Assembly: GCA_903875215.1 (NCBI GenBank)
Contig: CAIQVH010000016.1
Location: 1-64,000 of the forward strand
Direction: 5' to 3'
Source: an uncultured Anaerolineae bacterium
GTDB lineage: Bacteria; Chloroflexota; Anaerolineae; Anaerolineales; Villigracilaceae
DNA length: 64,000 nucleotides
Part shown: positions 1 to 64,000 of the stretch, in pieces
Layout of the letters: every line of letters begins with the position of its first letter
Numbering within the stretch: the stretch's first letter is position 1
Notes under the pieces: generated by a model
Databases searched by the model: none
What the model was told of the DNA's origin: nothing
Seen by the model: only the letters and a program-made list of their open reading frames with translations
Translations under genes and position numbers: made by a program

Positions 1-57
1 GGAAGTTAATAAGAACACCATTGTATAAGCCAGAAAAAACGCAAATATTTTTTTCAT
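1..57 (-). CDS. Partial cassette gene 4: N-terminus of a secreted or lipoprotein product
   Basis: An ATG at 57 on the - strand is preceded by a good Shine-Dalgarno (AAGGAGAG, 8-10 nt upstream). It opens 19 codons that run off the left edge. The visible peptide starts MKKIFAFFLAYTMVF and has the Lys-rich start and hydrophobic core of a signal peptide. It lies just beyond the third attC site, where the next cassette gene is expected. Nothing about its function can be read from 19 residues. Confidence 0.6.
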   Translation of the reverse strand, partial: MKKIFAFFLAYTMVFLLTS

Positions 58-113
58 TTGTATAATCTCTCCTTAATATTCTTTGATGTATCAGCCGTAT
101 TTTTCGCGCCAGC

Positions 114-243
114 GCCCAACGGTTTGCGTTACCTGCGCTGGGGCGGGGACGGCGAAGCCGTCCAGCCAGAAAAAGGATAAGGCGTATGAAAATGCTTGGG
201 ATGTGCGCAGAATCCCCAGCGTCAGGTGCACGCTTTGTTGGGC
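114..243 (-). repeat. attC site of cassette 3
   Basis: The outer boxes are GCCCAAC (114-120) and GTTGGGC (237-243), matching the attC R''/R' consensus. Inside, ACCTGCGCTGGGG near the left pairs with CCCCAGCGTCAGGT near the right, giving the long imperfect palindrome that IntI recognises as a folded single strand. Its inner stem differs from the two other attC sites at three base pairs, and each change is compensated on the opposite arm. The site begins 14 nt after the stop codon of the cassette 3 gene. Confidence 0.92.
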
Positions 244-257
244 GCATTTTGGAATAG

Positions 258-1265
258 TTACTTCACCTCTTTTATAAGATTGCCTTCTTTATATCTGAAT
301 TTGCGTTGAGACGATGGTATTTTTTCAAGGTCAATGACGCCAACAATACACTCTGTATTTATATTTTCGAGTTCACTAATATCATTCGATGGAATGTTTA
401 ACCAACTACTTCGATAATACTGGCTTGGAGATTTCATAACAAATGCTTTGCGTTTTTTATTTTGTGCAGTACTTTCAATGTCAAAGGACACAAAATTAGT
501 GACTTTGAATTCAACACTTTTGAACAAATCACGAAGTTTGGCTATGAATTTTTGTTTGGCTGGTGCTTTCTTCAAATTGCGGAATTTCTGAATGCCATCA
601 AATAAATTTGATGCTGGCATTGCTCCCATATTTAATCTAAACAACTTGGGAGTAAGATTCCCTGTGTGAATAGTTACAGATATGATGCTGTGGAATAAAA
701 ACTGAAAACGTGGGTTTAGGGTTACATTTTCAAGTTTAACGGGAACAGATATTTCTTCTAATGTTGGCAAAAAGGAAAACGGCAAAACTATTTCAAACGC
801 TGCTTTTGGAGATAATGGTGGAATTGAGAAAGAAATTAACGTAAAGTTTCCAATCTCATCAACCGACTGTTTGATATTCTCGCTTGCGAGACTTGGATAT
901 GTTGAAGTTACCATTTCGTTTGGTTTAGTTTTCCAAAAAATGTGATTAGGAACGTGAATCGAAATAAGTATCTCATCGGTTGCGGCGTCTCCTATGTTAT
1001 AGATAGTGAATTTGATAGGGTAAACGGCGTAATCGTTTGAATCTCCTGGGTGAATGAAAAGCCAATCTTCGTTGTCGGGATAACCTTCACCTACCTTGCA
1101 GTCAAATATAGAAAAGCCAATTTCTGGTTTTCGCAATGCCCCAGATTCTTCTGCAAGTTGGCGGTCATGTCTCATTGTCATTCTGGCAATGCGTATGCCT
1201 ACCAGAATCCCAATAATGGTAAAAAATAACCCACCAATACCAATGAGTAAGTTTGCTATTTCCAT
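258..1265 (-). CDS. Cassette 3 gene: membrane-anchored protein of unknown function
   Basis: The product has 335 residues from the ATG at 1265. An in-frame TTG further upstream would lie inside the attC site and is not preferred. Residues about 5-27 form one hydrophobic segment (NLLIGIGGLFFTIIGILVGI) followed by basic residues, so the protein is probably anchored by its N-terminus. The remainder is soluble-looking, with no enzyme motif I recognise. The gene is AT-rich, has no clear Shine-Dalgarno, and starts 18 nt after the previous recombination point, which is normal for a cassette. It ends 14 nt before its attC. I do not recognise the family. Confidence 0.8.
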   Translation of the reverse strand: MEIANLLIGIGGLFFTIIGILVGIRIARMTMRHDRQLAEESGALRKPEIGFSIFDCKVGEGYPDNEDWLFIHPGDSNDYAVYPIKFTIYNIGDAATDEILISIHVPNHIFWKTKPNEMVTSTYPSLASENIKQSVDEIGNFTLISFSIPPLSPKAAFEIVLPFSFLPTLEEISVPVKLENVTLNPRFQFLFHSIISVTIHTGNLTPKLFRLNMGAMPASNLFDGIQKFRNLKKAPAKQKFIAKLRDLFKSVEFKVTNFVSFDIESTAQNKKRKAFVMKSPSQYYRSSWLNIPSNDISELENINTECIVGVIDLEKIPSSQRKFRYKEGNLIKEVK

Positions 1266-1283
1266 AATTTTTAGACTCTCAGC

Positions 1284-1412
1284 GCCCAACGGTTTGCGTT
1301 ACCTGCGTGTGGGCGGGCGTGGACAATGCTTGGGAGCAGGAAAAACTCGAAGCCAGAAAAATGCCTGAAAATGCCGCAGAATCCCACACGTCAGGTGCAC
1401 GCTTTGTTAGGC
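1284..1412 (-). repeat. attC site of cassette 2
   Basis: The boxes are GCCCAAC (1284-1290) and GTTAGGC (1406-1412). The inner arms are ACCTGCGTGTGGG and CCCACACGTCAGGT. Apart from the variable central part it is almost the same as the attC at 2135-2264. It starts 6 nt after the stop codon of the cassette 2 gene. Read on the - strand, the R'' box is GCCTAAC. That is complementary to the GTTAGGC at the front end of the same cassette, as expected if the cassette once circularised. Confidence 0.92.
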
Positions 1413-1418
1413 TGCGTT

Positions 1419-2117
1419 TTATGGGCTAGGCGTTTTAACTTTAGCACAGTATTGACCATAATCGCCATAACCATTCCAATCAATCAGTCTATCAAAAGAC
1501 TCGTTTTCTGCGGTTTCATTTGCAAGCCATGATTTGGAGAAAAATATGCTTGAAATGTAATCGGACTCTTCAATTTTCTCTGTGTTGTCACCCTGCCAGA
1601 TAATGACAAATAGACCAAGTTTAGGATAATGTAATTTCCATACACCACATGGTGAACCAGCAGGGTAATTATTGAAATTAATAATAACCGCTAAATCTGG
1701 TTCTCCTACTAAAGAAATCAAATCTCCAACGGTAAACCACTGTTCTTCGAACCAAACATCAATCGAATCTACTCGCCCATCTTTATTTAGCGTTACTCCA
1801 CCATATTGTTGTGGGATGCTATCGGACTTGGTATTAATTCTCCAGATAATACTTTCAAAACCATTCTTTGGATTTAATCCACCAGTATTGAGGGCGACAT
1901 TTTGTTCGCCATAATAACTTCTCAAAATCTTTTCAACTTCATCAACTTCTAAAGTCATTCCTTGCTCAATCCCTAACCAGCAAGGCTTGTTACACTTACT
2001 TAAATCAATTACATCTTTTATGGATTTGCTATGTTCCGAATTAGAACTGGCACAACCATAAAATAACAACATCATTAAGGCGAATACTAGAATGCGCTTG
2101 GTGTGATTATGAAACAT
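1419..2117 (-). CDS. Cassette 2 gene: putative lipoprotein of unknown function
   Basis: The product has 232 residues. The N-terminus MFHNHTKRILVFALMMLL is a signal sequence ending in a lipobox-like FYGCAS, so Cys22 is the probable lipidation site. The mature part begins with a CNKPCWLGI segment containing a Cys pair. The rest is an alternating beta-rich sequence that I cannot assign to a domain. The start at 2117 lies 18 nt after the cassette recombination point and has no evident Shine-Dalgarno. It is AT-rich compared with the chromosomal genes to the right. The product is probably exported and membrane-tethered; function unknown. Confidence 0.8.
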   Translation of the reverse strand: MFHNHTKRILVFALMMLLFYGCASSNSEHSKSIKDVIDLSKCNKPCWLGIEQGMTLEVDEVEKILRSYYGEQNVALNTGGLNPKNGFESIIWRINTKSDSIPQQYGGVTLNKDGRVDSIDVWFEEQWFTVGDLISLVGEPDLAVIINFNNYPAGSPCGVWKLHYPKLGLFVIIWQGDNTEKIEESDYISSIFFSKSWLANETAENESFDRLIDWNGYGDYGQYCAKVKTPSP

Positions 2118-2134
2118 TGCTTACAAAGCCAGCA

Positions 2135-2264
2135 GCCTAACGGTTTGCGTTACCTGCGTGTGGGCGGGCTGAGATTCGGTTTGAGAGGTAGAAAAAACTC
2201 GAAGCAAGGAAAATGCTCGAAAATGCCGCAGAATCCCACACGTCAGGTGCACGCTTTGTTGGGC
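2135..2264 (-). repeat. attC site of cassette 1
   Basis: The boxes are GCCTAAC (2135-2141) and GTTGGGC (2258-2264). The stems are ACCTGCGTGTGGG and CCCACACGTCAGGT, with a variable middle. It lies 43 nt after the stop codon of the cassette 1 gene. The left box belongs to the next cassette by the known cut position (between G and TT of the R' box), which explains why the two outer boxes are not perfectly complementary here. Confidence 0.92.
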
Positions 2265-2307
2265 AGTTTATCATGCTCATAAATACTTTTCCTGTCACTA
2301 CCAACCT

Positions 2308-3471
2308 TTACGGAAACCATGATTGGGTACTAGTAAAAAGAATCATATTACTCAGTTCGGGTGGCAAACTTGGAATTAAATAACTTCCAGGGTTGGTTTC
2401 AGCGTCAAACGGTTTGTTGTATCCCTTAATAAGCCCCTTAATCTGATATTGCGTCGTGTCTTCAAACAAAGTTATCATATTCGTGTCAAGTAATAATGCA
2501 ACATTAGGGTTAGGCTTGTCATTGCTATAACTAAAGGTGTCGGGAGAAAACTGATTAGTACCGTAGTTATACGGGAACACAGGCACTAATTCTCCTGGTG
2601 GATGCGATTCCCCGTCCAGAAACTTGAAAATCAAAGGATATTGAATTTGTTCTTCATACCGTTTCTTATCAAAGCCCATGTTCATGATAACAATACCATT
2701 TGGATTCTCTGTCGTTGGGTTCCAACTTGCTCGTTTGATGATATAGATGGTGTTACCCCTCTGGTCGGTTGTTTGCTGCATCCCAAAATAGGTAAAGGGC
2801 TTATTTTGATTTCGTGATACTTTGGTAGTATTTTGCTCAGTCAAGAGATATTGATTAGGACCAGTTAATGCAACGATATATCCGTTTGGTCCTGCTTTAT
2901 TTACTGACAAAGAAACACGGTAGTATGGATAAAAAGCATCAGCAGCAATCATGCCAGGATGCTCGGCAACATAGAGCATGTTGCTTAATGCAACTGAACT
3001 TGGAGTGTATTTTTCATCTCCAGGTTTAGAACCATCATAAAATGCTTCAAGCGGTACAAACGGGGAAATTTCGGGATGTGCATAATCTGTGTTTGTTAAA
3101 AATTCTGGTACCCATGCTGATAAATGATTATTCCAGATAAATCTTGTTCCCGTAGCATCGTCCATATACCAAAGAATTTCCCCGACAAGGGTTTCGATAA
3201 ACGGAGATTGGGTTATTCTTACTTTTATCGGGTCTATATTTAGTGTCTTAGTATTTTCTGAATACAACAGCCTTTCCGTAACAAAGTATGTTTCCGAATC
3301 AGAATTTATCAATATTCTCGGATCAGGTGTGGATGTTTTGGTTGGTGAAGGTGTTGAGGTTTCTATTGATGTAAGAGTAACAATAGCCATAGGGGTGGGT
3401 GTAGAAAGCGGCACACATGAAGTTAAAATAATAGCAACAAGCGAAACTGTGACACTGTTTTTGATTTTCAT
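2308..3471 (-). CDS. Cassette 1 gene: putative lipoprotein with Thr/Pro-rich linker
   Basis: The product has 387 residues. The N-terminus MKIKNSVTVSLVAIILTSC is a type II signal peptide with lipobox LTSC, so Cys19 should be lipidated. Residues about 22-50 are rich in Thr, Ser and Pro, a linker style shared with chromosomal lipoproteins of this genome (62071-63159 and 16944-17327). The body shows no motif I recognise. This is the attI-proximal cassette and therefore probably the best expressed. An AAGG precedes the ATG at 3471. The shared linker style suggests the cassette was made in a related host, although its base composition is AT-rich. Function unknown. Confidence 0.82.
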   Translation of the reverse strand: MKIKNSVTVSLVAIILTSCVPLSTPTPMAIVTLTSIETSTPSPTKTSTPDPRILINSDSETYFVTERLLYSENTKTLNIDPIKVRITQSPFIETLVGEILWYMDDATGTRFIWNNHLSAWVPEFLTNTDYAHPEISPFVPLEAFYDGSKPGDEKYTPSSVALSNMLYVAEHPGMIAADAFYPYYRVSLSVNKAGPNGYIVALTGPNQYLLTEQNTTKVSRNQNKPFTYFGMQQTTDQRGNTIYIIKRASWNPTTENPNGIVIMNMGFDKKRYEEQIQYPLIFKFLDGESHPPGELVPVFPYNYGTNQFSPDTFSYSNDKPNPNVALLLDTNMITLFEDTTQYQIKGLIKGYNKPFDAETNPGSYLIPSLPPELSNMILFTSTQSWFP

Positions 3472-3496
3472 TGATTACCTTATTTTGAAAGGAACT

Positions 3497-3503
3497 GCCC
3501 AAC
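3497..3503 (-). other. attI/cassette 1 recombination junction
   Basis: GCCCAAC on the + strand reads GTTGGGC on the - strand, which is the G/TTRRRY core where cassettes insert. It lies between the integrase and the first cassette gene, where attI must be. Its sequence is the exact complement of the R'' box (GCCCAAC on the - strand, 2264-2258) at the far end of cassette 1. The right-hand extent of attI cannot be fixed by eye. A GGCGG...CCGCC inverted repeat at about 3537-3562 may belong to it. Confidence 0.8.
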
Positions 3504-3583
3504 ATGCAAATGGACTGCCAGTCCAATAGCTTATGGGCGGTGTGAAGCGGTCTTGCGCCGCCTAATTCCTAAATTAATTTGGG

Positions 3584-3640
3584 ATTTTAGACGGCAACAA
3601 ACACATTCACAGGGTAAAATACGATATCACCGTCTAAAAT
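3584..3640. promoter_or_regulatory. Inverted repeat between attI and intI
   Basis: ATTTTAGACGG (3584-3594) is repeated exactly in inverted orientation as CCGTCTAAAAT (3630-3640), with 35 nt between. It lies between the cassette junction and the integrase promoter, so it could be an operator for a dimeric regulator, or mark an old attI or insertion boundary. It is too widely spaced for a simple terminator. Confidence 0.5.
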
Positions 3641-3661
3641 TTCAGTTTATTGGGGGAATTC

Positions 3662-3690
3662 TTGCATGGCCCCCACATAATAAGTATAAC
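3662..3690 (+). promoter_or_regulatory. Probable intI promoter with an overlapping palindrome
   Basis: TTGCAT (3662-3667), a 17 nt spacer and TATAAC (3685-3690) form a good sigma70-type promoter ending 24 nt before the intI ATG. The -35 box lies in the loop of an inverted repeat, TGGGGG (3651-3656) and CCCCCA (3670-3675). A protein bound there would block transcription. No classical LexA box (SOS control is common for intI genes) was recognised. Confidence 0.55.
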
Positions 3691-3714
3691 ATTAACCCAT
3701 ATTAAGAGAAACCA

Positions 3715-4689
3715 ATGGCAGAGAAAAAACTCCTCGACCAGCTTCGTGATGTTCTTCGCACCAGGCACTACTCCTACCGCACCGAACAGACCTATGTGGA
3801 TTGGTGCCGCCGCTTCATCCTATTTCACGACAAACGCCACCCAAAAGACATGGGGGAATCAGAAGTCCAGGCCTTCATCACCCACCTCGCTACGGAGGAT
3901 AAGCTTTCTTCATCCACCCAAAACCAGGCCCTCAGCGCAGTGCTTTTCCTCTACCGCCACATTCTTAACCGCGAACTTGCCTTGCCTCCCGAGCTGATTC
4001 GCGCCAAAACTCCCACCCGCCTCCCAACCGTCCTCTCCAAACAAGAAGCTCTCACCGTCATCAGCAACATGCAGGGAACATCCAAACTCATGGCACAAAT
4101 CCTCTATGGCGCTGGGCTGCGTCTCATGGAGTGTGTGCACCTGCGCGTCAAAGATATTGACTTTGAAAACCACCAAATTATCGTGCGGGGAGGCAAAGGC
4201 GACGAAGACCGCTACACCATGCTCCCCGATTCGCTGATTGCTCCCATCAGGGAGCACCTTCGCAAAGTAAAAATTGTGCACGAACAAGATATCAAAGATG
4301 GCTACGGCGGCGTTTCGCTGCCTTTTGCGCTCGACCGCAAATACCCCAGCGCCCCCCAGGAATGGGCCTGGCAATACGTCTTCCCGGCATCCAAGCGCGC
4401 CCGCGACCCTCGCGCCCCCATCACCCCCGGCCCGGCAGGTGAACTCCGCCACCATATCGATGAAACTGTCCTCCAGCGTGCCGTGCGCCAGGCTGCCCGC
4501 ATTGCCAAAATCGATAAACCTGTTTCCCCGCATACTTTTCGCCATAGCTTTGCCACCCATCTGCTGCAAAACGGATATGATATCCGCACCGTCCAGGAAC
4601 TCCTCGGCCACAAAGATGTCAAAACCACCATGATCTACACCCACGTCCTGCAGCGCGGCGGGCTGGCCGTCAAAAGCCCGCTGGATTAA
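3715..4689 (+). CDS. intI: Integron integrase (IntI-type tyrosine recombinase)
   Basis: The product has 324 residues, the usual IntI length. It inserts and excises cassettes by recombining attI and folded single-stranded attC sites. The N-terminal SAM-like DNA-binding domain covers about residues 5-90. The catalytic domain shows Arg136 (GLRLMEC), Lys161 (GGKG), His273 and Arg276 ([11 protein letters not shown]), His299 (LGHKD) and nucleophile Tyr308 (MIYTHV). Residues about 195-222 hold the extra patch ([16 protein letters not shown]) that separates IntI from XerC/XerD, and the end [14 protein letters not shown] is also typical of IntI. All catalytic residues are intact. The start is the ATG at 3715 with a weak AAGAGA upstream. 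It is transcribed away from the cassette array. Confidence 0.95.
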
Positions 4690-4818
4690 AACCCCTCGCC
4701 AGGCACAAAAGCTCAAAAATGGCAACAGACTAAACAGCCGGGCTGGCGCAGTAGCGCAAAAATTCCCGCGCCGGGCGGGTATTTTTCGCGGCCATATGCC
4801 AATATGAGCAGCCGGCAG

Positions 4819-4880
4819 GACATTTTACGGGGTAGGAAAGACATTTTACGCGGTAGCAAAGACATTTTACGCGGTAGCAG
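4819..4880. repeat. Three tandem copies of a 21-bp unit
   Basis: GACATTTTACGCGGTAGCAAA occurs at 4840-4860. A copy with two differences precedes it (4819-4839), and a copy lacking the last base follows (4861-4880). A period of 21 bp is two helical turns, so the copies face the same side of the DNA. They lie about 120-180 bp upstream of the probable oxygenase promoter. They could be regulator-binding iterons or a plain short tandem duplication next to the integron. Confidence 0.75.
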
Positions 4881-5002
4881 GCCCGGTTCACCTCTTGAGC
4901 GGGTTGTTGACCAAAGGAATCCATTCACCACAAAGACAACAAAAATCACCAGGAATTTCCGGGTCAACGCAGCGCCCGGCCGCCAACCAAACGCCCCTTT
5001 TT

Positions 5003-5031
5003 TCAACACTTTCAACACTTTTGGGTATACT
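5003..5031 (+). promoter_or_regulatory. Probable promoter of the Rieske oxygenase gene
   Basis: TCAACA (5003-5008), 17 nt and TATACT (5026-5031) form a sigma70-like promoter about 75 nt upstream of the ATG at 5107. The -35 region includes a direct repeat of TTTCAACAC. Confidence 0.4.
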
Positions 5032-5106
5032 TCGCCAATCTGGCTGACCATGCTTGCAGCCAGACCAGCCCGCAACGGCCCCACCCTCATCCACCAGGAG
5101 CCCCTT

Positions 5107-6225
5107 ATGCCCCAGTTTTTTAAGACCGCCGATACCTTCATCGCTGGCGACATGACCCTGCCGCAGCAATATTACACCTCCGCCGAGATTTTTGCCCGCG
5201 AAAAAGAGCGCATCTTCGACCGCTACTGGTTTTGCGTTGGCCACCAGAGCCGCATCCCCAACCCCGGCGATTATTTCGTCCAGGAATTGCTCGGCGAAAG
5301 CCTGATTATCCTGCGCGACCGCGAAGGCCAGATCCGCGCCTTTTACAACGTCTGCCGCCACCGCGGCACGCGCATCTGCGAGCAGGCCGAGGGCCAGTTC
5401 AAGAACAGCATCCAGTGTTCCTACCACGCCTGGACCTACGGGCTGGATGGCAGGCTGATTGGCGCGCCGTTCATGAAGGAAATCGCCGACTTTCGCTGGG
5501 AAGATTTTCCGCTGCGCGCCGCGCCGGTGCGCCTGTGGGAGGGCTTCATCTTCCTGAATACCAATCTCCAGGCCGGGCCGCTGCCCTTCGACGAGTTGTT
5601 CGCCCCCATGCAGGGCCGCATCAGCCAGTGGAACGTCTCCCAGCTGCAGGTCACGCACCGCGAGCGTTACGAACTGGCCGCCAACTGGAAGTATATTTTC
5701 CAGAACTTCAACGAGTGCTACCACTGTCCCACCATCCACCCGCTGCTGAACACCATGACCACCTACGTCAGCGCCGAAAATGACCTGGTGGATGGGCCTT
5801 TCCTGGGCGGTTTTCTGGAACTGAAACAGGAAAGCATGACCGTCACCGGGCGCACCTGTGCCCTGCCGCTCGGCCAGCTCAGCGCGGGCGACGAAAAGCG
5901 CGGCTACTACTACACCCTGCTGCCCAACCTGCTCCTGAACATTCACCCCGATTACATCATGTACCACCTGATCTTTCCCCACGCGCCCGGGCGCAGCACC
6001 ATCGTCAGCGAATGGCTCTTTCACCCCGAGGCGGCCGCCCGCCCCGGTTACCACCCGGCGGACGCTGTCGACTTCTGGCACGAAACCAACCTGCAGGACT
6101 GGCACGTCTGCGAGTTGAGCCAGCAGGGCGTGCAGTCTGCCGCCTACACTCCCGGCTGGTACACGCCGCGCGAGAGCCTGCTGGCGGCCTTCGACCGCGA
6201 TTACCTGAAAACGATGGGTGACTGA
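5107..6225 (+). CDS. Rieske non-heme iron oxygenase, alpha subunit (quaternary-ammonium type)
   Basis: The product has 372 residues. It is the oxygenase component of a two-component system that uses O2 and electrons from a separate reductase. The Rieske [2Fe-2S] ligands are Cys83, His85, Cys104 and His107 (CRHRGTRIC...CSYHAW). The mononuclear iron site is His206 and His211 within NECYHCPTIH. The residue bridging the two centres is Glu203 rather than Asp, as known in carnitine and glycine-betaine monooxygenases, so a quaternary amine substrate is plausible (inference). The start at 5107 has AGGAG 7 nt upstream. No reductase gene is adjacent. It ends just before a strong terminator facing a convergent gene. 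Confidence 0.88.
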   Translation: MPQFFKTADTFIAGDMTLPQQYYTSAEIFAREKERIFDRYWFCVGHQSRIPNPGDYFVQELLGESLIILRDREGQIRAFYNVCRHRGTRICEQAEGQFKNSIQCSYHAWTYGLDGRLIGAPFMKEIADFRWEDFPLRAAPVRLWEGFIFLNTNLQAGPLPFDELFAPMQGRISQWNVSQLQVTHRERYELAANWKYIFQNFNECYHCPTIHPLLNTMTTYVSAENDLVDGPFLGGFLELKQESMTVTGRTCALPLGQLSAGDEKRGYYYTLLPNLLLNIHPDYIMYHLIFPHAPGRSTIVSEWLFHPEAAARPGYHPADAVDFWHETNLQDWHVCELSQQGVQSAAYTPGWYTPRESLLAAFDRDYLKTMGD

Positions 6226-6230
6226 AAAAC

Positions 6231-6270
6231 AAAGCCGCAGGCGCAGGGAATTCCCTGCGCCTGCGGCTTT
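6231..6270. terminator. Bidirectional rho-independent terminator
   Basis: This is a perfect 40-bp palindrome. The left arm AAAGCCGCAGGCGCAGGGAA is followed directly by its exact complement, with GAATTC at the centre, an A-run on the left and a T-run on the right. It sits between the stop codons of two convergent genes (6225 and 6273), so it can serve both. Confidence 0.9.
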
Positions 6271-6272
6271 TT

Positions 6273-6665
6273 CTACTGCCCTTTGGCCTGCACCCGCGCC
6301 ATGAATCTGGCTTCGTCGATGATGAAGCGCTCGTGCGTCGCCTCGCCGATTTTTTCAACTTCATCCCAGGCCTCGATCTTGAACACCAGTTTGCGGCCCT
6401 GCACCTCCACCAGCTCCGCCACGGCGCGCACTTTCATCCCAACCGGGCTGGGCGCCAGGTGCCGCACATCTATCCGCCCGCCGACGGTCGTCTGCCCGGC
6501 GGGGAGTTGACCCGTCAGCGCCAGCACGGCGCTATGTTCCATCTGCCCCACCAGCGCAGGCGTGCTGTAGACGGGCACCAGCCCGCTGCCCCAGCGCGCG
6601 GCGCTATCCGCTGCGGTCACGATGATTTCAGTTTCGGCATTGAGCCCGATCGTCAGTGCGCTCAT
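6273..6665 (-). CDS. FlK-like hotdog-fold thioesterase
   Basis: The product has 130 residues with a hotdog-fold thioesterase pattern. Thr35 (YSTPALV), Glu43 (QMEHSA) and His69 (RHLAPSP) match the Thr-Glu-His catalytic set of the fluoroacetyl-CoA thioesterase FlK family. Most members outside Streptomyces hydrolyse other acyl-CoAs, so the substrate is unknown. It is followed at 81 nt spacing by the FAD oxidoreductase gene on the same strand and may be the last gene of that transcript. Confidence 0.8.
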   Translation of the reverse strand: MSALTIGLNAETEIIVTAADSAARWGSGLVPVYSTPALVGQMEHSAVLALTGQLPAGQTTVGGRIDVRHLAPSPVGMKVRAVAELVEVQGRKLVFKIEAWDEVEKIGEATHERFIIDEARFMARVQAKGQ

Positions 6666-6746
6666 GGCGTCTCCATTTTGGCTAAAGTCATTTCCACCGC
6701 GGCGCTGGCCTGGATCCGGGTGGTATCGAGCGAGGCTGGCTGAGGG

Positions 6747-7907
6747 CTAATGCCAGATATTCTCGTAATTACCCTGAACCATTTTCCCTGCCGCGAAGCG
6801 GCCCGGCGCCAGCGACGAAATATCCACCGTTTTTGAGACGCCATCCAAAATCAATTCGGCCATGCACAACCCGACGGCGGGTGAAATCTTGAAGCCGGTG
6901 CCGCTGAAGCCGCAATCGAGATAAAAGCCGTCCAGACCGGCCAGCCCGAGCAGCGGGTGTTGGTCGGGGGTGATGCCGTCATAGCCGCCGTGCGCGCTGT
7001 GCAGGCTGCCCTTTTCCATCACCGGGACGCGCTCGCAGATGCGGTCGATGGCCCGTTCCACGAATCCGGCTTTGGCGTGGTCAGCGTCGCCATCGGGTGA
7101 TTCGCCCAGCGGGTTGCCATCCTCCAGCCCCACCAGCGTCAGCCCGCCTTCAGGGCGGAAATAAATCTCCTTGGGAAAGTCGATCACGGTCGGGTGCGAG
7201 GGGCCAATCTCCGGCGGGCGGACGACGAACATCGTGTCGTGCCGCCAGGTGTCGTAAGGCAAATCCAGCCCGGCGAGTTGATTGAGTTTTCCGGCCCACG
7301 CGCCCGCCGCATTGACCACCACCGGCGCCGAGAACAGTCCCTGGGCCGTTTCCACACCGCTCACGCGCCCGCCGCTGGTTTGAATGCCCGTCACCGGGCA
7401 GTTTTGCACCAGGCGCGCGCCCATCTCGCGCGCCGCATTCATCAGCGCGTTGGCGGTATCGCTCGGCATGGCGTAGCCTGATTCCGGTTCGTAGGCGGCG
7501 ATGTCGAAATCATCGGTGACAAAAGAGGGCGCCAGGCGTTTGACATCCTGCGCGCTGATGATGAAGGACGGGATCCCGACGCGCTGCTGCATCTCGGTAT
7601 TTTTGCGCAGTGCGTCCTGGTGTTCGCGCGCCACAATCTGGATGAAGCCGGTGCGCGTGAAGCCCGAGTCCCCGCCGACCAGTTCCTTCCAGTTGCGAAA
7701 ATAGCGGAAGGATTCCCAGGCCAGCTGCGAATCGACCTGCGTGTCGTAGTGCATGCGTACCAGTCCGCTGGAGCGGCCGGTGGCCCCGGCGGCGACAAAG
7801 CTCTTTTCCAAAATCGTCGCTTTCACGCCGCGCTGCGCCAGGTGAAAGGCCAGGCTGGCGCCATGCACCCCGGCTCCGATAATAATAATATCTGCTGTGC
7901 TGCTCAT
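6747..7907 (-). CDS. FAD-dependent oxidoreductase, DAO / sarcosine-oxidase-beta-like
   Basis: The product has 386 residues from the ATG at 7907, which has GGGAGG upstream; longer in-frame extensions lack homologous-looking sequence. The N-terminal dinucleotide-binding motif is IIIIGAGVHGASLAFHLAQRG with Glu at the end of the second strand (ATILEKS). The C-terminus has the family's YDGITPDQHPLLG and GFSGTGFKISPAVG segments that complete the FAD site. Family members oxidise secondary or tertiary amines such as sarcosine or dimethylglycine, or amino acids. Proximity to a quaternary-ammonium-type Rieske oxygenase makes methylated glycine derivatives a reasonable guess, not a demonstrated role. 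Confidence 0.85.
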   Translation of the reverse strand: MSSTADIIIIGAGVHGASLAFHLAQRGVKATILEKSFVAAGATGRSSGLVRMHYDTQVDSQLAWESFRYFRNWKELVGGDSGFTRTGFIQIVAREHQDALRKNTEMQQRVGIPSFIISAQDVKRLAPSFVTDDFDIAAYEPESGYAMPSDTANALMNAAREMGARLVQNCPVTGIQTSGGRVSGVETAQGLFSAPVVVNAAGAWAGKLNQLAGLDLPYDTWRHDTMFVVRPPEIGPSHPTVIDFPKEIYFRPEGGLTLVGLEDGNPLGESPDGDADHAKAGFVERAIDRICERVPVMEKGSLHSAHGGYDGITPDQHPLLGLAGLDGFYLDCGFSGTGFKISPAVGLCMAELILDGVSKTVDISSLAPGRFAAGKMVQGNYENIWH

Positions 7908-7920
7908 AAGAACCTCCCGA

Positions 7921-8691
7921 TCAAGCGTTTGATTTTCGCAGGACGAAAAAAGAAGCGCCCTGCACGATGAGCGTGGTGACCACCGCCGCCAGAAAAGCCG
8001 GGACAATCCCGGTGCGATCCAGCAGCAGCGCCAGAGTCAGATAAAAGCCTGAAAAGCCAAACAGGCCAAACAGCAAGCCGCGCAAAATGCCGACCGCCCC
8101 GGCGCGGCCCTGCTGGCGCTGCGCGAAAACGGTCAGGATGGCGGTATACAGCGGAATGGTCGAGAGCAGTCCGGTCAGGCGCGCGCCGATGAACGGCGCG
8201 CTGCCGGTCAGCAGCAGGATGAACGAGGTGCCGAGCAATATCCGGCTTGGAATGTCCCAGCGGCCGGGACGGGCCTCCGTGGCGCTCAGGGGCTGGCTGC
8301 GCGGCATCAGCGCCGTCCCGGCCAGGATGGTCAGCAGCACCAGCACGAACAGCGGCCCGAGCGGCAGGATGACATTCTGCATCAGCAAGGTCACGCTTCC
8401 AAAGGCCAGCATGCTGACCCCCAGCGCCACCGGCCACCTGAAGCGCTGCGCCGTCCAGGCGTAGCCCAGGCAAAAGGCCACCAGCGCAAATCCGCCGCTG
8501 AGCGTGCCCAGCACCGTCGAGGCCAGGAAAGAGCGCTCGTGGCTCAGCGCCACAAAAAAAGCCACCGGCCCGGAGGTCAGTGGCAGGCCAATCAGCCAGC
8601 CGCTGACGGTGGGACCCCACTTGCGCCCCGCCAGGCTCGCGCCGCCGATGATGACCGGGGCCAGTATTAGCTTCAACGCCAGAATATTCAT
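7921..8691 (-). CDS. Multi-spanning integral membrane protein, function unknown
   Basis: The product has 256 residues with about eight hydrophobic segments from the N-terminus (MNILALKLILAPVIIGG) to the C-terminus. It has no catalytic motif I recognise. Charged residues are sparse and confined to short loops. Its ATG overlaps the mevalonate kinase stop codon in an ATGA, so the two are probably translationally coupled. It stops 13 nt before the FAD oxidoreductase start, so the transcript may continue. It might be a transporter, but nothing shows a substrate. Confidence 0.75.
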   Translation of the reverse strand: MNILALKLILAPVIIGGASLAGRKWGPTVSGWLIGLPLTSGPVAFFVALSHERSFLASTVLGTLSGGFALVAFCLGYAWTAQRFRWPVALGVSMLAFGSVTLLMQNVILPLGPLFVLVLLTILAGTALMPRSQPLSATEARPGRWDIPSRILLGTSFILLLTGSAPFIGARLTGLLSTIPLYTAILTVFAQRQQGRAGAVGILRGLLFGLFGFSGFYLTLALLLDRTGIVPAFLAAVVTTLIVQGASFFVLRKSNA

Positions 8692-9644
8692 TGGATGATC
8701 GTAATCAGGGTGGATTTTGCCCCGGCGGATTTTAACGCGGACGCGACAGAGTCCGCCGCTGCGGGCTTGACCAGCGCGAGCATATTCCCGCCGCGGCCGC
8801 CTCCCGATAATTTGGCGCCCAGCGCACCGGAAGTTTTCGCCGCCAACACCAGCCGGTCGAGTTCCGGCGAGGAGACGGTCATTTGTTGCAACAGGGCGTG
8901 ATTGGCGTCCATCAGCGCGCCCAGGCTGTCAGTTGCGCCAGTTTCAATCGCGTTTTTGGCCGCCCGCACAATTTCCCCCACCTGGTCAAAGACCACTTCC
9001 CAGTGAGCTTTGTCCGCTTCCCACAGTTTGCGCACGTCGCCGACGGATTCCTTCGTCGGGGCGGCGATGCCGGTATCGGCGATGACCAGGCTGAAAGGCC
9101 GGGCCACGTTGAAGACTTGCCCCTCACCCCCGGCCCCTCTCCCATCGGGCGATGGGGACTGTCGCACGAAATAAACCGGTTTGGCGTAGCTGATGACGGT
9201 GTTGTCGATGCCGGAGGGCGTGCCGTGATGTAGTTTTTCAATCTCATAAGCCAGCGCGTTGACTTTGTCAGCCGGCAAGGGACGCTGGAAGTACGAGGCC
9301 AGCGCCCGGATCAGGGCCACGGAAACTGCCGCGCCCGAGCCCAGCCCGGAAGCGACCGGGATGCTGGAATGAATTGTGATGCGCAGCGGGGGAAACGGTG
9401 CAATATTCAGGGCTGCGCAAACGCTCTCGATGGCGGATCGCAGCGGGTGTGTCGGAGCAAGCGCGGAAAATGTCGTGTGGAGTGAAATGTCCGGGGCCTC
9501 GATCCAGGTCTCAGCCTCAGCCGAATCCACCACTTCCACGTTGGCCTGCACCTGCGTGACCGGCACCGCCAGCGCCGGTCGGCCATAGACGACGGCGTGT
9601 TCGCCAAACAGGATGATTTTTCCGGGCGCGGTGGCGAGGCTCAT
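8688..9644 (-). CDS. mvk: Mevalonate kinase (GHMP family)
   Basis: The product has 318 residues from the ATG at 9644. It phosphorylates mevalonate in the isoprenoid precursor pathway. It starts APGKIILFGEHAVVYGRPAL, the first GHMP motif. The ATP-binding loop is at residues about 95-106 (PVASGLGSGAAVS), and GTPSGIDNTV (about 141-150) carries the catalytic Asp. KLSGGGRGGNML near residue 290 is motif 3. Residues about 163-176 (SPSPDGRGAGGEGQ) are an insertion encoded by a dispersed palindromic repeat. The gene overlaps the prenyltransferase gene before it and the membrane-protein gene after it by ATGA, so the three form one translation-coupled unit. Confidence 0.93.
   Translation of the reverse strand: MSLATAPGKIILFGEHAVVYGRPALAVPVTQVQANVEVVDSAEAETWIEAPDISLHTTFSALAPTHPLRSAIESVCAALNIAPFPPLRITIHSSIPVASGLGSGAAVSVALIRALASYFQRPLPADKVNALAYEIEKLHHGTPSGIDNTVISYAKPVYFVRQSPSPDGRGAGGEGQVFNVARPFSLVIADTGIAAPTKESVGDVRKLWEADKAHWEVVFDQVGEIVRAAKNAIETGATDSLGALMDANHALLQQMTVSSPELDRLVLAAKTSGALGAKLSGGGRGGNMLALVKPAAADSVASALKSAGAKSTLITIIQ
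9121..9164. repeat. REP-like palindromic repeat inserted in the mevalonate kinase gene
   Basis: A hairpin-forming CCCATCG/CGATGGG pair is joined to a purine-rich tail (GAGAGGGGCCGGGGGTGAGG on the - strand). It keeps the mvk frame open and adds the Ser/Pro/Gly-rich peptide SPSPDGRGAGGEG. This peptide is a familiar signature of short dispersed repeats in many bacterial genomes. No second copy was noticed in this window. Confidence 0.65.
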
Positions 9645-10510
9645 TGCAGATAAAAGACGCCCAGGATGACCAGCCCCGTCAGCGTAACGGCGATCTGGAT
9701 GGGTCGGTCGGCCAGCAGCACTTCCTCGGGGGCGCCGGCGTTGTGCGTCATCTGGATAAGGTACAGGTAGCGGAAAATGATGTAGGCCACAAACGGAATG
9801 GTCAGCATCATGCTGTGATTGGCAGGCAGGTTGGGCGCGGAGAAGGTGTACAGCGAATACGAAAGGATGGTGGCAGCCGAGACGATCGTGATGTACTGGT
9901 CGAGCAGCGGGATGTTGTAACCTTCCAGCACTTTGCGGTGCGTGCCTGCGCCCTGCGCCAGCAGGTTCAACTCGGAGCGCCGTTTGCCGAAGCCCAGGTA
10001 AAGCGAGCCGAGCGTGGTGACTACGTACAGCCACGGCGAGAAGCGCTCGACGACGATCAGCGCCACGCCCGCTTCCACGCGCAGCACGAACCCGGCGGCG
10101 ATGATGAACACATCCACAATCGGGACGTGTTTGAGCCATTTGGAGTAGGCCAGGTTGATGACCAGGTAGGTGGCCAGCACGGCGGCAAAGCCGGGCGCCA
10201 GCCAGTAGGCCAGCGGCAGGCAGAGCGCCGTCAGGACGGCGGCGGCAGCCCAGGCCAGCCCGACCGGCAGTTTCCCCGAGGGCAGCGGACGCTGTTTCTT
10301 GGTGGGGTGCAGGCGGTCGGCTTCGATGTCGGCGATGTCGTTGACCAGGTAGACCACGCTCGAAATCAGGCAGAACAGGGTGAACCCGCCCAGGGTGTGC
10401 AGAAAAGCCGGAAGGTGAAAAAGCTGCTTGTCAAAGACAAGCGCAAAAAAGACGAAGGCGTTCTTCGTCCACTGACGCGGGCGCATGGTTTTGAGCAGGG
10501 CAGTAAGCAT
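9641..10510 (-). CDS. UbiA-family prenyltransferase, decaprenyl-phosphate phosphoribosyltransferase-like
   Basis: The product has 289 residues and eight or nine membrane segments. The N-terminus (MLTALLKTMRPRQWTKNAFV) and the first Asp-rich site NDIADIEADRLHPTKKQRPL match 5-phosphoribosyl-1-pyrophosphate:polyprenyl-phosphate transferases such as mycobacterial Rv3806c more closely than quinone prenyltransferases. The second conserved region is YSKWLKHVPIVDVFIIAAGF. Such enzymes make a polyprenyl-phospho-ribose sugar donor for envelope glycans. The gene is ATGA-coupled to mevalonate kinase, which supplies the isoprenoid, so the pairing makes biochemical sense. A TAAAAT box lies 6 nt before the ATG and there is no Shine-Dalgarno. 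Confidence 0.82.
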   Translation of the reverse strand: MLTALLKTMRPRQWTKNAFVFFALVFDKQLFHLPAFLHTLGGFTLFCLISSVVYLVNDIADIEADRLHPTKKQRPLPSGKLPVGLAWAAAAVLTALCLPLAYWLAPGFAAVLATYLVINLAYSKWLKHVPIVDVFIIAAGFVLRVEAGVALIVVERFSPWLYVVTTLGSLYLGFGKRRSELNLLAQGAGTHRKVLEGYNIPLLDQYITIVSAATILSYSLYTFSAPNLPANHSMMLTIPFVAYIIFRYLYLIQMTHNAGAPEEVLLADRPIQIAVTLTGLVILGVFYLQ

Positions 10511-10516
10511 GGCTGT

Positions 10517-10522
10517 ATTTTA
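10517..10522 (-). promoter_or_regulatory. -10 box 6 nt before the prenyltransferase start (leaderless-type)
   Basis: TAAAAT on the - strand is separated from the ATG at 10510 by ACAGCC. Transcription would begin at or next to the start codon. No convincing -35 box was seen. Confidence 0.45.
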
Positions 10523-10568
10523 ATGCAGAAAGCCGCACCCTGATTGTGGAATGTGCAAAGATGGATGA

Positions 10569-10574
10569 TAGAAT
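10569..10574 (+). promoter_or_regulatory. -10 box 6 nt before tlyA (leaderless-type)
   Basis: TAGAAT is followed by CGCGGC and the tlyA ATG at 10581. There is no Shine-Dalgarno. It is divergent from the prenyltransferase promoter within a 70-nt gap. Confidence 0.45.
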
Positions 10575-10580
10575 CGCGGC

Positions 10581-11357
10581 ATGCCCAAAACCCGTCTCGA
10601 TCTTTTGCTGGTGGAACGCGGCCTGGCCGAAACCCGTTCCAAGGCCCAGGCCATCATCATGGCCGGGCAGGTGCGCGTGAACGGACAAATGGTGGATCGC
10701 GCCGGAGCGGCCTACGCGCCCGAAGTGCTGCTGGAAGTGGATTCAGGCCCGCGCTTTGTCTCACGCGGCGGCGAAAAGCTTTTGGGCGCGCTGGAAGCGT
10801 TTCCTGTCAACCCGGGCGGCCTGACCTGTGCCGATGTCGGCGCTTCGACGGGCGGATTCAGCGACTGCCTGCTGCAACATGGCGCCGCGAAAATCTACGC
10901 CATCGACGTGGGCAAAGGCATCCTGCACTGGAAACTGCGCTCCGACCCGCGCGTGATCGTCATGGAAGCGACCAACGCCCGCTACGTCGAATCTCTGCCC
11001 GAGCCGGTGCAGCTGGTGGTCTGCGACGCATCCTTTATCTCACTCAAAACCCTGCTGCCGGTATTTGCGCGCTGGCTGAGCGCCGACGCCAACGTCATCA
11101 CGCTGATCAAGCCGCAGTTCGAGGCCGGGCGCAGGGATGCGGCCAAAGGCGAGGGCGTCATCCGTGACCCGGCGGTGCATCAGCGGGTGCTGCTCGACGT
11201 GTTGAATTTCGCCATCGAAACAGGATTCGGCTTGCGCGGGCTGATCCGCTCGCCGCTGCTCGGGCCGAAGGGGAACAGTGAATTCCTGGCCTGGCTGGAT
11301 CTGAATCAAAACAGCGCGGACCTTGCCGCGCTGGTCAGGGCTGCCCTTCATTCTTAA
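10581..11357 (+). CDS. tlyA: TlyA-family rRNA 2'-O-methyltransferase
   Basis: The product has 258 residues. An S4 RNA-binding domain at residues 4-60 (RLDLLLVERGLAETRSKAQ) is followed by an FtsJ/RrmJ-type methyltransferase domain. The SAM motif is DVGASTGGFSDCLL, and the catalytic Lys/Asp region includes VVCDASFISL and LIKPQFEAGR. Known members methylate a cytidine 2'-O in 16S and 23S rRNA and influence capreomycin sensitivity. The length and both domains are complete. It is a single-gene unit, convergent with the cation transporter gene that ends 12 nt away. Confidence 0.92.
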   Translation: MPKTRLDLLLVERGLAETRSKAQAIIMAGQVRVNGQMVDRAGAAYAPEVLLEVDSGPRFVSRGGEKLLGALEAFPVNPGGLTCADVGASTGGFSDCLLQHGAAKIYAIDVGKGILHWKLRSDPRVIVMEATNARYVESLPEPVQLVVCDASFISLKTLLPVFARWLSADANVITLIKPQFEAGRRDAAKGEGVIRDPAVHQRVLLDVLNFAIETGFGLRGLIRSPLLGPKGNSEFLAWLDLNQNSADLAALVRAALHS

Positions 11358-11369
11358 CGCTTCAACCGG

Positions 11370-12347
11370 CTAGATCGATTCGCGCGGCTCAAAGACCTGC
11401 CGGCGCGATTCGGCCAGGACGTCATCAATCGTCATGGGCTGGCCGGGCTTGACGGGGTGATAATGCACATGTACCCGGCTGACATTTGACAATCCCTGGC
11501 AGACGAGCGCCTCGGCGCTGTGGGCAATCTGGTTGCCCTCCTGGACACTGATCTGCCCATCAACGCCGATTGTCAGGTTCAGGACGATGTGCGGGCCGAA
11601 GCGATGCGCCTGCATCTCCTCCAGCTGGAGGACGCCCGGCAGTTCTTTGAGCAGGGCGCTGGTCTGTTCGGCCAGTTCGCGGCTGGGCACGGCATCCATC
11701 AGCGCAACCGATGATTCGCGCAGGATGTAGATGCCGGTCCGCAGGATCAACAGCGCCACGATCGCGCCTGCCAGCGGATCCACCCAGGGCAAGCCGCGCT
11801 GGCCGAGGAAAATGCCAATCGAGGCGGCGCTGGCTGAGAACAGGTCATTGCGATGATCGTAGGCCATCGCTTCCACCACCGGGTTTCTGGTCTCTCTGCC
11901 CAGCTTGCGAACGAAAAAAGTCAAGAAGATTTTGATGGCCACTGTCAGCAGCGCAACCCACAGCGCCATGTTGGAAGCGCCTTGCGAAACCATGCTGCCA
12001 GAAAAGATATCCCAAATTTTGTCGATGGCATCCCAGAAAACCGCCACAGCGGTGGTAACAATGAAGGAACCGACCACCAGCGCAGCGATGTTCTCGAGTT
12101 GTTGGTGTCCGTAGGGATGTTCATCATCTGCGGGCTTGTTGGCCATGCGGACGAAAACACTGGCCACGACATAATAGGCCACGTCGGAGGTGGAGTTGAT
12201 ACCTTCCGCCAGCAAGGCCGGGCTGTGCCCCGCCACACCGATGAAGGTCTTCAGCGCAGCCAGGCCAATATTGATCCCCAGGCCAAGGTTCACTGCCAGC
12301 AGGCTTTTTTGATCGCGTTCGTGAGTCATTGCTTGATTGTAATTCAT
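11370..12347 (-). CDS. Cation diffusion facilitator (CDF) metal transporter
   Basis: The product has 325 residues from the ATG at 12347. Other in-frame starts are the ATG at 12329 and a GTG at 12389; none has a clear Shine-Dalgarno, so the start is uncertain. Six membrane segments are followed by a cytoplasmic domain from about residue 215 (VPSRELAEQTSALLKELPGV). The metal-site motifs GINSTSDVAYYV and AMAYDHRNDLFSAS, with the HPYGHQQLEN loop between, are diagnostic of CDF antiporters, which export Zn2+, Fe2+ or similar ions against protons. The specific ion cannot be read with confidence. Confidence 0.87.
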   Translation of the reverse strand: MNYNQAMTHERDQKSLLAVNLGLGINIGLAALKTFIGVAGHSPALLAEGINSTSDVAYYVVASVFVRMANKPADDEHPYGHQQLENIAALVVGSFIVTTAVAVFWDAIDKIWDIFSGSMVSQGASNMALWVALLTVAIKIFLTFFVRKLGRETRNPVVEAMAYDHRNDLFSASAASIGIFLGQRGLPWVDPLAGAIVALLILRTGIYILRESSVALMDAVPSRELAEQTSALLKELPGVLQLEEMQAHRFGPHIVLNLTIGVDGQISVQEGNQIAHSAEALVCQGLSNVSRVHVHYHPVKPGQPMTIDDVLAESRRQVFEPRESI

Positions 12348-12456
12348 TCGGACTGGATGGAAATCACCAAAAGGCCGCTCTTCTGTCACTCTGGCAGGGA
12401 TGCAGCTGGATGTATAATCACACCATTCCGGTTATATTCTGGATTGAGAGAATAGG

Positions 12457-12876
12457 ATGTTGTGCCCGAAATGTTCCACCCCGTTGACCGAAAAATACTA
12501 CAAAGGCATGCTGCCTGTCGATTACTGTCCCCTCTGCCGCGGCATGTGGCTCGATTTTGATGAACTCGACCGGCTGGAAGACGCCGCCTTCGACCAGGAT
12601 GCGCTCAAAGGTTCCCTGCTGCACCGCGAGACCGACTCTCTCCGGGTCTGTCCAAGCTGCGGCGGGGAACTGCGCGAATTTCAATATCGCCTGTACGATC
12701 TGAAGCTGGATTGGTGCCCGGCCCGGCACGGATTCTGGCTGGATGCCGGCGAAGAGGAACGGGTGCAGGCGCTCATGCTCCGCCGCGCAGGGGAAGTTCG
12801 ACGCAAACAGGCCGCGGAGGGTGAATGGCAGAATCTGCTCAAGGGTCTGCACCAATTCTTAAAACAGCGGCCATAA
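12457..12876 (+). CDS. Tandem TFIIB-type zinc-ribbon protein
   Basis: The product has 139 residues and contains two zf-TFIIB-like modules. The first is CPKCSTPL...DYCPLCRGMWLDFDELDRLE (residues about 3-41). The second is CPSCGGEL...DWCPARHGFWLDAGEEERV (about 65-108). In the second module the last metal ligand is His (CPARH) rather than Cys. The C-terminus is helical and charged. Such small proteins are widespread and their function is unsettled. The gene lies upstream of lepA with 89 nt between; a TATATT at 12433-12438 may drive it. Confidence 0.8.
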   Translation: MLCPKCSTPLTEKYYKGMLPVDYCPLCRGMWLDFDELDRLEDAAFDQDALKGSLLHRETDSLRVCPSCGGELREFQYRLYDLKLDWCPARHGFWLDAGEEERVQALMLRRAGEVRRKQAAEGEWQNLLKGLHQFLKQRP

Positions 12877-12943
12877 CCCGGTAGGACTAATGCGTCTCTT
12901 CGCCCTGCCCCCGCTGAAAACAACGCTCAGCCCCAAAATCGGG

Positions 12944-12949
12944 TATACT
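12944..12949 (+). promoter_or_regulatory. -10 box of the lepA transcript
   Basis: TATACT lies 16 nt before the lepA ATG, giving an expected leader of only about 10 nt without a Shine-Dalgarno. Confidence 0.4.
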
Positions 12950-12965
12950 TTCCCCGCTTAAGCCT

Positions 12966-14765
12966 ATGACAGACACCATCCGAAATTTTTGTATCATTGC
13001 CCACGTGGACCATGGAAAATCCACGCTGGCCGACCGCCTGTTGCAGGTCACCGGGACGATTTCGGACCGCGATATGACCGAGCAGGTGCTCGACAGCATG
13101 GACCTGGAACGTGAAAAGGGCGTAACGATCAAGGCCTCCGCGGTGCGTATGAAATATGCCGCCCGCAATGGCCGGGACTATGAATTGAACCTGATCGACA
13201 CGCCCGGACACGTTGACTTTGGCTACGAAGTCAGCCGCGCGCTGGCGGCCTGCGAGGGCGCCATCCTGGTGGTGGATGCCACGCAGGGGATTGAAGCCCA
13301 GACGCTGGCGAATCTCTACTCCGCGTTGAATGCGGACCTGGAAATTATTCCCGTCATCAATAAAATTGACCTGCCCTCGGCGCATGCCGACGAGGTGGCC
13401 GAAGATATCGCCGCCCTGCTTGGCGGCCGCGCCGAAGATGTGATTCGCATCTCGGCCAAGGCGGGGATCAATATTGAACAGGTGCTGGAAGCGATCGTCC
13501 AGCGTGTTCCACCCCCCAAGGGGCTGGATGCCGACCGCGCGCGCGCCCTGATCTTTGATTCGCATTATGACCCGTACAAGGGCGTAATTTGCTATGTGCG
13601 CGTCATCGAAGGTTCGTTTGCCGCAACCGAATCGGTCCACCTGATGGCGACCGATATTGATGTAAAGCCGATCGAGGTGGGCATTTTTGCGCCGACGATG
13701 AAACCCGTCAGCCGGTTAAATGCCGGGGAAGTCGGGTATGTTGCTACCGGCCTGAAAACCGTCCACGAGGCCCGGGTGGGCGATACGCTCACGAGTACGC
13801 TAAATCCGGCCAGTGATCCGCTCCCCGGTTATTTCCATCCCAAACCGATGGTTTTTGCCGGAATCTACCCGGTGGATGCGGATGATTATGCCGATTTGCG
13901 CGACGCGCTGGAGAAATTGCAGCTTAATGATGCTTCGCTGACGTATGCTCCTGAAACCTCGCAGGCCATCGGGTTTGGCTTCCGCGCCGGGTTCCTGGGG
14001 TTGTTCCACATGGAAATCATCCAGGAGCGCATTGAGCGCGAGTATGATCTGGATGTGCTGTTTACCGCGCCCTCGGTGGAATATGAAGTGGTGGTGGGCA
14101 GCGGCGAAACCCTGCTGATTGATTCTCCGGCTCAATTGCCCGAAGAAGATATGCTGCTCGAAATCCGCGAGCCGTGGATGAATATTGAGATCATCACGCC
14201 GACCGAGTTTTACGGCACGATCATGGATCTGGTCATCAACCGGCGCGGTAGTTTTAAGAGCCAGGAATATCCGGCCCCGCACCGCGTTCAACTGAATTTT
14301 GAGATTCCGCTGGCCGAGCTGATCGTGGATTTCTTCGATACGCTCAAATCGCGCACCAAGGGCTACGCCTCGCTCGATTACCAGTTTGCCGAATATCGCG
14401 CCGACAAGTTGCAGAAGCTGGAAATCCTGGTCAATGGCGACGCAGTGGATGCGCTGGCGGCGATTGTCCATGAGAAGGACGCCTATCACAAAGGCCAGCG
14501 GTTGATCACCAAGCTGAAAGATATCATCCCGCGCCAGCTGTTCGAGGTGGCCATCCAGGCTTCTTCGGGTGGGCGCGTCATCAGCCGCGCCAATGTCAGG
14601 GCCATGCGCAAGGATGTGTTGGCCAAATGCTACGGCGGCGACATCACCCGAAAGAAAAAACTGCTGGAAAAACAGAAAAAAGGCAAGCGCCGTTTGAAGA
14701 TGGTGGGAAATGTGGAAATTCCGCAGGAAGCCTTCATGGCGGTGTTGAAACTGGAAGCGGAGTAA
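12966..14765 (+). CDS. lepA: Elongation factor 4 (LepA) back-translocating GTPase
   Basis: The product has 599 residues, the normal LepA length. GTPase motifs are AHVDHGKST (G1), the switch I Thr in EKGVTIKAS, DTPGHVDFG (G3) and NKIDLP (G4). Domain II, the EF-G-like domains III and V (GFGFRAGFLGLFHMEII), and the LepA-specific C-terminus with ISRANVRAMRKDVLAKCYGG and the Lys-rich KKLLEKQKKGKRRLK all appear in order. It acts on the ribosome to reset or remodel stalled elongation complexes. It leads a long + strand run; the flippase-like gene starts 2 nt after its stop. Confidence 0.96.
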   Translation: MTDTIRNFCIIAHVDHGKSTLADRLLQVTGTISDRDMTEQVLDSMDLEREKGVTIKASAVRMKYAARNGRDYELNLIDTPGHVDFGYEVSRALAACEGAILVVDATQGIEAQTLANLYSALNADLEIIPVINKIDLPSAHADEVAEDIAALLGGRAEDVIRISAKAGINIEQVLEAIVQRVPPPKGLDADRARALIFDSHYDPYKGVICYVRVIEGSFAATESVHLMATDIDVKPIEVGIFAPTMKPVSRLNAGEVGYVATGLKTVHEARVGDTLTSTLNPASDPLPGYFHPKPMVFAGIYPVDADDYADLRDALEKLQLNDASLTYAPETSQAIGFGFRAGFLGLFHMEIIQERIEREYDLDVLFTAPSVEYEVVVGSGETLLIDSPAQLPEEDMLLEIREPWMNIEIITPTEFYGTIMDLVINRRGSFKSQEYPAPHRVQLNFEIPLAELIVDFFDTLKSRTKGYASLDYQFAEYRADKLQKLEILVNGDAVDALAAIVHEKDAYHKGQRLITKLKDIIPRQLFEVAIQASSGGRVISRANVRAMRKDVLAKCYGGDITRKKKLLEKQKKGKRRLKMVGNVEIPQEAFMAVLKLEAE

Positions 14766-14766
14766 G

Positions 14767-15822
14767 ATGAAAGAGTTTCGCCGCATGCTCCCCGGATTGC
14801 TTGTCAGCCTGGTGCTGATTGGCGCAATCCTGTATTTTGTAGATTTGAAAGCCATGTTCGTGGCGCTGCAGTCTGCCAATTTTGCCCTGGTGCTGGTGGT
14901 GTTTTTATTGGGGCTGGCCTGGCTCTTTGTGCGCGGATGGGTCTGGCACACCCTGCTGCGGAGGCGCTTCGCCTACCGGGATGTTTTCCTTACGCTGATG
15001 GAAGGCTACCTGCTCAACAACTTTCTCCCGTTTCGGCTGGGCGAACTGGGCCGGGCTTTTCTGCTCAGCCGCAAAGCGCCCGCCGCGGCTAACCCCGGGC
15101 AGGGCATGACCTTTGTGGAGATCCTGCCGACGATCATCATTGAACGCGTCACCGACCTGGCTTTTTCAGCGGCGATTTTTATCGCCGCTGTGCCGTTTGT
15201 GGTGGGCGCCAGCGGCGCGGAGCGCATTGCGTGGCTGGTCGGCGGGCTGGTGCTGGTTGGGCTGGCGGCGCTTGTGCTGCTGGCGCGCCAGCGTCAGGCC
15301 GCGCTGGATCTCTTTCACAAGCTGAGTCGGCGCTGGCCGGGCCTGCAGCGCCTGGGCGGGAGCTTCCTCGAAGCCTTTTTAACCGGTCTGGAAGTGCTGA
15401 CCGACCCCTGGCTTTCACTGCGCTTTTTCGTTTTAATGACATTCAACTGGGGCATGGCCATTGTGCAGTATTTCCTGCTCATCCGGGCCTTCTTCCCCGC
15501 GGCGCAGCTGGTGTGGGGACTGTTTGGGTTGGGCGCGGCCGCTTTCGGCGGCGCAATTCCCTCGCTGCCGGGCGGAGTCGGCACCCTGGAAGGAGCCATG
15601 GTCGGCGCGCTGACTCTGCTTTCGGGCAATGAGTCGACTGCGCTGGCGGTGGCGCTCACATCCCGGTTGTTCAATTACATTTATAGCGGCACTTTTGGCC
15701 TGTACGGCCTGGCGCGCGAGGGCCAGACCGTGGCCGGGATTTACCGGCAGTTGATGCAGTTCCAGTCGCGTTCGAGTGTGGAAGACCCGGACGGTTCTTC
15801 CAGGCCAGATTCTTCCAAGTAA
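14767..15822 (+). CDS. Flippase-like integral membrane protein (LPG-synthase TM-region / UPF0104 family)
   Basis: The product has 351 residues with about eight membrane segments. The N-terminal motif RGWVWHTLLRRRFAYRDVF, then GYLLNNFLPFRLGELGRAFLLSR, and the later GGAIPSLPGGVGTLEGAMVG are hallmarks of the family that includes the membrane half of lysylphosphatidylglycerol synthase (MprF) and related glycolipid proteins. The aminoacyl-transfer domain of MprF is absent. Its Shine-Dalgarno (GGAGTAAG) overlaps the lepA stop codon. With the downstream glycosyltransferases it probably moves or supports lipid-linked sugars (inference). Confidence 0.85.
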   Translation: MKEFRRMLPGLLVSLVLIGAILYFVDLKAMFVALQSANFALVLVVFLLGLAWLFVRGWVWHTLLRRRFAYRDVFLTLMEGYLLNNFLPFRLGELGRAFLLSRKAPAAANPGQGMTFVEILPTIIIERVTDLAFSAAIFIAAVPFVVGASGAERIAWLVGGLVLVGLAALVLLARQRQAALDLFHKLSRRWPGLQRLGGSFLEAFLTGLEVLTDPWLSLRFFVLMTFNWGMAIVQYFLLIRAFFPAAQLVWGLFGLGAAAFGGAIPSLPGGVGTLEGAMVGALTLLSGNESTALAVALTSRLFNYIYSGTFGLYGLAREGQTVAGIYRQLMQFQSRSSVEDPDGSSRPDSSK

Positions 15823-15823
15823 T

Positions 15824-15915
15824 AGTTCTGGAGTGCAAAGTCTCCGGGTTGGGGACGCCAGAATCAAACCATCCCGCCAGAACCATGCGGGACTATGAAA
15901 TTTCCAGGAGTTGGC
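15824..15915 (+). ncRNA. Possible structured leader with competing hairpins before the epimerase gene
   Basis: TTCTGG (15826-15831) can pair with CCAGAA at 15858-15863, extended by GTCTCC/GGGGAC inside. It can equally pair with a second CCAGAA at 15877-15882, which lies in the loop of a third hairpin (CCCGC 15873-15877, GCGGG 15887-15891). The two pairings exclude each other. The element fills the gap between two genes of one run and ends just before the AGGAG of the epimerase. It matches no riboswitch class I can name and lacks a U-tract. Confidence 0.35.
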
Positions 15916-16941
15916 ATGTCGCGCAACTATTTTGTGACCGGCGGGGCCGGGTTCATCGGTTCCAATTACGTTTATCGCCTGCTGGAACGCGGCGAAAAAG
16001 TGACCATCTACGATAATCTCAGCCGCGCCGGTGCGCCGCGCAACCTGAAATGGCTGCAAGAGACGTTTGGCGAACAGGCCTTCACCCTGGTCGTTGGCGA
16101 TGTGCGCGATGCCGGGCAGCTGGTCGTGGCGGCGCGATCTGCCGATGTGATCGTCCATCTCGCCGGGCAGGTGGCGGTGACGACTTCGGTCGTCAAACCG
16201 CGCGAAGATTTTGAAATCAACGCCCTCGGCACCTTCAACGTGCTCGAAGCAGCGCGATTAAACGACCGCGACCCGATCTTTCTGTATTCCTCCACCAACA
16301 AAGTCTACGGCGGTATGGAAGATGTGCGCGTGGTGGAACGCGGCGGGCGCTGGGAATACGACACGCTGCCCTTTGGCGCTCCCGAAACCCAGCCGCTCGA
16401 CTTTCACTCGCCCTACGGCTGTTCCAAGGGCACCGGCGACCAGTACGTCCGCGATTACGCCCGCATTTACGGCCTGCGCTCGGTGGTTCTGCGCCAGAGC
16501 TGCATCTATGGCCCGCGCCAGTTTGGCGTGGAAGATCAGGGTTGGGTGGCTTGGATGGTGATCGCCGCCGTCACCGGGCGGCAGATCACCGTCTATGGCG
16601 ATGGCAAGCAGATCCGCGATCTGTTGCACGTCTACGATCTGAATGACGCCTATGACGCCGTCATCGAAAAAATTGACCAGGTGCGGGGCGAAGTCTTCAA
16701 CCTGGGCGGCGGCCCGCAAAATACCATGTCCATCTGGGCTGAGTTTGGCCCGCGGCTCGAAAAATTGCTCGGGCGGCCGGTTCCCGTCGCGCATGGCGAC
16801 TGGCGTCCGGGCGACCAAAAAGTCTTCGTCGCCGACATCCGCAAGGCGGAACAGCGCCTGGGCTGGAAGCCGCAGTACGACGTCGAAAAAGGCGTGCGGC
16901 AGTTGTTTGATTGGGTCACCGTCAACCAGGGAATTTTTTAA
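15916..16941 (+). CDS. NAD-dependent nucleotide-sugar epimerase, CDP-tyvelose/paratose 2-epimerase-like
   Basis: The product has 341 residues from the ATG at 15916, which has CCAGGAG upstream; an earlier in-frame ATG at 15895 is not preferred. This is an extended SDR. The Rossmann motif is VTGGAGFIGSNYV, with Asp in TIYDNLS binding NAD ribose. The catalytic Tyr-x3-Lys is in SPYGCSKGTGDQY. The signature STNKVYGG and the long segment GRWEYDTLPFGAPETQPLDF resemble CDP-paratose/tyvelose epimerases more than UDP-galactose epimerases. It would make an activated deoxy sugar or similar precursor for the glycan locus around it. Substrate identity is inferred only. Confidence 0.87.
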   Translation: MSRNYFVTGGAGFIGSNYVYRLLERGEKVTIYDNLSRAGAPRNLKWLQETFGEQAFTLVVGDVRDAGQLVVAARSADVIVHLAGQVAVTTSVVKPREDFEINALGTFNVLEAARLNDRDPIFLYSSTNKVYGGMEDVRVVERGGRWEYDTLPFGAPETQPLDFHSPYGCSKGTGDQYVRDYARIYGLRSVVLRQSCIYGPRQFGVEDQGWVAWMVIAAVTGRQITVYGDGKQIRDLLHVYDLNDAYDAVIEKIDQVRGEVFNLGGGPQNTMSIWAEFGPRLEKLLGRPVPVAHGDWRPGDQKVFVADIRKAEQRLGWKPQYDVEKGVRQLFDWVTVNQGIF

Positions 16942-16943
16942 CC

Positions 16944-17327
16944 ATGCCGAAGCGACAGACCCTGCTCCTGATCCTCCTGGCTGCGCTGCTGGCGGCCTGC
17001 GCCACCGCGACACCCGCCGCCCCGGCCACCGCCACCCCGCTCGCAGGCGCCGCCGACCTGGCCGCGGATGCCACCCTGGTGCCAGCCGACCCGGCCCTGG
17101 CCACTCCGGTCGCCGGCTGGGTCAAGGTAATTACCTCCAGCCAGATCAAGGCTGTTTTGTTGCGCAGCCAGCCCGAACCAAAATCGGCGGTAGCGGGGCG
17201 CGCCCTGCCCGGCGAGAGCGGCGAACTGCTCGGCCAGGACGCCTCGGGAACCTGGCTGCTCGTCACCATCCGCCAGCAGACTGGCTGGCTGCCGGTGGAA
17301 CTGCTTGAAATCACCTTTGAACAATAA
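16944..17327 (+). CDS. Small SH3b-domain lipoprotein
   Basis: The product has 127 residues from the ATG at 16944, which begins 2 nt after the epimerase stop. The signal peptide MPKRQTLLLILLAALLAAC ends in lipobox LAAC and is followed by an Ala/Thr/Pro-rich linker. The C-terminal region from about residue 60 (SSQIKAVLLRSQPEPKSAV...TGWLPVELLE) has the pattern of a bacterial SH3-like domain, a module that often binds cell-wall material. It sits between an epimerase and a glycosyltransferase with almost no spacing, so it is co-expressed with them. Confidence 0.78.
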   Translation: MPKRQTLLLILLAALLAACATATPAAPATATPLAGAADLAADATLVPADPALATPVAGWVKVITSSQIKAVLLRSQPEPKSAVAGRALPGESGELLGQDASGTWLLVTIRQQTGWLPVELLEITFEQ

Positions 17328-18479
17328 ATGCGCATCCTGACCGTTCTGACCTATTACCGTCCACACACCTCCGGCCTGACGATTTACGCCGAACGCCTGG
17401 CCGAGGCCTTTGCCCGGCGCGGGCACCAAGTCACCGTGTTGACCTCGCATTTCGACACTTCCGTGCCGGCTGAAGAAATCCGCAATGGGGTGAAAATCGT
17501 CCGCGCCCCGGTGATGCTGCGCGTCAGCAAAGGCGTCATCATGCCCACTTTTGGCTGGCTGGCCTGGAAATATGTTGCCGCGAGCGATGTGGTGCAAATG
17601 CACCTGCCGCAGTTTGACGCGCCCGGCTTTGCCGCCCGCGCCCGGCTGATGGGCAAACTGGCGATCCTCACCTATCACTGTGACCTGCAACTGCCCAAGG
17701 GCCTGTTCAACCGCCTGGTCAATACCGTGGTGGATTTCCAAAACCACATGGCGGGTGTCCTCTCCAGCCACATTGTCACCTACACCCAGGATTACGCCGA
17801 CCACTCACCTTTTCTCTCGCGCTACAAAAACAAGCTGACGCCGATCCTGCCGCCGGTGCAGCTTCCCACCCCGCCTGCCGGGGCCATTGCCGCTTTTGCG
17901 CAAGAGCACCAGACCGCAGAAAAACATCCCGTCATCGGCATGGCCACCCGCTTTGCATCTGAAAAAGGGGTGGAAATCTTGCTGGAAGCGCTGCCCGCCG
18001 TTTTTGCAAAATATCCCAACGCGCAGGTGCTGTTCGCGGGTCAGCATCTCAACGTCATGGGCGAGGAAAAATACTTCGAGCGGCTGGCCCCCAAAATCCG
18101 CGAGTATGAAGCCCGCGGGCAGTGGACTTTCCTCGGCAACCAGAATCCGACCCAGATGGCAGCCTTCTATCCCAATCTCGATGTACTGGTCGTCTCCAGC
18201 CTGAACTCCACCGAGGCCTTTGGGCTGGTGCAGATCGAAGCGATGATGAACAACATCCCGTGTGTGGCCTCCGCTTTACCGGGTGTGCGCCGCCCCGTGC
18301 AGATGACCGGCATGGGCAAAGTCACCCCGATTGGTGATTCCGCCAAACTGGCTGAATCCATCCTCGAAATTCTCGCCGACCCCGCCAAATATCGCCGCGA
18401 CCCGGCTCAGATTGCCCGCCCCTACGACCCCGATTCTGTGGCAGCGGAATACGAAAAGCTGTTTGCGAGACTGAAATAA
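17328..18479 (+). CDS. Glycosyltransferase family 4
   Basis: The product has 383 residues with a GT-B fold. The N-terminal half begins MRILTVLTYYRPHTSGLTIY with the Gly-rich acceptor loop. The C-terminal nucleotide-sugar domain has RFASEKGVEILLEALP and the EAFGLVQIEAMMNN motif whose Glu residues bind the donor. The ATG directly abuts the stop codon of the lipoprotein gene. It probably adds a sugar to a lipid-linked or nucleotide-derived acceptor in the cytoplasm. The donor could be made by the epimerase two genes upstream. Confidence 0.9.
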   Translation: MRILTVLTYYRPHTSGLTIYAERLAEAFARRGHQVTVLTSHFDTSVPAEEIRNGVKIVRAPVMLRVSKGVIMPTFGWLAWKYVAASDVVQMHLPQFDAPGFAARARLMGKLAILTYHCDLQLPKGLFNRLVNTVVDFQNHMAGVLSSHIVTYTQDYADHSPFLSRYKNKLTPILPPVQLPTPPAGAIAAFAQEHQTAEKHPVIGMATRFASEKGVEILLEALPAVFAKYPNAQVLFAGQHLNVMGEEKYFERLAPKIREYEARGQWTFLGNQNPTQMAAFYPNLDVLVVSSLNSTEAFGLVQIEAMMNNIPCVASALPGVRRPVQMTGMGKVTPIGDSAKLAESILEILADPAKYRRDPAQIARPYDPDSVAAEYEKLFARLK

Positions 18480-18527
18480 AAACCGCCTCCACCCTTCCTG
18501 ATTCTTGAGCACGTCCTTCGGTGACCC

Positions 18528-19325
18528 ATGTCCGCTTTGCAATCCAAAGATTACCTTTTTCTGCACACCCGCGACCTACCCTATTTCCGCGCCCTGCTGC
18601 GCGCGGTCGAATCGCGCTTCTACCAGGAGATCGACCTGCCTTCTCCCACCCTCGACTTGGGCTGCGGCGACGGGCACTTCGCCCAGCTGACTTTTGACCG
18701 CAAGCTGGATGTCGGCCTCGACCCCTGGACAGGCCCCATCCACGAAGCCGGGACGCGCCACGTTTACAATCTGCTCACCGAAGCCAACGGCGCGCACATG
18801 CCCTACCCAACGGCATATTTCTCCAGCGCCTTGAGTAATTCGGTGCTGGAACACATCCCCGGGCTGGATGATGTGCTGCGCGAAACCGCCCGCGTGCTCA
18901 AACCTGGCGCCATTTTCGTCTTTTGTGTGCCCAACCACAACTTCCTGCCACAGCTTTCGGTGGCGAAATTCTTCGATGCCATCGGCCTGACGCCGCTGGC
19001 GCGCGCCTACCGCGCCTTCTTCAACAAAATCTCGCGCCACGTTACCTGCGAGGATGCCGAACAATGGGCCGCCCGCCTGGAGCGGACCGGATTCAAGGTG
19101 GAAAAATACTGGCATTACTTCTCGCCTTCCGCGCTGGCCGCGCTCGAATGGGGTCATTATTTCGGCCTGCCCTCGCTGATTTTGCACTTTTTCACGCGCA
19201 AGTGGCATCTCAGCCGCGCCGCCTGGAATTTCGCGCCCATCCTGGCGCTCATCCGCAAATACTACAACGAGCCTGTCCCGCAGGAACAGGGTGCCTACAC
19301 CTTTTACATTGCGCGCCGCGCCTGA
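18528..19325 (+). CDS. Class I SAM-dependent methyltransferase
   Basis: The product has 265 residues. The SAM-binding motif I is LDLGCGDGHFAQL (residues about 42-54). Post-motif segments SNSVLEHIPGLDDVL and ETARVLKPGAIFVFCVPNH fit the Methyltransf_11 fold. A hydrophobic stretch near residues 200-225 may contact the membrane. Its place between a glycosyltransferase and membrane GT39 proteins suggests methylation of a sugar or lipid-linked intermediate, without direct proof. Confidence 0.87.
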   Translation: MSALQSKDYLFLHTRDLPYFRALLRAVESRFYQEIDLPSPTLDLGCGDGHFAQLTFDRKLDVGLDPWTGPIHEAGTRHVYNLLTEANGAHMPYPTAYFSSALSNSVLEHIPGLDDVLRETARVLKPGAIFVFCVPNHNFLPQLSVAKFFDAIGLTPLARAYRAFFNKISRHVTCEDAEQWAARLERTGFKVEKYWHYFSPSALAALEWGHYFGLPSLILHFFTRKWHLSRAAWNFAPILALIRKYYNEPVPQEQGAYTFYIARRA

Positions 19326-19358
19326 CCCGCCTGCCCCCAGCCCCGGAGAAAGCCATCC

Positions 19359-21605
19359 ATGAGCGAACCCACCCAGGAACCCAGCGTCCTCGATTACCTG
19401 AAATCCAAACTCAATCCCTGGCAAAAAGAAAAGATCGAACTTCCCTCTGTTGAACTGCCTGCCCTGCCGGAAAGCGAAATCGCCGCCCTTTCCGAGCCGC
19501 CTGCCCGGCGGAATTCCATGCGCTGGGTGCGCACAGTGCTTGCTTTTGCACTGGCCCTGTTGGGCCAGTCGCGGCTGGATGTGACCGTCAAACCGCTCGA
19601 AAGCATGACCATCCTGTTCTCGGTCGGGATGTACGCGCTGGCCTTTCTCCTGCTGCTTTGGGCCTGGTGGCTGGGCGAATTTTCCCTGCCCGCCGCCCCA
19701 GACACCTCCCCGCAGGAAGACCCGCAAACTTTTCGCTCCCGGCCGCTCCTGGCTGCGGCGGTGCTGGCCATCCTGGCCTTTGGCCTTTTCGGTCCAAACG
19801 AAGTTGGGCTGCACCTCTTCACACCGCTCAACGTCACGTTCTGGCTTGGTTCCATTGCCCTGTTCTTGTGGGCGCTGTGGCTGCGCAACTCGCAGCAAGC
19901 GGGGTTGATATCGCGGCTGGTGGCTTTCTTCCGGCAGGATAGCTGGCAGATTAAGCTGACCCGCTTCAGCCTGCTGCTCCTGGGCGTGATCGCCCTGGTG
20001 GTTTTCTTCCGCGTTTACCGGCTGGATGCGGTTCCCGCGGAACCATTCAGTGACCACGCCGAAAAGCTGCTCGACGTCTTCGACGTCAGCCGCGGGCAAT
20101 ACGCGGTCTTTTTTGAGCGCAATACCGGGCGCGAGTTCATCCAGTTTTACTGGACACTGCTCATCGCCAGGGTTTTCTCCACCGGGCTGACTTTTCTCAG
20201 CCTGAAAATTGGCACGGTGCTGATCGGCCTGTTTGCCCTGCCGTACATCTACCTGCTTGGCCGCGAAGTGGGCGGACAGCGGGTGGCCGTCTTTGCGCTG
20301 ATCCTGGCGGGCACGGCCTACTGGCTGAATACCATCAGCCGCATCGGGCTGCGGTTTCCGCTGTATCCGGCATTTACCGCGCCGGTGCTGTATTACCTGG
20401 TGCGCGGGTTGCGCCGCCAAACGCGCAATGACTTTATCCTGGCCGGGCTGTTCCTGGGGCTTGGCCTGCACGGATACAGCCCCTTCCGCTTTGTGCCAGT
20501 GGTGGTGATGGTAGCCGTTGGCCTGTATCTTCTCCATGCGGCGGCGCGCGGGCGGCGGGTGCAGACGCTGGCCATGTTCCTGATGCTCGTGCTGGCCGCG
20601 CTGCTGGTCTTCGTCCCGTTGATGCGCTACGCGCTCGACCGCCCCGATATGTTCTCGTACCGCGCCCTGACCCGCCTGGCTGGCGATCATCCCGATGGGA
20701 ACGAATCCCCGCTGCAGGCGGCCTGGCAGAGTTTCTTTGTCGCTCCCAGTGACCCGGCGCAGCCCGGCCCTGGCTGGAAGATCTTCGTCGAGAATACTTA
20801 CAAGGCGCTGATCATGTTCCAGTACGATAACGGCGAGATCTGGGTCCATTCGGTTCCGCACCGCCCGGCGCTGGAGTTCGTTTCGGCGGCGCTGTTCACG
20901 CTGGGAGCTTTGTTCCTGCTCGTGCGTTACCTGCTGCGCCGCGATTGGCTCGACCTGTTCCTGCTGCTGGCGGTGCCGCTGTTGCTGATGCCCTCCATCC
21001 TTTCGCTGGCCTTTCCGGGCGAGAATCCCTCGCTCAATCGCACGGGCGGGGCGGCGGTGGTGGTCTTTGTCATCGCCGCGCAGGCGTTGGAGGGTCTGTA
21101 TCAGGCCTGGAGCGGGGTTAATGCGGGCGGGAAAAGCTCCGGAATACGCCAATCCTGGGTCGCGCTGGGCATGGTCAGCCTGCTATTACTGGTTTCCATC
21201 CAGCAAAATTACCGCCTGGTCTTTGAGACGTTTGCGACTGAATTCCGCGATGGGGCCTGGAATACTTCGGACATGGGCCGGGTCATCCGCGCTTTTGTGG
21301 CGGAGGGCAATTCGGTGGAGCAGGCCTGGGTGGTGCCCTTTCCGTATTGGGTGGATACCCGCCTGGTGGGTATTCAGGCTGGTTACCCGACGCGCGATGC
21401 CGCGCTCTGGCCGGATGCGTTTGCCGGCACACTGGAGCTGAGCGGGAATAAGTTGTTCCTGGTGAAAGAAGAAGACCTGACCGATTTGGAGCTTTTGCGC
21501 CAGCTATATCCCTCCGGCCTGGTGGGACGTTTTGACAGCCCGCTGGAGGGCAAGAGCTTTTGGATTTTTACCGTACCCGATTCCGTTTCTGTGCCGCGGC
21601 CCTGA
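19359..21605 (+). CDS. Large multi-spanning GT39/GT83-like membrane glycosyltransferase
   Basis: The product has 748 residues. About 120 N-terminal residues include two membrane segments, then roughly ten more helices follow. The loop after the fifth or sixth segment reads VYRLDAVPAEPFSDHAEKLLDV, the position of the acidic catalytic motif in ArnT/PMT-type (GT-C) enzymes. LNTISRIGLRFPLYPAF and a C-terminal extracytoplasmic region complete the GT39-like pattern. Such proteins move a sugar from polyprenyl phosphate onto an acceptor outside the membrane. GGAGAAAG precedes the ATG at 19359. It ends 2 nt before the next giant membrane protein. Confidence 0.82.
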   Translation: MSEPTQEPSVLDYLKSKLNPWQKEKIELPSVELPALPESEIAALSEPPARRNSMRWVRTVLAFALALLGQSRLDVTVKPLESMTILFSVGMYALAFLLLLWAWWLGEFSLPAAPDTSPQEDPQTFRSRPLLAAAVLAILAFGLFGPNEVGLHLFTPLNVTFWLGSIALFLWALWLRNSQQAGLISRLVAFFRQDSWQIKLTRFSLLLLGVIALVVFFRVYRLDAVPAEPFSDHAEKLLDVFDVSRGQYAVFFERNTGREFIQFYWTLLIARVFSTGLTFLSLKIGTVLIGLFALPYIYLLGREVGGQRVAVFALILAGTAYWLNTISRIGLRFPLYPAFTAPVLYYLVRGLRRQTRNDFILAGLFLGLGLHGYSPFRFVPVVVMVAVGLYLLHAAARGRRVQTLAMFLMLVLAALLVFVPLMRYALDRPDMFSYRALTRLAGDHPDGNESPLQAAWQSFFVAPSDPAQPGPGWKIFVENTYKALIMFQYDNGEIWVHSVPHRPALEFVSAALFTLGALFLLVRYLLRRDWLDLFLLLAVPLLLMPSILSLAFPGENPSLNRTGGAAVVVFVIAAQALEGLYQAWSGVNAGGKSSGIRQSWVALGMVSLLLLVSIQQNYRLVFETFATEFRDGAWNTSDMGRVIRAFVAEGNSVEQAWVVPFPYWVDTRLVGIQAGYPTRDAALWPDAFAGTLELSGNKLFLVKEEDLTDLELLRQLYPSGLVGRFDSPLEGKSFWIFTVPDSVSVPRP

Positions 21606-21607
21606 CT

Positions 21608-24600
21608 ATGAAAAATCTTCGTTCTCGTTTCTATGATGTTTTGTTCGTGCTGGTGCTGCTTGGCGCCGCCAGCCTGCGCCTGATGGGGTTGGATTGGGAT
21701 CAGAGCCAGCATCTGCACCCCGATGAGCGCTTTATGACGATGGTTTCGACGGCGCTCGAGCCGGTGAAAAGCGTCTCCGAGTTTTTTGATACCGCCAATT
21801 CGACGATGAATCCGAACAACCGCGGCTATGGCTTCTATGTTTATGGCACGCTGCCGGTCTTCATCGTGCGCTATGTGGCCGATTGGATGTCGCACCAGTC
21901 TGTGGCGGCGGCATCGTATGTCCTGCAATCGGGCACGAGCGGCCTGTGGGGCGGCCTGATGAGTCTGCTTGGGCAGAAGCTGAACTGGGCCGGGTACGAT
22001 GAGATTACCCTGGTCGGGCGGGTTTTCTCTGCGCTGTCCGATTTGGGCTCGATTTTTTTCCTGTACCTGATTGCGGCACGCCTGTACGGACGCAAAGTGG
22101 CCCTGCTGGCGGCGATTTTTTCCTCGCTGGCGGTGATGCAGATCCAACAGGCCCATTTCTACACGGTGGATAGTTTTGCCAACTTTTTCATCTTCCTGGC
22201 GACGTATTTTGCTGTGGAAGTGATGATGGGCGATGAAGACTTCCCGGCAGGGTTCGGGCAGGATGGACAGTCTATTTTGCGCCTGCTTTTTTCTCCCCTG
22301 GTGCTTAATTCGATCGGCTTCGGGTTGGCGTTGGGCGCTTCGGTGGCTTCCAAGTTGAACGCGGCGCCGCTGGCCATTTTGCTGCCCGGCGCGCTGCTGC
22401 TGCGCTATTTCCGCACCCGCCCGGCGGCGCAGGCCGAATCTGTTGCGGCGGATGAATCTGCGCCGGTGCAGCGTACGTCGGGGCTCGCGCTGGAAGCGGC
22501 GCTGGCTCTGCTGGTGCTGGGCGGACTGTTCACGCTGGTTGCTTTTCGCGTTTTTCAGCCCTACGCTTTCAGCGGGCCGGGATTTTTGGGTCTCAAGCCC
22601 AACCCGCATTGGGTGCAGAATATTGCCGATCAACGTGCGCAGGCCGGCGGCGATGTGGATTTCCCGCCCGCGCTGCAGTGGGCCCGCCGCCCGATCTGGT
22701 TCTCTGGCTACAACCTGGTGGCCTGGGGCCTGGGCTGGCCGCTTGGCCTGCTGGCGGCAGCCGGCTTCGTGCTGATGGGCTGGCGCATGCTCAAGCCCCG
22801 CCCCGATTCGACAGGACAGGGCGACTGGACCCGCCATCTCCTGTTGTGGGGCTGGGTGGCGTTCTACTTCGGATGGCAGTCGCTGCAGTGGAATCCGACC
22901 ATGCGGTACGAACTTCCCATCTACCCGCTCCTGGCCATGCTGGCCGCCTGGGCGCTGGTGGAAAGCAGCCAGTGGCAATGGCAGAAACTCCAGGTGAAAT
23001 GGATTTCCGCTGCCCTGGGGCTGATTGTCCTGCTCGGAACGCTGGCCTGGGCCTACGCCTTTACGCGCATCTACACCCGCGATCACAGCCGGGTGCAGGC
23101 CACGCACTGGATCTTTCAAAACGTCCCCGGCCCCATCAATCTCCAGATCCGCCTGGCAGATGGCAGCACCATGACCCAGCCGCTTCCCATGACCTATGGC
23201 TACCTCATGGCTCCCGGCATGCCCTACGAAACCCAATTCAACGCCTTTGCCAGCGGCACGCTGACCGGAATTACCCTCGGCCATGCCGTTGATTCGACTG
23301 CGGGCGGCATGCAAACACTGACGGCGCTGATCGCCTCCGAGCCGGGTTTCCCACCCGAGAAAACCCTCGGCCTGACCACGCTCAGCGCCGATTTTGCCCC
23401 CCAAACCGACGCGCGCGGCGCCTCCTACAACCTGGCTTTTGCCCAACCGCTGGCATTTACCAAGGGGCAGGTCTACTACCTGCGTCTGGCCCCGACCGGA
23501 TTCCTGGCCCTGGCCGGTTCGGCACCGGTGCATGAGACTTCCTGGGACGACGGATTGCCGCTGCGCATGGATGGCTTTGACGCCTACGGCGGTATTTACC
23601 AGGGCGAGTTGAATTTTGAGATGTACTGGGATGACAACCAGGAGAAATTTATGCGCTTCACCAGCAACCTCGACGCTGGTGACTACATCTTCATCACCTC
23701 CAACCGCCAATGGGCCACCACCACCCGCCTGCCCGAGCGCTACCCGTTGACGACAGCCTATTACCGTACCCTGATCGGTTGCCCCGCCGATAAGGATGTC
23801 ATCTGGTGTTACAACGTCGCAGAGCCGGGCATGTTCCAGGGCCAGCTGGGCTTTGAACTGGTCAAGACTTTCACCTCCTTCCCGGAATTGCCGGGGGGCT
23901 ACCAGATCAACACCCAGTTCGCCGAAGAGGCCTTCACGGTCTACGATGCGCCCAAAGTGCTGATCTTCAAGAAAACCGCCGCTTACTCCAGCGCCAACGT
24001 CCGCAGCCTGCTTGGCCAGGTGGATCTATCCAAGGTGGTGCATATCACACCGCGCCAGGCCAATAATTATCCCGGCGATCTGATGCTCCCGCCCGCTCGA
24101 CTGGCCTCTCAACAGCAGGGCGGCACCTGGAATCAGCTTTTTTCCTATGAGACGCTTCAGAACCGCTACCCCGTCCTCGGTCTGCTGCTCTGGTACCTGA
24201 CCTTGGCCATTCTGGGGCTCTTCACCTGGCCGATTTTGCGCTACTTGCTGCCGGGGTTGAGCGATGCCGGGTACCCGCTGGCGCGTCTGGCCGGCTTGCT
24301 GCTGCTGGCCTGGTTCGCTTGGCTGGTGGGCTCTCTCGGCGGCGAATACAGCCGCGGGGTGATTGTGGCCGGATACGGGTTGATCGTTCTCGCCGGGGCG
24401 TTGACGTTCTGGTGGAAACGGGAAGTCTTCGCCGCGGAAATCCGCTCCAGAGGGAAATATTTCCTGCTGATCGAAGGCCTGTTCCTACTCTTCTTCCTGA
24501 TCGATCTGGCCATTCGCCTCGGCAACCCCGATCTGTGGCATCCCGGGCGGGGCGGTGAGCGCCCGATGGATTTCTCCTACCTGAATGCGGTGCTGAAAAG

Positions 24601-26584
24601 TACATCCTTCCCGCCGTATGACCCCTGGTACGCCGCTGGGTACATCAATTATTACTATTGGGGTTTCGTATTGGTGGGCACGCCGATCAAAATGCTCGGA
24701 ATTGTGCCTTCGATTGCGTATAACTTCGTGCTCCCCAGCCTGTTTGCCCTGCTTGGGCTGGGCGCGTTCTCGGTGGCCTGGAATTTGCTCTCCGGGGTGC
24801 AGCCTGGTAAAGATCCCCAGGCGCTGAATCGCTTCAGCTTGCAGCTGCTCGCTGGCCTGGCGGCAGGCGCAGGGCTGGTGCTGATCGGCAATCTGGGCAC
24901 GATCCAGTTGATTTATCACGCCCTGCAAAAAATGGTGGTGGCCAACCAGGTCATGGAAGCGCCTGATGTTTCCATTTTCCAGCATCTGGCCTGGGCAGCC
25001 CAGGGGCTTGGACAGTTGCTCTCTTTCAATGGGGCCACGCTGCCCATCGGCTGGGGAGAATGGTACTGGAGCCCCAGCCGCGTCATGCCGGTCGGTGACC
25101 TGGCGATTACCGAGTTCCCGTTGTTCACCTTCCTGTATAGTGATCTGCACGCGCATATGATCGCCTTGCCGTTGACGGTGCTGGCCGTGGCCTGGGCGCT
25201 TTCCACGCTGATGGCGCGGAATTTGCCGCGCTGGCAATGGCTCGCCACCCTGGCTTTTGGCGGGCTGGTGATTGGTTCTCTGCGCCCGACGAACACCTGG
25301 GACTTTCCGACCTACCTGGCTTTGGGGATGCTGGTGACCGGCTACGCCGTCTTCCGCTATGTGGAAGTTGGCGAAACCCAGCGTTTTGGCCTCTCGCCGC
25401 TCATTCAGCGCGCCCTGCTGGCCTTGCTGGCCATGGCGGCGTTGGCCGCCTGCGCGCTGCTGTTCTTCGAGCCGTTTGCCCGCTGGTATGGGCTTGGCTA
25501 TAGCAAAGTGGAGCAGTGGAAGAATGAGAAAACGCCCATCTGGTCGTACCTCACCCATTGGGGATTGTTCCTGTTCGTCATCGTCTCCTGGATGATGTGG
25601 GAAACCCGCCAATGGCTGGCGCAGACGCCGCTTTCAGCCCTGGCCAAACTCAAGCCTTATGCAATCCTGATCGAGCTGGCGCTGGCCCTGCTCGTCGTCC
25701 TGACCGTCGGGTTGCAATTCATCCTGGATGTGCGCATTGCCTGGCTGGCTCTGCCGCTCGCCGCCTGGGCCCTGACCCTGATTCTGCGCCCAGGACAGCC
25801 GGATGCCAAACGCCTGGTGCTGTTCATGGTCGGTACCGGCCTCGTCCTGACTCTGATCGTCGAATTCATCGTCCTGGTCGGCGATATTGGGCGCATGAAC
25901 ACCGTCTTCAAGTTCTACCTGCAAGTCTGGGTGCTGTTTGCTCTCAGCGCCGCGGCAGCCTTCGGCTGGCTGATGAATGAAATTGACCAGTGGAAACCAG
26001 GCTGGCGCAATGGGTGGACTGTCGCCGGTACGCTCCTGTTCGCCGGAGCCTTCCTTTTCCTCTTTACCGGCAGCCTGGATAAAATCCGCGACCGCATCGC
26101 GGCCGATATCCCCTTCACCTTCGATAGCATGACTTACATGGCTCACTCCTCCTATTGGGATCAGGCCGAATTCTCCCTCGACGAAGATTACCGCGCCATC
26201 CGCTGGATGCAGACCAACATCAGCGGCTCGCCGGTTATTGTCGAAGCCAATGCCGTGGAATACCGCTGGGGCACGCGCTACACCATCTACACTGGCCTGC
26301 CCGGCGTCGTTGGCTGGAACTGGCATCAGCGCCAACAGCGCGCCCTGTTCCCATCCAACTGGGTCACCGACCGCGTCGAAGAAATCGGCCGCTTCTACAA
26401 CTCCAACAGCCGCCAGGAATCCGAAGCCTTCCTGCGCAAATACAACGTCCAATACATCATTGTCGGGCAGTTGGAGCGGATTTATTACCCTGGCGGAATT
26501 GAGAAATTTGAGCGTTATAACGGCGTTCTTTGGCAGAGCATTTACCAGGATGGGCAAACCGCCATTTACCAGGTAACCCCGTGA
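21608..26584 (+). CDS. 1658-residue fusion: GT39-like N-terminal half plus YYY (DUF2298-type) C-terminal half
   Basis: The start is the ATG at 21608; the open frame upstream overlaps the previous gene. Residues 1-830 form a GT-C-like membrane enzyme with [12 protein letters not shown] in the first external loop (the HPDE-type acidic motif) and a soluble external domain of about 300 residues (540-830). Residues about 850-1658 form a second membrane unit with [20 protein letters not shown] and [12 protein letters not shown], the signature of the Chlor/Arch YYY domain. The same C-terminal architecture occurs alone in 26989-29514. It is probably a membrane-embedded glycosyltransferase pair acting on lipid-linked sugars. 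Overlaps the next gene by GTGA. Confidence 0.85.
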   Translation: [1658 protein letters not shown]

Positions 26585-26958
26585 CCTTGATCTATCACCT
26601 GACCTCCCGCAACGCCTCGCTGGCGGCCCGCCTCGCGGGAGAATACCGCACTGAAAGCCTGTCTGTGGACGGATTCATCCACTTTTCCCAGCGCCACCAG
26701 ATTTTGGGCGTGGCCAATGCCTTTTACGCCGGGCGCACCGACCTGGTTTTATTGGTGGTTGAGCCTGCCCGTCTGCGCGCGGAATTGCGTTACGAACCAC
26801 CCGCGCATCCCGGCGGGCCGACTTCTGCTCCCCTGCCGGCTGCCGGGGATCTCTTTCCGCATCTGTACGGGCCGCTCAACTTTGAGGCCGTGCTGGCCGA
26901 GATGGATTTTCCTCCCCTGCCGGGGGGCGGGTTTGCCCTGCCTGGCAACCTGCCCTGA
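26581..26958 (+). CDS. DUF952-family protein
   Basis: The product has 125 residues from a GTG at 26581 that overlaps the previous stop codon in GTGA. LIYHLTSR at the start, DGFIHFSQRHQILGVANAFY and LVLLVVEPARL are typical of the small DUF952 family, whose function is unknown. It is translation-coupled to the giant membrane protein before it and is followed at 30 nt by another YYY-domain protein. It is probably cytoplasmic, and an odd passenger in a glycan locus. Confidence 0.85.
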   Translation: MTLIYHLTSRNASLAARLAGEYRTESLSVDGFIHFSQRHQILGVANAFYAGRTDLVLLVVEPARLRAELRYEPPAHPGGPTSAPLPAAGDLFPHLYGPLNFEAVLAEMDFPPLPGGGFALPGNLP

Positions 26959-26988
26959 TCCGCGCCGGCCATTTCCTGGAGACGGACT

Positions 26989-29514
26989 ATGTTCTCTTTC
27001 TTGCTCTGGTACCTTACCCTTTCCCTGCTCGGCCTGTTGACGTTTCCGCTGGCTTACCGGCTGTTGCCGGCCCTGTCCGATCGCGGGTACGCCATCAGCC
27101 GCGCGCTGGGTTTGCTGTTGTGGGGTTTTGGGTTCTGGCTGGCGGCTTCGCTCGGGCTGATTCGCAACGAAATCGGCGGTTTGCTGCTGGCGCTGACGCT
27201 CGTCGGCGGGCTTTCGGTTTGGGCGCTGACAACTCTTTCTGGCGCGGAGAGCCGGGAGCAGTTTTCAGCGGGGCTGGCTGAACTGCGAGCGTGGTTCACG
27301 TCACAGCGGGCGTTGGTCGTCAGCGTGGAAATCCTTTTTCTGGTCGCTTTTGCTTGCATGGCATTTGTGCGCGCCAACAACCCTGAAAATATCGGCACCG
27401 AAAAGCCGATGGAGTTGGCGTTCATCAATGCCATTCTGCGCTCGCCGACTTTTCCGCCGCACGATCCGTGGCTGGCGGGGTATGCGATTTCGTATTATTA
27501 CTTTGGCTATGTGCTGACGGCCATGCTGGCCCTCTTTACCGCCACCAGCGGCGGGGTGGCTTTTAACCTGATGCTGGCGCTGGTCTTTGCCCTGAGCGCA
27601 GTGGGTGCATTGGGGTTGGTGTACAACCTGCTGGCCGCCTACTGGAAAACCAGGCCGGGCGCGGGCCAGTCTGCGGTGCTGGCGGCTTTGCTGGCGCCGC
27701 TTTTCCTGCTGGTCCTCAGCAACGTAGAAGGGCTGCTGGAATTTCTCCACGCCCGCGGCCTGGGCTGGAGCGGTCAGCCGGGCGAAACCAATGGTTGGAC
27801 GGCGCTTGGGCGGTTGGTGCGCCCTGATCTGGCGGCTTTCAATTTTTGGACGTGGCTGGATATTAAAGATTTGCGCGATGCGCCGGTTTTGGATGGCGCA
27901 CAGCGCTTCTCGTTTTGGTGGCGGGCTTCACGCGTGGTGCAGGATTATGATTTGCGCGGCAGTTTTGTCGAAGTGATTGACGAATTCCCGTTTTTCTCTT
28001 ACCTGCTCGGCGATCTGCACCCGCATGTGCTGGCCATGCCATTTGGGCTGCTGGCCGCGGCGCTGGCGCTGAACCTGTACCTGGGCGGCTGGCGCGGCGA
28101 AATTGACCTGAAGTTTTTTCGCATTCCGCTGCGGCTGGAGGGGTTTCTCACCCTGGCGCTGGCCTTGGGCGGCCTGGCCTTCTTGAACACCTGGGATTTC
28201 CCCATCTACCTGGCGCTGGCAGCGGGGGCACTGTTGTTGGCGCGCCGCGAGAGGCGCGGGTGGGGCTGGGATTTGCTGGAGGATGTGCTGGCCTTCATTT
28301 TGCCGCTTGGGCTGGCCAGTATTGTGCTGTACCTGCCTTTTTATGTCACGTTTGCTTCGCAGGCGGGCGGCATCTTGCCCAATGTGATCTTTCCTTCACG
28401 CGGGGCGCATTTGTGGGTCATGTTTGGGACGTTGTGGCTGCCTTTGTTTGGCTTTATTTTATTGCGACGGGGAAATCCGGCTGCTGCAGCGCCGAACTGG
28501 AAAATCGGCTTTATCCTCGCGGCGGGGTTTGCGCTCCTGCTCGGACTCTTTTCACTGCTTCTGACGGTTTTTGCGGCCCAGACTGATTTGGGCCAGGCGC
28601 TGATCTCGGCGCAGGGTTATCTCTCGCTGGGCGCGGTCTTGAAGGATGCCCTGGCGCGGAGAGTGTATTTTAGCGGCGGGCTGTTGACGCTGCTGGCGCT
28701 GATCGGTGCGGCGCTGGCGCATTTAACGGCCTCCAGGCCGGGTCCTGCGGCTGAATCACTCCCGGCGCAGCAGGACGCTCCGGCTCCGAATCCGCTAGCA
28801 TTTGTGTGGATGCTGATCCTGTTCGGCGGTCTGCTGGTGCTTGGCCCGGAATTTGTCTATCTGCGTGACCAGTTCGGTTCGCGCATGAACACGGTGTTTA
28901 AGTTTTATTACCAGGCCTGGGCGCTCTGGTCGCTGGCGGCGGCGTTTGGGCTGGCGTTGCTGTTGAACGAGTTGCGCGGTCTGCGGCTGGCGGCGGCGGG
29001 CGTGCTGACTGGCGTGGTGTTGCTGGTCGGGCTGGCGTATCCGTTCGGCAGTCTGCCGGTTAAGACCAATTCTTTTAACCGTGCTGCGCCACAGGCCCGT
29101 ACGCTGGATGCGGCGGCTTATCTGCAGTCTTCCGCGCCGGATGATGCGCTCGCAATTCAATATTTGCAGACGCTGCCGGTGGGCGTGGTGGCCGAGGCGG
29201 TGGGCGGCAGTTACAGCGAATTTGCGCGCATGGCGACGTATTCCGGGTTGCCGAATGTGCTTGGCTGGCCGGGACATGAAGGCCAGTGGCGCGGTGGCTA
29301 TTCCGAGCAGGGCAGTCGCCAGGAGGACATCAGAACCCTGTACCAGACGATGGATTGGGACACGGCGCGCGCGATCCTGGCGAAGTACGGAATCCGTTAT
29401 GTGGTTGTTGGCGGGCTGGAGCGTACCACTTACCAGGTCTATGAAGAGAAATTCAGCCAGTATTTGCCTGAAATCTATCACCAGGGTTCCGTGGTGATCT
29501 ACCAGGTGCCATAA
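26989..29514 (+). CDS. Chlor/Arch YYY-domain (DUF2298) membrane protein
   Basis: The product has 841 residues and about 16 membrane segments. The family signature is clear: [20 protein letters not shown] followed by [20 protein letters not shown], near residues 125-180. A later [14 protein letters not shown] resembles [14 protein letters not shown] in the fusion protein, and the [16 protein letters not shown] block is present in both. The two are clearly related, so a duplication or domain shuffle happened here. Function is unproven; the family is found in Chloroflexota and archaea and is treated as GT-C-like. CTGGAGA precedes the ATG. Confidence 0.85.
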   Translation: [841 protein letters not shown]

Positions 29515-29540
29515 CCGGCACATTTCGACAGCTAATCCGG

Positions 29541-29546
29541 TAAAAT
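29541..29546 (+). promoter_or_regulatory. -10 box 6 nt before a membrane-protein gene (leaderless-type)
   Basis: TAAAAT is followed by ACTCCT and the ATG at 29553, with no Shine-Dalgarno. It suggests an internal promoter that restarts transcription within the locus. Confidence 0.45.
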
Positions 29547-29552
29547 ACTCCT

Positions 29553-31244
29553 ATGATCGCTTCTTCCCGTACCCGTAATGCTCAATTTTGGCTGTATGCG
29601 CTGGCGTTTGGGCTGGCGCTCTTGTTGCGCTTGCTGCGCCTGGGCTTCTGGCCGTTGACCGAGGCCGAGGCTGGCCCGGCGCTGCAGGCGTTTGACTTGC
29701 TGAAAGGCGTCCAGCCTGCGTTGGGGCCGCAGCCGGCCTATGCCCTGCTGACGGCGCTGGTCTTTTTTGTCGCCCAGGCCAGTGACCTGGCGGCGCGGTT
29801 GATCCCGGCCCTGTTTGGCGCGGCGTTGGTACTGACGCCCTATTTCTTCCGCGACCGGCTGGGTGAAAAACCCGCCTGGGTGCTGGCTTTTTTGCTGGCT
29901 TTTGACCCCGGCCTGCTGGCGCTCTCGCGCCTGGCTGGCAGCCCGGTGATGGCGCTCAGCGCGCTTGTGCTGGCCTGGGGCCTGTGGCGCGCAAACCGCT
30001 TCTCCGCGGCCGGGGCGTCGCTTGGCCTGGCTCTGTTGTGCGGCCCGCAGTTCTGGCCGGGGGTGCTGGGCCTGCTGATTGCTGCCGGGTTATCACGCAA
30101 CCTGGCTGACGCGCAAACCCCGGCTGTGGACCGCGCCTCGGCGCTGCGCGCGCTGGCCTACGCTGCCGGCACTTACCTGGTACTGGGCAGCTTCTTCCTG
30201 CTTGCGCCGGGCGGATTGAGCGGCGGCGCCCAGTCTTTGATCGTCTATTTGGGCGGCTGGATCGATTTTTCGGATGTCCCCGCCTGGCGATTGCTGCTCG
30301 CCCTGGCGGTGTACCAGTTTCCGGCGCTGATCCTGGCCGGAATTGCCCTGGTTCGCGGTCTGTGGCAGCGTCAAACCCTGGAAATGTCACTCGGCGCCTG
30401 GTTGTTGGTCTCTCTTACTCTGGCGCTGGCCTACCCTTCCCGCCAGGTTGCCGACCTCGCCTGGGTGCTGATTCCGCTCGGAGCGTTGGCCGCTCTGGAA
30501 GTCTCCAGGCACCTCGGCGCGCTGATCGAACATCCCTGGGAAACCTACGGCATGCTGGCGGTCACCGCCATCATCCTGTTCTTTTGTGGCATCAACCTGA
30601 CCAATCTTGCGCTGGTGCCCATGGATGCGCAGGCCATGTCCCTGCGCTGGGTGCTGCTTGCCGTCTCGCTGGCTTTGCTCGCTCTCAGTGTCGGCATGGT
30701 CGCCTACGGCTGGTCGCCCGCAGTCGCCCGGCAGGGCGCAGCCTGGGGCGTTCTGCTGGTTTTCTCCATCTACACCCTCTCTGCCGGAATGGCCGCCGCC
30801 GGCCTGCGCACCTATCGCACCGTCGAGTTGTGGTCGCCCGGAATGAATATCGAGCAGGCCCATAGCCTGGCTGGCCAGCTCGGCGAAATCTCACACTGGC
30901 GAATTGGGCCCAACCTTGCCCCGCTCGATGTCACCGTCTCCGGGCTCGATTCCGCCGCCCTGCGCTGGACTCTGCGCAACTGGAATGCCAGCTTCATCCC
31001 CAGCCTGGATATCACCGCCAGCCCGTCCGTACTGATCACCCCGGCCCAGGCCGACAGCCCCGCGCTGCAGGCCGGCTACCGCGGCCAGGATATGATCTGG
31101 CGCACCGCCCCGCTCTGGAACCAGCTGCCCGCCTCCGATTGGAGGCACTGGATCGCCCTGCACAGCCTCCCGCAGGAACAGGAAAGCATTATTCTGTGGG
31201 TTCGCTCCGATATTTTTATCGACTCTCAAAATAACATGCCCTGA
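29553..31244 (+). CDS. Multi-spanning membrane protein, GT39-like (Agl23-type)
   Basis: The product has 563 residues and about 12 membrane segments with a soluble C-terminal tail of about 130 residues. The first external loop reads [20 protein letters not shown]. An acidic pair after the first helix is the GT-C catalytic position, although here it is EAEAG rather than the usual DE or DD. It resembles the Chloroflexota/archaeal proteins that accompany YYY-domain proteins. It may act in the same transfer reaction. It has its own probable promoter directly before the ATG. The assignment rests on topology and context. Confidence 0.72.
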   Translation: [563 protein letters not shown]

Positions 31245-31274
31245 GACCCGCCCTCGAAACGGAAGATAGCCTCC

Positions 31275-31952
31275 ATGCCTGTCCCATCCATGATCGCCAT
31301 AGACGGCCCTGCCGCATCCGGCAAATCTACGCTCGGCTTCCGGTTGGCAGAAGCGCTCGGATACCTGTATTTTGATACCGGCCTGATGTATCGCGCCGTC
31401 ACCTGGCTGGCGATTCACCACCAGGTATCCATCAGCGCCGAAGCCGAAGTCACCCGCCTGGCCGAAGACGTGCCCATCGAAGTCACCGCCCCCTCCCAGG
31501 CCGATGGCCGCGTCTGCGACGTGATCGTGGAGGGCCGCGACATCACCTGGGAAATCCGCCAGCCCCAAATCGACGCCAACGTCTCGGCGGTTTCCGCCTA
31601 TCCGGGCGTGCGCCAGGCGCTCACCCGGCAGCAGCGCCGCATCGGCCTGCGCGGACGCGTCGTCATGGTCGGGCGGGATATCGGCACCGTGGTGCTCCCC
31701 GACGCCGACCTGAAAATATACCTCGATGCCTCTGCCGAAGAACGCGCCCGCCGCCGTCATGACGAAAACCTGCAGCGCGGCATGCCCAGCGACTACCAGG
31801 AAGTCCTCGCCAAAGTGATTGACCGCGACCGGATCGACACCACCCGCGCCGTGGCTCCGCTCAGCGCCGCCGCCGATGCTGTTATCCTGGACTCCGACCG
31901 CCTCACCGCCGACGAAGTCTTCCAAAAGGCCCGCGACCTGTGCCAGCCATAG
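31275..31952 (+). CDS. cmk: Cytidylate kinase
   Basis: The product has 225 residues. It phosphorylates CMP and dCMP with ATP. The P-loop is IDGPAASGKST (residues 8-18). The CMP-site DTGLMYRAVTWLA follows, and the NMP-binding region has RDIGTVVLPDADLKIYLDAS. The LID segment is ERARRRHDENLQRG. Length and motifs are complete. GGAAGA lies upstream of the ATG. It overlaps plsC by 13 bp, a pairing seen in many genomes. Confidence 0.95.
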   Translation: MPVPSMIAIDGPAASGKSTLGFRLAEALGYLYFDTGLMYRAVTWLAIHHQVSISAEAEVTRLAEDVPIEVTAPSQADGRVCDVIVEGRDITWEIRQPQIDANVSAVSAYPGVRQALTRQQRRIGLRGRVVMVGRDIGTVVLPDADLKIYLDASAEERARRRHDENLQRGMPSDYQEVLAKVIDRDRIDTTRAVAPLSAAADAVILDSDRLTADEVFQKARDLCQP

Positions 31953-32647
31953 ATTCTACCTACCGCGTGGCCCTGCCCAACCGCCTCAGCCGCGCTGTCT
32001 TGCGGCCCATCTTCCGGGGTCTGTTCCGCATCCTGGCTCCGGTGGATATTCAGGGCGCGGAACATGTCCCTTATGGCAAGCCCTATATCGCCGCCATCAA
32101 TCATGTTTCCACATTTGACCCGCCCTTCATGCTGGCTTTCTGGCCAGAAAATATCGAAGCCCTGGGAGCTTCCGATATCTGGCAGCGCAAGAGCTTTGCC
32201 CAGGCCTTTCTCGTGCGGCTCTATGGCGCCACCGCCGTCCACCGCGGCGAATTTGACCGGGAAGCCGTCAGCCGTGTGGTCGGCGTTCTGAAAGCCGGAT
32301 ACCCGCTGCTCATGTCCCCGGAAGGTGGACGCTCCCACAATACCGCCATGCGCCAGGCACGGCCTGGGCTGGCCTTCCTGGTAGAGCAGGCCGGCGTTCC
32401 GGTCGTCCCGGTCGGCATTATCGGCACCACCGATGACTTTTTCCAACGCGCCGTGCGCGGCGCCCGTCCGCCCCTCACCATGCGCATTGGACAGCCCCTC
32501 GAATTACCCCCGGTTGAAGGCAAAGGCGAAGCCCGCCGCGCCAACCGCCAGCATAACGTAGACCTGGTCATGGCACATATTGCCGGGTTGCTGCCCCTCT
32601 CCTATCGCGGCTACTATGCTGCTTCAGCGCTCGAACCCGCCGGCTAA
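31940..32647 (+). CDS. plsC: 1-acyl-sn-glycerol-3-phosphate acyltransferase (PlsC family)
   Basis: The product has 235 residues from a GTG at 31940 inside the end of cmk. The catalytic H-x4-D is in INHVSTFDPPF. The glycerol-phosphate site is in ATAVHRGEFDRE, and the third motif SPEGGRSH corresponds to the usual FPEGTRS. PVVPVGIIGT is motif IV. It makes phosphatidic acid at the membrane. Overlap with cmk implies co-translation. Confidence 0.92.
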   Translation: MPAIDSTYRVALPNRLSRAVLRPIFRGLFRILAPVDIQGAEHVPYGKPYIAAINHVSTFDPPFMLAFWPENIEALGASDIWQRKSFAQAFLVRLYGATAVHRGEFDREAVSRVVGVLKAGYPLLMSPEGGRSHNTAMRQARPGLAFLVEQAGVPVVPVGIIGTTDDFFQRAVRGARPPLTMRIGQPLELPPVEGKGEARRANRQHNVDLVMAHIAGLLPLSYRGYYAASALEPAG

Positions 32648-32703
32648 TTCCCGTCTGCATCAAATAAAAAAAGGGCCTGACGGGTTCTTTTCTGACCTGC
32701 CCA

Positions 32704-32712
32704 TGCTATAAT
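32704..32712 (+). promoter_or_regulatory. Extended -10 promoter of the large histidine kinase
   Basis: TGCTATAAT is an extended -10 box about 57 nt before the ATG at 32769. It lies in a 121-nt gap after plsC, so the kinase is a separate transcription unit. Confidence 0.5.
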
Positions 32713-32768
32713 GATTTCGAAATAGCATCGGTTATAGGCTAATTCTTCGATTTCCCTTGTCCCCCTTT

Positions 32769-35700
32769 ATGGATGTAATTCTCTGGCTATCTGATTCCTA
32801 CCCCGTCTTATTGCCCCCTTCGTTGATCGGTTTGTTGGGCTGGCTCAGTCTCCTGGTCCTTGTTGGCTGGCTGCTCTGGTCCACTCAATACCTCCAATCT
32901 GAATGGGCCAGCCAGGCCAGGTGGATTTTCGGTATCCTCATCTTCCTGCAGATAATTTTTGCCCTAACTCCCGGCTTGCGCTTGCCGATAGGCGCTTCTC
33001 CGCCGGTACCGAATTCGCCCCAGGAATTAAAAGGCCCGGCACTGATGCTGCTCTCCACCATCCCCTGGATGGTGGCAGGCGGAATGCTGGGCCCGATCGC
33101 CGGGGCATTTCTTGGGCTGATCGCCGGGCTGATACGCTTTTTGTGGGATTCTCATAGCGTCTTCACCCCACTGGAACTGGCCCTGCTTGGCGCCGTATTC
33201 AGCCTGATCGTCCGTCAGCGTTATCGCACAAGCATTTTCCGCCTGTTCAGCCAGCCACTGGTGGCGGCCGCGCTTTTGGCCCTGTTGTATATCCCCCTCT
33301 ACATCATTGACGCTTTCATGGTGGTGGTTGGCCCATCCATATCCCTGGCCGACAGCCTGATTTATGCCATCTCCAGCGCCCCCTATGCCATACTGGCCGT
33401 TGCCGTTGAGGTCCTGATCGGCGGGGTGTTCGCGCAGGTCCTATCTGTCACATTCCCAGCGCCCTGGGGACGACACACCCCGCTCCAGCCTTCTCCCACC
33501 GAACGTTCCATCGAAGCCCGTTTCCTGTTCGGCACCGGCACCATGATCATTTTCCTGTTGATCGCTCTGCTTGTGGGGGATTGGTACGTGGCAGGCGCCG
33601 CTGCCCGCGATATGCTAAACAACCGCATGCAAGGCGCAGCCGAACAGGCCTCCCAGGTCGTGCCCTATTTCCTGGAAACTGGGCAGAACCTGGCCACCCA
33701 GTTCTCCCAGGACCCTCAGCTGGCTGCCGCCTCCGGAGAAGCCCTCGCCAACCTCCTTAGCCAGCAGATGCGCGCCATCCCATTTTTTGACCAGTTAATT
33801 GTGCTCGATCACTCCCAAACCTTACTGGCAAGCTACCCGCCGGAAACTACTCTCTCGACGAGCCTCTTTCCCCAGGAAAAAAAGGCTCTGGATTTGGCCC
33901 TGGTCGGTGTCATCAGTCAGACATACAGCATTCCACCGCTCGCAGCAGGGCAGCCTGCCCGAATCTCTTTCATCATTTCCATCCTTGATGTTGCCACCGG
34001 GCAGACCGGGCGGGTGCTGATTGGCCGCACCAGCCTGGCCACCAATCCCTTTACGCAACCGCTCATCCAAAGCCTGCAGTCCATGGCGCAGCTCCACGGC
34101 GAAGGCATTTTGTTGGATGAAAACCAGGTCATCCTTTACCATCCGCTTGCAAGCCAGGTAATGGGATCCTACTCGGGTCAACTGCCCACCGAAGCCAGCT
34201 TCTTCGATGACATTGGCCGTACCGGGACGCGTAATTTCATATACTATCAGCCTGTGACGGGCCGGGCTTGGGCGGTCGTCCTGACTGTGCCAGCTCAACA
34301 AGCCCAACAGCTGGCGCTGAATATTGCCGCGCCTCTCTCCGGGATGATTTTCCTGCTGGCTTTGATCGCCCTCATCTCTTTGCGCGTGGGCTTGAAGACT
34401 ATCACCATTTCTCTACAGAATCTGGCCAGCGAAGCCGTGCGGATTGCCCAGGGTCAGCTTGATCACCCCTTGATCGTGGAAGGCGTCGATGAAGTTGGCC
34501 AGTTACGCAAGACTTTTGAACAAATGCGCGTCAGCCTCCAGGCCAGGCTGGAAGAACTGAACCGCCTGCTGCTTGTCAGCCAGGGCGTTGCATCCAGCCT
34601 CGAATTTGGCGAAGCTGTTCAGCCCATCATGGAAGCCGTTCTCGCTACCGGCGCGAATGCCGTGCGTCTTTACATGCCTCCGCTGAATCAAGAGTCCGAG
34701 CAGGAGGATGCCTCCATTTTTGCGCTCGGCCCATCCAAGGAAAAATACGCCTACCTGGATGCCGAGATCCTGCGGTTGACCCAGCAACAGGACCGGTTGG
34801 TTATGACCAATGTATCTCGCGCTCGTGGACTGCAACTGGGCAGCGGGCGGGCCGTCCCGGCCTCGCTGGTCGCAGTTCCCTTGCGTCACGAGAATAGCTA
34901 CCACGGCGTCTTATGGGCTGTTTTTGACCAGCCGCATCTCTTTTCAGAAACCGATGTCCGCTTCCTGACCATGCTTGCCGGGCAGGCCGCGCTGGCTGCT
35001 TCCAACCATCACCTGTTTCGGACCGCTGAAGTGGGACGGCAGCGCCTGGCAGCCATCCTGGCATCCACTCCCGACCCGGTGCTGGTCACTGACCAGTACA
35101 ACCGCCTGCTGCTTTCCAACCCGGCTGCCTGGCAGGTGTTGGGAGCTTCCATCGGAAACGGCACCGGCCAGCCGATCGAAAACCTCATTACCCAGAAGCC
35201 GTTGCTCGAAATTCTTCTCAATACCTCCTCTGAGAAACTCTCCGCTGAAGTCACGGTACTTAATCACCAGGTCTATCTCGCCACGGCCTCGCCAGTGCTG
35301 ACGGACGGTCGCCAGAGGGGACGGGTTTGCATCCTGCGTAATATCACGCATTTCAAAGAACTAGACACCATGAAGACCGAATTTGTCAGCACCGTCAGCC
35401 ATGATTTGCGTTCTCCGCTGACGTTGATGCGCGGATATGCAACCATGCTTGAAATGGTGGGTACCCTTAATGAGCAACAGCAAGGGTATGTTCAGAAAAT
35501 CGTTGTGGGCGTGGAAAATATGTCTCGCATGGTCAACAACCTGCTTGACCTGGGGCGCATCGAAGCGGGTGTCGGCTTGAGGCTGCAATCGATTTCGCTG
35601 GTGGACATTCTCGAACGCGTGTTCAGTACTCTTCAGCCGCAAGCCGCGCAGAAGAAAATCGAGATCGCTGTTGAGAAACCCCAAAACACCTTCCCCATCA

Positions 35701-36074
35701 TCGAGGCCGACCCGGCTTTGTTGGAACAAGCCCTGTACAACCTGGTTGAGAATGCCATCAAATATACACCGCAGGGCGGCAGGGTGAAGGTGCGCCTGAC
35801 TCTTACTCCGGACCAGGCGCTCTTTGAAGTGGAAGATACCGGGATTGGCGTCGCGCCCATCGACCAAACGCGCCTCTTTGAAAAATTCTATCGCGGCGGA
35901 CAGCGTGAGGCGCGTGAACAAAAAGGTTCCGGGCTGGGGTTGGCGATCGTCCGCTCCATTATTGAGTGGCACGGCGGCCGGGTCTGGCTGGAAAGCCAGC
36001 TGGGGAAGGGGAGCACCTTCTTCCTGCAAATTCCGCTGCGCCAGCCAAAGCCTGCCAGGGAAAACATCTCCTGA
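32769..36074 (+). CDS. Large membrane sensor histidine kinase (membrane domain, Cache-like, HAMP, GAF, PAS, HisKA, HATPase)
   Basis: The product has 1101 residues from the ATG at 32769; a TTG 12 nt upstream is less likely. About seven membrane segments (1-225) form an integral sensor region. Another helix near 260, a Cache-like extracytoplasmic region (about 285-510), a further helix, and a HAMP domain (about 540-590) follow. GAF-like (about 600-755) and PAS-like (about 760-860) domains precede HisKA with the phospho-acceptor His878 (TVSHDLRSPL). The ATPase domain has NLVENAIKYT (N box), DTGIGV (G1) and GSGLGLAIV (G2). No response regulator is adjacent, so its partner is elsewhere. The intricate N-terminus suggests two input modes. 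Confidence 0.9.
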   Translation: MDVILWLSDSYPVLLPPSLIGLLGWLSLLVLVGWLLWSTQYLQSEWASQARWIFGILIFLQIIFALTPGLRLPIGASPPVPNSPQELKGPALMLLSTIPWMVAGGMLGPIAGAFLGLIAGLIRFLWDSHSVFTPLELALLGAVFSLIVRQRYRTSIFRLFSQPLVAAALLALLYIPLYIIDAFMVVVGPSISLADSLIYAISSAPYAILAVAVEVLIGGVFAQVLSVTFPAPWGRHTPLQPSPTERSIEARFLFGTGTMIIFLLIALLVGDWYVAGAAARDMLNNRMQGAAEQASQVVPYFLETGQNLATQFSQDPQLAAASGEALANLLSQQMRAIPFFDQLIVLDHSQTLLASYPPETTLSTSLFPQEKKALDLALVGVISQTYSIPPLAAGQPARISFIISILDVATGQTGRVLIGRTSLATNPFTQPLIQSLQSMAQLHGEGILLDENQVILYHPLASQVMGSYSGQLPTEASFFDDIGRTGTRNFIYYQPVTGRAWAVVLTVPAQQAQQLALNIAAPLSGMIFLLALIALISLRVGLKTITISLQNLASEAVRIAQGQLDHPLIVEGVDEVGQLRKTFEQMRVSLQARLEELNRLLLVSQGVASSLEFGEAVQPIMEAVLATGANAVRLYMPPLNQESEQEDASIFALGPSKEKYAYLDAEILRLTQQQDRLVMTNVSRARGLQLGSGRAVPASLVAVPLRHENSYHGVLWAVFDQPHLFSETDVRFLTMLAGQAALAASNHHLFRTAEVGRQRLAAILASTPDPVLVTDQYNRLLLSNPAAWQVLGASIGNGTGQPIENLITQKPLLEILLNTSSEKLSAEVTVLNHQVYLATASPVLTDGRQRGRVCILRNITHFKELDTMKTEFVSTVSHDLRSPLTLMRGYATMLEMVGTLNEQQQGYVQKIVVGVENMSRMVNNLLDLGRIEAGVGLRLQSISLVDILERVFSTLQPQAAQKKIEIAVEKPQNTFPIIEADPALLEQALYNLVENAIKYTPQGGRVKVRLTLTPDQALFEVEDTGIGVAPIDQTRLFEKFYRGGQREAREQKGSGLGLAIVRSIIEWHGGRVWLESQLGKGSTFFLQIPLRQPKPARENIS

Positions 36075-36095
36075 GCCGCCAGGCTTTTATTACCT

Positions 36096-36123
36096 TTGAG
36101 TTTTAAGAACTTTACGGTATAAT
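36096..36123 (+). promoter_or_regulatory. Strong sigma70-type promoter before rpmH
   Basis: TTGAGT (36096-36101), a 16 nt spacer and a perfect TATAAT (36118-36123). Transcription would begin at about 36130, inside the left arm of the adjacent terminator hairpin. Confidence 0.65.
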
Positions 36124-36124
36124 G

Positions 36125-36160
36125 GCATGCCGCTCAAGCTTTTGAACGGCATGCTTTTTT
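36125..36160 (+). terminator. Rho-independent terminator of the histidine kinase gene
   Basis: GCATGCCG pairs with CGGCATGC, with TCAA/TTGA extending the stem and a GCTT loop, followed by six T and further T-rich sequence. It begins two bases after the rpmH promoter's -10 box. Confidence 0.85.
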
Positions 36161-36162
36161 GT

Positions 36163-36260
36163 TTTTCACTCCAACAGGTGAAAACAGCCCCAGGGCTTTG
36201 TGCGAGAAAACGTCTTTGCTGAATGCGTTTCCCAGGCAAACGTTCTCATCCTAATCATCG
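36163..36260 (+). promoter_or_regulatory. Structured 5' leader of rpmH
   Basis: TTTTCAC (36163-36169) and GTGAAAA (36178-36184) form one hairpin. GAGAAAACGT...TTTGC and GCAAACGTTCTC form a second, larger imperfect one about 20-60 nt before rpmH. Long structured leaders are common for ribosomal-protein genes and may mediate feedback, but this one matches none I know. Confidence 0.4.
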
Positions 36261-36271
36261 TGAGGTATGGA

Positions 36272-36445
36272 ATGGCTACAAAACGTACTTATCAACCAAA
36301 AATTCGTCGGCGTGTGCGCGTGCACGGGTTTCGCTCGCGCAACTCCACTGCCGATGGTCGTGAAGTTTTGCGCCGACGGCGCCAGCGCGGCCGCCAGAAG
36401 CTGACGGTCACCTCCAATAACCACGTCAAGCGGATTCGCTGGTAG
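36272..36445 (+). CDS. rpmH: 50S ribosomal protein bL34
   Basis: The product has 57 residues starting [20 protein letters not shown]. The Arg/Lys-rich core ([19 protein letters not shown]) is the L34 signature. The start is the ATG at 36272 with GAGG upstream; earlier in-frame codons are leader. It has a C-terminal extension of about 10 residues ([13 protein letters not shown]) beyond the usual 44-46 residue form. It heads the rnpA-yidD-yidC-jag cluster. Confidence 0.95.
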
Positions 36446-36488
36446 GCTCCTTTTTGGAGCGCTTGTCACCATCAAGCGCGAGGCCCGG

Positions 36489-36833
36489 GTGAAACGCCGC
36501 TTTCGCCTGACTCGATCCATCGATTTCAAGCGGGTGCGAACCGAAGGAAAATCCTACTCGCACCCGCTTGTTGTGTTGGTTGCCTCCGCCGCAGAGCAGA
36601 CAGAATTGCGCGTCGGTGTCAGTACCGGGTATGCCCTGGGCGGGGCGGTGCAGCGTAATCGCGCCAGGCGTTTGCTGCGCGAAGCAGTTCGCCCGTTGGT
36701 GGAACAGATGCCCTCCGGCTGGGAGATTGTCCTGATCGCCCGTAAACCACTGCTCGGGGCAGGTTTTTTGGAGATTAAGGCTGCGGTGCAGGGACTTTTT
36801 CTGCGGGCCGGGCTGGGAATTCAGGAGCAGTAA
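36489..36833 (+). CDS. rnpA: Ribonuclease P protein component
   Basis: The product has 114 residues from a GTG at 36489, with GAGG upstream. KRRFRLTRSIDFKRVRTEGK is the typical N-terminus and QRNRARRLLREAVR is the RNR motif that contacts P RNA and the pre-tRNA leader. It helps RNase P process tRNA 5' ends. Its position just after rpmH is nearly universal in bacteria. Confidence 0.95.
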   Translation: MKRRFRLTRSIDFKRVRTEGKSYSHPLVVLVASAAEQTELRVGVSTGYALGGAVQRNRARRLLREAVRPLVEQMPSGWEIVLIARKPLLGAGFLEIKAAVQGLFLRAGLGIQEQ

Positions 36834-36842
36834 ATCAGTCGT

Positions 36843-37136
36843 ATGTGCGCCGACCATTTTCTCCCGCATGAATATCCCGAAGAACCGCGCCTGAAGGACT
36901 TGCCGCGCACACTGGCCAACTGGCCGCGGATGGCCTTGCTTGCGCTGATTCGCCTCTACCAGATGACCATTTCCAAGGGCCTGCCGCCCAATACCTGCCG
37001 GTTTTATCCATCCTGTTCTCATTACAGCTACCAGGCAATTTACAAATATGGCGCAATAAAAGGGTCGCTCATGGCCACGCAGCGCGTGGTGCGTTGCAAC
37101 CCGTTCAACGAGGGCGGATTTGACCCCGTCCCGTAG
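36843..37136 (+). CDS. yidD: Membrane protein insertion efficiency factor YidD
   Basis: The product has 97 residues. The conserved block is ALIRLYQMTISKGLPPNTCRFYPSCSHYSYQAI, with the CRFYPSCS motif, and ends RVVRCNPFNEGGFDPVP. It is a small membrane-associated helper of YidC. The N-terminal 25 residues are longer than usual. It starts 9 nt after the rnpA stop and is followed at 9 nt by the beta-propeller lipoprotein gene. Confidence 0.93.
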   Translation: MCADHFLPHEYPEEPRLKDLPRTLANWPRMALLALIRLYQMTISKGLPPNTCRFYPSCSHYSYQAIYKYGAIKGSLMATQRVVRCNPFNEGGFDPVP

Positions 37137-37145
37137 GGAGTTTTG

Positions 37146-38264
37146 ATGAAGTTCAATCGCCTGATCTTTTTTGCACTGCTGGTCATCCTGTCCTTCGCGT
37201 TGAGCGCCTGCGGATCCGCGCCGGCCACCAACTGGCCAGGACTGGCCACCGATGGCAAAACTATTTACCTGGCTGATGGCCGCCATGTTTACTCTGTTCA
37301 GCCGGAAACTGGAACCGACTTGACCATCCCGGTCGAAGGCGTGAACTCACCGCTGCGCTTCCCTCTGCAGCCTGACAGCAAAATGAGCTTCTATGCTGTT
37401 CCCGCCCTGTCTGCCGATGGAACCACACTGGTCATCGGCAATGCTGCGCCGGGTTACCATACTCTCTACGCCGTGGATACCGTTACCGGCAGCATCAAAT
37501 GGCCCTTCGAAGGCTCTAACAAACCCTGGCTGGGCGGCGCCCTGATAGTCAACCAGACGGTCATCGCACCCGGCGGTGATGGGAAACTCTACGCCTTTGA
37601 CCTGTCTGGCAAAAAGCTCTGGGAGCAGACGCTTTCCGAACACGCGCTGTGGACGATGCCCGTAAGCGATGGCACAAACGTCTACGTAGCCACGCTCAAC
37701 CATGAGATTTTTGCCTTCAACCCCGCCTCGAAAGAGCCCCTTTGGAAAATCGAGCTGGATAATGGCATTATCGGTCACCCGGCCATTCTAAACGGCGTTT
37801 TATATGTCGGCACCCTTTCCGGCAACCTCTACGCGCTCAACGCTGAGAATGGTTCCCAGATCTGGAAACAGACCCTCGAAGGCAACATCTGGGGCACACC
37901 GGGGCTGGATGCCGACGGAAAAACCCTTTACATCGGTACCGTCTTTGGCATCGCGGGAAAATTCTACGCCCTGGAGGCTCAATCCGGGCAGATCATCTGG
38001 TCGAAGGATGAAGAAGGATCCATCATTGCCGGGCCGCTTGTCACCGCTGATCAAATCATCTATGTCACCGAGCTTGGGCGCGTCCAGTCGGTCGATAAAA
38101 ATGGCGCGGCCAGGTGGCTGGCTGATTTCCCCAAAAACAAAATCTATACCTCCCCTCTGCTCGTGGGTGACTTGATTGTGGTCGCCCCCATGGGTTCACA
38201 GTTCATGCTGGCCGCCTATGATATAAACGGCGCCCAAAAATGGACGTTTACCCCCGCAAAATAG
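37146..38264 (+). CDS. PQQ-like beta-propeller lipoprotein (BamB-like)
   Basis: The product has 372 residues from the ATG at 37146, with GGGAG upstream. The signal peptide ends LSFALSAC, a lipobox with Cys23. The mature part is a run of propeller blades with the repeated pattern LYAxDxxTGxxxW: TLYAVDTVTGSIKW, KLYAFDLSGKKLW, EIFAFNPASKEPLW, NLYALNAENGSQIW, KFYALEAQSGQIIW. The fold matches BamB/PQQ-type propellers, but the residues needed to bind PQQ are not evident. It is placed between yidD and yidC in an otherwise conserved cluster, so it may assist membrane or exported-protein assembly (inference). Confidence 0.87.
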   Translation: MKFNRLIFFALLVILSFALSACGSAPATNWPGLATDGKTIYLADGRHVYSVQPETGTDLTIPVEGVNSPLRFPLQPDSKMSFYAVPALSADGTTLVIGNAAPGYHTLYAVDTVTGSIKWPFEGSNKPWLGGALIVNQTVIAPGGDGKLYAFDLSGKKLWEQTLSEHALWTMPVSDGTNVYVATLNHEIFAFNPASKEPLWKIELDNGIIGHPAILNGVLYVGTLSGNLYALNAENGSQIWKQTLEGNIWGTPGLDADGKTLYIGTVFGIAGKFYALEAQSGQIIWSKDEEGSIIAGPLVTADQIIYVTELGRVQSVDKNGAARWLADFPKNKIYTSPLLVGDLIVVAPMGSQFMLAAYDINGAQKWTFTPAK

Positions 38265-38276
38265 GATAATGAACTT

Positions 38277-39089
38277 ATGTGGGATCTTCTGATCGTCAAT
38301 CCGTTTACCAATGCCCTGCTTCTCATCTATGCCCTGGTTGGTAATTTTGGGGTTTCAATCATTCTTTTCACCATCCTGGTGCGTCTGGCTACGCATCCGA
38401 TCATGTCCAGGCAGATCAAATCCAGCGCAGCCATGCAGGAATTGATGGCCTCGGAAGAGTGGAAAAAGATCCAGGAAAAATATAAGAACGATAAAGAGAA
38501 ACTGGCGCAGGAGCAGATGCGCATTTACCAGGAAAAAGGCATCAGCCCATTCGGTTCCTGCCTCCCGACGCTGATCCAGTTCCCAATCCTGATCGGCTTC
38601 TACCAGAGCATTGTGCGCGCCATATCTGCCACACCCATGCAGCTGATTGCCCTGGTACGCAGCATTTACCCTGGGCTGGAGACTGTTACCGCCAAAGCCA
38701 GCCTCTCCGCGCTGATCCCGATCCACAGCCAATTCTTGTGGATGGACCTCGGCCAGCCGGAGCGGGTCATTATTCCCGGGCTGGCTTTCGGAATCCCGAT
38801 CCTGGCCATTATCGTCGGCCTGACAACTTTTGTGCAGACCAAGCTGACCATGGTGCCCTCATCCAGTCCCAACGACCAATCGGCCATGATGAACCAGCAA
38901 ATGAGCCTGATGATGCCACTCATGCTGTTTTACTTTGCGCTTAATTTTGCCTCCGGCCTGGCGGTTTACTTCATCACCAGCAACCTGGTTGGGATTGCCC
39001 AATACGCAGCGCTTGGCAAAGTCAATTGGAGTAACTTGTTCAGCGGCAGCAAGTCGTCTGACGCAGCCAAAAAGTCGATCAAGCGTTAA
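38277..39089 (+). CDS. yidC: Membrane protein insertase YidC (Oxa1 family)
   Basis: The product has 270 residues, the short form without the large periplasmic domain of Gram-negative YidC. FGVSIILFTILVRLATHPIM is the first conserved segment with its hydrophilic-groove Arg. The cytoplasmic hairpin is KIQEKYKNDKEKLAQEQMRIYQEKG, then NPFGS-like SPFGSCLPTLIQFPILIGFYQ follows. The ATG is at 38277. No lipobox Cys is evident at the N-terminus. It inserts membrane proteins with or after SecYEG. Confidence 0.95.
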   Translation: MWDLLIVNPFTNALLLIYALVGNFGVSIILFTILVRLATHPIMSRQIKSSAAMQELMASEEWKKIQEKYKNDKEKLAQEQMRIYQEKGISPFGSCLPTLIQFPILIGFYQSIVRAISATPMQLIALVRSIYPGLETVTAKASLSALIPIHSQFLWMDLGQPERVIIPGLAFGIPILAIIVGLTTFVQTKLTMVPSSSPNDQSAMMNQQMSLMMPLMLFYFALNFASGLAVYFITSNLVGIAQYAALGKVNWSNLFSGSKSSDAAKKSIKR

Positions 39090-39101
39090 TAAGGAGGTTT
39101 C

Positions 39102-39809
39102 GTGGAACGGACAACGTTGGAAGTAATCGCTCCTTCAGTAGAGGAAGCCGTCGCGCGAGGTCTTGAACAACTGGGCGTGTCGCGCGAAATGATCGATATC
39201 GAAATTTTGGACGAAGGAGCCAAGGGTTTTCTCGGAATTGGTTCCCGGCAGGTACGCGTCCGCTTGATGTTGAAAGCGTTGGATGAAACTCAGAGCCCAG
39301 ATGAAACCCAGTCGCCAGCCATCGCGGTTGCTGGAACAGACGACCACCTGCTCAATTTTGCCGTGCAAACTGCCCGCGAATTGCTTGGCAAAATGAAGAT
39401 CAACGCCCGCGTCTCGGCCAGCTACGGCGAAGCCGATGCGGAGGGTGAAGTTCCGGTTCTCCTGGATATCCGCGGCGACGACCTGAGTGTGCTCATTGGC
39501 CGCCGGGCCGAGACGCTGAATGCGTTGCAATACATCCTGGCGCTGATCATCAGCAAGGAAGCCAATGACTGGGTGCAGGTGAGTGTTGACGTGGAAGGCT
39601 ACCGGGCCCGCCGTGAGCGGCAGCTACGCCAGTTGGCCATCCGCATGGCTGAGCAGGCGCAGCGTACCGGCAAGCGCCAGGTGTTGGAGCCGATGTCTGC
39701 CGCAGAGCGGCGCATTGTGCACCTTGAACTGCGCAACCATCCCGATGTATTCAGTGAATCAGTGGGTGATGAACCCAATCGCAAGGTCACCATCCTTTTG
39801 AAAAAATAG
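39102..39809 (+). CDS. khpB: RNA-binding protein KhpB (Jag/SpoIIIJ-associated)
   Basis: The product has 235 residues from a GTG at 39102 with a strong AAGGAGG. It has all three domains: the Jag N-domain (VEEAVARGLEQLGV...KGFLGIGSRQVRVR), a KH domain with DLSVLIGRRAETLNALQYIL (the usual GxxG is GRRA here), and R3H at the C-terminus (RTGKRQVLEPMSAAERRIVH). It binds RNA and is linked to cell elongation. It is the last gene of the rpmH cluster and is followed by a terminator. Confidence 0.93.
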   Translation: MERTTLEVIAPSVEEAVARGLEQLGVSREMIDIEILDEGAKGFLGIGSRQVRVRLMLKALDETQSPDETQSPAIAVAGTDDHLLNFAVQTARELLGKMKINARVSASYGEADAEGEVPVLLDIRGDDLSVLIGRRAETLNALQYILALIISKEANDWVQVSVDVEGYRARRERQLRQLAIRMAEQAQRTGKRQVLEPMSAAERRIVHLELRNHPDVFSESVGDEPNRKVTILLKK

Positions 39810-39840
39810 ACGCCTTTCGGCGGGCTGATGCCCCTAAGCA

Positions 39841-39882
39841 AAAGATGAAAGAGGAAATATGCTTCCCTCTTTCATCTTTTTT
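39841..39882 (+). terminator. Rho-independent terminator of the rpmH-khpB cluster
   Basis: AAAGATGAAAGAGG and CCTCTTTCATCTTT form a perfect 14-bp stem with an 11-nt loop, followed by T residues. Confidence 0.88.
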
Positions 39883-39911
39883 GAAATCAAAACCTTTTCA
39901 TCTATTACGGT

Positions 39912-39917
39912 TATAAT
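39912..39917 (+). promoter_or_regulatory. -10 box 9 nt before the PfkB-family gene
   Basis: A perfect TATAAT lies 9 nt before the ATG at 39927. There is no Shine-Dalgarno, so the transcript is leaderless or nearly so. Confidence 0.5.
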
Positions 39918-39926
39918 TTAACTACT

Positions 39927-40778
39927 ATGTTTCACATGGTTTCACTGGAACCGGTCGATTACCTGGTGATCGGCCATATCACGGTAGATATTACCCCTGC
40001 CGGCCCGGTTATGGGCGGGTCGGCGGCCTATGCGGCGCTGACGGCCCGGGCGCTGGGTTTGCGCGTCGGTGTGGTAACGGTGCGCGGGAATGAGATTCCG
40101 CTGAAGGATTTGGATGGAATCCCCGTGGTGCTGGAAGAAGCCGAACACAGTACAACGTTCGAAAATTTGTATACACCCGCAGGGCGACTCCAGTTTATCC
40201 GTAGTGTGGCCCCGCAGATTGATTTTACGCTCGTACCTGAAGCCTGGCGGCGCGCGAAGATCATCCACCTGGCACCGGTGGCGGGTGAGATTGAATCCAT
40301 CCTGCCGGATACCTTTCACCCGGAATTGCTTGGGCTGACGCCGCAGGGTTGGATGCGTGTTTGGAGCGGCGATGGTCTTGTCCGGCCGTGTGAGTGGCCG
40401 GAGGCCGATGCAGCCCTGGCACGGGCAGGTGCAGCGATATTCAGCGTGGAGGATGTTGGGCGTGACGAAGAAAGGATCGAGCGCTATGCCCATGCCTGTC
40501 GTCTGCTGGCGGTAACAGAGGCAGCTTCAGGTGTGCGTTTGTTCTGGCATGGCGACAGCCGCCGCTTCCGTGCGCCGACCATGACGGAGGTGGATGCCAC
40601 GGGCGCGGGCGATATTTTTGCCGCCGCTTTTTTTGTGCGCCTGCTCAATACCCGCGACCCGTGGGAAGCGGCCCGTTTTGCCAACCGCCTGGCCGCCTTT
40701 TCGGTCACACGGCCGGGGCTGACGGGTGTGCCCACCCAGGCGGAAGTTGAACGCAGCTTGCTGGAAGTTTTACATTAA
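39927..40778 (+). CDS. PfkB-family carbohydrate/nucleoside kinase
   Basis: The product has 283 residues. The N-terminal GHITVDITPAGPVMGGSAAYAA and the C-terminal DATGAGDIFAAAFFVRLL with the catalytic Asp are the two PfkB signatures. It phosphorylates a sugar or nucleoside; the specificity cannot be read. It is shorter in the lid region than ribokinase. It leads the transcript that continues to parA, which starts 26 nt after its stop. Confidence 0.87.
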   Translation: MFHMVSLEPVDYLVIGHITVDITPAGPVMGGSAAYAALTARALGLRVGVVTVRGNEIPLKDLDGIPVVLEEAEHSTTFENLYTPAGRLQFIRSVAPQIDFTLVPEAWRRAKIIHLAPVAGEIESILPDTFHPELLGLTPQGWMRVWSGDGLVRPCEWPEADAALARAGAAIFSVEDVGRDEERIERYAHACRLLAVTEAASGVRLFWHGDSRRFRAPTMTEVDATGAGDIFAAAFFVRLLNTRDPWEAARFANRLAAFSVTRPGLTGVPTQAEVERSLLEVLH

Positions 40779-40804
40779 TCATCCTTAGAACGCAGGGAGT
40801 TTGC

Positions 40805-41587
40805 ATGGCCCGTATTTATACCTTGGTCAATCAAAAAGGCGGTGTGGGTAAAACCACGACGGCCATTAATCTGGGCGCATACCTGGCCAAATTTGATCAG
40901 AAAGTGTTGATTGTGGATCTGGATCCGCAGGCGAATGCCACCTCCTGCCTGGGGGTGGATAAACATTCGGTCAAGAATGGAACGTATGAAACCCTGCTGG
41001 GGCTTTCCCCGGCGGCGAGCAATCTGCTGGCCAACCCTGATTTGAAGCTCTCACTCCTGCCGGCTTCTCCGGCATTGGCGGGCGCCGAAGTGGAGCTGGT
41101 AGCGACCGATGGGCGGGATTTGCGCCTGCGCAAGGCGCTCGAGACGCTCGACAAACGGTTTGATTACATCCTGGTAGATTGCCCGCCCTCCCTGAGCATG
41201 CTGACTGTCAATGGTTTGATGGCCGCCCGGGAGGGGATCATCATCCCGGTGCAGTGTGAGTATCTGGCGCTGGAGGGGCTGGGGCAGTTGATCACCACCA
41301 TCCAGCGGGTGCGCACTGCGCGCTTCCCCGATTTAATGGTGCGCGGAGTGGTATTGACCATGTACGATGCCCGCGCCCATCTCTCGGCGGATGTGGTCAT
41401 CGAAGTGCGCAAGCATTTTCCGGGCCAGGTGTTCAGTTCCATTGTGCCGCGTTCGGTGCGCCTGGCTGAAGCTCCATCATACGGCTTGCCGATTTCGGCA
41501 TACGCGCCTCTTTCAACCGGCGCACAGGCTTACGAAGCGTTGGCCCGTGAATTGCTCGGCGGCGATGGCGTTGTTCTGAACGCATAA
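40805..41587 (+). CDS. parA: Chromosome partitioning ATPase ParA (Soj)
   Basis: The product has 260 residues. The deviant Walker A is NQKGGVGKTTTAINL with both Lys residues. The A' motif VDLDPQANAT and Walker B region ILVDCPPSLSML follow. It binds DNA nonspecifically in the ATP dimer and is stimulated by ParB. The short N-terminus (no extra HTH) marks a chromosomal Soj type. AGGGAG precedes the ATG. parB follows at 35 nt. Confidence 0.96.
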   Translation: MARIYTLVNQKGGVGKTTTAINLGAYLAKFDQKVLIVDLDPQANATSCLGVDKHSVKNGTYETLLGLSPAASNLLANPDLKLSLLPASPALAGAEVELVATDGRDLRLRKALETLDKRFDYILVDCPPSLSMLTVNGLMAAREGIIIPVQCEYLALEGLGQLITTIQRVRTARFPDLMVRGVVLTMYDARAHLSADVVIEVRKHFPGQVFSSIVPRSVRLAEAPSYGLPISAYAPLSTGAQAYEALARELLGGDGVVLNA

Positions 41588-41622
41588 GGCTGTTTTGTGA
41601 TTTAATGATTACAGGAGGCAGG

Positions 41623-42492
41623 ATGCCCAAATACTCTGGTCTTGGCAAAGGTTTGGATGCTCTCATCCCAACCGGGACGGGATTTATTGCACAGCCGGCC
41701 GGGGATACCGACACAACCGGCCTGTTGACCGTGCCGGTTGAGAAGATTATCCCCAATCCGCGGCAGCCACGCTCACATTTTGACCCGCAGGCGCTGGACG
41801 AGTTATCTCAATCGATTCAGGAGCACGGCGTTATCCAGCCTTTGCTGGTCAGTCGCGACGAACAGGGCGGCTATGTGCTGATCGCCGGAGAACGCCGCTG
41901 GCAGGCCAGTAAACTGGCCGGGCTGAAGGAAGTGCCGGTCATTGTCCGCCAGACCACCGATCAGCAAAATCTCGAACTGGCCCTGATCGAAAACGTCCAG
42001 CGGGCTGATTTGAACCCGCTGGAAGAAGCCAATGCCTATTACCAGCTTTCGGATGAATTTCATCTCTCGCACGAGGAGATTGCCGTGCGGGTCGGGAAAA
42101 GCCGCGTGGCTGTCACCAATACCTTGCGCCTGCTGAAGCTGCCAGAAGCCGCTCTGCAAGCCCTGCTGGATGGCACCATTTCGGAAGGGCATGCGCGCGC
42201 CCTGCTTGGCCTGGCCAATCCACAGGCGCAGGAAGCCGCCCTTAAAAAAGTCGTCGAAAATGATCTGACCGTGCGCCAGACGGAAGAACTGGTCAACAAA
42301 ATGAAAGGCGAAAAACCGCAGCCGGTGGCCAAACCAGGCCTTGAGCCGGATGTCAGGGAATTGCAGGAACGCCTGGAAGCCAGCCTGGGCACCAAGGTCA
42401 GCCTGAAGACCAATAAAAATGGAGGCATCGTCTCGCTGTATTATTTCTCCAATGAAGAACTCGATGCCTTGTTAAATCGATTAATCCAATAA
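41623..42492 (+). CDS. parB: Chromosome partitioning CTPase/DNA-binding protein ParB (Spo0J)
   Basis: The product has 289 residues from the ATG at 41623 (AGGAGGCAGG upstream). KYSGLGKGLDALIP at the N-terminus interacts with ParA. The ParB/Srx CTP-binding domain shows NPRQPRSHFD, GERRWQASKLAGL and ENVQRADLNPLEEA. The central HTH (SHEEIAVRVGKSRVAVTNTL) binds parS, and the C-terminus dimerises. No convincing parS site was found in the window. Confidence 0.96.
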   Translation: MPKYSGLGKGLDALIPTGTGFIAQPAGDTDTTGLLTVPVEKIIPNPRQPRSHFDPQALDELSQSIQEHGVIQPLLVSRDEQGGYVLIAGERRWQASKLAGLKEVPVIVRQTTDQQNLELALIENVQRADLNPLEEANAYYQLSDEFHLSHEEIAVRVGKSRVAVTNTLRLLKLPEAALQALLDGTISEGHARALLGLANPQAQEAALKKVVENDLTVRQTEELVNKMKGEKPQPVAKPGLEPDVRELQERLEASLGTKVSLKTNKNGGIVSLYYFSNEELDALLNRLIQ

Positions 42493-42528
42493 GGTGGCAA
42501 GGTTCTGGCCGCCGAGAAAACCGGACTG

Positions 42529-44106
42529 ATGAAACTACTCTACAACGCCCACATTTACACCCTCGACCCGGCCATGCCGCTCGCCTCCGCACTGTTGGTG
42601 GAGCATGGCCGCGTGGCTGCGCTGGGCGGTCCGGAATTGTTGCAGGCTTTCCCGGGCGCCAGTCGCGAAGACCTGGCCGGGCGTGTTGTCCTGCCCGGGC
42701 TGACAGATGCCCATCTCCATCTGATGCATTATGCCCTGGGCCTGCAAAAAGTGAATGTGGAAACCGCCTCCAAGGCCGAAGCGCTGCGCCGCGTGATCGA
42801 AAAAGCCGCCCATAGCCCGGCAGGTGAGTGGATTCTTGGACACGGTTGGCAGCAAAACGACTGGGGCGGCGAATTCCCAACAGCCGCCGATCTGGATGCG
42901 CTCGTCCCCGACCGCCCGGTATACCTCACCGCCAAATCTCTGCATGCCGGTTGGGCCAATTCTCTCGCCTTGAAGCTGGCTGGAATCGGCCCTGCGACAC
43001 CCGACCCGCAAAATGGAAAAATCCTGCGCGACGCAAACGGCCAACCCAACGGAATCCTGCTCGAGAACGCCATGATGCTGATCGAGAGCAGCCTGCCGCA
43101 AGCCTCCAGCGCTGAAATTGCCCGCGCCCTGGAGGCCGCCCAGCCGCTCCTGTTTGAATACGGCCTGACCGGCGTCCACGACTTTGACACCCGCGCCTGC
43201 TTCATGGCCCTCCAGCAGCTGGATGCCGAGGGCAGGCTGAAACTGCGCGTCACCAAGAGCATTCCGCTCGAATTGCTCGAGCAGGCTCACGGCCTCGGCC
43301 TGCGCAGCGGATTTGGCAGCGAGCATCTGCGCATCGGCTCCATCAAAGCGTTCATGGATGGCGCCCTCGGCCCGCGCACCGCGGCCATGCTGACCCCCTA
43401 CGAACACGAACCCGAAAATCGCGGCATCCTGAACATGGATGGCGAAGAATTGTTTGAGCATGGCCGCCAGGCAGCGGATGCCGGCTTGAGCCTGGCCATT
43501 CATGCCATCGGCGACCGCGCCGTGCATGAAGTCCTCGAAGGATTACAGCAATTACGCGCCTACGAACGCGCCCAGGGACTTCCGGCCCTGCGGCATCGCA
43601 TCGAACACCTGCAGGTCATTCACCCCGATGATGCCGCGCGCCTGAGCCAGCTGGGCGTGATTGCCTCGATGCAGCCCATCCACGCCACCTCCGACATGTT
43701 TGCCGCCGACCGCTTCTGGGGCGAACGCGCCAGCCTGTCTTATGCCTGGAAAACCCAACTGGAAGAAGGAGCGCCGCTCGCCTTTGGCTCCGACGCCCCC
43801 GTTGAAAGCCCCAATCCGTTTTGGGGATTGCACGCCGCTGTCACGCGCCGCCGGCTCGATGGCGCTCCCGGCCCCGCAGGCTGGCGACCGCAGCAAAAAA
43901 TAACCATCCAGCAAGCCGTGGAAGCCTACACCCTCGGCGCAGCCTTTGCCGCCGGAGTGGAAGACAGGCGCGGGCGGCTGGCTGTCAATTTCGATGCGGA
44001 TTTGATCGTTTTGGAGAAAAACCCATTCACCTGCCCGGCGGAGGAACTCTCTGGCTTGAAATCAAGCGAGACCATGATCGCCGGGGAATGGGTCTGGAAG
44101 GCCTGA
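42529..44106 (+). CDS. YtcJ-like metal-dependent amidohydrolase
   Basis: The product has 525 residues. LPGLTDAHLHLMHYALGLQ carries the first metal-binding HxH. The middle has GSIKAFMDGALGPRTAAM, then AIHAIGDRAVHEVLEGL and HRIEHLQVIHPDD with further metal His residues, and FGSDAPVESPNPFWGLHAAVTR with the catalytic Asp. This is the amidohydrolase_3 / YtcJ pattern. The substrate is unknown. It begins 36 nt after parB and ends 7 nt before the histidine kinase operon, so read-through is likely. Confidence 0.9.
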   Translation: MKLLYNAHIYTLDPAMPLASALLVEHGRVAALGGPELLQAFPGASREDLAGRVVLPGLTDAHLHLMHYALGLQKVNVETASKAEALRRVIEKAAHSPAGEWILGHGWQQNDWGGEFPTAADLDALVPDRPVYLTAKSLHAGWANSLALKLAGIGPATPDPQNGKILRDANGQPNGILLENAMMLIESSLPQASSAEIARALEAAQPLLFEYGLTGVHDFDTRACFMALQQLDAEGRLKLRVTKSIPLELLEQAHGLGLRSGFGSEHLRIGSIKAFMDGALGPRTAAMLTPYEHEPENRGILNMDGEELFEHGRQAADAGLSLAIHAIGDRAVHEVLEGLQQLRAYERAQGLPALRHRIEHLQVIHPDDAARLSQLGVIASMQPIHATSDMFAADRFWGERASLSYAWKTQLEEGAPLAFGSDAPVESPNPFWGLHAAVTRRRLDGAPGPAGWRPQQKITIQQAVEAYTLGAAFAAGVEDRRGRLAVNFDADLIVLEKNPFTCPAEELSGLKSSETMIAGEWVWKA

Positions 44107-44113
44107 GGATAGC

Positions 44114-45151
44114 ATGACCACCAAACCCCTGATCAGCCCTGAAATCCTGGTACCCCGCCTCGGCGACCAGTTGGTCGAAACGGGTTTGCTGACTGCCCGG
44201 CAACTCCAGCAGGCGCTCGAATATCAGGAAAAATCTGCCAACACTGGGTATCCCATTCTGCTTGGCCAGGCCTTCATCGAGATGGGCTTTCTTGACCGAC
44301 CCACGCTCGACCGGGCGGTGACCGAACAAATAATGAGCCTGCGCAGCGCTCTGGTAGATGCCAATCGCGGCCTGGAAAAGCGTGTGCAGCAGCGCACCAC
44401 CGAGTTGGAAAATGCCCTGCGCCAACTGGAAGAGCTGAATCAACTCAAGGCCAACTTCATTGCCAACGTCTCACACGAACTACGCACCCCGCTGACTCAC
44501 ATCCTGGGCTACATGGAACTACTGCAAAGCGAAGCACTGGGAGAACTGACCCCCGATCAAAAAAAGGCGGTCGACGTTTCCACCCGCTCCGCCAACCGTC
44601 TGCAAAGCCTGATTAACGACTTAATTTTATTCTCGATGGCTTCCCGCGGCGAGTTGAACCTGGTCCTGCGCCCGGTCAATTTCCCCTCGCTGGCTTCAGC
44701 AGCGCTGGAATATGTGCGCTCACGGGCCGAGGCCGGGAAAATTTCCCTGCAGCTTTCTCTGGCCCCGCAGGTAGGCCAGGTCAATGCCGACCAGGAAAAA
44801 ATCAGCTGGGTGCTGATTCAGTTGCTTGAAAATGCCGTCAAGTTCACCCGGCCGGGAGGCAAAGTCCGCCTTTCAGCGGCCGTGGAACCCAAAAGCCCGG
44901 ATGCTGTCACCGTTATGGTGGCAGATAACGGCATTGGCATTCATCCAGAGCGAGTTAAGGAAATTTTCCAGCCTTTTTATCAATTGGATAGTTCTGCCAC
45001 CCGGCAGTATGGCGGCACGGGGCTGGGGCTGGCCCTGGTTCAGGAAATCGTCAAAGCTCACGGATCGATTATTATTGTTAACTCAGTACCTGATAAGGGG
45101 ACGGCCATTTCGTTCCCGCTTTTAATTGCAAAAAGGGATGGCGTACAATGA
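44114..45151 (+). CDS. Soluble histidine kinase with MshEN-like N-terminal domain
   Basis: The product has 345 residues with no membrane segment. Residues about 14-72 show the doubled pattern of the MshEN / type II secretion ATPase N-terminal domain: RLGDQLVETGLLTARQLQQA, then LGQAFIEMGFLDRPTLDRAV. In MshE this domain binds cyclic di-GMP, so this kinase may sense it (inference). A coiled coil (80-110) leads to HisKA with His121 (NVSHELRTPL). The ATPase domain has LLENAVKFT, DNGIGI and GTGLGLALV. GAGGATAG precedes the ATG. Its stop overlaps the next kinase's start (ATGA). Confidence 0.88.
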   Translation: MTTKPLISPEILVPRLGDQLVETGLLTARQLQQALEYQEKSANTGYPILLGQAFIEMGFLDRPTLDRAVTEQIMSLRSALVDANRGLEKRVQQRTTELENALRQLEELNQLKANFIANVSHELRTPLTHILGYMELLQSEALGELTPDQKKAVDVSTRSANRLQSLINDLILFSMASRGELNLVLRPVNFPSLASAALEYVRSRAEAGKISLQLSLAPQVGQVNADQEKISWVLIQLLENAVKFTRPGGKVRLSAAVEPKSPDAVTVMVADNGIGIHPERVKEIFQPFYQLDSSATRQYGGTGLGLALVQEIVKAHGSIIIVNSVPDKGTAISFPLLIAKRDGVQ

Positions 45152-46341
45152 CAGACGAACACATACCGGATATCCTATCTCTGGCTGAAGCGGTCACTCA
45201 AAAAACAGATTGGAAAGAAGCGCTCGATTCGGTCATGGTGGCGGTCCGCTCGGTATTTTTATTTGACAACCTGGCGCTGTATGTGATCGAAAATAGCTTT
45301 ACAGACCTGACAGAAATTGCCTATGCCCGCGCGGTTGGGCGCGGCCAGACTGCCGGAGCAGACGCAGCCTGGGGTGTGGAAATCGCCAGCCAGGTCATCG
45401 AACGAGATGAAATGGTCGTCACGGTGCCGGGTGAGCTGCTCGCCAGCGACAATCGCATTAACGAGCCCTTTCTGCTCGGATTGCCGCTGCGCACCCACGA
45501 AGGGCTGCTGGGCGTCCTGGTGTTCGTCCGTTTTGGCGGCCCGGCCTACACCGAGGGACAAATACAGCGGGCGCAGTTCATCGCCACGCAATTTTCCAGC
45601 CTGTTTGTGCGCAAGAAGCTGAAAGAAGAGGTTGATGCGCTCGAAAATGCCCGCCGCTTGCTCGAGATGCAGGAAGACTTTATTGCCACGATTTCGCACG
45701 AACTGCGCACCCCGCTTGGATTCATCAAAGGCTATTGCACCACCCTGCTGCGCCAGGATACCGTCTGGGACGAAGCCACCCGCCGGGAATTTTTGCAGAT
45801 CATCGATGAAGAAGCCGATCACCTGAATGAGTTGATCGAAAATGTGCTCGAATCGGCCCGGCTGCAAAGTAATACCCTGCCGATGCAGTTCCTGCCGGTG
45901 CGCCTGGATGCGCTCATTCGCGATGCCACTCTACGCAGTCAGACCCGGTACAAAGACCTGAATGTCCGGTTGAATTTTGCCATCTCCCCCACGATCAAGG
46001 CAGACAGCGTGCGCCTTTCGCAAGTGCTGGAGAATTTATTCAGCAACGCAGCCAAATATGCGCCTGGCGCGCAGATCACGGTATATGTAACCCAGGAAGA
46101 AGACTCCTTCCGCATCCGCTTCGTTGATAATGGCCCGGGCATTGCGCCGGAATATGTTGAGCACCTCTTCCAGCGTTTTTACCGCGTGCCTGGGCAGGGC
46201 GGCTCCGGCTCGGGGCTGGGTTTGTTTATCTGTAAGCAAATCGTCGAAGCGCACGGCGGCAGAATCTCGGTTCAATCGGCGCCCGGCAAGGGCACCACCT
46301 TCAAGATAGACCTTCCCGCTCGAAATGGGCTCACCTTTTAA
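45148..46341 (+). CDS. GAF-domain histidine kinase
   Basis: The product has 397 residues and is soluble. A GAF domain covers about residues 15-155 (FDNLALYVIENSFTDLTEIA...LLGVLVFVRFGGPAYTEGQ). It is followed by HisKA with His184 (TISHELRTPLGFIKGYC) and an ATPase domain with NLFSNAAKYA, DNGPGI and GSGLGLFIC. It is ATGA-coupled to the MshEN kinase, so the two are made together and may form mixed signalling complexes with the regulator that follows at 10 nt. Confidence 0.9.
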   Translation: MTDEHIPDILSLAEAVTQKTDWKEALDSVMVAVRSVFLFDNLALYVIENSFTDLTEIAYARAVGRGQTAGADAAWGVEIASQVIERDEMVVTVPGELLASDNRINEPFLLGLPLRTHEGLLGVLVFVRFGGPAYTEGQIQRAQFIATQFSSLFVRKKLKEEVDALENARRLLEMQEDFIATISHELRTPLGFIKGYCTTLLRQDTVWDEATRREFLQIIDEEADHLNELIENVLESARLQSNTLPMQFLPVRLDALIRDATLRSQTRYKDLNVRLNFAISPTIKADSVRLSQVLENLFSNAAKYAPGAQITVYVTQEEDSFRIRFVDNGPGIAPEYVEHLFQRFYRVPGQGGSGSGLGLFICKQIVEAHGGRISVQSAPGKGTTFKIDLPARNGLTF

Positions 46342-46351
46342 GGAGATTGCT

Positions 46352-47044
46352 ATGTCTAAAATCCTCGTAGTTGATGACGAACCGCGTTACTTGCGTTTAC
46401 TGGAAGCCAATCTGCGCTCGGAAGGGTACGAAGTTGTGACCGCCATGGATGGGCTGCAGGCAGTGGAAGCATTTTCCATTAACCCGGTCGATCTTATCCT
46501 GCTGGATGTGATGATGCCCAGGCTGGATGGCTTTGCCACCTGCCAGCGCATCCGCGAATTCTCCAACGTCCCGATCATTATTCTTACCGCCAAAGGCGAA
46601 GAACAGGATCGCGTCCGCGGCCTCGATTTAGGCGCGGATGATTACCTGATCAAACCCTTCTCGGCCACCGAACTGCTGGCTCGTGTTCGAGCGGTGCTGC
46701 GGCGCTCGCTCGTTTCGAAGGATGTCAGCCAGAGCCGTTTCTTTGAACATGGCAATCTGCGGATTGACTTTGCCCGCGCGGAAGTCTGGCGCGGCAACCA
46801 ACCGGTCTCGCTTTCTGCCACCGAATACCGCGTCTTGCTGCAATTTGCACACAACATCGGTACCGTGCTCAGCGCCGAAGATCTGCTCGCCAGCGTCTGG
46901 GGTGCGGAATACCGCAGTGATAAAGAAATCCTATGGGTGAGCATCGCCCGCCTGCGCCAAAAACTGGAAGATGATGCCCACAATCCAAAACACATTGTCA
47001 CCCGTTCAGGCCTGGGCTATTTGATGCCCCCCATCGAAGGCTAA
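46352..47044 (+). CDS. OmpR/PhoB-family response regulator
   Basis: The product has 230 residues from the ATG at 46352 (AAGGAG upstream). The receiver has the acidic pair Asp8/Asp9, phospho-acceptor Asp52 (LILLDVMMPRLDG), Thr in LTAKG and Lys in LIKPF. The C-terminal winged helix (about 130-226) shows LSATEYRVLLQF and LWVSIARLRQKLEDD. It is a DNA-binding regulator, probably phosphorylated by one or both kinases just upstream. Confidence 0.93.
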   Translation: MSKILVVDDEPRYLRLLEANLRSEGYEVVTAMDGLQAVEAFSINPVDLILLDVMMPRLDGFATCQRIREFSNVPIIILTAKGEEQDRVRGLDLGADDYLIKPFSATELLARVRAVLRRSLVSKDVSQSRFFEHGNLRIDFARAEVWRGNQPVSLSATEYRVLLQFAHNIGTVLSAEDLLASVWGAEYRSDKEILWVSIARLRQKLEDDAHNPKHIVTRSGLGYLMPPIEG

Positions 47045-47056
47045 ACCAGAGGTCGC

Positions 47057-48235
47057 GTGGAATTTCTCGCACTTTCGGTACTGGTGATCGATTCAGATCC
47101 CCCCAGTGCCACATTCCTTACCAACCTTCTCACCCGGCACGGCTACACTGTGCAGACCTGCACATCGGCCCGCGAAGGCTATATTTGCGCACTCCGTGAC
47201 CGTCCAGCGGTGATCATCATTGATCCGGCCCGCACAGATATGCCGGCCAGTGAAATGCTGCGTAAACTGCGCGCTGACCGGCGAACTTCCACTGCCATGC
47301 TGATTGTCCTGACCCAATTCTCCAACGCTGGCCAAATGGGAGAAATTATGGCCGCCGGTTGTGACGCCTACCTGCTCAAATCGCAGGAAGCGCTGGATAA
47401 AATCATCAGCTTGTTGGCAGAATATCACCAACGAATGATGAGCAATTCCTCGCCGGTTGCTCTTAACAAGAAAACCCTGGGAGGCCTGTTGATCGTTTTC
47501 TTCAGCGCCAAAGGCGGAACGGGCACATCCTCCCTGTGTGTCAATATTGCCCATGCCGTTGGCCGGCTGAACCCCGAGCAGGAATTGGCCGTCATGGATT
47601 TGGCGCTGCCGATTGGATCGCTGGCTGAAATCGTCGGCTACGATGGCAATATTGACCTGGCACAGGCTGTCAAACAGCCCTTGAATGGCCTTGACCCTGA
47701 ATTCTTGCGGCGCACCCTCCCCGTGCTTAAATTATGGGATTTCCGCCTGCTGGCGGGCGCGTTTGACCCGGAAGCAGCCAATACCCTGGATATCGCACGC
47801 ATCCCGGTACTGGTCAACGCCATGCGGCGCACCTTTGACCTCACCTTCATTGACCTGGGCAGCTCACTCCCGCGGCTCGGCCTGCCACTCCTGCGCGAAG
47901 CTGACCTGATTGTCATGGTGACCTCCGCCGACCCGATCTCAGCGGTGCAGACCCGGTCAGTATGGAAGCATCTCCAGACCAAGGAGATTGTCAAAGAAAA
48001 TATTTTCCTGCTGCTCAACCGCACAATCGGCCTGGAAGGCCTTAGCAAAAGCGAAGTGGAACAGGTCACCGGGCTGTTGGTACAGGCTACCCTGCCGTAT
48101 ATGGGCGTTAATCTCAGCCAGGCCAACCTGCGCCACACGCCAATTTTGCGCACTCAACCAACCGACACATCATCCATCACACTGGAACGAATTTCCGCGC
48201 AGATCTATAACGCTGCTTATAATAATCGCAACTGA
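47057..48235 (+). CDS. TadZ/CpaE-like protein: receiver-like domain plus atypical ParA-family ATPase
   Basis: The product has 392 residues from a GTG at 47057. Residues about 5-125 are receiver-like (VLVIDSDPPSATFLTNLLT, VIIIDPARTD, YLLKS). Residues about 145-392 are a MinD/ParA-type domain (LIVFFSAKGGTGTSSLCVNI, FTFDLTFIDLGSSLP region, ILLLNRTI-like). In the Walker A the signature Lys152 is kept, but the P-loop Lys is Thr157 (KGGTGTSS instead of KGGxGKT/S), so ATP hydrolysis may be lost. TadZ proteins place the Tad pilus motor at the pole. It sits two genes before CpaF in one operon. Confidence 0.85.
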   Translation: MEFLALSVLVIDSDPPSATFLTNLLTRHGYTVQTCTSAREGYICALRDRPAVIIIDPARTDMPASEMLRKLRADRRTSTAMLIVLTQFSNAGQMGEIMAAGCDAYLLKSQEALDKIISLLAEYHQRMMSNSSPVALNKKTLGGLLIVFFSAKGGTGTSSLCVNIAHAVGRLNPEQELAVMDLALPIGSLAEIVGYDGNIDLAQAVKQPLNGLDPEFLRRTLPVLKLWDFRLLAGAFDPEAANTLDIARIPVLVNAMRRTFDLTFIDLGSSLPRLGLPLLREADLIVMVTSADPISAVQTRSVWKHLQTKEIVKENIFLLLNRTIGLEGLSKSEVEQVTGLLVQATLPYMGVNLSQANLRHTPILRTQPTDTSSITLERISAQIYNAAYNNRN

Positions 48236-48253
48236 TTCCCCAAGGAGCCCCGC

Positions 48254-48556
48254 ATGAGCGTTGAATTTAACGAAAAAGGGAAATATTTTACCGATATTAT
48301 TTCCAAGGTGGCCGTACCATCCATCATCCAAACGACCCTGCACCGCATCGAAGGATCGATCCACGTCCGTTTGGAAGGCCGTGTCAAGGATGAACTGGAT
48401 CGGATCGAACCTTTTCTGGCCGTCACCAATGCCAAAATATTCAGCGCAGATGGCGCCCTGCTGCACGAAGCAGACTTCATCACCGTCGCGCGCTCACAAA
48501 TTGTCTGGATCGTCCCCAGCGACGACACTGCCTATGCAGCGGGAGAACGTCCATGA
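48254..48556 (+). CDS. Small conserved-context protein of unknown function
   Basis: The product has 100 residues, with AAGGAG before the ATG. It has no membrane segment or catalytic motif. The pattern is beta-rich: PSIIQTTLHRIEGSIHVRLE, then FLAVTNAKIFSADG and FITVARSQIVWIVPSDD. It is ATGA-coupled to cpaF, so its product is made in step with the ATPase and may bind or regulate it. I do not recognise the family. Confidence 0.75.
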   Translation: MSVEFNEKGKYFTDIISKVAVPSIIQTTLHRIEGSIHVRLEGRVKDELDRIEPFLAVTNAKIFSADGALLHEADFITVARSQIVWIVPSDDTAYAAGERP

Positions 48557-49869
48557 CGCTGTTATCGAATTCTGCTTCCCCGGGGTTATCTGCCGCTGAT
48601 TTGTTGAAATTTAAGCACTTCGTGCTCGATACTTTGACGCGTGACCTGGAGAGCGAGAACCCCCCTCTAAAACAGCGTGACGCCTACGTGCAGCAAAAAT
48701 TACAGGAGGTCTTCAACCGCCTGAAGATTAACATCCCGGAATCTGTTCGCCAGCAGATTATACAGGAAGTAATGGATGAAGTGCTTGGATATGGCCCCAT
48801 CCAGTCTTTGCTGAATGACCCCGACGTCAGCGAAGTGATGGTGAATGGCCCCCGCAAAGTCTACGTCGAAATGAAGGGCAAACTTGTCAAGAGCGGCGTG
48901 ACATTCGAAAACGACGCGCACGTCATCCGCGTGATCGAGCGCATTATCCTGCCGCTGGGGCGCCGCGTCGATGCCGACAGCCCGACCGTGGATGCACGCC
49001 TGCCAGATGGTTCCCGTGTGAATGCAATTATTCCACCCGTTTCGATTGATGGTCCTTCAATCACCATCCGCAAATTCCGCAAAGACAAGCTGGGGATGCA
49101 GAACCTGGTCGATTTCGGCTCCATCTCGCCCCAAATGGCTGAATTTCTCAAAGCCTGTGTCATCAGCCGTTTGAACATCGTCATTTCCGGCGGAACCGGC
49201 TCGGGGAAAACCACCTTGTTGAACGTCCTTTCAGGCCTGATCCCTGAAGATGAACGGATTGTCACCATCGAAGATGCAGCCGAATTGCAACTCCAGCAGG
49301 ATCACATTGTGCGCCTGGAAACCAAGCCCGCCAACCTGGAGGGCCGCGGGCAGGTCACCATCCGCGACCTGGTGCGCAATGCACTGCGCATGCGCCCCGA
49401 CCGCGTGGTAGTGGGCGAATGCCGCGGCGGCGAAACCCTGGATATGCTGCAAGCAATGAATACGGGTCACGACGGTTCGCTGACCACCCTGCACGCCAAC
49501 ACTCCCCGTGATGCGCTCTCCCGTCTTGAGACGATGGTCCTGATGGCAGGGATGGAACTGCCCATCAAAGTCATTCGTCAGCAAATTTCAGCGGCCATCG
49601 ACTTGATTGTCCAACAAACCCGCCTGAAGGATGGCTCCCGCAAGGTCACAGCCATCAGCGAAGTGGCCGGCATGGAAGGGGATACGATCGTGCTGACCGA
49701 TATTTTCCGCTTTGAGCAGACCGGGATCGATGCCGACGGAAAAATTGTCGGCCAGCTCAAACCGACCGGCATCCGCCCACTCTTCACCCCTCGTCTGGAT
49801 GCTGCCGGCTTCAAACTTCCCCCCGAAGTCTTTGGTGCCAACGTGGCCGATATTTTGCGGCGGCGATAG
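48553..49869 (+). CDS. cpaF: CpaF/TadA-type secretion ATPase
   Basis: The product has 438 residues. The N-terminal domain (about 20-140) contains [30 protein letters not shown]. The ATPase domain has Walker [10 protein letters not shown] with Lys219, an Asp box ([10 protein letters not shown]), Walker B ([18 protein letters not shown]) and the His box ([14 protein letters not shown]). It powers Tad pilus or related type IV filament assembly. The usual partners TadB, TadC and a pilin are not in the window; the following genes are regulatory. The ATGA overlap with 48254-48556 implies coupling. Confidence 0.93.
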
Positions 49870-49907
49870 AGCGGCTGGAATGCCAAAAGAGCTCGGTTTT
49901 TCTCGTG

Positions 49908-49913
49908 TATAAT
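49908..49913 (+). promoter_or_regulatory. -10 box before the tandem-XRE regulator gene
   Basis: TATAAT preceded by TG lies 43 nt before the ATG at 49957, in an 87-nt gap after cpaF. It suggests a separate promoter for the next operon. Confidence 0.45.
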
Positions 49914-49956
49914 TTGAACAGACCTGTGTTCTCAGGTACTTTAACGGAAGAAGATT

Positions 49957-50634
49957 ATGAGTTTTCAAGTCCAAATCGCCATTCGCACACGCAAACTGGG
50001 TGTTCTGATTCGCGATGCACGTCTGGCTGACCGCCGTACCATTCCTGAGACCGCCAAGGCCATCGGGATAACTGCCACGCAGTTGCGCGCTTATGAGGAA
50101 GGCGCCCACGCTCCCTCTCTGCCTGAGTTGGAAGTGCTGGCCTATTACCTGGATCTTCCCGTTCAGCACTTTTGGGGAAGCGATGCGCGCTCTGAAATCG
50201 GTTCACGCATCGAATTGCTCGATCTGACAAAACTGGCCGCTGTGCGGCAGCGCATCATCGGCACCCTGCTGCGTCAAAAGCGCCTGCAGGCAGATCGCTC
50301 GCTCAAAGCCCTGGCCGCCGAAACCGGCCTTTCCATCGCGCGTATTAAGGCCTACGAGCTGGGCGAACGCCCAATTCCTGTGCCCGAGTTGGATGTCATT
50401 CTCCAGGTGCTGGGCGGGCAGTTGGAAACCTTTTTTTCCCAGGCCGGCCCGATTGGAACCTGGATGAGCGAACAGGCGCTGATCGATGAGTTCATGGATC
50501 TGCCTCCCGACTTGCGCGCCTTTGTGTGCATGCCCATCAACCGCCCCTACCTTGAACTGGCGAAGAATCTTAGCCAGATGCCCACCGACAAGCTGCGCGC
50601 CATCGCCGAAGGTCTGCTCGATATCACCTTATGA
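49957..50634 (+). CDS. Transcriptional regulator with two XRE helix-turn-helix domains
   Basis: The product has 225 residues. The first HTH lies at about 12-75 (LGVLIRDARLADRRTIPETA...QLRAYEEGAHAPSLPELEVL). The second lies at about 95-150 (GTLLRQKRLQADRSLKALAA...RIKAYELGERPIPVPELDVI). The two are homologous, so an internal duplication formed a monomer able to contact two half-sites. The C-terminal 75 residues are helical (LPPDLRAFVCMPINRPYLEL). It leads a four-gene unit and may control it. Confidence 0.87.
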   Translation: MSFQVQIAIRTRKLGVLIRDARLADRRTIPETAKAIGITATQLRAYEEGAHAPSLPELEVLAYYLDLPVQHFWGSDARSEIGSRIELLDLTKLAAVRQRIIGTLLRQKRLQADRSLKALAAETGLSIARIKAYELGERPIPVPELDVILQVLGGQLETFFSQAGPIGTWMSEQALIDEFMDLPPDLRAFVCMPINRPYLELAKNLSQMPTDKLRAIAEGLLDITL

Positions 50635-50644
50635 AGAGGCGTCC

Positions 50645-51169
50645 ATGAGCGAGCTGGCACCGAAAAATGTTGCCGCGCAGGCTGTAACGGCCTACCAGGG
50701 AGGCGACTATGCAACTGCGGCGCGCTTGTTTGGCGAAGCCGCCGAGTTTTTTTTAGCCGCTAACCAGGCGCTGGATTCCGCCGAAATGAAAAACAATCAG
50801 AGCGTGGCCTTTCTGCAAGCCAAAAACGCCCGAGCCGCCTTTGAATCAGCCCGCGGCACGGGCAATCTCTTTGCCAGTGCCGGCGATGACCGCCGCGCAG
50901 GCCTGGCCTTTGGCAACGAAGCCTCTGCCCTGCTGGCGCTTGGGCAATCCGGCGCAGCCGCAGAAAACTTTCAGCATGCCGCGCAGGCCTTTCAGCGTGC
51001 CGGCGAAGATCAACTCCGGGCCGAAGTCATGCAGGCCATCGCCGGAATCCAGCTCAAGCAGGGGAAAATCATGGCGTCACTCCTCAGCCTGCAAATTGGC
51101 CTGGCAGGAGTGCGCGCTCCAACCCTTAAACAAAAAATCCTCTTATTTCTGCTCCGCTTCCGCGCATGA
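50645..51169 (+). CDS. TPR-type helical repeat protein
   Basis: The product has 174 residues from the ATG at 50645 (AAGAGG upstream). It is rich in Ala and amphipathic helices with TPR-like spacing (AVTAYQGGDYATAARLFGEA; GLAFGNEASALLALGQSGAA; NFQHAAQAFQRAGEDQLRAE). A basic hydrophobic tail (LKQKILLFLLRFRA) may touch the membrane. It is probably an adaptor. It is ATGA-coupled to the GNAT gene. Confidence 0.78.
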   Translation: MSELAPKNVAAQAVTAYQGGDYATAARLFGEAAEFFLAANQALDSAEMKNNQSVAFLQAKNARAAFESARGTGNLFASAGDDRRAGLAFGNEASALLALGQSGAAAENFQHAAQAFQRAGEDQLRAEVMQAIAGIQLKQGKIMASLLSLQIGLAGVRAPTLKQKILLFLLRFRA

Positions 51170-52014
51170 TAAATACCCAGGTACTCATCCGTCCCGCTGT
51201 CACCACCGATCAGACGCGCATCGCGAACCTGATTTACTTCGAATCCAAAGTCCACCGCCATTTGGATTGGCGTACCCCGCTCGACTGGATTGGCGCACCC
51301 GAATACTGGCTGCTCGAACAAAACGGCATCCCATCTGCCGCTCTGGCCTGCCCGCCAGACCCCAAGACAATTGCCTGGCTGCGATTGTTCGCTGTTGCAT
51401 CCAGCCTCCCAGCCTCCACCGCATGGGACATACTCTGGGGCACCGCCCAAAGCGTTATGCAGGGCCGCGGGTTGACAGTCGCCGCCATTGCCGTTCACGA
51501 CTGGTTGCAGGAATTGCTCAGCACTTCAGGCTTCATCGAACGCCAGCAGGTTGTTGTGCTGGCGCAAAACAATCTCCCCTATCGCCTCAAACCCAACCGC
51601 CTTGACCTGGTGATACGCCCCATGACCCAGGCTGATCTGCCCGAAGTGGCCGCCCTGGACGCCGCCTCCTTTGAACCAATCTGGCAGAATTCGCTTACAT
51701 CCCTGCGTTTTGCGCTCGGCATGTCCGAAATATCCACGGTCGGCCTCCTCAATAATCAGATCGTCGCCTACCAGCTGAGCACACGCAATCCTTTTGGCGC
51801 GCACCTGGCCCGCCTCGCCGTCCAACCCGGTTTGCAGGGACATGGCCTCGGGTACCTGCTTGTCCAAGACCTGTTGCAAAATCTCCACCAAGCAGGCTTT
51901 TCACGCCTGACGGTCAACACCCAAAACAACAATTCTGCCTCGCTCGCCCTGTATGAGAAAATAGGTTTTCGACGCACCGGCGAGCACTATACCGTCTTTA
52001 CCCGTACCTTATAG
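51166..52014 (+). CDS. GNAT-family N-acetyltransferase
   Basis: The product has 282 residues. The C-terminal half (about 145-282) is a standard GNAT domain: VIRPMTQADLPEVAALDAAS, the acetyl-CoA motif ARLAVQPGLQGHGLGYLLVQ, and NTQNNNSASLALYEKIGFRR. The N-terminal half starts LIRPAVTTDQTRIANLIYFE and looks like a second, degenerate GNAT fold without a clear acetyl-CoA loop. Substrate unknown; it could modify a protein or small molecule linked to the regulator unit. Confidence 0.87.
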   Translation: MINTQVLIRPAVTTDQTRIANLIYFESKVHRHLDWRTPLDWIGAPEYWLLEQNGIPSAALACPPDPKTIAWLRLFAVASSLPASTAWDILWGTAQSVMQGRGLTVAAIAVHDWLQELLSTSGFIERQQVVVLAQNNLPYRLKPNRLDLVIRPMTQADLPEVAALDAASFEPIWQNSLTSLRFALGMSEISTVGLLNNQIVAYQLSTRNPFGAHLARLAVQPGLQGHGLGYLLVQDLLQNLHQAGFSRLTVNTQNNNSASLALYEKIGFRRTGEHYTVFTRTL

Positions 52015-52032
52015 GATGTACAGGGGAAAATC

Positions 52033-52650
52033 GTGAAAGAATCCAGCCCCCGTCCCACCTCCCTGCGCTTTTTCCGCCTGTTTTGGGATACTCTGGTGAC
52101 TGAACTGGGCCCCGAAACGCTGCGCCTGGTCCTCGAAAAAGCCAACCCCCCAGTCGAATTTGACGACCCTGACACCATTTCCCGTTATACCCCCGTCAGC
52201 GCCGCTGAAAAATATGCCCGCATCCAGCAGGCCATCCGCTCCTACTACGGCCGCGGCGCGCGCGGCGAACTGACGCGCATCGGGCGTCTGATCTGGGGCC
52301 GCCAGCTTGAAACCGCCTCCTATGTCGCGAAAGCCCAGGCCCAGCTTGTGCGCAACCTGCCCCCTTCCCTGCGGATAAAACCCAGCCTCGACCTCCTGGC
52401 GAGTTTCCTGCGCGAACGTCCCGACGGGGTCACCGTTCACAGTCTTGATCTCGATCTGCTGCTTGTCGACCATTCCTCGTCAGTCACGATTGGGCAAACT
52501 GAAGTTCACCCAATCTGTTTTGTAACCCTGGGCCTGATTCAGGAAGCATTATATTGGGCCTTCGGACGCGAATTCGACGTGGAAGAACGCTGTTGTCGCG
52601 CCGCCGGCGCCGCGCAGTGTGAATTTAAGATCACGCTGGCCGCCAACTGA
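52033..52650 (+). CDS. V4R-like (4-vinyl reductase) small-molecule-binding domain protein
   Basis: The product has 205 residues from a GTG at 52033 (AGGGGA upstream). Its C-terminal third (FVTLGLIQEALYWAFGREFD then VEERCCRAAGAAQCEFKI) matches the end of V4R domains, with a Cys-Cys-x6-Cys cluster where V4R proteins carry conserved Cys residues. The N-terminal part (FFRLFWDTLVTELGPETLRL) is helical. V4R domains bind hydrophobic or tetrapyrrole-like ligands in some families. It may be the sensor of the XRE-TPR-GNAT unit (inference). Confidence 0.62.
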   Translation: MKESSPRPTSLRFFRLFWDTLVTELGPETLRLVLEKANPPVEFDDPDTISRYTPVSAAEKYARIQQAIRSYYGRGARGELTRIGRLIWGRQLETASYVAKAQAQLVRNLPPSLRIKPSLDLLASFLRERPDGVTVHSLDLDLLLVDHSSSVTIGQTEVHPICFVTLGLIQEALYWAFGREFDVEERCCRAAGAAQCEFKITLAAN

Positions 52651-52661
52651 GCGGCCAGCGT
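52633..52661. terminator. Inverted repeat across the stop codon, probable terminator
   Basis: ACGCTGGCCGC and GCGGCCAGCGT are perfect 11-bp arms with a 7-nt loop containing the TGA of the V4R-like gene. The T-tract is weak. It lies before convergent clpS. Confidence 0.6.
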
Positions 52662-52695
52662 TCATTCCAGATAAAATCCGCAAGTGACGAGAAAA

Positions 52696-52998
52696 TTACT
52701 CGGGCTCCATTGTGAATCGCAATGGATACCCTTCCAGCCCGGCGGCGAAGTGCGCCCGCCCCACCCGGCGCTGGGCCTCGCTCTTTGGCAGAGTCTGCAC
52801 GTAAGCAGCGCCCGTTTTATGCGCGTGGAGCATGACCTCGAAAGCTTGCGACTGCCCAAGCAGGAAAATTCTCTCCAGCAAATGCACCACAAAATCCATC
52901 GGCGTCACTTCATCGTTGTGGATGATGACGCGGTAGAGCGGTTCCAGTTCCGTTTCCGAAAGCCCCTTGGGGCGGGGCAGAACCTGTGTCTTCGGCAT
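52696..52998 (-). CDS. clpS: ClpS, N-degron adaptor of the Clp protease
   Basis: The product has 100 residues. PLYRVIIHNDEVTPMDFVVH is the ClpS signature with the Asn/Asp substrate-binding residues, followed by AHKTGAAYVQTLPKSEAQ. It delivers proteins with N-degrons to ClpAP or ClpCP. It is separated by 9 nt from the oxidoreductase gamma subunit gene upstream and is probably read with it. No clpA lies next to it. Confidence 0.93.
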   Translation of the reverse strand: MPKTQVLPRPKGLSETELEPLYRVIIHNDEVTPMDFVVHLLERIFLLGQSQAFEVMLHAHKTGAAYVQTLPKSEAQRRVGRAHFAAGLEGYPLRFTMEPE

Positions 52999-53007
52999 AT
53001 GGAAACA

Positions 53008-53571
53008 TCAGGACGCAGTTTGAGCCGCGAGATGCTCTCTGGCAAAGTCGCAGCCGCGCTGCAGGGCTTCAAAGTTCTTGGGCAGCAGGTGCTTGTGGCG
53101 GGCTGAGAGATGGTTGCTCAATGCCGTTTGAACATCTTTGAGAGACAGTTCGGGTAGGCAGGCCAGCATGGCGCCCATGGCGACCATGTTGGTCAGCTTT
53201 TTATCGCCAAGCGCCTCGGCAATTTCGTTGGCGGGGATGAAAATACAGGTGATGTCTGTGCGCCGGGAAATGCGATCCACCATGGATTGGTTGACCACCA
53301 GCACCCCGCCGGCCTGCATTTCCGCCTCGTACTTGTCGAAGGATGGCAGATTGAGAGCGACCGCATACGGTGGGTGCTGTACCAGCGGTGAGCCAATTTC
53401 CTCGTCGGCGATCACGATCGTGCAATTGGCGGTTCCTCCACGCATTTCGGGCCCATACGATGGGATCCAGGTCACTTCAAAACCCGAATCCATGGCGGCG
53501 TAGGCCAGCACCTGGCCGGCAAATAACACACCCTGGCCGCCAAAACCGGCAATGATCAGTTCTTTTTGCAT
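53008..53571 (-). CDS. 2-oxoacid:ferredoxin oxidoreductase, gamma subunit
   Basis: The product has 187 residues. IAGFGGQGVLFAGQVLAYAA, then YGPEMRGGTANCTIVIAD and the FDKYEAEMQAGGVLVVNQSM region are characteristic of the gamma subunits of pyruvate, 2-oxoglutarate and 2-oxoisovalerate oxidoreductases, which bind coenzyme A. AGGAGA precedes the ATG at 53571. Last of the four subunit genes. Confidence 0.92.
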   Translation of the reverse strand: MQKELIIAGFGGQGVLFAGQVLAYAAMDSGFEVTWIPSYGPEMRGGTANCTIVIADEEIGSPLVQHPPYAVALNLPSFDKYEAEMQAGGVLVVNQSMVDRISRRTDITCIFIPANEIAEALGDKKLTNMVAMGAMLACLPELSLKDVQTALSNHLSARHKHLLPKNFEALQRGCDFAREHLAAQTAS

Positions 53572-53580
53572 GGCGGTCTC

Positions 53581-54363
53581 CTAGATACGAATATCGCCCA
53601 CGGCGGCTGACACTTTGAAATCGCCCAGAGGAAAGACCGGGATCATGTGATCTTCCACCCATTGCAGCGACTCGACAGGGGTAATGCCCCAGTTGGTCGG
53701 GCAGGTTGAGAGCAGTTCGACCATGGAAAAGCCCAGGCCGCGCACCTGCGTTTCAAAGGCGGTACGGACAGCTTTTTTTGCTTTGCGGATATTGGCCGGG
53801 TCGTGCAATGACCGGCGCACTACGTACCCCGCGCCATCCATTTTGGCAATCATCTCAGACATGCGCAGGGGATAGCCCTGTAATTCCACATCCCTGCCCA
53901 GCGGCGAGGAGGTGGTTTTCTGGCCGGGCAGGGTGGTGGGGGCCATCTGACCGCCGGTCATGCCATAAATGGCATTGTTGACAAAAATAACGGTGATGTT
54001 TTCGCCGCGCCCGGCCGCATGCATGATTTCGGCCATGCCGATCGAGGCCAGATCCCCGTCCCCTTGGTAGGTGAACACGATTCTGTCGGGCAGGACGCGC
54101 TTGATGCCGGTTGCCATGGCCGGGGCGCGACCGTGTGCTGCTTCGACGAAATCGGTGTCGAAGTAATTGTAGGCAAACACCGAGCAGCCAACCGGCGCGA
54201 CGCCGATGGTTTTCTCTTTGAGCATCATCTCGTCCAACACTTCGGCGATCAGGCGGTGGGCGGTGCCGTGTGTGCAGCCCGGACAATAATGGGTGCTTAC
54301 CTCGGTAAAAGAGGCTGGCCGGCAGTAAACAGCATTTTCTGGTTTAATGATTTCGGGATTCAT
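53581..54363 (-). CDS. 2-oxoacid:ferredoxin oxidoreductase, beta subunit (TPP-binding)
   Basis: The product has 260 residues. [20 protein letters not shown] supplies Cys and His near thiamine diphosphate, and [16 protein letters not shown] with [11 protein letters not shown] is the TPP/Mg motif. [15 protein letters not shown] near the C-terminus is seen in 2-oxoisovalerate and 2-oxoglutarate enzymes. It decarboxylates the 2-oxoacid and forms the acyl-CoA with reduced ferredoxin. It is 9 nt downstream of the alpha subunit gene. Confidence 0.92.
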
Positions 54364-54372
54364 AGATTTTCT

Positions 54373-55482
54373 CTACTTTGCCAGCATGCGTTCCAGCCAG
54401 GCCTGACGCGGATCGGCTGTCAGGCTCAGTTTCGTGGTCGCCATGCGTTGAATTTCTTTCAAGATTTCTCCGGGGAATGGCACCATCCCGCCGGTGCGCC
54501 CATAGAATTCGACCGGGGCGCGGCCTTTAACCGCCAACTGTACATCCTGCAGCATCTGCCCCATATTCATCTCGGTCACCAAAAAACCCTGTGCGCGGCT
54601 GGCCAGTTCATCCAACACTGCAAATGGGAATGGGCTGACGGTGATGGGACGCAGCAGACCGACTTTGATGCCCTGTTGGCGTGCAGTGCGCACTGCGCTA
54701 AGCGCTATCCGCCCGGCGGTACCGAATCCGACCACGACGAAATCGGCATCCTCGATGAAGTATTCCTTGTAACGCACCTCGTTTTTCTGAATCTCCAACC
54801 AGGTTTTGAGCATGCGCAGGTTCGCCACTTCCTCGGCGGGTGGGTCAATGTAGATTGAGCTCAGGATGCGCCGCGGACGTCCCAGGGCTCCGTTGGTCGC
54901 CCAGGGCCAGTCTTTGCGGAGCAGCGGGCGCATTTCTGGAAGTTCGGCAGGCTCCATCATCTGGCCAATATTTCCGTCGGCGATCAGCATGGTGACGCAG
55001 CGATATTTTTCTGCCAGGTCGAAGGAGGCTACCGTCAGATCAATGGCTTCTTGTACCGAAGCCGGCGCCAGCACAATGCGCGGAAAATCTCCATGCCCGC
55101 CGCCATGTACGGCCTGATTGTAATCACTCTGGGCCGGAGCAATGTTGCCCAGGCCCGGCCCGCCACGCATCACATTGATCAGGACCACGGGCACTTCGGT
55201 CCCGGCGATGTATGAAATCCCCTCCATCATCAGCGAAACACCCGGGCTGGAGGAAGATGACATCACCCGTACGCCGGTGCAGGCGGCGCCGTAAACCATG
55301 TTAATGGCGGCCACCTCACTTTCTGCCTGCACAAAAGCGCGCCCCAACTCAGGCAATCGGCGCGCAAGATGCTCCAAAATCTCGGTTTGGGGCGTGATCG
55401 GATATCCAAAATAGGCTTCAAGACCGGCGCGCACGGCGGCCTCGGCCATGGCAACATTACCTTTAATTAATTCGCGAGTCAT
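54373..55482 (-). CDS. vorB: 2-oxoacid:ferredoxin oxidoreductase, alpha subunit (VorB-like)
   Basis: The product has 369 residues. GNVAMAEAAVRAGLEAYFGY, PITPQTEILEHL, QAESEVAAINMVYGAACTG and INVMRGGPGLGNIAPAQSDY are typical of VorB, the large subunit of 3-methyl-2-oxobutanoate:ferredoxin oxidoreductase; 2-oxoglutarate enzymes are the close alternative. The C-terminal half (FVVVGFGTAGRIALSAVRTA) is the domain III fold. GGAGACGAG precedes the ATG. In an anaerobe this complex would serve branched-chain amino acid degradation or acyl-CoA synthesis. Confidence 0.88.
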   Translation of the reverse strand: MTRELIKGNVAMAEAAVRAGLEAYFGYPITPQTEILEHLARRLPELGRAFVQAESEVAAINMVYGAACTGVRVMSSSSSPGVSLMMEGISYIAGTEVPVVLINVMRGGPGLGNIAPAQSDYNQAVHGGGHGDFPRIVLAPASVQEAIDLTVASFDLAEKYRCVTMLIADGNIGQMMEPAELPEMRPLLRKDWPWATNGALGRPRRILSSIYIDPPAEEVANLRMLKTWLEIQKNEVRYKEYFIEDADFVVVGFGTAGRIALSAVRTARQQGIKVGLLRPITVSPFPFAVLDELASRAQGFLVTEMNMGQMLQDVQLAVKGRAPVEFYGRTGGMVPFPGEILKEIQRMATTKLSLTADPRQAWLERMLAK

Positions 55483-55490
55483 CTCGTCTC

Positions 55491-55733
55491 CTATACTCCG
55501 GCCAGTCTTGTCTTGATGACTTCTCTATAAACAGTAATGGCTGCATCCGGACAAACCAGCGCGCAGATTGCGCAGCCGGTGCAGCCCTCCTTGAAGATAT
55601 GGGCAGGGTGATACCCCTTGGGGGTGAGCTTGTTCATTTCAAGTTCAATCACCTCCTGCGGGCAGGCGCTGATACAGAGTTCACATCCCTTGCAATATTG
55701 GTCCGATACTTCTATCCAACCTTTTGAAGGCAT
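55491..55733 (-). CDS. 2x[4Fe-4S] ferredoxin-type delta subunit of the 2-oxoacid oxidoreductase
   Basis: The product has 80 residues from the ATG at 55733, with AAAGGAGATC upstream. The two clusters are CKGCELCISACP and CTGCAICALVCP, each CxxCxxCxxxC(P). It passes electrons from the TPP site to free ferredoxin. It is the first gene of the order delta-alpha-beta-gamma, with 8-9 nt spacings. The 204-nt gap to the divergent sulfatase holds the promoter. Confidence 0.93.
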   Translation of the reverse strand: MPSKGWIEVSDQYCKGCELCISACPQEVIELEMNKLTPKGYHPAHIFKEGCTGCAICALVCPDAAITVYREVIKTRLAGV

Positions 55734-55792
55734 TCCCGGATCTCCTTTATGAGAAGTTAGACAAAATTTGGCAGATATACTCTGCGTGCTGA

Positions 55793-55836
55793 TTATGACG
55801 TTTTCGGAAAAAAGTGGGTAGTGCAAAGCGTCATAA
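55793..55836. promoter_or_regulatory. Inverted repeat in the divergent oxidoreductase/sulfatase control region
   Basis: TTATGACG (55793-55800) and CGTCATAA (55829-55836) are perfect 8-bp inverted arms, 28 nt apart, about 60-100 nt before the ferredoxin start and the same upstream of the sulfatase. It could be an operator for a dimeric regulator shared by both directions. Confidence 0.4.
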
Positions 55837-55886
55837 AGAAGAACGTACGAACATCATTCTTTTTATGCAGGCTTTGTTCGGGCGAT

Positions 55887-55895
55887 TGGTATAAT
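55887..55895 (+). promoter_or_regulatory. Extended -10 promoter of the sulfatase gene
   Basis: TGGTATAAT is an extended -10 box 42 nt before the ATG at 55938. Confidence 0.55.
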
Positions 55896-55937
55896 CCCAT
55901 TCGTATCGTCAGAAGACGAACGGAAAGTGAGTCAATC

Positions 55938-57362
55938 ATGCCCCGTTTATTCAAGCTTGGCATTCTGATCGTGATGCTGGCAATTTCCAGCGGTGTTCTT
56001 TTGATTGCCCCGGCATGCAGCGTACTTAATCCCCCCGGCAACCAGGATCCGGCCAAGCCCAACGTTATCTTGATCATCACTGATGACCAGCCTGTCCATA
56101 CGCTCGATTATATGCCCATTGTGCAGAAAGAGTTGGTTGCGCGAGGCATCAATTTTACCCAGGCTTATGTTACAACTCCCCTCTGCTGCCCCAGCCGCAG
56201 CAGCATCCTGACCGGGCTGTATGCCCAGCATACGGGCGTCTTAACCAATCGCCCCGGAGCCCCGGCCTTCGAGAAGAACGACGCGACGCTTGGGGTCTGG
56301 TTCCACCAGGCCGGATACCGCACCTTCCTGCTGGGAAAGTATTTCAATAATATTGACCTTTTACCGGTCGATTTTGTCCCGCCTGGCTGGGACGATTATC
56401 AGATCTTCTGGAACCGCGATAAAAATTATGCCAACTTCTCGTTCTATAACGGCTACAATTTTAACGAGAACGGCAAAATCATCTCGTATGGCGATCAGCC
56501 GGAAGCCTACAGCACCGATGTGCTGACCCAAAAAGCCCTCAACTTCATCAGTAGCAGCGGCAGCCAGCCTTTCCTGATCTGGTTGGGGTATTATGGGCCG
56601 CACTACCCCTACGAGTCGGCGGCGCGCCACCAGAAAATGTTCAAAACCGATGCCGAGTGGAGCCCATACCTGCCGCCCAACTTTATGGAAGATGACCGCA
56701 GCGACAAACCCGAATGGATGCGCAACCAGAGCATTCGGATGGATGATGCTTTTGACGCCGACCAGGCCATTTTACGCTCTCTGCAATCGGTCGATGAAGG
56801 CATCGGGAAAATCCTGGCCTTGCTCGAAAAGCGCCAGATCCGCGACAATACCATTATCATTTTCCTCTCTGATAATGGTCTGGCGATTGGGGAGCACCAG
56901 ATCATCGGCAAGGATTGCCCCTACGAAGAGTGCATCAAGGTGCCATTCATTATCGACTACCCCGCGCTGATCACTGCTCCCCGCGTCGAGAGCCAGTTCG
57001 CTCTGAATATTGACATCGCGCCCACGCTGGCCGACCTGGCAGGAATCCCCCTCCCCACCGCGGTGGACGGCGTTAGCCTGGTTCCGGTTCTCCAGTCCGC
57101 CTCGGCGCCCGGGCGTGAGAGCTTCTTCTTTGAACATTACCGGGACACGGAAGCCGACGACCCCAGCGGGCTGGGGACGACCATCCCCTCATTTTGGGGC
57201 ATCCGCACCGCCGGGTGGAAATACGTGGAATATGAGACTGGTGAAAAAGAACTCTACAATCTGGTGAATGATCCGTACGAGATGCAGAATATCATCAACC
57301 AGCCCGGCACCGAACAGATCGTTGCCACCCTTTCTGGGCAGTTGCAGGCCTTCAGACCTTGA
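55938..57362 (+). CDS. Sulfatase (alkaline-phosphatase superfamily), exported
   Basis: The product has 474 residues from the ATG at 55938. A hydrophobic N-terminus ends in APAC, so Cys27 may be lipidated although the lipobox is weak. Metal ligands start at NVILIITDDQP. The signature TPLCCPSRSSILTG holds Cys83 of C-x-P-S-R, the residue converted to formylglycine, and GLYAQHTG completes it. FLSDNGLAIGEHQIIGK supplies more metal ligands. The enzyme should cleave sulfate esters outside the cell or at its surface. No maturase gene is adjacent. Substrate unknown. Confidence 0.9.
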   Translation: MPRLFKLGILIVMLAISSGVLLIAPACSVLNPPGNQDPAKPNVILIITDDQPVHTLDYMPIVQKELVARGINFTQAYVTTPLCCPSRSSILTGLYAQHTGVLTNRPGAPAFEKNDATLGVWFHQAGYRTFLLGKYFNNIDLLPVDFVPPGWDDYQIFWNRDKNYANFSFYNGYNFNENGKIISYGDQPEAYSTDVLTQKALNFISSSGSQPFLIWLGYYGPHYPYESAARHQKMFKTDAEWSPYLPPNFMEDDRSDKPEWMRNQSIRMDDAFDADQAILRSLQSVDEGIGKILALLEKRQIRDNTIIIFLSDNGLAIGEHQIIGKDCPYEECIKVPFIIDYPALITAPRVESQFALNIDIAPTLADLAGIPLPTAVDGVSLVPVLQSASAPGRESFFFEHYRDTEADDPSGLGTTIPSFWGIRTAGWKYVEYETGEKELYNLVNDPYEMQNIINQPGTEQIVATLSGQLQAFRP

Positions 57363-57368
57363 AGGTGG

Positions 57369-58199
57369 TCATTCCTGCGGGTTTTCCCAGATCATCCAAC
57401 CTTTGGAGAGCCATTTGCGCCGCAGGTTGATGCGATAGCCGTGCCGCGCCAGCCCCTCGGCGGCAGAAACGTACCACTGGCGCAAGCCCCAGGTTCGCAT
57501 TGGGCTTGTTTCGGCGCAGGCGGCTTTCCAGGCGCTGAAAAATTCTCCAATCGATTCGCCAGGCAGGACGTGGTGAATGTAGTTCTTGGGGAGAATGGTT
57601 TGAAATTCTAACGGGTCAAAGCCGAGATGAAAATTGGTGAAGAAGACCAGGGCTTCGCGCTGCCAGCCGGCTTCGTCACGGCGTAGTAAATTGGCGGCCC
57701 AGATGGCTCCGCTGGGATTGGAGGTGCCTTCAATCAGCAATCCGCCTGGCAAGACATAGCGCCCCAGCTGTTCCCAGGCTGGGGCGACTTCGTTTTCTTC
57801 GTACTGTCTCAGCACGTTAAAAGCGCGCATGGCGCGCACTGTTTCGCCGGGTTGCAGCGGCAGGTTGAAACCGCCCAGACGGAAAAAGGTGCGGGCATCG
57901 GAATATGGCAGGGCAGCCGCGACGCGTTCCGGTTCAATTTCCACCCCCAAGATTTTCAGGGTCGGGTTCAGGCGCCGGAATCGCGCGGCAGATTCGAGCG
58001 TGGTGACTGCTTCGGCGCCGTAGCCCAGGTCGACGAAGAGCGCGTCGGCAAATGGGCCGTCCTTGCGTGTCAGCAGGCCGGGTTCGTAGAGCAGGAGGAA
58101 GTTATCCACCTGGCGCAGGCGGTTGCGGGCGGTTTTCCCGCGCGTGACCTGTCCCTGGGGTTTTTTGGAGACGGCGAGGGGGTGGTTTTTGGGTCTCAA
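57369..58199 (-). CDS. Class I SAM-binding methyltransferase-like protein
   Basis: The product has 276 residues. ADALFVDLGYGAEAVTTLES resembles SAM motif I, with Asp before Gly-Tyr-Gly, and KILGVEIEPERVAAAL resembles the acidic motif II. YVLPGGLLIEGTSNPSGAIW sits where motifs IV/V of class I methyltransferases are expected. The N-terminus is basic (MRPKNHPLAVSKKPQGQVTR). The C-terminus has WGLRQWYVSAAEGLARHGYR. The target is unknown. It is ATGA-coupled to the hydrolase-like gene and convergent with the sulfatase gene 6 nt away. Confidence 0.7.
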   Translation of the reverse strand: MRPKNHPLAVSKKPQGQVTRGKTARNRLRQVDNFLLLYEPGLLTRKDGPFADALFVDLGYGAEAVTTLESAARFRRLNPTLKILGVEIEPERVAAALPYSDARTFFRLGGFNLPLQPGETVRAMRAFNVLRQYEENEVAPAWEQLGRYVLPGGLLIEGTSNPSGAIWAANLLRRDEAGWQREALVFFTNFHLGFDPLEFQTILPKNYIHHVLPGESIGEFFSAWKAACAETSPMRTWGLRQWYVSAAEGLARHGYRINLRRKWLSKGWMIWENPQE

Positions 58200-58981
58200 A
58201 ATCCGAGTAGAAATTTGGTTATCAGGCCGTTGGTGGCGGAGGCGGCCTCGAGATGCGGGCGGTGCCCCACGCCGGGCAGGGTGACCAGGGTGATTTCTGC
58301 ATGGTCGACCAGCAGCGGGGGGAGCAGGGACATGTCGAAGAGTGGGTCTGCTTCGCCGGCGATGAACAGGCTGCGGGTGGGCAGAATTTCGAGATTCATG
58401 CTCAGGTCATTCAGATGGGTGGGGATGCGCTGGTTCAGCGGAGCCGTGCGCCGGTAATTTTCCCAGACCTGGTTATACAGGCCCGGGCTGGTGTTTTTTA
58501 TCAGGCCGAGGAGCTGGCGGCGGGTCCAATTGGGGAAGCTGCGCCAGGCCAGGCTGGCGAGCCAGGGAAGCTGGTTGAGCAGCCTGGCGGGTCTGGAGAT
58601 TTGTTCGGAAGTAAGCAGGGGGTTGATCAGGACCAGGCGGAAGACGCGCTGGGGGTGGTTGAGGGCGTAGCGCAGGCACAGGTAGGCGCCAAAGCCGTGG
58701 CCGATCAGGATCGGGGCACGGATGAGTTCGAGGCTTTCGACCCAGCGGTGAAAGGCGGCCAGGTAGAGCGCGGTCTGGAAGTGCGCCGTCTGGTTGAAGG
58801 GCAGGCTTTGCCCGTGGCCGGGCAGATCGCAGGTATAGGTGCGGTGCCCGGTGATGGTGAGCGCCGGGATGAGCGCCTCCCAATCGGTCAGCGAGGCGCC
58901 GATGTCGTGGACGAGCAGGGCCGGGTGGCCGATTTCGCCGTCGACCAGGTGTTTCATCAGCAGAGGGTCGGTGGGTGACAT
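58196..58981 (-). CDS. Alpha/beta-hydrolase-fold protein with Gly at the nucleophile position
   Basis: The product has 261 residues. The fold is clear: VHDIGASLTDWEALIPAL (oxyanion loop), TCDLPGHGQS, the nucleophile elbow ILIGHGFGAYLCL, the acid-turn FIAGEADPLFD and the late His in LPGVGHRPHLE. In the elbow the expected Ser is Gly96 (GHGFG, not GHSFG). The Asp and His remain. It is therefore probably not a serine hydrolase. It may be a non-enzymatic binder or a cofactor-free enzyme of another mechanism. A -10 box lies 7 nt before the ATG at 58981. Confidence 0.85.
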   Translation of the reverse strand: MSPTDPLLMKHLVDGEIGHPALLVHDIGASLTDWEALIPALTITGHRTYTCDLPGHGQSLPFNQTAHFQTALYLAAFHRWVESLELIRAPILIGHGFGAYLCLRYALNHPQRVFRLVLINPLLTSEQISRPARLLNQLPWLASLAWRSFPNWTRRQLLGLIKNTSPGLYNQVWENYRRTAPLNQRIPTHLNDLSMNLEILPTRSLFIAGEADPLFDMSLLPPLLVDHAEITLVTLPGVGHRPHLEAASATNGLITKFLLGF

Positions 58982-58988
58982 GAGGGTT

Positions 58989-58994
58989 ATTATA
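58989..58994 (-). promoter_or_regulatory. Extended -10 box 7 nt before the hydrolase-like gene (leaderless-type)
   Basis: TGCTATAAT on the - strand is separated from the ATG at 58981 by AACCCTC. No Shine-Dalgarno is present. Confidence 0.55.
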
Positions 58995-58995
58995 G

Positions 58996-59034
58996 CAAGA
59001 GAAGTCCGCGCCCGAGAGCGTGGACTTCTCTTGT
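58996..59034 (-). terminator. Hairpin terminator after the YugP-like gene
   Basis: CAAGAGAAGTCC and GGACTTCTCTTG pair, with CGC/GCG inside and a short loop. It lies 19-57 nt after the metallopeptidase stop codon and directly abuts the next gene's -10 box. There is little T-tract. Confidence 0.65.
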
Positions 59035-59052
59035 GTGGGGGCTTTGTGCGTA

Positions 59053-59742
59053 TCAGCTGCGCCGGCGCCCGCCTACCAGGTTGGTGTAATAAAGCAGTTG
59101 CAGGATGGCGGTCACCAGGGCGGCGACGTAGGTGAGAGCGGCGGCGTTGAGTACGGCATTGACTCCGCCCTGCTCTTCTTCGCCGGAGATGATGCCTGAA
59201 TCGGCCAGCAGGCGTTTGGCGCGCGCGGAAGCGTCAAATTCGACGGGCAGCGTGGCCAGGGCGAACAGTGCGCCGCCGGCAAAGAAGATGACCCCCAGCC
59301 AGGCGAGCTGGGTGAAGTTCAGGAACAGGCCGATCATAATCAGGAACCAGCCCAGGTTCGAGCCGATGTTGACCGCCGGAACGAGGGCGGCGCGCAGGCG
59401 TAGGGGGAAATAATCTTCGGCATCTTGCATGGCGTGGCCCAGCTCGTGGGCGGCGATTGCGAGCGCCGCGACTGACGGGCGGTTGGCCACTTCGGTGGAC
59501 AGGCGCAGGACTTTGTCGCGCGGGTCGTAGTGGTCGGTCATCTTGCCGGCAATCTGCTGGAGTTGGACGTTATACAGGCCGGCAGAGGTGATCAGCCGCC
59601 GGGCGGCATCGGCGCCGGTCAGCCCGCTGCGGGCGCGCACCTGGCTCCACTTGTTGTAAGCCGATTTGACGTACCAGGAGGTGAGCGCCATCAACAGGAA
59701 GGCGGGCAGCATGTAGATCAGGTAGTTCAGGTTAAAAAACAT
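59053..59742 (-). CDS. YugP-like membrane zinc metallopeptidase
   Basis: The product has 229 residues from the ATG at 59742 (GGAGGAACCC upstream). The N-terminal helix is LNYLIYMLPAFLLMAL. The metal-binding HExxH-type motif is ALAIAAHELGHAMQDAEDY (HELGH), preceded by HYDPRDKVLRLSTEV. Three more membrane segments follow, with LPVEFDASARAKRLL carrying the probable third ligand Glu. This is the putative neutral zinc metallopeptidase family (YugP). The active site is probably at the cytoplasmic membrane; substrate unknown. Confidence 0.9.
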   Translation of the reverse strand: MFFNLNYLIYMLPAFLLMALTSWYVKSAYNKWSQVRARSGLTGADAARRLITSAGLYNVQLQQIAGKMTDHYDPRDKVLRLSTEVANRPSVAALAIAAHELGHAMQDAEDYFPLRLRAALVPAVNIGSNLGWFLIMIGLFLNFTQLAWLGVIFFAGGALFALATLPVEFDASARAKRLLADSGIISGEEEQGGVNAVLNAAALTYVAALVTAILQLLYYTNLVGGRRRS

Positions 59743-59842
59743 GGGTTCCTCCAGAATTCTTGAAACAATCAACCAACATCATAGCAGGTCTACGTTTGAA
59801 GAAAGTCCGAGTTGCATCAGCGTTTGGTTAATGCCGGGCAGT

Positions 59843-61087
59843 TTATGGTCTGGAGAGCAGTTCCACGGCCTTGTCGAGCTGCGGATCCAGCTTGGCGTCA
59901 AAATCTTCCTTGGTCAGCTCAACAGTCACATCCGGCGTCAGGCCGATCTTGTGGATGGCGCGTTTGTTTGGGGTCAGCCATTTGGCAATCGTAATGCGTA
60001 CCGCGCCCTGCTGATTGGCCAGTTCTGACCAGTTTTGTACCGAGCCTTTTCCGAACGTAGTGACGCCGACGAGCTGACCGCGGCCATAATCCTGGATCGC
60101 TCCGGCCACGATTTCGGAAGCCGAGGCCGAGCCTTCGTTAACCAGCACCACCAGCGGAATTTCAGTCGCCACGCCGCTGCCATCAGTTTTATACGATTGT
60201 TCCTTTCCGTCGCCGTAGCGTTCGTAGAGCACCACCTGGTTTTCTGGCAGGAACAGCGAGGCCACATCCACCGCCGAGACGAGCAGACCGCCGGGGTTAT
60301 TGCGCAGGTCAAAGATCAGACCCTTGGGGTTTTTAGAAAGCAGGTCGGTCAGCGCGGTTTTTAGTTCGGCGGCGGATTTTTCGCCGAAGGAGTTTAACTT
60401 GACGTAGGCAATATCGCCCTCGAGCATTTTACTTTCCACGCTGGGAACGACGATGCGGGCGCGTGTTACCGTTACATCAAACGGATCCTGCCCTTCGCGC
60501 TGGATGGTCAGGGTTACCTCTGTGCCAGCCGGGCCGAGCACTTTTTGGATGACCAACTCGCCGGGGGTGCCGGTCATATCGGCGCCATCCACCTTGATGA
60601 TCTGGTCGCCGGGCTGCAGGCCGGCCTTCTCTGCCGGGGAACCGGGCATCGGGCTGACGACGGTCAGAAATTCGCCCTGCGGGTCGACCCAGGCGCCGAT
60701 GCCGCTGTATTCGCCGGAGATGGAGGCGTTGGCCTGCGCGTACTGGCTCGGATCCATATAGGAGGTGTGCTGGTCGCCGAGTGAGTCGAGCATGCCGCGG
60801 ATGGCGCCCTGCATCAGCTTGGTGTCATCCACGGGCTGGTCGACATAATTTTTATGGACCAGGGTCCAGGTTTCCCAAAATGGGGCAAACAGGGTTTGCA
60901 GATCAGCCGGGGTGCCGGATTGTGTGGTGTGGGGTGAGGAAAGGTCGGGGCCGCCGGGCAGGTTGAAGCCGGTTCCGAGGGAACCCAGGGTTGAGAAGTG
61001 CCCGACGATGAATCCGCCGGAGAAGGATCCTGTCAACAAGATCAGGGCTGCCAGGATGATAAGGATGATTTTTACGGGTTTATTCAT
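59843..61087 (-). CDS. S41-family C-terminal processing peptidase (CtpA-type)
   Basis: The product has 414 residues. The N-terminal signal-anchor IILIILAALILLTGSFSG is followed by a linker. The N-terminal lid is at about 75-125 (LQGAIRGMLDSLGDQHTSYM-like), the PDZ domain about 125-205 (GIGAWVDPQGEFLTVVSPMP), and the protease domain to about 400. The catalytic Ser is in NEGSASASEIVAGAIQDYGR and Lys in TTFGKGSVQ. It cleaves exported proteins near their C-terminus. The lid and PDZ are intact, so it should be autoregulated. Confidence 0.93.
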   Translation of the reverse strand: MNKPVKIILIILAALILLTGSFSGGFIVGHFSTLGSLGTGFNLPGGPDLSSPHTTQSGTPADLQTLFAPFWETWTLVHKNYVDQPVDDTKLMQGAIRGMLDSLGDQHTSYMDPSQYAQANASISGEYSGIGAWVDPQGEFLTVVSPMPGSPAEKAGLQPGDQIIKVDGADMTGTPGELVIQKVLGPAGTEVTLTIQREGQDPFDVTVTRARIVVPSVESKMLEGDIAYVKLNSFGEKSAAELKTALTDLLSKNPKGLIFDLRNNPGGLLVSAVDVASLFLPENQVVLYERYGDGKEQSYKTDGSGVATEIPLVVLVNEGSASASEIVAGAIQDYGRGQLVGVTTFGKGSVQNWSELANQQGAVRITIAKWLTPNKRAIHKIGLTPDVTVELTKEDFDAKLDPQLDKAVELLSRP

Positions 61088-61184
61088 TAAGCCTCCAAGT
61101 TTGGAACCCTAGTTATAGCAGTTGCGGATTAATTCAGGATGAATACGGGCCGGATGCGTCCGCGTTCTGCTTCTGGCAGCGGGG

Positions 61185-61403
61185 CTATTTCTTGTCGTTG
61201 TTTTGCAAGTCTTTGACCCGCTGGTTGAGTTCTTTGAGTTTGTCATTTTCTTTCTTCCAGGGGTGGCTCAGGATGTCTTTATCCAGGCTGCGGCCGAAGC
61301 GTATTTCGCGGAATCCGCGCGCGGCGGCGAACATGATCAGGTTGGAGCCGGCCAGGATGACGATCAGGATGACGATCACGATCCAAATTTTATCGGGGTG
61401 CAT
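61185..61403 (-). CDS. Small single-span membrane protein
   Basis: The product has 72 residues from the ATG at 61403, which has GGGAGAG upstream; an ATG at 61415 is an alternative. Residues 5-27 form one membrane helix (WIVIVILIVILAGSNLIMFA), then a charged helix ending KKENDKLKELNQRVKDLQNN, suggestive of a short coiled coil. It overlaps the end of the phosphatase gene by 14 bp, so the two are co-translated. Function unknown. Confidence 0.7.
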   Translation of the reverse strand: MHPDKIWIVIVILIVILAGSNLIMFAAARGFREIRFGRSLDKDILSHPWKKENDKLKELNQRVKDLQNNDKK

Positions 61404-62055
61404 GTTCTCTCCCATTGAGCAGGGCGGGTAGCAGGGCCCAGTCGGTGAAGGTGGCGTCTGCATCGGGGTGTTGGGCGGCGGCGTGCCCGCCAGGGCAGGT
61501 GTAGAACAGGCCGCAGAATCCCTGCTGGCGTGCGGCACGGATGGTGTGCGGCAGGTCGTCGATCATCACGCAGCGACGCGGATCGGGTTCGGCGGCGCGT
61601 TGTTGGGCGATGTCAAAGGCCTGGGGCATTGGTTTGCAGTAGGGGGTCAGGGCCAGCACGTCGATGATGCCTTCGAAGTGCTGGCCCAGTTCCAGGGCGC
61701 GCAGGACGCGCCGGGCGTGGTGCACGTCGGCATTGGTGAAAATCCACTTGCGGGCCGGGATGGATTGTAAAATGGCGCCCAGCGCCGGGTTGGGAGCCAG
61801 GTATTCGTCGAGTGGCACGTCATGGACGTAGGCCAGGTAGTGTTCGGTGTTGACGTGGTAATTGGCTTGCAGCCCGCGCAGGGTGGTGCCGTATTCCAGG
61901 AAGTATTGGCGGCTGAGAGCGGGAACCGCTTCGAGCGGCAGTCCCAGCTGCTCGTGCATGTAGGTCTGGATGCGGGTTTTGATCGCCAGCCAGAGGCCGT
62001 TGTCTCCGGGATAGAGGGTATCGTCGAGGTCGATGAACAGGGTGGTGAATTGCAT
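61390..62055 (-). CDS. HAD-superfamily phosphatase (pyrimidine 5'-nucleotidase-like)
   Basis: The product has 221 residues. Motif I is FIDLDDTLYPGDNGLW with the two catalytic Asp residues. Motif II Thr is in KWIFTNADVHHARRV. Motif III Lys is in YCKPMPQAFDIA and motif IV Asp pair in RCVMIDDLPHTIRAAR. The LYPGDNGLW segment and cap resemble SDT1/pyrimidine 5'-nucleotidases. It probably dephosphorylates a nucleotide. It overlaps the small membrane protein gene. Confidence 0.9.
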   Translation of the reverse strand: MQFTTLFIDLDDTLYPGDNGLWLAIKTRIQTYMHEQLGLPLEAVPALSRQYFLEYGTTLRGLQANYHVNTEHYLAYVHDVPLDEYLAPNPALGAILQSIPARKWIFTNADVHHARRVLRALELGQHFEGIIDVLALTPYCKPMPQAFDIAQQRAAEPDPRRCVMIDDLPHTIRAARQQGFCGLFYTCPGGHAAAQHPDADATFTDWALLPALLNGREHAPR

Positions 62056-62070
62056 CCGGCGATTATACTC

Positions 62071-63159
62071 TCAGGGGCCGGGTGTGGCGCTTGGAGCGGG
62101 GTTTTTTAAGTGGGTGGTGAAGAAATTCAACATGCGCTGTTCCAGTTTGAGGCCGGCGTTGCCGCTGAAAACGTGGTCGGAGTTTTCGTAGTAGTAGCAA
62201 TGCACGGTTTTTCCCAGCCGGGTCAACTCTTCGCAGGCCTTTTTTGACCAGTCGACCGGGATGGCGCGGTCGGCGGTGCCATGGTGGATGTCCACTGCGG
62301 CTTGAATGGCGGGGTAAAAATTATCGGGCGAGAGGCTGGCAAACGCGTAGGCGGGCAGGGTGAGGACTTTTTCGGCTTCCGGGTCGGTTCCACTGGCTGC
62401 CAGGAAGGCGGCGTTCTGAGAATCGTTGGCGCTCATGGGGGAATACAGAAAGGCTGCTCGGATATCTGGGCTGATGACCAGTACGCGCCAGGCCAGCGCG
62501 CCGCCCATGCTGAAAGCCCACAGGCCAATTTTTGCGGGCGCAGCCGCTTGGAGAAGCCCCGGCTGGCCGCTTTCGGTCTTGACGAGTGCAATCAGGTTGA
62601 GCACATCCACGGCCATGCCGGCCAGGAAGTAGTTTTCACCCGGGTCGGAGGGAGGGTAGTTGCGCAGGTTGGGGTGCAGGACGATGAATCCGTGGCTGGC
62701 ATACAGGCGGGCGTATTCATCATTTTCTTTCAAGGTCTCATACCCGTCGAGGGCGGCGCGGCCATGTAACATGATGATGACCGGGAAGGGCCCCGCTCCG
62801 CGTGGGAGGTTGGCGTAGCCGTAGATGGTCAGATTGTCGCTCGGATAGCGAATCAGATAGCGGCTGAACGAGTCGTTTTCCTCCACCTGTTCAACGATCT
62901 CCAATTGCCCCGTGCCATAGGGACGCTCGCGCAGGCTGGGCACAGAATAGCGCAGATACCAGGCCTCGGGCGTGGGGCTCAGGGTGCTTTCGGGCGTCCA
63001 GGTGGGGGCGCGGGTGGGAGTGGGGTAGGGGGTGACGGTGGGGCGCGGCGTGCGTGTGACGGGTGGGCGGGTTGGCAGCGGCGTGGAAGTCGCTTCCACA
63101 GCCGGTGACAGACAGGCAGTCAGTAAACATAATTCCAGCACCCATAAAAATGCGCGCAT
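62071..63159 (-). CDS. Lipoprotein alpha/beta-hydrolase (dienelactone-hydrolase-like)
   Basis: The product has 362 residues from the ATG at 63159. The signal sequence ends LLTAC, a lipobox with Cys16. Residues about 20-65 are a Thr/Pro-rich linker (TPTRAPTWTPESTLSPTP). The hydrolase domain has PVIIMLHGRAALDGYETLK, the nucleophile elbow LWAFSMGGALAW, Asp in HHGTADRAIPVDWS and His in ENSDHVFSG. It acts outside the membrane on an unknown ester or peptide. A perfect TATAAT lies 7 nt before the ATG. Confidence 0.88.
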   Translation of the reverse strand: MRAFLWVLELCLLTACLSPAVEATSTPLPTRPPVTRTPRPTVTPYPTPTRAPTWTPESTLSPTPEAWYLRYSVPSLRERPYGTGQLEIVEQVEENDSFSRYLIRYPSDNLTIYGYANLPRGAGPFPVIIMLHGRAALDGYETLKENDEYARLYASHGFIVLHPNLRNYPPSDPGENYFLAGMAVDVLNLIALVKTESGQPGLLQAAAPAKIGLWAFSMGGALAWRVLVISPDIRAAFLYSPMSANDSQNAAFLAASGTDPEAEKVLTLPAYAFASLSPDNFYPAIQAAVDIHHGTADRAIPVDWSKKACEELTRLGKTVHCYYYENSDHVFSGNAGLKLEQRMLNFFTTHLKNPAPSATPGP

Positions 63160-63166
63160 TAAAAAG

Positions 63167-63172
63167 ATTATA
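63167..63172 (-). promoter_or_regulatory. -10 box 7 nt before the lipoprotein hydrolase gene (leaderless-type)
   Basis: TATAAT on the - strand, spaced by CTTTTTA from the ATG at 63159. It shares a 42-nt divergent gap with the mutL promoter. Confidence 0.55.
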
Positions 63173-63188
63173 CAATGTTTGCGCGGGG

Positions 63189-63194
63189 TATAAT
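63189..63194 (+). promoter_or_regulatory. -10 box 7 nt before mutL (leaderless-type)
   Basis: TATAAT, spaced by CGGCCGC from the ATG at 63202. No Shine-Dalgarno is present. Confidence 0.55.
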
Positions 63195-63201
63195 CGGCCG
63201 C

Positions 63202-64000
63202 ATGCCGATCCGTTTGCTTGCCCCCGAAGTCGCCTCGCAAATCGCCGCCGGAGAAGTAGTGGAGCGCCCGGCTTCTGTCGTCAAAGAATTGGTGGAAAAC
63301 GCGCTCGATTCTGGCGCCAAAACCATCCAGGTTGTCATCCAGGAAGCCGGCCGCCGCCTGATCGAAGTCGCCGACGATGGCGCGGGCATCCCGGCCGCCG
63401 AACTGCCGCTGGCTGTTGAGCGGCACGCCACCAGCAAGCTGGCCTCGGCTGCCGACCTGTTCCAGATCGTCACGCTCGGCTTTCGCGGCGAGGCGCTGGC
63501 CTCGATCGGCTCTGTTGCGCGGCTGACCATCACCAGCCGCGTACAGTCTGCCGCCGCCGGGGCGCGCCTGCGGGTGGAAGGGGGCCATTGCGGCCCGGTG
63601 GAGCCGGTCGCAGCGCCGGTTGGCACGCTCATCCGCGTCGAGGATCTCTTCTACAACGTTCCGGCGCGCCTGAAATTTTTGAAACAGGATTTGACCGAAC
63701 GACGCGCCATCGATGGATTTTTCACCCGTTACGCGCTCGCCTACCCCGCAGCGCGCTTCCGTTTAACCGACGGCGCCACCACCTCGCTGCAAACCAGTGG
63801 CGATGGCGACCGCCGCGCGATCATGGCCGCGCTCTACGGCGTCGACGTGGCCCGCCAGATGCTGGAAGTATACGCCCAGGAAGACCAGCTCAAATTGACC
63901 GGCTACATCTCTCCCGCCGCGCTGACCCGCTCTAACCGCAAAGAGATGACCTTTTTTATCAACGGGCGCTGGGTTTCGGATACCCCGCTGACCCAGGCCG
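63202..64000 (+). CDS. mutL: DNA mismatch repair protein MutL (5' part, runs off the right end)
   Basis: The first 266 codons are visible. The GHKL ATPase motifs are in order: IAAGEVVERPASVVKELVEN (motif I with the catalytic Glu), ADDGAGIP (II), RHATSKL, TLGFRGEALASIGSV (III) and the GT pair in VGTLIRVEDLFYNVPARLKF (IV). The transducer domain begins at about residue 215. It couples mismatch recognition to strand nicking. mutS, often adjacent, is not in the window. The dimerisation/endonuclease end lies outside, so nothing can be said of it. Confidence 0.95.
   Translation, partial: MPIRLLAPEVASQIAAGEVVERPASVVKELVENALDSGAKTIQVVIQEAGRRLIEVADDGAGIPAAELPLAVERHATSKLASAADLFQIVTLGFRGEALASIGSVARLTITSRVQSAAAGARLRVEGGHCGPVEPVAAPVGTLIRVEDLFYNVPARLKFLKQDLTERRAIDGFFTRYALAYPAARFRLTDGATTSLQTSGDGDRRAIMAALYGVDVARQMLEVYAQEDQLKLTGYISPAALTRSNRKEMTFFINGRWVSDTPLTQA

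Follow-up and report, generated by a model that had tools for sequence, protein, structure and literature searches.

Three repeats at the start of a contig from an uncultured Anaerolineae bacterium are very probably attC sites, located near the intI gene of a sedentary chromosomal integron of the Anaerolineales (Chloroflexota). Within these sites, the inner stem appears free in sequence but bound to pairing; the array holds two attC lineages, and the outermost pairs of the fold are the property of the cassette. We first describe the locus, then pairing and lineages, the cassette ends, and the way in which the stem arms change.

The integron locus and its attC sites

The analyzed window comprises 64,000 bases, positions 1 to 64,000 of contig CAIQVH010000016.1. 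Its start is base 1 of the 592-kb contig, and the cassette array is truncated there. The gene intI (3715-4689, plus strand) encodes an integron integrase of 324 aa, which reaches 454 bits with TIGR02249, above the curated cut-off of 265 bits. Divergently from intI, three ORFs are arranged on the minus strand, each followed by an attC site. They encode proteins of 387 aa (cassette 1, 2308-3471), 232 aa (cassette 2, 1419-2117) and 343 aa (cassette 3, 258-1289), none of which matched a Pfam or NCBIfam family at E≤0.001. By eye, the proteins of cassettes 1 and 2 show lipoprotein-like N-termini, i.e., a hydrophobic stretch followed by Cys. A putative attI lies beside intI, and its junction with the first cassette, GTTGGGC (3497-3503, minus strand), matches the opposite end of cassette 1 (2258-2264) with 11 nt of complementarity when the flanks are included.

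Further repeats were observed around intI. An imperfect inverted repeat of 31 nt (74%; 3564-3594 and 3630-3660) is located between the attI junction and intI and may be part of attI or a control element of intI. A 90% match to 3562-3591 adjoins intI in locus L067. Directly past intI, three 21-bp tandem units (4814-4876) give rise to DILRG-like repeats at the start of the ORF 4804-6225, and an intergenic, perfect 20-bp palindrome lacking a spacer (6231-6270) is perhaps a two-way terminator.

The attC sites of cassettes 3, 2 and 1 span 114-243, 1284-1412 and 2135-2264, respectively, and are oriented with the array on the minus strand. As the array reads on this strand and intI is divergent, the recombinogenic bottom strand is the plus strand of the window. 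All three sites carry RYYYAAC and GTTRRRY boxes (114/237, 1284/1406, 2135/2258). The first site belongs to the CGCTGGGG lineage: on the plus strand its left inner arm CGCTGGGG (136-143) pairs with the right arm CCCCAGCG (214-221), followed by an extrahelical T at 222. The other two belong to the CGTGTGGG lineage. In site 1284, the left arm CGTGTGGG (1306-1313) pairs with CCCACACG (1383-1390) and the extrahelical T is at 1391; in site 2135, the same arms are found at 2157-2164 and 2235-2242, with the T at 2243. Thus, as stated in the initial annotation, sites 1284 and 2135 share their inner arms, and site 114 differs from both in three pairs altered on both arms (C138-G219, T139-A218, G140-C217).

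Folded as single-stranded DNA, all three sites adopt the expected hairpin on either strand, with R, L and inner stems, a loop of 69-70 nt, an unpaired central spacer and, on the plus strand, the extrahelical T. This anatomy of central spacer, extrahelical bases and terminal structure, recombined as bottom strand, is that described for attC in PMC8946536 and PMC3518468. Folding energy alone is weak evidence: per 200 shuffles, 0, 42 and 3 folded at least as well on the plus strand as sites 114, 1284 and 2135, respectively, such that energy is not distinctive for site 1284. The identification of the three repeats as attC, already made in the initial annotation, is borne out by boxes, folds, covariation, matches to a covariance model and the neighboring IntI. 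Of 457 related sites, 429 have T at the extrahelical position. As second extrahelical base, either G or C is found, in the arrangement T-N5-G or T-N6-C; this deviates slightly from the T-N6-G given in PMC3518468 for efficiently excised attC.

Pairing and covariation in the inner stem

The three altered pairs had been taken as direct evidence that the folded structure, and not the sequence, is under selection. From three sites, which offer a single contrast, this was too strong a statement; the part of it that holds, maintenance of pairing in the inner stem, becomes visible across relatives. Within the genome itself, a search for a 24-base arm pattern, in which three mismatches were allowed, gave only the three window sites. 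The covariance model pointed to additional, weaker attC-like sites on other contigs of the same genome (G000:C19:195999-196128, G000:C4:28349 and 29433), whose stems are broken or cut.

A first alignment was composed of 13 sites, the three of the window and ten from relatives. Its L/inner helix has 17 pairs with 99.5% of cells paired. Eight pairs are invariant, eight vary on both sides, none varies on one side, and one departs by an unpaired cell only. The covariation score of the whole structure was reached by none of 500 column shuffles, and shifting the partner columns by one to three positions lowered it from 0.228 to at most 0.067.

For a larger set, an arm-scoring finder proved unsuitable. 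With strict scores it found nothing, not even the known sites; with looser scores it recovered the three sites of the window and missed most of those relatives in which the R boxes did not match. For this reason, a covariance model combined with L and R box anchors was adopted. The model yielded 117 matches, of which 100 were parsed further, the remainder being partial or double; a parse with fixed geometry left 29 of these 100 unparsed. The large set was picked by the L and R box anchors alone, so that stem pairing played no part in the choice of sites. After removal of 166 duplicates, it consists of 457 distinct sites, contributed by the window and by 307 loci. All 12 inner pairs are Watson-Crick in 282 sites, 63 sites show one departure (46 mismatches, 17 G.T), and 112 show two or more, part of the latter being chance anchor matches or sites with shifted geometry. 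The set comprises 43 distinct perfect stem types. Dropping sites with loops outside 62-77 nt, with more than one anchor mismatch, or with N leaves 402 sites for the tree-based test and 401 for pairing counts. Of the latter, 279 are fully Watson-Crick over the 12 inner pairs, 56 have one departure, and 66 have two or more.

Covariation was assessed on the 402 sites (359 distinct arm pairs) by a home-made test in the style of R-scape, with Fitch reconstruction on a FastTree tree, reassignment of substitutions to branches, a G statistic and average-product correction; the null of 60 alignments is coarse, and the tree ignores recombination between sites. Among 1770 column pairs, the top six, and seven of the top eight, are stem pairs. 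Relatives from many Anaerolineales genomes thereby confirm a joint change of both arms. The three pairs singled out in the window reach E<1/60, 0.033 and 0.10. No covariation within the site was detected for R-box and L-box pairs in this test. The next-ranked pairs outside the structure are neighbors in one arm (25-26, E=0.20; 33-34, E=0.38); they are not significant and would fit a change by blocks rather than independent compensation.

Hence, pairing rather than sequence is maintained in the inner stem, presumably by selection. Uncompensated stem changes are absent from the array, where all three sites are intact, and present among relatives (the 66 of 401 sites with at least two broken inner pairs) and in the site at G000:C19 (L124), which has four inner-stem mismatches. 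Pairing is thus not maintained in every site. Those with broken inner pairs form a minority that resembles arm swaps, small indels or decay, and the wider data support a structural constraint on attC. IntI would recognize the folded bottom strand, i.e., the plus strand of the window, leaving the inner stem free in sequence as long as its arms pair; boxes, L arms and extrahelical T are fixed.

Two attC lineages and their spread

The three altered pairs probably do not represent three independent compensations within the array, since site 114 belongs to another attC lineage; it differs from the other two sites over its whole length (72-73% identity). Site 114 falls into a large lineage with CGCTG stems and a GACGGCGAAGCCGTCC loop, sites 1284 and 2135 into a lineage with CGTGT stems. 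These are the two largest loop clusters, with 112 and 96 of 280 intact sites, and the contrast in the window thus separates two attC lineages which are widespread in relatives. Both lineages would have arrived in the array on different cassettes.

With the covariance model R1, the attC family was found in 40 of 61 genomes (60 relatives and the own genome) at E≤1e-3, and in 119 of 152 genomes of the taxonomic family, covering 22 of 26 genera, at E≤1e-10. Together with the 592-kb contig, this marks the integron as chromosomal and its attC as typical of the host group. Loops across the attC family are most often 69-70 nt long. A two-sided attC pattern scan of named genomes returned at least 119 contig stretches. 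Among those listed, at least 94 are Chloroflexota by title (mostly Anaerolineales, Anaerolineae or simply Chloroflexi), at least eight carry no phylum, and at least 17 name other phyla, as sorted by manual reading of the record titles. Judged from these named relatives, the Anaerolineales would be the host group.

The stretches from other phyla (L153, L162, L168, L176, L179, L194, L195, L222, L226, L230, L231, L242, L243, L250, L251, L256, and L263) include titles of four Chlorobiaceae MAGs, Desulfobacula and Saprospiraceae, and may reflect cassette transfer or mis-binning. The finder returned no attC in the environmental plasmid integrons L308 and L309. Several relics of attC are cut off abruptly past the inner stem (L112:4255-, L113:5632+, 9613+, 13137+, L137:2025-, L139:291-, L122:152-, L123:138-) and run on into one of two common sequences, starting with AGTATCATGAA or GTAGGGTCA, as though attC had a set position for the insertion of elements. 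Moreover, the IntI genes of some relatives (G009:C1, G015:C174, G022:C15, and G027:C34; loci L029, L031-L033) bear in-frame insertions of varied length near profile position 228, about 128 aa in G022.

The outermost pairs belong to the cassette

The R-box columns are highly changeable (98, 124 and 113 changes were reconstructed in three of them), and yet they show no covariation within the site. In the core site, the crossover point separates G from TT (PMC3518468). As crossover splits the GTT, an attC in the array joins the boxes of two cassettes. The two ends of the same cassette were compared, using sites with at most one inner departure and neighbors at a distance of 150-2500 bases.

For 167 cassettes, the unbroken complementarity between both ends has a mean of 9.75 nt, versus 4.81 nt for 334 sites in situ and 4.44 nt for random pairs. 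The ends match over at least 7 nt in 157 cassettes (94%), as opposed to 22% in situ and 16% for random pairs; in the other ten, they match over less than 7 nt. Position by position, cassette ends agree in 81-100% of cases through the tenth base and fall to background at the eleventh (41% versus 36%). In situ, matching is near random past the invariant bases. The window follows the same pattern: its cassettes have 11, 10 and 9 nt of end complementarity, and the in-situ sites have 3, 3 and 9 nt. The outermost pairs, which comprise the R box and about 3 further bp, hence belong to the cassette, and because they match between the ends of one cassette, full pairing is reached only in the excised circle.

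R1 does not match the attC of L038 and L041. In six cassettes from these two genomes, the ends match over 9-14 nt, versus 7-9 nt in their ten in-situ sites. Five class 1 cassettes from three plasmid stretches were inspected as well. The ends of aadB, aadA2 and aadA5 match over 12, 12 and 11 nt, those of dfrA25 over 8 nt, which is no more than chance pairs of the same stretch, and for dfrA17 no end match of at least 8 nt was found. The rule that cassette ends match seems general, though not without exception. Matching between the 7-bp boxes within a cassette has reportedly long been known through the work of Hall and Stokes. An extension by 3 bp beyond the boxes was not found stated in those portions of the attC literature which were examined.

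How the stem arms change

Three separate compensations probably do not explain the change; arms seem to be moved in blocks. When intact sites are limited to loops of 62-77 nt (280 of 282), loops and stems reassort among them, and a single loop cluster carries many stem types. Up to three differences in about 70 loop positions were found in 286 pairs of intact sites. The stem is the same in 267 of these pairs; of the other 19, 16 differ by three to seven stem pairs and three by one. As an example, L106:3405 and L080:768 differ in one loop base and in four adjacent stem pairs.

A close intact loop exists for 30 of the 66 broken sites; the 36 without one were left unclassed. A script assigned one foreign arm to 21 of the 30 (13 left, 8 right), two foreign arms to five, and none to four. 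On inspection, two of the right-arm cases turned out to be one-base deletions in an otherwise matching arm, such that 19 sites with one foreign arm remain. In 12 of them, each arm is identical to a known intact type, and L164:6628 and L165:3092 are only one and two loop bases away from intact sites. Foreign arms occur also on contigs of 3.1 Mb (L164:6628, L294:2451). Among 142 intact sites, moreover, 11 deviate in both arms by at least three pairs from the majority of close loops; this amounts to fewer than 11 events, since some of these sites are reciprocal.

It is quite possible that these patterns result from stepwise compensatory substitution under selection alone, one side mutating and being repaired later, with loops that are alike because they are constrained or young. 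The 63 of 457 sites with exactly one departure are what is expected of transient intermediates, and single-pair neighbors exist in the space of stem types, where 37 of 42 types have another type one pair away. However, stem differences are bimodal at small loop distance, block differences in a single arm occur, and transitions are scarce among the compensated changes. The latter comprise 583 transitions and 860 transversions; for the same pairs of sites, the loops show 1616 and 1084, respectively, although counts taken over pairs are interdependent. With compensated changes this rich in transversions, G.T intermediates are not the main path.

Alternatively, and more tentatively, both arms may be rewritten in concert. 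Recombination with another attC, or template switching to it, would exchange one arm en bloc, with breaks at the stem-loop junction, and the other arm would be copied from the new one during hairpin extrusion in replication. A compensation of several pairs would thereby reduce to one or two templated events, and selection for the extrahelical bases would preserve the asymmetry. This would account for the 16 of 19 close-loop pairs with several stem differences, for the pair L106:3405 and L080:768, for the excess of transversions, for the 11 intact sites with both arms altered, and for the 19 sites with one foreign arm, especially the 12 with exact known arms and the two nearly loop-identical to intact sites. 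The 19 sites would be caught intermediates of arm replacement. Template switching is described as producing multi-base compensations in RNA hairpins (PMC8794818); a literature search for template switching at attC of integrons found no report on the subject among the matches listed. On the other hand, the single-pair steps also occur, and the close-loop pairs, which have sites in common, do not count as independent events. Foreign arms could stem from mis-assembly or a strain mixture in a MAG, and those of no known type (L232:3257, L290:134, L086:19, L124:999, L163:6510, and others) could be point mutations. We regard it as doubtful that two attC sites swap an arm of 8-12 bases as a block, breaking at the stem-loop junction, and that template switching on the extruded hairpin then rewrites the opposite arm, apparent compensation being templated repair.

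Conversion between loops would likewise yield equal loops on different stems, which counts against this reading. A third explanation, in which gene conversion or homologous recombination among attC homogenizes the loops, heterologous stems are left behind and crossovers create chimeras, is rather unlikely. It agrees with the many stem types on one loop cluster and with 20 exact chimeras, i.e., sites with arms of two different known types. Yet in 11 of the 20, both loop halves clearly follow one stem lineage; four weakly agree, and five are mixed or unclear. Where both halves derive from one lineage, the break lies near the arm and not inside the loop. This suggests that many breakpoints are near the stem-loop junction and that arms are replaced as blocks.

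Relation to known attC sites and significance

Vibrio cholerae repeats (VCRs) are the type case of attC in sedentary chromosomal integrons. The sites described here share with such attC the RYYYAAC and GTTRRRY boxes, L arms, an unpaired spacer, an extrahelical T, a long terminal loop, a structure captured by covariance models, and an attC family tied to a host group. They differ in their highly variable inner stem, which shows its 43 perfect types between conserved boxes and a semi-conserved loop. Taxon-specific attC families in sedentary chromosomal integrons are reported in PMC8352920. With the class 1 cassettes aadB, aadA2 and aadA5 from plasmid records, the sites have in common an end complementarity beyond the 7-bp box; the class 1 attC are short (57-60 bp) and of other sequence, and IntI1 is 50% identical to the IntI found here. 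Template-switch hairpin mutations, as presented in PMC8794818, resemble our block changes in that several bases are compensated between arms with little change around them; they were described for RNA genes, whereas here a DNA recombination site is concerned and the mechanism is a proposal. That the three repeats are inverted repeats of an unrelated kind, for instance terminators or REP-like elements, would agree with hairpins sitting between genes and the missing Rfam match of the sites at the gathering score, but is highly improbable in view of the neighboring IntI, the box and bulge anatomy, the cassette-end matching, and the covariance matches across the family.

As it is already established that IntI reads the structure of attC, the paired-arm observation by itself confirms known biology. 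The occurrence of intI in Chloroflexi was reported in 2008 (PMC2426708). A description of a Chloroflexi attC family was not found in the searched literature as far as its text was accessible, and the word Chloroflexi does not occur in PMC8352920. The larger set of sites supplies the covariance model of an attC family that is widespread, shows the outer stem to be a feature of the cassette in its circular form, and can serve as a natural test for concerted change in paired arms, a question usually put to RNA. The fresh part is the block-wise replacement of arms, perhaps via template switching, which, if true, bears on the origin of new attC sites.
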